From: Anaerolineales bacterium UBA5069
Lineage (GTDB): Bacteria > Chloroflexota > Anaerolineae > Caldilineales > Caldilineaceae
DNA: 21,123 bases
Assembly (NCBI GenBank): GCA_002415895.1
Contig: DIAV01000290.1
Span: forward strand, 6,457 to 27,579
Direction of reading: 5' to 3'
Shown here piece by piece: positions 1 through 21,123 of this stretch (within the stretch, counting starts at the first letter, position 1; each line of letters opens with the position of its first letter). The notes beneath the pieces were generated by a model. It worked only from the letters and a program-made list of their open reading frames with translations, had not been told where the DNA came from and did not search any database. The translations under genes and the position numbers were made by a program.

Positions 1-929
1 GCCAGTTCGCGCGCCTCGGCTGTGGCGGCGTATTCGGCCTCCATTTCGCGGCGCGCCAGAAAGCGCTGGCGCGACTTGGAGAGCCAGCGCCCTGCCTCGC
101 TCACATCCGCCAACATGCGCCCAAAGGCCAGGTAGCCCGTGTGCGCCGTCATCGTGTCCATAGGGCGCAGGCGATCGGGCACAGGCTTGTAGGGGCGCAG
201 CAATATCTCTTCCACGGCAATGTCGGCAAAACCCTGCGCCTCCATCACCTCCAGCAGGCTGCTCACCTGGTTGGTGGTGGGCATCAGCGCCGCAAAGATA
301 CCCCCTGGACGCAGCGCCTTGCGCACCTGCGCGATGAATTCCCACGGCTCGCGCACATCCAGAAAGAGCGCATCAACGCCTTCTTCAACAAAACCATCGT
401 CAATGCCGCGCAAATGCATGGTCACATGGGGCAGCAGGCCAACACGCTCCAGATTGGCGCGCGCCCCGCGGTAGGCATCTTCACGATTCTCGTAGGTGTA
501 GACCATGCCAGCAGGCGCCACCGACCACGCCAGCGCCATCGTCAGCCCCGCGCTGCCCGTACCCGCCTCAATCACGCGGCTGCCCGCGCGCAGGTTCATG
601 CGATAGACAAGCCACGCAGCATCCTTGGGGTAAATCACCTGCGAACCCCGTTTGAGATGGCGCATCAGGTCTTCCAGTGCAGGCTCAAGCGCCAGCCCCT
701 TGTGGCCCGTGGCGCTGGTCACCGTCTCGCCCGAGGTGCACCCCACAATGTCGGCATGGGCAAAGATACCCATGTGCGTGTGCAATTCCTGGCCGGTGCG
801 CAGCCGCACAAGGTAGCGGCTCTGGTCGCCCGTAATCAGGAGCACAAGGTCGTCCAGCGCAAAGGCCGCTCGGCGCGGCGGGAACCAGGGCGTCGCCGCC
901 GGTCCAGCCTGTGAATCATCAATGGTCAT
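1..929 (-). CDS. trmI: tRNA (adenine-58-N1)-methyltransferase, partial
   Basis: The reading frame runs from an ATG at 929 to the window edge with no stop, giving about 309 residues that lack the C-terminus. TrmI transfers a methyl group from SAM to N1 of A58 in the tRNA T-loop. An N-terminal beta domain (residues about 23-75) precedes a Rossmann methyltransferase fold. SAM motif I is VIEAGTGSAGLT at residues 119-130. The acidic strand end VDALFLDVREPWEF and the following KALRPGGIF are typical of the TrmI/GCD14 family. The start is supported by AGGA six bases upstream. A -10-like TATACT lies on the minus strand at 1019-1014, with only a poor -35. The substrate is inferred from family membership. 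Identification of the family is firm. Confidence 0.9.
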   Translation of the reverse strand, partial: MTIDDSQAGPAATPWFPPRRAAFALDDLVLLITGDQSRYLVRLRTGQELHTHMGIFAHADIVGCTSGETVTSATGHKGLALEPALEDLMRHLKRGSQVIYPKDAAWLVYRMNLRAGSRVIEAGTGSAGLTMALAWSVAPAGMVYTYENREDAYRGARANLERVGLLPHVTMHLRGIDDGFVEEGVDALFLDVREPWEFIAQVRKALRPGGIFAALMPTTNQVSSLLEVMEAQGFADIAVEEILLRPYKPVPDRLRPMDTMTAHTGYLAFGRMLADVSEAGRWLSKSRQRFLARREMEAEYAATAEAREL

Positions 930-1083
930 TGTGCGTCCTGGCGGTTGGGTGGCGTGATCTGGTGGGGCGCGAACATCGTCAAACAAACAGCGCGCCGCTC
1001 GCCAGTATAGTGCGTGGACAGGCCATGCCAGAAACCAACCGCCGCGCCGTCGCGCAATGGTGTGGCTTCCGGGCTAGTCAAAT

Positions 1084-1140
1084 GGATTCAATAGGCTGTG
1101 GTGCTTAAGCGAGTCTGCGCAGTTGCAGCCTATTGAATCC
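1084..1140. repeat. Perfect 15-bp inverted repeat
   Basis: Left arm GGATTCAATAGGCTG (1084-1098) is the exact reverse complement of 1126-1140, with a 27-base loop. The right arm ends directly where the next palindrome begins. No T-tract follows and no plus-strand gene lies upstream, so it is not an obvious terminator. It could be an operator, a REP-like element or a cruciform-forming site. Confidence 0.85.
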
Positions 1141-1173
1141 CTCCACAGAAGCCCGGGCGTTGCTTCTGTGGAG
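1141..1173. repeat. Perfect 12-bp inverted repeat abutting the promoter
   Basis: CTCCACAGAAGC (1141-1152) pairs exactly with 1162-1173 around a 9-base loop. The right arm ends one base before the -35 hexamer of the downstream promoter. That position suits a regulator-binding site or a terminator insulating the promoter. The structure is seen; the function is inference. Confidence 0.8.
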
Positions 1174-1174
1174 G

Positions 1175-1203
1175 TTGACAGTCCAGATGCCACTGTGTAG
1201 AAT
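1175..1203 (+). promoter_or_regulatory. Sigma70-type promoter of the lipoprotein gene
   Basis: TTGACA at 1175-1180 is a perfect -35. A 17-base spacer separates it from TAGAAT at 1198-1203, which matches five of six -10 bases. Transcription would start near 1210, giving a leader of about 130 bases before the ATG at 1341. Confidence 0.85.
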
Positions 1204-1340
1204 GGTCTTGAGGCAGCAACTCCTGCCTTACTCCCTCTTCAACCCATCACCGGCCCGCCTTGTCGCGGCGCATGCTGCGGCAATTCTTTGCAACAGAATT
1301 TCCTTTAATCCCTACGATCATCGGTAAGGAGGATGCGTTT

Positions 1341-2312
1341 ATGCAGTTCAAACGAATACTTTTTGTGGCATCGCTGCTGCTCGTTGCCGTACTCGCGCTC
1401 ACAGGCTGCGCGCCCCGCCCGGGCGCGGGTGAGGTTGCCACACGCGCCCCTGCCGATGCGCTCGTTGTTGATCTGCCCGCGATTGCCATTGACCTTGCCG
1501 ACGATGGCTCCGCTTCCGTCGGTGGAATTCCGATCGCGGACGTAGGCGCCGCCCTGGGTGTCCCCATCGAACTGCCGATCACGGCCGAGAATGTCGCCAT
1601 GCTCAAGGGCCTTGGCATTCAACATTTGCAACTTGTCAATCTTCCCTCCGGCCTGGGCATCTTCGTCAATGGCCGGCAGATTCCATCCCTGGGTTGGGAC
1701 GCGGAAACGCTCAAGTCCACCGCTGACGCACTCGCCGGGCAGACATCACTCGCCAGCCTGCTCCCCGTCGTCACACAACTGGGCATCGGCGTTACACTGC
1801 GCTTGCCCGTCGCCGAAGGCGCTACTCCTGCTCCGCTCGTTGCGGATGCCAGTGACAGCGCCGCCAGCCGCCTTGCCGCCTCGCAGGAAGCTTTCCTGGC
1901 CGAAGCCGGTTCCCGCCCCACAATTTCGATTCCCATCAACTACAACCTCGACGGCACATGGACAGCCGGCGGTTTCCCCAGCTCCGTGCTGGAGAACACA
2001 CCCATCGGCCCCTTCCTCTCCTCTCTCACGCTCACGCCCACGCAGATTCAGCGTGACATCAAGGCGGGCATTGAGAGCATTGACCTGAAGCTGAACGACC
2101 AGGGTCTGGCCATTGTCTGGAATGGCACGCAGTTGCCGTCGCTGGACTGGTCCGGCGGCAAGCTCGCCTCCGTAATCGAAGTGCTCCAGGAGAGCGGCAT
2201 GATGGACAGTGTTGGGCTTGACCCGGCCATGCTCCAGCAACTGCTGGACACGGCGCTGCCCATGCTCACCTCAAGCGACATCAGCATTGAGATGACTTTC
2301 CCCACCGAATAA
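1341..2312 (+). CDS. Lipoprotein of two tandem repeats, function unknown
   Basis: This 323-residue protein begins with a lipoprotein signal peptide: KR near the N-terminus, a hydrophobic core, then lipobox LTGC with Cys23. It is therefore probably anchored to the outer face of the membrane. The ATG at 1341 was chosen over an in-frame upstream start (1260) because AAGGAGG lies eight bases before it and the signal peptide begins there. The mature part appears to be an internal duplication of about 130-150 residues. The first copy includes GIFVNGRQIPSLGWD and the second LAIVWNGTQLPSLDWS, each preceded by a strand-rich stretch and followed by a helix and a closing strand. I do not recognise a named family. 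It is monocistronic, with its own promoter and terminator. Confidence 0.8.
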   Translation: MQFKRILFVASLLLVAVLALTGCAPRPGAGEVATRAPADALVVDLPAIAIDLADDGSASVGGIPIADVGAALGVPIELPITAENVAMLKGLGIQHLQLVNLPSGLGIFVNGRQIPSLGWDAETLKSTADALAGQTSLASLLPVVTQLGIGVTLRLPVAEGATPAPLVADASDSAASRLAASQEAFLAEAGSRPTISIPINYNLDGTWTAGGFPSSVLENTPIGPFLSSLTLTPTQIQRDIKAGIESIDLKLNDQGLAIVWNGTQLPSLDWSGGKLASVIEVLQESGMMDSVGLDPAMLQQLLDTALPMLTSSDISIEMTFPTE

Positions 2313-2340
2313 CAGGCGGGCGCAAAAGCGTGTACAGTGC

Positions 2341-2373
2341 GGGGCGGCTCCATGTGGAGCCGCCCCGTTTTTT
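2341..2373 (+). terminator. Intrinsic terminator after the lipoprotein gene
   Basis: GGGGCGGCTCC (2341-2351) pairs with GGAGCCGCCCC (2356-2366) around a four-base loop. GTTTTTT follows. It is a textbook rho-independent terminator. The T-tract is on the plus strand only, so it serves the gene ending at 2312. Confidence 0.95.
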
Positions 2374-2400
2374 GCTGATGACCACGCCCCCCACGTGTCG

Positions 2401-3078
2401 CTAAATACGCGCGGCGCGCCCCAGCGCTCGCAGCGCGATGATGAGCGCTGGAATGTCTTCGCGGTTCAGGCGAGCCACGTGCATCTGCACAGTGATGTGC
2501 GGCTCTGCCGTCGCCTGCACCATCACCGCGCGCAGAAAGGGGCCAAAGCGCGCCTGCAACTCCCCAAATGCGTGCTCAAGCGACGCGGTGTTATCCCCAC
2601 GCACTGCGTACTCGCCCGGCCCATACACAAGCCGGTGGGTAACCCATAACTTCGTCTCCGGCCCCCGCCCCGTGGCGCGGTCGGTGGGCAGCACAGCATC
2701 CCACACAAGCTGCGATGCGGGCGCGCTCGGCAGCGTTGCGTGCAGGCACAGCAGTTGCCGCCGTGTGAGCAGCGCCACCAATGCCGCGAGGGGAGCGCCG
2801 CCGCCCATGGTAAACTCAACCGCGAGGGCTGCAAAGGGATCAGGCGGCGAATCAAACGCAACGGCAAGGTGTGTGGCACGCTGCGGCGCAGTTTCTGCCA
2901 AATGGCCACGCACGCTATCGTCCAGCGCGTTGGCAATCTCGCGCGTGCGCCTGCCCGCCAGCCATTGCGCCAGCACAAGCAACCAGATCAGGAGTAGCAG
3001 CGCCACGCCGGCAAGCAGCAGCGTCGAGCCAACCGACGCGCCGGCCAATCGTTCCAGCAACTGATCGAGAGCATTCAT
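2401..3078 (-). CDS. Hypothetical single-pass membrane protein
   Basis: This 225-residue protein starts MNALDQLLERL. It has one strong transmembrane segment (residues about 15-37, rich in Leu, Ala and Val), followed by a basic GRRTRE stop-transfer region and a soluble domain of about 185 residues. No catalytic motif is evident. The soluble part has alternating strands and helices (for example LLCLHATLP, HITVQMHVARL). In-frame starts at 3096 and 3144 also exist. The ATG at 3078 is preferred because it places the TM helix near the N-terminus and avoids overlap with the divergent gene starting at 3129, but no good ribosome-binding site is seen. The real start is therefore uncertain. Confidence 0.65.
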   Translation of the reverse strand: MNALDQLLERLAGASVGSTLLLAGVALLLLIWLLVLAQWLAGRRTREIANALDDSVRGHLAETAPQRATHLAVAFDSPPDPFAALAVEFTMGGGAPLAALVALLTRRQLLCLHATLPSAPASQLVWDAVLPTDRATGRGPETKLWVTHRLVYGPGEYAVRGDNTASLEHAFGELQARFGPFLRAVMVQATAEPHITVQMHVARLNREDIPALIIALRALGRAARI

Positions 3079-3128
3079 AGGAGTTTGGGAAAGCATGCAC
3101 GGAAGTTGTACAGCGCAAGGAGGAAAGC

Positions 3129-3617
3129 ATGGCACAGCCGCCACTCAGGAATAATGTGACCCGTCTACTCGACAGCCGCAAGGTCAAGTATCGGCTGCTC
3201 ACCTACGATTATGCAGCGGGTGTCCACTCGGCGGTCGAGGTGGCAGCCGCGGTTGGCCTGCCGCCGGAGCAGGTCTTCAAGACGCTGGTCGTCCTGGCCG
3301 ATGAACCGCGCCGCAAGCCCATGCTTGTGATCGTGCCCGGCCCCGACACGCTCGACCTGCGCGCCTTTGCCAAGGCCGCAGGTGTGAAAAAGGCACGCAT
3401 GGCGGCGCACAACGAGGCCGAGGCGCTGACCGGGCTGCAAACGGGCGGCATGAGCGCACTTGCCCTCATTAACAAGGGGTTTGACGTCTACCTGGCCGAG
3501 CCGGCGCGTGCCTTCGAGGCCATAGCCGTCAGCGCGGGCGAGCGCGGGGCCAATGTGGAACTGCCCGTCGAAGACCTCGTCGCGCTCACCCGCGCCCGCT
3601 GGTTCGTGCTGGAGTGA
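3129..3617 (+). CDS. ybaK: YbaK/EbsC-type aminoacyl-tRNA deacylase
   Basis: The 162-residue protein matches the YbaK family throughout its length. These proteins hydrolyse mischarged aminoacyl-tRNA in trans, classically Cys-tRNA(Pro). The conserved Lys is in QVFKTLVV (K51). Further family segments are LVIVPGPDTLDL, the KKARMA helix and the GG-S loop at 106-109. That loop reads GGMSALAL, whereas the usual form is GG(I/V)SP.G, so the Pro and Gly after the Ser are replaced by Ala. Substrate preference could therefore differ. AAGGAGG at 3117-3123, five bases before the ATG, fixes the start. The gene is divergent from the membrane-protein gene ending at 2401, and any promoter must lie in or near the 50-base gap. 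Confidence 0.9.
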   Translation: MAQPPLRNNVTRLLDSRKVKYRLLTYDYAAGVHSAVEVAAAVGLPPEQVFKTLVVLADEPRRKPMLVIVPGPDTLDLRAFAKAAGVKKARMAAHNEAEALTGLQTGGMSALALINKGFDVYLAEPARAFEAIAVSAGERGANVELPVEDLVALTRARWFVLE

Positions 3618-3650
3618 GCGCAACAGCAGCTCCCTACAATCTTGTTGTTG

Positions 3651-3700
3651 CATTTCTTCGCGCCTTCGCGTCACTGTCGTTCTCATAGTGGTATCACTTT
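3651..3700 (+). repeat. Dispersed GGTATCACT repeat, copy A
   Basis: The segment contains CTTCGCGCCTTCGCGTCA followed by TCATAGTGGTATCACTTT. The same order (CTTTGCGT-like block, about 20-30 bases, then GGTATCA) recurs at 5354-5457 in both orientations, and at 19880-19933 (minus) and 20046-20100 (plus). Alignment was by eye. Confidence 0.65.
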
Positions 3701-3703
3701 TGT

Positions 3704-3977
3704 GGTGCGTCCGGCAAATGGGCGGGCTTGCGTAGCGGCGGCGGCAACCGCCGTTCTCAAGGACGCGACGTCGTTCCTGCCACAGGCGGCTGATGGCAGG
3801 TTATGCATTGTTGCAGCTGGGGGTGCGCCGCAATCACAGCCATAGACTGAAATCACCGGCGGCAACTGCGCACCGTGCGCCTGCATAGCGAACCCATGTG
3901 CCAATTCTCGCAGCCGCCGTTCTCAAGCGCAAGGCTGTGACGCGTTCCACACCCGCGGCGCACTTGCCGGATGCACC
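3704..3977. repeat. MITE-like element with 17-bp inverted ends
   Basis: GGTGCGTCCGGCAAATG (3704-3720) and the reverse complement of 3961-3977 match at 15 of 17 positions. The interior encodes nothing evident. The right end plus the following bases matches the palindrome at 7286-7305 at 20 of 21 positions. No target-site duplication was confirmed, so mobility is inference. Confidence 0.5.
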
Positions 3978-4095
3978 ATTTAGCGTAACAGAATCGCAAC
4001 AGTGCCAGAATCAGCGGCTGGTTACATAGAGCCACGACAAGTTGCGCTTACCCGCGTACTCGCGCCTGCGGTGCGTTCACAAAAGGAACCAGGCC

Positions 4096-5271
<1,176 letters not shown>

Positions 5272-5298
5272 GTCACCACCCAACTTCCCCATAGAAAC

Positions 5299-5336
5299 AA
5301 AGGCGAGGCTTCCGCAAAATGGAAGCCTCGCCTTTT
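5299..5336 (+). terminator. Intrinsic terminator after the dehydrogenase
   Basis: AGGCGAGGCTTCC (5301-5313) pairs perfectly with 5321-5333 around GCAAAAT, extended by two A-T pairs and followed by TTTT. The inner core GAGGCTTCC / GGAAGCCTC is also found in the terminator at 21051-21090. Confidence 0.9.
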
Positions 5337-5353
5337 CATTGTGGCTGCAACCA

Positions 5354-5457
5354 ACTACAGTGATACCGGCATGAAAACAACATGTCAACGCAAAGTCGCG
5401 CAGGTGCGCGACTTTGCGTTGCGATTTGGCTATGGGGGTCACTGCGGTATCACTTTA
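5354..5457. repeat. Palindromic repeat element with GGTATCACT ends
   Basis: The outer ends AGTGATACCG (5359-5368) and CGGTATCACT (5445-5454) are perfect inverted repeats. In the centre CAACGCAAAGTCGCGC (5386-5401) pairs perfectly with 5406-5421 around the loop AGGT. The element therefore consists of two opposed copies of the dispersed repeat. It lies between two converging genes and overlaps the stop codon of the minus-strand one. It may act as a bidirectional terminator, although no T-tract is present. Confidence 0.8.
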
Positions 5458-6990
5458 GGGCTTAGGCTTCATGGTGCGCGCATAGAACATACGCTGCTCA
5501 AAGAGCAGCTTCATGCCCTGCCTGCGCGCGTGCTGGCCCGATGCGTCGGTCTCCAGGCCTGCCTCCATCATATCGCGCACAGTTGTACGACAGACAGCAT
5601 CCACATCCATGTCTGTCAGCCACTCATCAAGCTCACGCTCAAAGACGGCGACCTTTTCGGCATCAATCTCCAGGCCCGCACCCGCCAACAGCTTGCGATA
5701 TTGCTCGGCTGTGCGCGCCGCCACATAGGCCGGATTGCGCCGCTCTTCAATTGCGTTTTGCGTGGCACGCTTCACGGCATCATCGGGACCCAGCAGATCC
5801 GCAAAGAGCAGGATACCGCCGGGCTTGAGCACGCGCGTCAGTTCTACAAGCATGCGCTCGGGCTTGCTGGTGTGGTGTAGTACAAGGCGACAAACAACCA
5901 CATCAAACCACTCGTCGCTAAAGGGCAGCGCCTGTGCAGGGGCAAGGCGGAAACTGACATGCGCGGCGGAGTCGGCAGTGCGGCTCAAGCGCTGGAATTC
6001 AGCCGCTTCGAGCATGACGGGGCTCACATCAACGCCAACCACTTCGCGCGCGCCCTCTTCCGCCATGAGCAGTGCGAGCGTGCCGCCCCCGGAGCCTACA
6101 TCGAGCATGCGCACATCTGCTGGCAAGCGCCCAAAGCGCAGGAAATCGCGCATGCGCTGTATGCGCTCGCTGGTTGGCTGCTCGCTGGGTGCGTGGCTGG
6201 CGGTGCGGTTGTAGATATCAACAATACCGGCGAGTTCCTCCACATCCAGTGCGGCGGCCCCGGTGGATGCATTGCCCTGCACACTGGTGGCAGGCAGCGG
6301 GGGCACCGGCAGGTGCTCGCGCCGGTTGACGTAGACCAGCCGCCACACACCGCCCTGCCGCCTGAATTCCGAAATACCCGTGTGCAAAATATCGATGGGG
6401 AGCGTCTGTGCACCGAAGAACTGGCGAATCAGCGCAGTAATCGCGCCCCCGTTAAGCACAAACGCGACGCTCTTGCCCCAGTTTTCTGCCATCACCTGAT
6501 CAACGGCGGCGACAACCGAATCCAGAAACTTGTGATAGTCGGTATCGCCAACGGCCGCGACATCCTCGGCGCGATTGGCTTCACGCATTTGCGCGAGCGC
6601 ACGCGGCATTTCACCACTGCTGCCAGGTGTGCGCCTGCGCTCGGCAGGATTCTTGGGCAGGTCGCTGCGCACCTTGACGGGAAGCCCGAGCATCTGGCCA
6701 ATACGCTGTGCAGTCAGGCGGCTGCGCAGTTGGGGCCCCGAAATGAGCACATCAATCTTCTCGTGGCTCTTGAGCCACGCGGCGAGCAGATTTGTCTGCT
6801 CCCAGCCAACCGCCGTCAGCCCCGCATTGTCGTCACTTTCGGTAAAGCCGGCCAACCCTGCATAGCGGTTGCGCAAACCCTCCGACTGGCAAATGAGCAG
6901 CAGGCGCGCCTCAACCGCCTCGCCGCCATCGGGCGCATCAGGAGATGATTGGGGATGCAGTTGCATGACGCCGGGTTTTACGTTGAGCAC
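5455..6990 (-). CDS. Degenerate histidine-phosphatase / methyltransferase fusion
   Basis: The 511-residue protein has two domains. Residues about 28-225 follow the histidine-phosphatase (phosphoglycerate-mutase-like) plan: LLLICQSEG, GLTAVGWEQ, VLISGPQLRSRLTAQ, FVLNGGAITALI. The catalytic RHG motif is replaced by C34-Q35-S36, and the second catalytic His is replaced by Asn180, so phosphatase activity is very unlikely. Residues about 250-500 form a class I SAM-dependent methyltransferase: motif I MLDVGSGGG (295-303), acidic VGVDVS, CRLVLHHTSKPERM, and RVLKPGGILLFADLL, as in the UbiE/ArsR-associated group. The substrate is unknown. The start is a GTG with AAGG six bases upstream; ATG 6966 is an alternative without a ribosome-binding site. 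No neighbour suggests a pathway. The dead domain may serve binding or regulation. Confidence 0.85.
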   Translation of the reverse strand: MLNVKPGVMQLHPQSSPDAPDGGEAVEARLLLICQSEGLRNRYAGLAGFTESDDNAGLTAVGWEQTNLLAAWLKSHEKIDVLISGPQLRSRLTAQRIGQMLGLPVKVRSDLPKNPAERRRTPGSSGEMPRALAQMREANRAEDVAAVGDTDYHKFLDSVVAAVDQVMAENWGKSVAFVLNGGAITALIRQFFGAQTLPIDILHTGISEFRRQGGVWRLVYVNRREHLPVPPLPATSVQGNASTGAAALDVEELAGIVDIYNRTASHAPSEQPTSERIQRMRDFLRFGRLPADVRMLDVGSGGGTLALLMAEEGAREVVGVDVSPVMLEAAEFQRLSRTADSAAHVSFRLAPAQALPFSDEWFDVVVCRLVLHHTSKPERMLVELTRVLKPGGILLFADLLGPDDAVKRATQNAIEERRNPAYVAARTAEQYRKLLAGAGLEIDAEKVAVFERELDEWLTDMDVDAVCRTTVRDMMEAGLETDASGQHARRQGMKLLFEQRMFYARTMKPKP

Positions 6991-7302
6991 AAGGAGCCTT
7001 GCCGCGGAGCGTTTGAGGAGGTGTTAAGCCACAATGGGTGCTGCATTTTTTGACACAAGGTTGCAACGGCGCGCGGTGGGCAACGGTGCAAGCAGGAACG
7101 GCAGCAGACAAAGCATGCTCTCCCGCTTGATCAAGCACCTGCGCGCACGCGTCCTGTTTCGCTTTTCCCTGCTTTTACTTTCCCTTTTCCTTGTGCCTTT
7201 GCCCACGTTGCGCGCGTGCGCCAGAATGTGGCTGATGGTCACATGCAAATTCAATTTGGTGCTGCATCCGGCAAGCCCGCGGCTACTTGCCGGATGCAGC
7301 AT
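6991..7302. other. Spacer between two minus-strand genes
   Basis: These 312 bases show no convincing gene. They contain a pyrimidine-rich tract on the plus strand (about 7152-7203) and the palindrome 7261-7300. No strong minus-strand promoter for the fusion gene was recognised. Confidence 0.55.
7261..7300 (-). repeat. Perfect 15-bp palindrome behind the ferredoxin gene
   Basis: GCTGCATCCGGCAAG (7261-7275) pairs exactly with 7286-7300 around a 10-base loop. It lies two bases past the ferredoxin stop codon, the position of a transcription terminator on the minus strand, but without a T-tract. The same arm recurs at the ends of the 3704-3977 element, so it is also a dispersed repeat. Confidence 0.8.
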
Positions 7303-7725
7303 TTAGTCGCTCGCCACAGATTCGGCAGCGAAGATGGACTCGCGGGCGGCGCGCCGTTGATCGTCCAGGCCACGCTCGACGCGCTTGAACTGCTGCACGG
7401 CTTCAGGATAGTGATTTGTCTGCTTCTGGAAGTCATCCGGCAAGCGCAAGCGCGCAACGGGTTCCCCGTTCTGCAGCGAGGCAAAGAGTTCGTCAACGTC
7501 GTCGATCTGCACATGGCCGTACCAAATGTTATCGGGATAGACGACCACCGCGGGGCCATGGCCACACGCGTTCAAACAACCGGCGCGATTAATGCGCACG
7601 CTGTCCTTAAGCTCGGCCGCGGCCACGCGTTTCTTCAAGCGCTCGAAGATGCCGTCACAATCGCCATCATGCCAGCAGAAGGGACCGTGTGTACAAACAA
7701 AAAGATGCTTCTCGAGGATAGGCAT
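7303..7725 (-). CDS. Thioredoxin-like [2Fe-2S] ferredoxin
   Basis: The 140-residue protein carries the cysteine pattern of the thioredoxin-like [2Fe-2S] ferredoxins (Aquifex Fd / NuoE-like fold). Cys11 and Cys17 lie in CTHGPFC, with an extra Cys23, then Cys50 and Cys54 in GCLNAC. The latter is followed by GHGPAVVVYPDNIWYGHV, a family signature. It probably acts as a soluble electron carrier; its partner is not indicated by neighbours. The C-terminal tail (residues about 95-140) is charged and helical. The start is ATG 7725. A longer frame from a TTG at 7770 is rejected because family homology begins at KHLFVCTHG and a promoter-like -10 sits just upstream. Confidence 0.88.
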   Translation of the reverse strand: MPILEKHLFVCTHGPFCWHDGDCDGIFERLKKRVAAAELKDSVRINRAGCLNACGHGPAVVVYPDNIWYGHVQIDDVDELFASLQNGEPVARLRLPDDFQKQTNHYPEAVQQFKRVERGLDDQRRAARESIFAAESVASD

Positions 7726-7731
7726 GGGGCG

Positions 7732-7759
7732 ATCATACCAGAGGCGCGCAGTTCGGCAA
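7732..7759 (-). promoter_or_regulatory. Candidate leaderless promoter of the ferredoxin gene
   Basis: On the minus strand TGGTATGAT is an extended -10 (TATGAT at 7737-7732). Six bases separate it from the ATG at 7725, so transcription would start at or next to the start codon. A -35-like TTGCCG lies 16 bases upstream. No Shine-Dalgarno sequence is present, in agreement with leaderless translation. Confidence 0.5.
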
Positions 7760-7821
7760 AACGCGCGCAAGAAAGTAGGCGCGCATCCTCACCAAAAGCA
7801 AAAAGCTGGCGCGCGGCCGCG

Positions 7822-7850
7822 TTGACAGCCGGCGCCCCCTCGCCTATAAT
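7822..7850 (+). promoter_or_regulatory. Perfect consensus sigma70 promoter
   Basis: TTGACA (7822-7827), a 17-base spacer and TATAAT (7845-7850) match the consensus exactly. Such promoters usually serve very abundant RNAs. The predicted start is about 7856-7859. The next coding gene begins 440 bases further on. Confidence 0.92.
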
Positions 7851-7856
7851 AACAAG

Positions 7857-8134
7857 CCGATAACCGTGGACACCTATAGCCCTTTGCTCGCTCCCAATCG
7901 CTTCCCAGCCCTTCGCAGGACAGCACAGTTCGGTTGCAGCCCTGAACGTCGAAGGCAACCCTCCGCCCCCGAGTCTCCGCCGGCATCGCAATCCGGCAGA
8001 GAACCATGCTCGGGCGGGCGTGGTGCTGTGGAGTGTTTGCCCACGGCCCAACCCAACCGAGCCAACAACCCAATCGCAACCGTAACACCGACGGCCACAG
8101 CCCGGGAGACATTCCCCGCGGCATGGCCGTTTTT
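7857..8134 (+). ncRNA. Candidate structured small RNA or EF-G2 leader
   Basis: The transcript from the consensus promoter shows nested pairing. CCGTGG (7864-7869) pairs with CCACGG (8041-8046), and ACAC with GTGT. ACAGCAC pairs with GTGCTGT (about 8023-8029). CGCCCCCGAG pairs with CTCGGGCGGGCG, which encloses TCTC-C-GCCGG / CCGGC-A-GAGA around a 9-base loop. The part up to about 8046 is about 190 bases with a C-rich unpaired 5' side, a size and outline compatible with 6S RNA, but I see no diagnostic 6S, SRP, RNase P or tmRNA sequence. A terminator ends it at about 8134. It could instead be an attenuating leader for the EF-G2 gene. Open frames here lack ribosome-binding sites and protein character. 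Confidence 0.5.
8092..8134 (+). terminator. Intrinsic terminator 165 bases before EF-G2
   Basis: CGGCCA (8092-8097) pairs with TGGCCG (8124-8129). Inside, GCC / GGC and GGG / CCC pairs continue the stem. TTTTT follows at 8130-8134. The stem has internal mismatches but the T-run is clear. It could end the upstream RNA or work as an attenuator. Confidence 0.7.
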
Positions 8135-8298
8135 GTTGGGCAGCACATGGCAGCCCCTGCACAATGCCGGTGCTGCGCAGTCAATCAACAACGACTCGTT
8201 CGAACCGTCCAGCCGTTCGCACCATCCGTTTCATTAATCCATGTGGCAGATGACCTGATGAGGCTTCTGTCCGATTGAAGGAGATTGAAGGAGAACAT
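8135..8298. promoter_or_regulatory. EF-G2 upstream region with duplicated Shine-Dalgarno
   Basis: No clear second promoter was found here. The 10-mer GATTGAAGGA occurs twice in tandem (8273-8282 and 8283-8292). The second copy provides AAGGAG five bases before the ATG at 8299; the first places another AGGAG ten bases further upstream. Confidence 0.6.
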
Positions 8299-10365
8299 AT
8301 GGCGAATCTACAGACAGGCAAAATCCGCAACGTCGCTGTACTTGGCCACGGCGGCGCCGGCAAAACGACGCTGACCGAGGCACTTCTCTACAAGACGGGC
8401 GCAACCACGCGCGTAGGCCGTGTGGAAGATGGCACGACCGCAGCCGACTGGGATGCTGAAGAGCATCGCCGCCAAATTTCAATTAATCTCAGTGTCATTC
8501 CCATTGAGCGCGACGGCTACCACATCAACCTGCTCGACACGCCGGGCTATCAGGATTTTGTGGGCGAGGTCATCTCATCGCTCCACGCAGCAGAGGCCGG
8601 CCTCATCGTCATCGATGCTGTGGCGGGCTGTGAAGTAGGCACAGAACTGGCGTGGGACAGACTGATTGAATTGGACAAGCCACGTATCTTCTTTGTCAAC
8701 AAAATGGACCGCGAAAACGCCAACTTCGCCCGTGCTGTGGAAAGTCTGCGCACGACGCTCGTCGGCTCAAAGATTGTCCCCTTCCAGCTTCCTGTCGGCG
8801 CTGCCGACACCTTCAAAGGTGTCATCGGCCTGGTTGAGATGCAAATGTACAGCGGCAAGGATGGCACAAAGAGCGACATTCCCGCCGAATACCTGGCGGA
8901 AGCCGAAGCCGCCGCGCTCGAGCTTGTGGAAGCCGCAGCCGAAGCCGACGACGAATTGATTATGAAATACCTCGACGGTGAGCAGTTGACGCCCGAAGAA
9001 GTGCGGCACGGCCTGCATCAAGGCGTCAAGTCCGGTGCCATCACGCCCGTCTATGTAGGCTCGGCCGTCAATGACATCGGCCTCGACCGTATTCTTAAAA
9101 TGATTCCCCGCTACGTGCCCGCCCCCGACGAGCGCACTGTGGCCGCCAACCTGGGTGAGACGGAGATCGAAATCACAGCCGACCCCGCCGGCCCCGTGGC
9201 TGCCACCGTTTTCAAGACGATTATTGACCGCTATGTGGGGCGCATGAACTACGTGCGCGTCTTCTCGGGCACGGTTGTCAAAGACAGCCAGCTTGCGCCG
9301 TCCAATACGGGCAAACCCGCACGCGTAGCCAACCTCTTTCACGTGGTTGGCAAGGACCTGAAACCGGTGGATGCATTGGTGGCCGGCGACATCGGCGTCA
9401 TTACCAAGCTCGAAGACCTGCAAACAGGCCAGACGCTGGCCAGCCCCGACAAGCTCATCCGTATCACAGCGCCCGAATATCCGCGACCGCTCTACTCTGT
9501 CGCCATCACCCCCCTCAGCCAGGCCGACAGCGCCAAAATGGGGTCTTCGGTCAGCTCCCTCGTGGAAGAAGACCCGACACTGCGCTATCAGACCATGCAG
9601 AGCACCCACCAAACGGTGCTTCAGGGCATGGGCGACGCGCATGTGGACGTTGCCGTGCGCCGTTTGGAGGGCAAGTTCGGCGTGCATGTGAGCACCGCAA
9701 TCCCCAAGGTGCCCTACAACGAAACCGTGAGCCGCAAGGCCTCAGCCATGTATCGCCACAAGAAGCAATCGGGCGGTGCGGGCCAGTTTGCCGAAGTGCA
9801 CCTGCGTGTCGAGCCCCTGCCCACGGGTAGCGGATTCCAGTTCGCGAGCGAAGTCTTCGGCGGCGTGATTAGCGGTGTCTTCGTCCAATCCACTGAAAAA
9901 GGCGTGCGCTCCGTGCTGGATTCGGGCGTCGTCGCAGGCTATCCTGTTGTGGATGTGAAGGCAATTGTCTTCGACGGCAAGGAACACCCTGTCGATTCGA
10001 AAGATATTGCCTTCCAGACAGCCGGCCGCGAAGGCTTCAAACTCGCCATGGCAGATGCCGCCCCCGTCCTGCTGGAACCGATCTACATGGTTGACGTTAC
10101 GGTACCAGATGAGTACATGGGCGACATCATGAGCGACTTCACCACGCGCCGCGGGCGCGTGCAAGGCATGGAGCAAAAGGGCAATCGCACCATTGTCCAC
10201 GCCCTGGTGCCGCTTGCCGAAATCATGCGCTATGGCACCGACTTGCGCGCAATTACACAAGGACGCGGCGTTTACGCAATTGAGTTTGACCACTACGATC
10301 CTGTGCCTTCACACCTGACAGCGGGCATCGTAACGCAGCACAAGGAAGAAGAAGAGCACGAGTAG
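8299..10365 (+). CDS. fusA: Elongation factor G, type 2 (EF-G2)
   Basis: The 688-residue GTPase has all five EF-G domains. G1 is GHGGAGKTT (16-24); classical EF-G has AHIDAGKTT. Switch I is compressed around EEHRRQISI. G3 is DTPGYQDF, with Tyr84 where catalytic EF-G has His (DTPGHVDF). G4 is NKMD (134-137). Domain IV is recognisable around KQSGGAGQFAEVHLRVEP. The C-terminus is acidic (KEEEEHE). These marks place it with the EF-G2/FusA2 paralogs found beside a canonical FusA in many phyla; some lack ribosome-dependent GTPase activity. ATG 8299 with AAGGAG at 8288-8293 is preferred over an in-frame TTG at 8275. It is closed by its own terminator. Confidence 0.93.
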   Translation: MANLQTGKIRNVAVLGHGGAGKTTLTEALLYKTGATTRVGRVEDGTTAADWDAEEHRRQISINLSVIPIERDGYHINLLDTPGYQDFVGEVISSLHAAEAGLIVIDAVAGCEVGTELAWDRLIELDKPRIFFVNKMDRENANFARAVESLRTTLVGSKIVPFQLPVGAADTFKGVIGLVEMQMYSGKDGTKSDIPAEYLAEAEAAALELVEAAAEADDELIMKYLDGEQLTPEEVRHGLHQGVKSGAITPVYVGSAVNDIGLDRILKMIPRYVPAPDERTVAANLGETEIEITADPAGPVAATVFKTIIDRYVGRMNYVRVFSGTVVKDSQLAPSNTGKPARVANLFHVVGKDLKPVDALVAGDIGVITKLEDLQTGQTLASPDKLIRITAPEYPRPLYSVAITPLSQADSAKMGSSVSSLVEEDPTLRYQTMQSTHQTVLQGMGDAHVDVAVRRLEGKFGVHVSTAIPKVPYNETVSRKASAMYRHKKQSGGAGQFAEVHLRVEPLPTGSGFQFASEVFGGVISGVFVQSTEKGVRSVLDSGVVAGYPVVDVKAIVFDGKEHPVDSKDIAFQTAGREGFKLAMADAAPVLLEPIYMVDVTVPDEYMGDIMSDFTTRRGRVQGMEQKGNRTIVHALVPLAEIMRYGTDLRAITQGRGVYAIEFDHYDPVPSHLTAGIVTQHKEEEEHE

Positions 10366-10389
10366 CTAACATGCGGCACTGCCGCGCAT

Positions 10390-10437
10390 GGCCGCCCCTC
10401 GTGCAACGCCTGCAAAGCGCACGGGGGGCGGCCTTTT
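10390..10437 (+). terminator. Intrinsic terminator after EF-G2
   Basis: GGCCGCCCCTCGTGC (10390-10404) pairs with 10419-10433 over 15 positions, with one G-U pair, around a 14-base loop. TTTT follows. Confidence 0.88.
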
Positions 10438-10438
10438 A

Positions 10439-10497
10439 TTGGCTGCACTCCCCACGATGTAGAATCAATTCATCGAGTCTGCAAACGGCGACTCGAT
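10439..10497 (+). promoter_or_regulatory. Candidate promoter and leader hairpin of the glycosyltransferase
   Basis: TAGAAT at 10460-10465 is a good -10. The nearest -35, TTGGCT (10439-10444), is spaced by only 15 bases. Just after the expected start, ATCGAGTC (10472-10479) pairs perfectly with GACTCGAT (10490-10497), giving a hairpin at the very 5' end of the message. This could stabilise the mRNA or regulate it. Confidence 0.45.
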
Positions 10498-10516
10498 TCG
10501 CTTTTGGGGGGAGACT

Positions 10517-12133
10517 GTGGAGAACACAGGGAGTGCAGTGCCGATGCTTGTCATTGCGGCGGAATCGCTGCTCAAGTTTGTCTATATGGCGGGGGCCATA
10601 TCCGTTGCACTTTATGGCCTGAACGCGCTCTGGCTTACGCTTGAACTGTGGCGCCGCCCGCGCCCTGCCTACACGCCCCCGCCTGTGCAGAATGAGTGGC
10701 CCCGCGTCACCGTCCAGCTACCCATTTACAACGAGCGCCATGTGGTAACGCGCCTTGTGAATGCCGTGGCCGCGCTCGATTACCCCCATAACAAACTGCA
10801 AATCCAACTGCTGGACGACTCCGACGATGACACGCGTGCCCTTGCCGATGGCGTCGCCGCGGCCTGGCGAGCGCGCGGCGTAAACATCAGCGTCGTGCGG
10901 CGCCCCGAGCGCACCGGCTACAAGGCAGGCGCGCTTGCCTACGCGATGGACGATGCAACCGGGGACTTTATTGCCATCTTCGACGCCGACTTCCTGCCCA
11001 CGCCCGATTTCCTGCGCCGCGTGCTGCCCTCGTTCCTGGCGGCTGGCAGCGGCGATGTGGCCTTTGTGCAGGCGCGCTGGGATCACGTCAACCGCAACTA
11101 TTCGCCACTCACCCGCTGCCAGGCGCTCGCGCTGGACGGCCATTTTGGCGTGGAGCAACCTGCCCGCAGTGCGGCAGGCTACGCCTTTGGCTTCAATGGG
11201 TCTGCGGGTGTCTGGCGGCGCGCCGCAATTGAAGACCCTGCCGTGGGTGGTTGGAGCGCCGACACCCTCTGCGAGGACCTTGACCTTGCCTACCGCGCCC
11301 AACTTGCCGGCTGGCGCGGGGCCTTTGTTGATCAAGTGGCGGCGCCCGCCGAGGTGCCGCCGCAGCTGATTGCCTTCAAGCGCCAGCAAGCGCGCTGGGC
11401 CAAAGGCTCGGTGCAAACGCTGCGCAAGCTGGGGGGCCGCGTCTGGCGCTCGCCATGGTCGCTCACCAAACGCATTGCCGCACTGGCGCATTTGGGCAAC
11501 TATCTCATTCATCCCATGCTGCTCCTCTTGCTGCTGGTCACGGTGCCCATTGTGTGGCTCAATGTTCCCGTCCCTGCGCCGCTGGCCGCGCTGAGCTTTA
11601 CCTCGCTGGGGCCGCCGCTTCTCTACGCCTTTGCACAGCGGCGGCTGCACGCCGACGCGTGGCTGCCCAACTTTCTGGCGCTCCCCTTACTCATGCTCTT
11701 TGGCATGGGGCTGGCCCTGGGTAATTCAATTGCCGTGTGGCACGGGTTGCGCAGTACGGGCGGCAGCTTTGCGCGCACACCCAAGTTCCACGTGCAGGCC
11801 AGCGCCGACGAGTGGCGCCAAAGCAGCTATAGACTGCCTATCTCGCGCGAGACACTGCTGGAGGCGCTGCTTGCTCTCTATGCTGGGGCAGGCGTGGTGG
11901 GTGCGGTATACTGGGGCAACTTGTGGGCTGCCGCGTTTTTATCGCTCTTTGCGCTTGGCTTTACCCTCATGTTTGGTATCGAAGTGTGGCAGAGCCGCGG
12001 GCCCGCAATGCAACCCAGCCCCGCCACAGGCACGCGCAGCGCAGCGCCGCCCCGTCCCGCAACCCAGCAACGCGCGCGCCAAGGCGCGCCGGCCCAGCGA
12101 CCCGAGGCCAACGAGCGCGGCATAGGGGATTGA
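10517..12133 (+). CDS. Membrane glycosyltransferase family 2, cellulose-synthase-like
   Basis: The 538-residue processive-type glycosyltransferase has one N-terminal TM helix (residues about 13-40), a cytoplasmic GT-A domain and about four or five C-terminal TM segments (about 320-490). Catalytic landmarks are the VTVQLPIYNE strand, LLDDSDD (99-104), the metal-binding DAD (156-158), the acceptor-site CEDLDLAYR (ED at 253-254) and the Q(Q)xRW motif QQARW (290-294). This set is shared with CslA-type mannan synthases and bacterial beta-glycan synthases. It probably makes a beta-linked exopolysaccharide from a nucleotide sugar at the membrane. The C-terminal tail is disordered and Pro/Ala/Arg rich. 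The GTG start follows GGGGGGAG by four bases; ATG 10544 is the alternative. The sugar is not deducible. Confidence 0.88.
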   Translation: MENTGSAVPMLVIAAESLLKFVYMAGAISVALYGLNALWLTLELWRRPRPAYTPPPVQNEWPRVTVQLPIYNERHVVTRLVNAVAALDYPHNKLQIQLLDDSDDDTRALADGVAAAWRARGVNISVVRRPERTGYKAGALAYAMDDATGDFIAIFDADFLPTPDFLRRVLPSFLAAGSGDVAFVQARWDHVNRNYSPLTRCQALALDGHFGVEQPARSAAGYAFGFNGSAGVWRRAAIEDPAVGGWSADTLCEDLDLAYRAQLAGWRGAFVDQVAAPAEVPPQLIAFKRQQARWAKGSVQTLRKLGGRVWRSPWSLTKRIAALAHLGNYLIHPMLLLLLLVTVPIVWLNVPVPAPLAALSFTSLGPPLLYAFAQRRLHADAWLPNFLALPLLMLFGMGLALGNSIAVWHGLRSTGGSFARTPKFHVQASADEWRQSSYRLPISRETLLEALLALYAGAGVVGAVYWGNLWAAAFLSLFALGFTLMFGIEVWQSRGPAMQPSPATGTRSAAPPRPATQQRARQGAPAQRPEANERGIGD

Positions 12134-12139
12134 CTGAAC

Positions 12140-12229
12140 TGGTTGATTGGTTGATTGGTTGACTGGTTGATTGGTGGACTGGTCATCCAGTCCACCAATC
12201 AACCAGTCAACCAATCAACCAATCAACTA
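12140..12229. repeat. 41-bp perfect hairpin built of 8-bp units
   Basis: Bases 12142-12182 are the exact reverse complement of 12187-12227, with loop TCAT. A G-T and a T-A pair extend the stem outward. The left arm is a tandem array of octamers: GGTTGATT, GGTTGATT, GGTTGACT, GGTTGATT, GGTGGACT. Base composition is much lower in GC than the neighbours. It lies six bases after the glycosyltransferase stop and 40 bases before the next gene. It may block or terminate transcription in both directions, but there is no T-tract. Confidence 0.92.
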
Positions 12230-12269
12230 ATCAACCAGTCCTTCCAGTTACACACCGAATTGAGGGTTG

Positions 12270-12950
12270 ATGAGCCAAAAGTTTTGTACACAATGTGGCG
12301 CGCCGGTGCCGGAGACGGGCAACTTCTGCCCGGCCTGTGGTGCAGCGCGCGCACCGCAACCTGTTGCGGAGCAGCCACGACAAACACAGACGCCTGAGCT
12401 TGCACTCCTGTTGCCGGAGACACTGGATGCGGTGGGTGCATCCGCAAAGCGCTCTTCTCTGGTGCCAGCGTTGCTCCTTGGCGCAGCCCTGCTGATTGGC
12501 GTCGCGGCCTATTTTGCCTTTTTCCGCGCGCAGCCAGGCATTGCGAACGTAGAGGGCTGTGTGGTTGGCCAACCCTGCGCCGACGAAACACCCGCCGATG
12601 TGGACAACGCCGAGGGCATTCCCTACCCGGAAATTGATCGCATTGCCCCGGCCGATGCGAAGGCGCGCTTTGACAGCGGTGACGCCGTCTTTGTGGACGT
12701 ACGCGATGCAGAGTCCTTCGCTGCCGCGCACATTCCCGGCAGCGTTCTCATGCCCCTCAACGAAATTGAAACGCTGGGTGCAGAGTTGCCCATTGCCGGC
12801 GCCATCATCCTCTACTGCACCTGACCGGCCGAAGAATCCAGCGCCCGTGCGGCGCTCTACCTGCAGGAAATGGGCTATACCAACGCTGTGGCGCTCCTGG
12901 GTGGCCTGCGCGCCTGGGCCGATCAGGGCTATCCCATCACAGCCAATTAA
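12270..12950 (+). CDS. Zinc-ribbon/TM/rhodanese protein with in-frame UGA (candidate selenoprotein)
   Basis: With the TGA at 12822-12824 read through, the frame gives 226 residues. A zinc ribbon lies at the N-terminus (Cys6, 9, 20, 23: CTQC and CPAC). After a Pro/Gln linker comes one TM helix (about 63-85, preceded by KR, so N-terminus in), and then a rhodanese domain (about 115-226) predicted outside the membrane. Rhodanese landmarks are AVFVDVRDAESFAAAHIPGS, then ILYCT-[UGA]-PAEESSARAALYL and ALLGGLRAWADQGYP. Many related rhodaneses read YCxCPxE here, so the UGA falls on the second Cys, giving CxU with Cys183. A 6-bp hairpin with loop CGTGC (12840-12856) starts 16 bases after the UGA. Selenocysteine is therefore a good hypothesis. 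Alternatives are a nonsense mutation or a sequencing error (TGC to TGA). If UGA stops translation, the product is 184 residues without the second half of the active loop. Confidence 0.75.
12840..12856 (+). promoter_or_regulatory. Candidate bacterial SECIS hairpin
   Basis: AGCGCC (12840-12845) pairs perfectly with GGCGCT (12851-12856) around the loop CGTGC. The loop begins 22 bases after the UGA, and G is the second loop base. Both agree with the loose bacterial SECIS rules (apical loop about 16-37 bases after the UGA, a G among its first two bases). Such short GC hairpins also occur by chance in GC-rich genes. Confidence 0.5.
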
Positions 12951-13110
12951 CAGTGCCACAATGCAATCCTGCGTCTTGCAAGTAAGCGGCAACGCAACGC
13001 AAAAGTGGAAGAACGTAAAGAACAAGCAACTGCAATAATCACTTTACGCAGTTGCTTGTTCTTTGCGTTGAGTTGTGTTCTCCCGCGCCACCTGCAAAGT
13101 TACAGAAAAG
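12951..13110. other. Spacer before the polA cluster
   Basis: No gene is seen. The spacer is dominated by the long palindrome at 13012-13069. No T-tract terminator for the rhodanese gene was found apart from that palindrome. Confidence 0.6.
13012..13069. repeat. 22-bp palindrome related to the dispersed repeats
   Basis: Bases 13012-13033 pair with 13048-13069 over 22 positions, with one G-T pair, around a 14-base loop. The right arm ends in TTGTTCTTTGCGTT, the block also found at about 20048-20059 and, in part, in the 5354-5457 element. It may terminate the rhodanese transcript. Confidence 0.85.
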
Positions 13111-13139
13111 TTGTCAATCCAGAGGCGCGCCGCTACAAT
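13111..13139 (+). promoter_or_regulatory. Promoter of the polA cluster
   Basis: TTGTCA (13111-13116), a 17-base spacer and TACAAT (13134-13139) each match consensus at five of six positions. The start would be near 13146, giving a leader of about 105 bases. Confidence 0.8.
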
Positions 13140-13250
13140 GGCTCTGGCGGCAACACACCCACGGCTCCAGCGCCTGCGCCAGAAGAAGCGCAGCGAACAT
13201 CACTCTGGCCGCGATATTTCGTTTCGCCTTCCCACTCAAGAGGCAACACC

Positions 13251-13469
13251 ATGCCCAAAAACGTCAGCGCAAGCACACCCTGGATGACAAACAAGGATGA
13301 CATCATCTTCCTGACCAATACCTCTCAGGAGAATTTCATCTTTGACCTGCCCACCGGCCGCTGCCGCCTCGACGCAGGCCGCCGCATGCGCACCCTGCGC
13401 TCCATCCTCAACTTCGATCAGGTCAAGGCGCTCGTGGATGGCGGCAAGCTCGTCGTCCAGAAGTCCTAG
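13251..13469 (+). CDS. 72-residue hypothetical protein upstream of polA
   Basis: This small protein begins MPKNVSASTPWMTNKDD and ends with a basic helix-strand stretch (CRLDAGRRMRTLRSILNFDQVKALVDGGKLVVQK). It has no signal peptide or TM segment and no motif I recognise. AGAGG lies seven bases before the ATG. Its stop is six bases from the polA start and the polA cluster promoter is upstream, so it is probably the first gene of that unit and may support polA translation by coupling. The DNA-repair connection is only positional. Confidence 0.7.
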   Translation: MPKNVSASTPWMTNKDDIIFLTNTSQENFIFDLPTGRCRLDAGRRMRTLRSILNFDQVKALVDGGKLVVQKS

Positions 13470-13475
13470 CCGCCA

Positions 13476-16361
13476 ATGGCGACACTGCTCCTGATCGACG
13501 GCCATTCGCAGGCCTACCGCGCCTATTTTGGGGTGAAGACGCCCCTCACCACACGCCTCGGCGAGCCTACGGCTGCCGTCTATGGCTTTGCGCGCAAACT
13601 GCTCGCCACCATCAAGGAGCAGAAGCCCGACTGGTACACCGTCGCATTTGACGTGGGGGATACCTGGCGCCATGCCGAATTCCCCGCCTACAAAGCCACG
13701 CGCGACTCCATGCCCAGCGATATGTCCACGCAAATGGATCGCATTGCCGAGTTGCTGCGCGCGCTGGACATCCCCATTGTCACCCGCACCAACTTTGAAG
13801 CCGATGACGTCATCGGCACCCTCGCGTGTCAGGCGGCCGCCGCCGGCAACGATGTCCTTATCATGACGGGCGACCGCGACATGTTTCAGTTGGTGGATGA
13901 GCATGTGCGCATCCTCTATACATCGGGCGGGCCAAAACCTGTGACCAAGGTCATGGGCGCGGCAGAGGTGCGCGAGCGCTACGAAGTGGACCCGAGCCAG
14001 TTTGTTGATTACAAGGCGCTGTTGGGCGACAACTCCGACAACATTCCCGGCGTCGCGGGCGTGGGCGAGAAGACCGCCGCCAAGCTCATCAACACCTATG
14101 GCTCCATTGACGAAATCTACGCCCGCATTGACGAGGTGAAGCCGGACCGCGTGCGCGAGGCCTTGATCGCCGCACAGGATCAGGTCCATCGCAACCGCCG
14201 ACTCTGCGCCATCACCTGCGACGTGCCGGACTTGGCGTGGGATCCGTCGGCCAGCGACCGCCATAGTTACAAGCTTGACAACGTGATCGACTATTTCACC
14301 GAGCTTGAATTTAACTCCCTCATACGTGAGTGGCCGCTGATCGACGCCGGCAAAGCGGCCGCGGCCCCGCTCGCCACAAGCGAATTGCCCGTCGAACCCG
14401 ATGATGCGGGGCAGATGACGCTCTTCGCGTTTGAGAACGACGAGGCCACGGGCGGCCCGAGCGCCGAGCAGACAGGCGTCACGCCGATTGTGCCCATGTC
14501 GCCAACGGGCGCAGCAACCTACATCATTGTGCAGGATCGCGCCGCATTGGATGCACTTGTCGAAACACTCAAGAGCGCCGATGTGTTGAGCTTCGACGTC
14601 GAAACCACCAGCCAGCATGTCATGCAGGCCGCCCTTGTGGGGCTCGGCGTAGCCTGGCAGCCAGGCCATGCCGCCTATATTCCAATTGCCCACAGCGCAG
14701 GCACCCAGTTGCCCTGGGATGAGGTGCGCAACGCCCTGCAGCCCTTCTTTGCAAACCCCCAGTTGCCCAAGCTCGCGCACAACGGCTCCTATGACCTCAC
14801 CATACTGCTTGAGCATGGCATGGAGGTGCAAGGGCCCATCCACGACACCATGATCCTGGCGTGGGTGCTGGACCCCGCAAGCCACATGCTCGGCCTCAAG
14901 GCGCAGGCCGGGCTGGAGCTGGGCTGGCGCATGACGGAAATCAGCGCGCTCATCGGCAGCGGCAAGAAGCAGGTCACCATTGATCAAGTACCCCTTGAGA
15001 CCGTAGCCGCCTACTGCGGGGCCGACGTGGACGCCACGATCCAGCTTTTTCCACTGCTGGCCCCGCGCGTGCGCGACGCCGGCATGTGGGAAATGTATGA
15101 GATGATCGAACGCCCCCTGCTGCCTGTAATCAGTGCCATGGAACGGGCTGGCATTCTGCTTGACGTTGATTTCCTTGCCGAAATGTCCGTGCGCCTCACG
15201 CGCCAACTCTCGGCGTTGGCGCGCGAACTCTTCGAGTTGGTGGGACATGAGTTTAATCTGCGCAGCACGCAGCAGATGAGCAACGTGCTCTTTGGCGAGC
15301 TTGCGTTCCCCACCAAGGGCATTGGCAAGACAAGCGGAGGGCAGTTAAGCACCGCCGTTGGCGAGCTGGAAAAGCTGCGCCTGAACAAGGATCTCAGCGA
15401 GAAGCAGCAGCGCGTCATTGCGCTCATCCTCGAGCAGCGCCAACTGGAGAAATTGCGCGGCACCTATGTCGACAACCTGCCGGCGCTGGTCAACCCCAAA
15501 ACCGGGCGGCTGCACACCTCCTTCAACCAGGCAGGCGCCGTGACGGGGCGCATGAGCAGCAGCGACCCCAATTTGCAGAACATCCCCATACGCACGGAAC
15601 TGGGCCGCGAAATCCGGCGCGCCTTTGTTGCGCCCCCCGGCTGGCTGCTCATGTCGGCGGACTACAGCCAGATTGAGCTGCGCGTCCTGGCCCACGTCGC
15701 GCGCGAAGACTCCTTCATCGCCGCCTTTCGCGCCGATGCCGACATTCATGCCGCCACTGCTGCGCGCCTCTTCAATGTACCCATCGAAGAGGTCACCAAA
15801 GAGCAGCGCGGCCTGGGCAAGACCATCAACTTTGCCACGGTCTACGGCTCCAGCGCCTTCGGCATTAGCAACCGCACAGACTTTGATCCAAAAGCGGCGC
15901 AGGCCTTCATGGATCAGTACTTTGATACCTACCCGCGCGTGCGCTCCTACATTGAATCGACCATTGCACAGGCTAAGAGCGCAGGCTTTGTGCAAACGCT
16001 GCTGGGTCGCAAGCGCTTCTTCAGGGAATTGGTCGAGGGCAACGTCCCCTACAATCAGAAGCAGGCGCTGGAGCGTCAGGCCATCAACGCCCCCATTCAG
16101 GGGGCCGCCGCCGACATCATGAAGATTGCCATGGTGCGGCTGCACGATGCGCTGGTGGCGCAAGGCTTTGCCGCGCGCCTGCTGCTCCAGGTGCATGACG
16201 AACTGGTGCTCGAGTTCCCGCCTGAAGAACAGACTCGCCTGGTTGCCCTCGTCTGCGATGTCATGGAAAACGCCTGGCCGCTTGATGTGCCGCTGCGCGT
16301 TGATGTGGAATGCGGCCCCAACTGGTATGATATGCAGCCGGCCGAACACCCAGCCGCCTGA
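13476..16361 (+). CDS. polA: DNA polymerase I with intact proofreading domain
   Basis: The 961-residue enzyme has the complete three-domain plan for primer removal and gap filling. The 5' nuclease domain (1 to about 300) shows LLLIDGHSQAYRAYF, GDRDMF and GDNSDNIPGVAGVGEKTA. The 3'-5' exonuclease keeps its metal ligands: D374-V-E376, NGSYD, and YCGADVD (Tyr and Asp). Many bacterial Pol I enzymes have lost these; this one should proofread. The polymerase domain has motif A ADYSQIELR (Asp729), motif B RGLGKTINFATVYG and motif C QVHDELVLEFP (Asp908). An acidic, low-complexity linker (about 300-350) adds to the length. No ribosome-binding site precedes the ATG. Coupling to the 72-residue gene six bases upstream is likely. 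Confidence 0.98.
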   Translation: MATLLLIDGHSQAYRAYFGVKTPLTTRLGEPTAAVYGFARKLLATIKEQKPDWYTVAFDVGDTWRHAEFPAYKATRDSMPSDMSTQMDRIAELLRALDIPIVTRTNFEADDVIGTLACQAAAAGNDVLIMTGDRDMFQLVDEHVRILYTSGGPKPVTKVMGAAEVRERYEVDPSQFVDYKALLGDNSDNIPGVAGVGEKTAAKLINTYGSIDEIYARIDEVKPDRVREALIAAQDQVHRNRRLCAITCDVPDLAWDPSASDRHSYKLDNVIDYFTELEFNSLIREWPLIDAGKAAAAPLATSELPVEPDDAGQMTLFAFENDEATGGPSAEQTGVTPIVPMSPTGAATYIIVQDRAALDALVETLKSADVLSFDVETTSQHVMQAALVGLGVAWQPGHAAYIPIAHSAGTQLPWDEVRNALQPFFANPQLPKLAHNGSYDLTILLEHGMEVQGPIHDTMILAWVLDPASHMLGLKAQAGLELGWRMTEISALIGSGKKQVTIDQVPLETVAAYCGADVDATIQLFPLLAPRVRDAGMWEMYEMIERPLLPVISAMERAGILLDVDFLAEMSVRLTRQLSALARELFELVGHEFNLRSTQQMSNVLFGELAFPTKGIGKTSGGQLSTAVGELEKLRLNKDLSEKQQRVIALILEQRQLEKLRGTYVDNLPALVNPKTGRLHTSFNQAGAVTGRMSSSDPNLQNIPIRTELGREIRRAFVAPPGWLLMSADYSQIELRVLAHVAREDSFIAAFRADADIHAATAARLFNVPIEEVTKEQRGLGKTINFATVYGSSAFGISNRTDFDPKAAQAFMDQYFDTYPRVRSYIESTIAQAKSAGFVQTLLGRKRFFRELVEGNVPYNQKQALERQAINAPIQGAAADIMKIAMVRLHDALVAQGFAARLLLQVHDELVLEFPPEEQTRLVALVCDVMENAWPLDVPLRVDVECGPNWYDMQPAEHPAA

Positions 16362-16427
16362 AATGCCACCGTTGCCAGACGCGAACGCCGGACTGTGCCA
16401 CAGCCAGAAAGTAGAACTCCCTCATTC

Positions 16428-18155
16428 ATGATGGTTCGCGACAGACTCAAAGAACAGATACGCAGTGCCGTTGAGTCCGCACAGCGCACAGGCGCGCTGC
16501 CCCCCTTCGAAATTCCCCAATTCGATGTCCTGCGGCCCAAACAGGCCGAACATGGCGACTACAGCAGCAACGTCGCGATGGTGGCGGCGGCCGCGGCGCG
16601 CAAGGCAGGCGGCGCACAGAGCAACCCGCGCGCCATTGCCCAGGCCATTGCCGACCAGATTGCACTGGCCTCTGCAACCTCGACAGGTGCAGGCAGCACC
16701 GACGCGCCACTCATTGGCAGCGTGGAAATCGCCGGCCCCGGCTTTCTCAACATCCGCCTGGCCGATGGCTGGCTGCAGGCGCAAGTGCCCGCCATCATTG
16801 CCGCGGGCGCGGCCTTTGGCAACAGCGATCGCCTGGCCGGCCAGCGCTGGCAGGTTGAGTTCGTCAGCGCCAACCCCACCGGCCCCATTCACTATGGCGG
16901 CGCGCGCAACGCCGTACTGGGCGATGCGCTGGCCGGCGTATTGCAGGCCGCCGGAGCCAACGTGCAGCGTGAGTACTACGTCAACGACGGCGGCAGCCAG
17001 TTCAAGTGGTTTCTCGAGACGCTCTACGCCCGCTACATGAACCTCTTTGGCCACCCTGTCGCCATTCCCGAACAAGGCTACGTGGGCGAATACGTCATTG
17101 GCTACGCGCAATTGGTGCGCGATGACGTGGGTGACGCACTCGTGAGCATGGATCGCGCAGCGGCCCTCGTCGCACTGCGCCCGCTGGGCCGCGCCATTGT
17201 CCTGGCTGACCTCGAGCGCGAGCTGGGGCGCATGGGCGTGCACTTTGACAACTGGTTCAGCGAGCAGAGCCTCTACGACGAAGGGCTTGTGCAGCAGTCG
17301 CTGGATTATCTGGACGCGCGCGGCGAACTCGAGCGGCGCGATGGCGCCGTCTGGTTCAAGGCCAGCGCCTACCCGGGCTGCGACAAGGACGAGGTCGTTG
17401 TGCGCTCCACAGGCAGCCCCACCTATCTGGCCGGCGATATTGCCTACCACTACGACAAGTTCGTGCGGCGCGGCTTCGATAAGGTCGTCAATGTGTGGGC
17501 CGTCGATCACCAAGGGCACGTGGCACGCATGGCCGCCGTCATGCGCGCGCTGGGCATGGACCCCGACCGCCTGATCATTTTGCTATACGATCTCGTTAAA
17601 CTCGTGCGCGACGGGCAGGAGGTCAAGCTCAGCAAACGCAAGGGCAACCTCGTCACAATCAGCGATGTGGTCGACGAAGTGGGCTCCGACGCCATGCACT
17701 TCAACCTCCTCTCGCGCGGGCCCGAGAGTGTGATCGAATTTGATCTGGACCTGGCCGTTGCCCAGAACAACGACAATCCCGTCTTCTATGTGCAATACAG
17801 CCACGCGCGCATTTGCTCGATTTTTGAGAAGGCCGCAGCCGAGGGAGTTGCAGTAGCGGGCACACCAGCCGATACAGCACTTCTGGTGCATCCCTCCGAG
17901 TTGGCGCTCGTGCGCAAGATACTGGAGCTTGAGGAGCAGATCGACTACGCCGTTGATCGCCTTGCGCCCCACAACCTCACGCACTTCGCTTCGGAGCTTG
18001 CGCGCACCTTCAACGCGTTCTACCGCGATTGCCGAGTTGTCGACCCCGACAATGTCGCATTAAGCGCAGCACGCATTGAACTCTGCCGCGCGGCGCAAAC
18101 AGCGCTTGTGCGCGTTCTCACCCTGTTGGGCATCAGCGCGCCAACGACGATGTAG
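16428..18155 (+). CDS. argS: Arginyl-tRNA synthetase
   Basis: The 575-residue class I synthetase charges tRNA(Arg). Order of parts: N-terminal Add-1 domain, catalytic Rossmann fold with EFVSANPTGPIHYGGARNAVLGDAL, REYYVNDGGSQ, KVVNVWAVDHQGH, the KMSKS-equivalent KLSKR (400-404), and the C-terminal DALR anticodon-binding domain starting near HARICSIFEKA. The HIGH motif reads H155-Y-G-G, so the last His of HxGH is Gly. An in-frame GTG at 16395 is a possible earlier start, but family homology starts near MVRDRLKEQI. ATG 16431 is equally possible. No Shine-Dalgarno is visible. It lies 66 bases behind polA and likely shares its transcript. Confidence 0.96.
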   Translation: MMVRDRLKEQIRSAVESAQRTGALPPFEIPQFDVLRPKQAEHGDYSSNVAMVAAAAARKAGGAQSNPRAIAQAIADQIALASATSTGAGSTDAPLIGSVEIAGPGFLNIRLADGWLQAQVPAIIAAGAAFGNSDRLAGQRWQVEFVSANPTGPIHYGGARNAVLGDALAGVLQAAGANVQREYYVNDGGSQFKWFLETLYARYMNLFGHPVAIPEQGYVGEYVIGYAQLVRDDVGDALVSMDRAAALVALRPLGRAIVLADLERELGRMGVHFDNWFSEQSLYDEGLVQQSLDYLDARGELERRDGAVWFKASAYPGCDKDEVVVRSTGSPTYLAGDIAYHYDKFVRRGFDKVVNVWAVDHQGHVARMAAVMRALGMDPDRLIILLYDLVKLVRDGQEVKLSKRKGNLVTISDVVDEVGSDAMHFNLLSRGPESVIEFDLDLAVAQNNDNPVFYVQYSHARICSIFEKAAAEGVAVAGTPADTALLVHPSELALVRKILELEEQIDYAVDRLAPHNLTHFASELARTFNAFYRDCRVVDPDNVALSAARIELCRAAQTALVRVLTLLGISAPTTM

Positions 18156-18207
18156 CCGCTGGCCCGCCCATTTGCTATACGAATACTGCGCAATTCCCTT
18201 TGGAGCC

Positions 18208-18213
18208 TACAAT
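18208..18213 (+). promoter_or_regulatory. -10 element for leaderless serA
   Basis: TACAAT is followed by seven bases and then the ATG at 18221, so transcription would begin at the start codon. No consensus -35 is seen. The nearest GGAG is 15 bases from the ATG, too far to act as a ribosome-binding site. Confidence 0.45.
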
Positions 18214-18220
18214 ACCCGCT

Positions 18221-19879
18221 ATGACCCTACCCGTGCTGGAAACGCAAATTGAGAATACAGGGGCAACGGGGCCTTCGACAACGTCAGATGCACGCTACCG
18301 CGTACTTGTGAGTGACCCCATCTCCGAGACTGGGCTCGCACCGCTGCGCGCCGATCCGCATATTGCAGTTGACCTGCGCACCGACCTGACCCCCGCCACC
18401 CTGTTGGAGGTCATTGGCGGCTACGACGCACTGCTTGTGCGCAGCGGCACGCAGGTTACCGGCGACGTTTTGCGCGCCGGCAAATCGCTGCGCGTGGTGG
18501 CGCGCGCGGGTGTGGGTGTCGACAACATCGATGTCCCCGCAGCCACCGCGGCCGGTGTCATCGTCGTGAACGCGCCCACAGGCAACGTCGTGGCCGCCGC
18601 CGAGCATACCCTCGCTTTGCTCATGTCGTTGGCGCGCCTTGTGCCCCAGGCCGACGCCCACATCCGCGCCGGCAAATGGAAGCGCGGTCAATTCATGGGC
18701 GTGGAAGTGCGCAACAAGGTTCTGGGCACTGTGGGGCTGGGCAAGGTGGCGCAGGAGGTGGTGCGGCGCGCACAGGCCATGGGTATGCGCGTGGTCGCCT
18801 ATGACCCATACGTCACTGCCGACTATGCCGCCCAGCGCGATGTGCAGTTGGCAACCCTGGACGAACTCTATGCGGCTGCCGACTTCATCACCGTGCATGT
18901 CCCCATGACGGAGAGCACGCGCAATCTCATCAGCACGGAAGCCTTCGCCAAAATGAAGACCGGCGTGCGTATCCTCAATGTGGCGCGCGGCGGTGTCATC
19001 AACGAGCTGGCGCTGGTGGAGGCCATCGAGGCAGGCCAGGTGGCCGGTGCGGCGATTGATGTCTTTGAGATTGAGCCCCTGCCCGCCGACAGCCCGCTGC
19101 GGCGCACAGACCGCATTATCCTCACACCCCATCTGGGCGGCAGCACAGTTGAAGCGCAGGAGCAGGTGGCCGAAGATGTCGCCGTGCAGGTTGTCGATGT
19201 CCTCAACGACCGTCCGGCGCGCTATGCCGTCAATGCACCCATCATCCCGCCCAAAGACCTCGAAATGCTCATCCCGTTTATCGAGTTGGCCGAACGCATG
19301 GGGCGTTTCATCAAGCAGATGGATGCCGCCGGCGTCAGCGATGTGGAAATTGGCGCGCACGGCAGCCTGGCCGATTTTGACCTGACCTACATTCGCGCCG
19401 CCTTCATCAAGGGGCTGCTGGCGGGCATCACCGACGAACGCGTGAACCTGGTCAACGCGACGCTGATGGCCGAACGGCGCGGCATGAGACTCATAGAGAG
19501 GCGCACACGCGAGCATGATGCGCCCTACGACAACGTGCTCACACTCAGCGCCACGCTGGGCAGGCAGCGCTGGACGGTAAACGGCGCCGTCATTCAGGGG
19601 CAACCCTACATTGTTTCCATTAACGACCTCTGGGTTGACTTTCCGGCCGAGGGCAATATACTGCTCACGTCGCACCAGGACAGGCCCGGCATTGTCGGTC
19701 GCGTGGGCACGCTGCTGGGCATTAACGACGTCAACATCAGCTTCATGCACGTGGGCCGGCGCGGCCCGCGCACCGAGGCCATTATGGCCCTGGGCACCGA
19801 CGAACTCGTCACCGGCGAAATCCTTGCGCAGATTGCTGCGTGGGACGATATCAACTGGCTGCGCGCCATTGCACTCTAA
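18221..19879 (+). CDS. serA: D-3-phosphoglycerate dehydrogenase (long form)
   Basis: The 552-residue enzyme oxidises 3-phosphoglycerate to 3-phosphohydroxypyruvate, the first step of serine synthesis. It has the substrate/NAD core (RAGVGVDNID; nucleotide fold LGTVGLGKVAQ with GxGxxA), catalytic Arg256 in NVARGG, Glu285 in VFEIEPLP and His304 in TPHLGGS. An intervening ASB domain (about 320-460) follows, then a C-terminal ACT domain (about 480-552, beginning ILLTSHQDRPGIVGRVGTLL), the usual site of serine feedback. The length is that of the ASB-ACT class. The first 25 or so residues are variable. An in-frame TTG at 18200 is less likely than ATG 18221, which has a -10 seven bases upstream. It lies 65 bases downstream of argS. 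Confidence 0.96.
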   Translation: MTLPVLETQIENTGATGPSTTSDARYRVLVSDPISETGLAPLRADPHIAVDLRTDLTPATLLEVIGGYDALLVRSGTQVTGDVLRAGKSLRVVARAGVGVDNIDVPAATAAGVIVVNAPTGNVVAAAEHTLALLMSLARLVPQADAHIRAGKWKRGQFMGVEVRNKVLGTVGLGKVAQEVVRRAQAMGMRVVAYDPYVTADYAAQRDVQLATLDELYAAADFITVHVPMTESTRNLISTEAFAKMKTGVRILNVARGGVINELALVEAIEAGQVAGAAIDVFEIEPLPADSPLRRTDRIILTPHLGGSTVEAQEQVAEDVAVQVVDVLNDRPARYAVNAPIIPPKDLEMLIPFIELAERMGRFIKQMDAAGVSDVEIGAHGSLADFDLTYIRAAFIKGLLAGITDERVNLVNATLMAERRGMRLIERRTREHDAPYDNVLTLSATLGRQRWTVNGAVIQGQPYIVSINDLWVDFPAEGNILLTSHQDRPGIVGRVGTLLGINDVNISFMHVGRRGPRTEAIMALGTDELVTGEILAQIAAWDDINWLRAIAL

Positions 19880-20100
19880 ACTGATACCATCATGCGAACG
19901 GCATTGACGCAGAAGTGCAAAGAAGCAGAGTTGCACAAAGAAAGGGCAATTGCATAAACACGGATCACGGTGAAACAAGCATGGATACACACAGAAATCC
20001 ACAGTGATCCTTGTGGTTTCCGCCCTCATCTGCGTTCTGGTGTTGCTGTTCTTTGCGTTTAAAGATTGTTCCAGTTGTCTTCACTGTGGTATGACTTTCA
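19880..20100. repeat. Composite inverted repeat with GGTATCA-type ends
   Basis: The left end ACTGATACCAT (19880-19890), starting directly after the serA stop, and the right end GGTATGACT (20089-20097) are imperfect inverted repeats. Inside the right half is CTTTGCGTT (20051-20059); the left half holds the opposed, more diverged block. GGATCAC (19962-19968) and GTGATCC (20004-20010) form an inner hairpin. The left part reads, in reverse, like repeat copy A. No terminator T-tract follows serA. Confidence 0.65.
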
Positions 20101-20110
20101 TGCGTCCACC

Positions 20111-21019
20111 ATGCACGCGCCTGCCCAGCCATTCCGCACCCAACCGCACCCTATGCCACCCATAACCCCCATAGACACTGAAATTGATGCCGACCCAGCA
20201 AGGCCCGCACGTGTGCGCAGAGCGCGCACGCCGCTGGGCTGGAAGGCGCGCCTGCTGCTTGCCTTTTCGGTCATCTGGCTCGCGCCAACCATTGCCTGCG
20301 GCTCTTTTGCACCGCGCCCCACGCCCACGCCCTCACCACCCGCAACCCCCTTTCTGCCTCCCTCGGCCAACGCAACCAATGAGGCTGCGACAGCAGCAAC
20401 GCCCTTCGTCGTCGTCGACCCACCAACAGCCACCCCACTGTTGCCGATTACAGAGGCAACGCCAGTTGACGGCGCGGCTGTGCCAACTGCTGCCCCTGCA
20501 CCCGCCCCTGCCGGTGGCAGCGTCCTCGCGGCCGGGCAGGAGGCGCGCATAACGGCCCCCAATGGCCTCAATATGCGCAGCGCGCCTTCCTCGGCGGGCA
20601 CGCTTGTCATCCAATTGGCCACAGGGCAAAAGGTGACTGTGCTTGAAGGCCCCACGGATGCCGAAGGCTATACGTGGTGGCGCGTGGACGGCGGCAACGG
20701 CCAAACCGGCTGGGTTGCCCAGGGCGATCAGGAAACGGTTTGGCTCAGCGCACAAGTGGGCGAACCGCAGGCCGTCAATCGCGCCCCGCGCGTAGGCGAG
20801 CGTGTCATCATCTCGGCCGACCTCAGCGTACGCGCAACGCCAGGCTCCGATGCAACACTGCTGACGCGCATCGGCCCCAACACGCAGATGACGGTGATGG
20901 CAGGGCCGCAAAGCGCAAGTGGCCTCAACTGGTATCAAGTGCGCTCGGATGATGGCACAATCGAGGGTTGGGTGGCCGAGGGCGACGGCGAAACGCGCTG
21001 GGTAAGCCCCATGGAGTAG
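20111..21019 (+). CDS. Membrane-anchored or secreted protein with two SH3b domains
   Basis: The protein has about 302 residues. A long basic N-terminal region (RVRRARTPLGWKAR) leads into a hydrophobic segment ending APTIACGS, which resembles a signal peptide with an imperfect lipobox (TIAC). A Pro/Thr/Ala-rich linker of about 70 residues follows. Two bacterial SH3 domains come next: repeat 1 with GLNMRSAPSSAGTLVIQLATGQKV and WWRVDGGNGQTGWVA, repeat 2 with LSVRATPGSDATLLTRIGPNTQM and WYQVRSDDGTIEGWVA. SH3b domains usually bind cell-wall or surface ligands. The start is uncertain: ATG 20111, ATG 20153 and upstream 20066 are in frame and none has a ribosome-binding site. A promoter-like TTGTTC / TATGAC pair with an 18-base spacer lies just upstream. 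Confidence 0.82.
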   Translation: MHAPAQPFRTQPHPMPPITPIDTEIDADPARPARVRRARTPLGWKARLLLAFSVIWLAPTIACGSFAPRPTPTPSPPATPFLPPSANATNEAATAATPFVVVDPPTATPLLPITEATPVDGAAVPTAAPAPAPAGGSVLAAGQEARITAPNGLNMRSAPSSAGTLVIQLATGQKVTVLEGPTDAEGYTWWRVDGGNGQTGWVAQGDQETVWLSAQVGEPQAVNRAPRVGERVIISADLSVRATPGSDATLLTRIGPNTQMTVMAGPQSASGLNWYQVRSDDGTIEGWVAEGDGETRWVSPME

Positions 21020-21050
21020 CAGACAACACCAGGCAAGAAACCACACAAGA

Positions 21051-21090
21051 AACGCAGGGAGGCTTCCAATGATGGAAGCCTCCCTGCGTT
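21051..21090 (+). terminator. Terminator hairpin after the SH3b gene
   Basis: AACGCAGGGAGGCTTCC (21051-21067) pairs perfectly over 17 bp with 21074-21090 around AATGAT. No long T-run follows, but the position, 31 bases after the stop, fits a terminator. Its core GAGGCTTCC / GGAAGCCTC matches the one at 5306-5329. Confidence 0.75.
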
Positions 21091-21123
21091 AGCGGAACAC
21101 AGATAACAGCAGAACAAGCAAGG

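Follow-up and report, generated by a model that had tools for sequence, protein, structure and literature searches.

Selenocysteine (Sec) has been catalogued in rhodanese-like proteins of several kinds. In the part of PMC13188914 available to us, a kind with a Cys-x-Sec (CxU) motif is listed as "Rhodanese-like domain-containing protein form 3," which is tied there to the NCBIfam model NF041203 and linked with reference 13 of that paper, Zhang and Gladyshev 2005. The accessible part of PMC9312934 catalogues a CxU protein as "COG0607 form 2," and rhodanese selenoproteins are listed in the accessible parts of the Sargasso Sea and GOS papers (PMC1088965, PMC2398784). Other Sec-rhodaneses in the same portion of PMC13188914 are forms 1, 2 and 4, which carry UxxS or UxxG motifs, and TsoB, a rhodanese/DsbD fusion-like protein with UxxxxU.

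Our analysis concerns a gene at positions 12270-12950 of the window, which is the whole stretch of 21,123 nucleotides that was analysed. Its product is very probably a selenoprotein that combines a zinc ribbon, one transmembrane (TM) helix and a rhodanese domain with a Cys-Thr-Sec pair. The features, numbered along the window, are as follows.

12270..12950, + strand: gene for the zinc ribbon, TM helix and (very probably) selenocysteine rhodanese; 226 aa, stop codon TAA
12262..12266, + strand: Shine-Dalgarno-like GAGGG, 3 bases 5' of the ATG at 12270, judged from sequence
12285..12338, + strand: N-terminal zinc ribbon, CxxC-x10-CxxC, residues 6-23, with PF13240 above its cut-off
12462..12527, + strand: predicted TM helix, residues 65-86 (AlphaFold2 helix; hydropathy peak 2.36)
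12627..12947, + strand: rhodanese domain, residues 120-226, predicted to be extracytoplasmic
12816..12818, + strand: codon for C183, profile-aligned with the Cys of GlpE (1gmx); TGC or TGT in 51/53 homologues, TGA in 2/53
12822..12824, + strand: in-frame TGA, almost certainly the selenocysteine codon (U185); TGA in 53/53 homologues
12840..12856, + strand: SECIS-like hairpin AGCGCC-CGTGC-GGCGCT, with a 5-bp stem (12841-12845 / 12851-12855) and a loop at 12846-12850

The frame from 12270 to 12950 is interrupted only by the TGA at 12822-12824 and is closed by a TAA at 12948-12950. When the TGA is read through, the active-site motif becomes ILYC-T-U-PAEESSARAA. The rhodanese domain PF00581 spans the TGA with 56.7 bits (gathering cut-off 22.2), and the zinc ribbon PF13240 scores 26.6 bits (cut-off 25). 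Thus, both the letters and the domain match bear out the sequence-only reading, which had placed a single TGA in the rhodanese active-site loop of a frame running on to the TAA. AlphaFold2 predicts a single long helix, residues 65-86, between the zinc ribbon and the rhodanese domain; the zinc ribbon is probably cytoplasmic and the rhodanese domain outside.

The read-through protein was used as a query against 396 Anaerolineae genomes (E ≤ 1e-20). This class search produced 53 matches in 47 of the genomes, every one with an in-frame TGA, although at most seven candidates per genome were scored, so weaker Cys forms went uncounted there. The sequence-only reading had proposed an alignment of homologues to see whether this column is Cys or UGA: it is TGA in all 53 matches, and never TAA or TAG. 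Unrelated nonsense mutations in close relatives, which that reading had named as evidence against itself, were not found among the matches. Apart from this TGA, a stop occurs within just two matches (L058 and L080), and it is again TGA, in place of the first Cys of the motif; the residue two before the Sec is Cys in the other 51. These two sequences thus have a double in-frame TGA and UxU instead of CxU in the active-site loop. TGA also serves as the terminal stop in 19 of these 53 genes. Hairpin and codon counts rest on 51 sequences, because in the stretch analysed for them two of the rows repeat others.

Within the family of the window, full-length matches with one TGA are present in 3 of 41 genomes (G000, G742 and G744). 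Both same-family relatives have the CxxC pairs, the hydrophobic stretch, YCTU and identical hairpin letters. When every candidate in the family was scored, non-TGA rhodaneses appeared from E 1e-17; those examined (L258 and L259) are ordinary CRSGNRS rhodaneses. Two other same-family genomes (L260 and L262) contain rhodanese-like frames with a different in-frame TGA, YUNMHHRG or YUNMRHRG, and no CxU. Perhaps these frames represent another Sec-rhodanese form.

The hairpin begins 16 nucleotides past the UGA, and 22 nucleotides separate the TGA from the first G of the loop. As expected of bacterial SECIS elements, it lies directly 3' of the UGA and has a G in its loop. From the TGA onward, the alignment of the 51 distinct sequences is gap-free. 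RNAalifold, run with L050 on the reverse strand, predicts one stem, GCGCC/GGCGC, with the loop CGUGC, and this stem is kept once L050 is corrected. All five stem pairs are formed in 49/51 sequences, the remaining two hairpins lose one or two pairs, and three of the five pairs show changes on both sides. On any of five measures of covariation, 0/500 shuffles reach the observed value, and slid versions of the hairpin pair far less. However, related sequences can outscore shuffles in the tool that was used, so we place more weight on frozen codons and on a compensating swap in L050.

Entropies are 0.14-0.67 bits for codons +6 to +10, counted from the TGA, compared with 1.18-2.12 bits for the codons of conserved L, G and A residues at -12, +13, +17, +26, +27 and +30. 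Codons before the TGA are intermediate (Ile at -6 and -5, 0.50-0.54 bits; Thr at -1, 0.83 bits). In L050, Ser is encoded by TCA (the other 50 have AGC or AGT) and the last Ala by GCT; two pairs are thereby swapped, and both are kept. What preserves the hairpin is constraint on synonymous codons together with compensating changes. By itself, the hairpin of the window folds no better than shuffled sequence (z = 0.54; 134 of 200 shuffles are as stable or more so). We therefore give the single-sequence fold no weight and derive the weight from conservation. Thus, of the earlier proposal of a hairpin at SECIS spacing, the position and the selection on it hold up, but neither stability beyond shuffles nor an Rfam match (searched on 12780-12920) was found.

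Homologues with Cys in place of Sec provide a rough comparison. None of six pairs all five stem positions (each pairs 2-4 of the 5; Fisher p = 8e-7 versus 49/51), with the reservation that these controls are divergent DedA-type proteins with different amino acids at the hairpin codons. They comprise one CxC form (L236) and five sequences from plasmid records; another plasmid record, L238, gave no script match and is left out of the six. Among the other control regions, L235 lacks the second Cys, and neither L233 nor L234 was matched by the script. When a DedA-type Cys form was searched against Chloroflexota, most of the matches were to DedA domains.

The source genome, which is 84% complete and in 412 contigs, contains selA, selB, selC and selD, for all of which the sequence-only reading had recommended a search. 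Its tRNA-Sec scores 68.9 bits against an Rfam gathering score of 47 and is called tRNA-SeC(tca) by ARAGORN. SelA, SelB and SelD score 552, 301 and 322 bits, and SelD has an in-frame TGA of its own, in CAGUASKL. Among the class genomes, tRNA-Sec is present in 44 of the 47 with TGA matches versus 251 of the 349 others (Fisher p = 6e-4). In the three match-carrying genomes where it was not found (G058, G177 and G292), SelA and SelB are present in the first two, and neither was found in G292, which is 70% complete.

The reading that we prefer, with a probability of roughly 70%, is that the gene product is an extracytoplasmic, membrane-anchored thiol/persulfide oxidoreductase with a Cys-Sec pair, and that SelB and tRNA-Sec, aided by the small hairpin, recode its UGA. 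C183 would stand where ordinary rhodaneses have their sulfur-accepting Cys. Two residues further along, in a loop slightly longer than theirs, U185 would most likely be the resolving or electron-donating selenol. C183 would take up sulfane sulfur or be oxidised, after which U185 would attack it; the resulting S-Se bond would then be reduced by a partner thiol system. The substrate, the partner and the direction of the reaction in this scheme are ones that we infer, and our confidence in the assignment of roles to C183 and U185 is evenly balanced.

The roles might instead be exchanged, with U185 as the sulfur-accepting catalytic residue and C183 resolving, which we consider rather unlikely. In a profile of 51 sequences, it is C183 that falls on the catalytic Cys of GlpE, rather than the Sec, and the loop matches YCWGPAC of BH2092 with no gap. 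The AlphaFold2 model agrees in that the active-site loop begins at C183, immediately following a strand, and C183 is Cys or Sec in 53/53 matches. A single-sequence alignment with 6mxv gives the other register, with U185 on its Cys, and exchanged roles would also suit the YUNM frames of L260 and L262, which lack CxU, and the single U in the UxxS or UxxG of other Sec-rhodaneses in the available part of PMC13188914. The Sec had been proposed as the second Cys of a YCxCPxE motif, forming a CxU pair. The pair and its Cys forms stand, but by the profile the catalytic Cys is C183.

To survey the motif more widely, a DNA pattern that specified TGY-x-TGA, one GA and the hairpin codons, and left everything beyond the loop and the start of the helix free, was run on the genome collection. 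It matched at least 119 stretches, and a rhodanese domain is present in all 119 matches listed. By hand count, 80 listed matches come from Chloroflexota (31), Acidobacteriota (30), Deltaproteobacteria (8), Nitrospirota (3), other Proteobacteria (3), Rokubacteria (2), Gemmatimonadota (1), Kofleriaceae (1) and an entry labelled only "bacterium" (1). Among the 119 matches listed, Pfam finds VTT (DedA) in 19 (L140 and L111 tested singly), the PF13240 zinc ribbon in 4 and a guanylate cyclase domain in 2.

Several further fusions were observed. In 10 of the 119 matches listed, the CxU Sec-rhodanese is at the end of a Na/H-exchanger antiporter (PF00999; L104 and L101 tested singly), and L261, from the family of the window, likewise appears to carry it on a Na/H-exchanger-type antiporter, judging by its letters. 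A trypsin-like protease is joined to it in 3 of the 119 (L089:2414-3904 tested singly). In L122:981-1994, the CxU Sec-rhodanese is at the start of the protein, which matches guanylate cyclase weakly (PF00211, 24.7 versus 21.9 bits).

PF13240 is found in 13 of the 51 class proteins, the window protein included, and most of the others have a hydrophobic stretch or a lipoprotein-like start. The combination of zinc ribbon, TM helix and Sec-rhodanese recurs in many genomes. When the 51 rhodanese domains are placed in a tree, those with a zinc ribbon cluster and do not form one clade; six changes are counted, of which the starred branches force at least two, and the bootstrap is not settled.

Another possibility is that the rhodanese domain is not a turnover enzyme, but a sensor or binding domain for an oxidant, metal or oxyanion that passes a signal through the membrane to the zinc ribbon. 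The position of the zinc ribbon on the opposite side of one TM helix would suit such a protein, as would the fusion of the same Sec module to DedA, antiporters and trypsin-like proteases. However, 38/51 class proteins lack a PF13240 zinc ribbon, and most of these resemble plain membrane- or lipid-anchored rhodaneses. Gene context bears on this proposal as well as on the preferred one. The neighbours of some relatives, though not of the window gene, include heavy-metal ATPases, an ArsR regulator, DsbB, SCO1 and a CCG/FAD/Fe-S cluster. These neighbours fit an oxidoreductase role in sulfur, oxidant or metal stress, and the metal ATPases and ArsR would also fit a sensor. Among 14 relatives' loci with a zinc ribbon, 8 lack a metal ATPase in the stretch covered, which in some cases is ended by a contig end. 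Overall, we judge a sensor doubtful, and slightly more so than the exchange of roles.

The preferred role remains that of an extracytoplasmic thiol/persulfide oxidoreductase, which may act under sulfur, oxidant or metal stress. The window gene's own neighbours, which we take to be genes for a glycosyltransferase, polA, argS, serA and EF-G, offer no redox context, and tblastn for six neighbour genes of the relatives found none in the window surroundings and contig ends. The Sec-rhodanese gene is bracketed by two strong hairpins. Between the upstream gene, which ends at 12133, and the Sec-rhodanese gene, positions 12140-12232 form a long, near-perfect inverted repeat of ttgattgg/ttgactgg units (-82 kcal/mol over 12134-12250). 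A second long inverted repeat lies just 3' of the gene at 13012-13069 (-35 kcal/mol over 13000-13070).

Gene callers end these proteins at the TGA. Among 120 listed database proteins, 34 have YCT, YCS or YCA as their last residues, just where a UGA is expected, judging from protein ends only. One of these is P0002, the entry for the window itself, which is predicted to have 184 aa, and at least two others (P0028 and P0036) are named solely as zinc-ribbon proteins. By script, a CxC motif with Cys at the place of Sec is found in 30 of the 120. Three others have a different residue at the Sec column, namely Arg in P0020 (YCTR) and Trp in P0022 and P0024 (YCTW); these may reflect translation with another code or a real substitution.

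The shortened database entry is what a recent nonsense mutation would produce, leaving either a truncated pseudogene or a product that ends before the TGA. This explanation, which the sequence-only reading had called possible but less likely, is rejected as very improbable, because the same codon is TGA, never TAA or TAG, in 53/53 homologues, and conserved rhodanese sequence follows it together with the constrained hairpin. Even less probable, and likewise rejected, is an altered code in which UGA is read as Trp or another residue throughout the organism: such a code would leave the frame open and has Trp at this column of P0022 and P0024 in its favour, but TGA ends 3 of 11 other long window ORFs examined and 19 of the 53 homologues, and the genome has the full Sec machinery. 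The earlier argument from the other genes thus stands where it treats TGA as a normal stop; its second half, that they contain no internal TGA, carries no weight by itself, because ORFs are stop-free by construction. The conservation of the TGA in 53/53 homologues and that of the hairpin favour recoding over nonsense, and the TGA at 12822-12824 is almost certainly a recoded selenocysteine codon.

More broadly, we tentatively propose that Chloroflexota, Acidobacteriota, Deltaproteobacteria, Nitrospirota and other bacteria use the CxU Sec-rhodanese as a portable redox module that depends on selenium. It would be joined to membrane machines (zinc-ribbon anchors, DedA, K+/H+ antiporters and trypsin-like proteases) to read or repair extracytoplasmic sulfur/thiol chemistry, and may have been largely overlooked because annotated proteins stop short at the UGA. 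The antiporter, DedA and protease fusions make the role of selenium in this chemistry testable.

The combination of zinc ribbon, TM helix and extracytoplasmic Sec-rhodanese had been put forward as not known to be described. The CxU Sec-rhodanese itself is already catalogued, in NF041203 and in the available parts of PMC13188914 and PMC9312934, but the zinc-ribbon form is apparently an undescribed architecture of that catalogued, though little-studied, kind. Searches of the open-licence literature, in which absence is weak evidence, found no paper that joins zinc ribbon, rhodanese and selenoprotein. "Zinc ribbon" is absent from the available text of PMC13188914, and PMC12013277 contains none of "rhodan," "sulfurtransferase," "Chloroflex" or "Anaerolin." In the same literature, no paper was found for selenocysteine, rhodanese and DedA or for fusions of Sec-rhodanese to DedA, antiporters or trypsin-like proteases; selenoprotein, rhodanese and antiporter gave only unrelated titles. 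The membrane-anchored zinc-ribbon form is thus an addition to the bacterial selenoprotein catalogue.

Among known systems, NF041203 (rhodanese_LYCAU) is the closest. It has the same CxU loop motif (YCTU in the window), is the NCBIfam model that the window protein matches best (E 6.7e-20) and matches all 51 class proteins scanned. However, the window protein scores 71 bits, below the curated cut-off of 115, and adds a zinc ribbon and TM helix to a model of 126 positions. By interpolation, the cut-off falls at about E 1e-33; the strongest match from the 51 class proteins has E 1e-28, and the controls L097, L123 and L132 score 161-183 bits. Because 11 of the 119 pattern matches listed reach E 1e-33, about the cut-off, and by E-value none of the 51 class proteins does, our data suggest that CxU rhodaneses reach well beyond the curated model.

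The other Sec-rhodaneses, as given in the available part of PMC13188914, likewise carry Sec in a rhodanese-like protein, but their Sec motifs (UxxS, UxxG and that of TsoB) differ; the TsoB model gives the window protein just 16.8 bits. DedA-rhodanese Cys forms (YC-x-CPNE; for example, P0040 and P0044) share the loop, with Cys for Sec, and also join the rhodanese to a membrane domain. They differ in having a Cys codon instead of TGA, no conserved hairpin and a different membrane domain. GlpE (1gmx) and YgaP (5hbo), the latter labelled an inner membrane protein in the PDB, have the same fold as the rhodanese domain of the window, and neither has Sec. The Cys position of GlpE matches C183 by profile, and its active-site loop is two residues shorter than that of the window protein.
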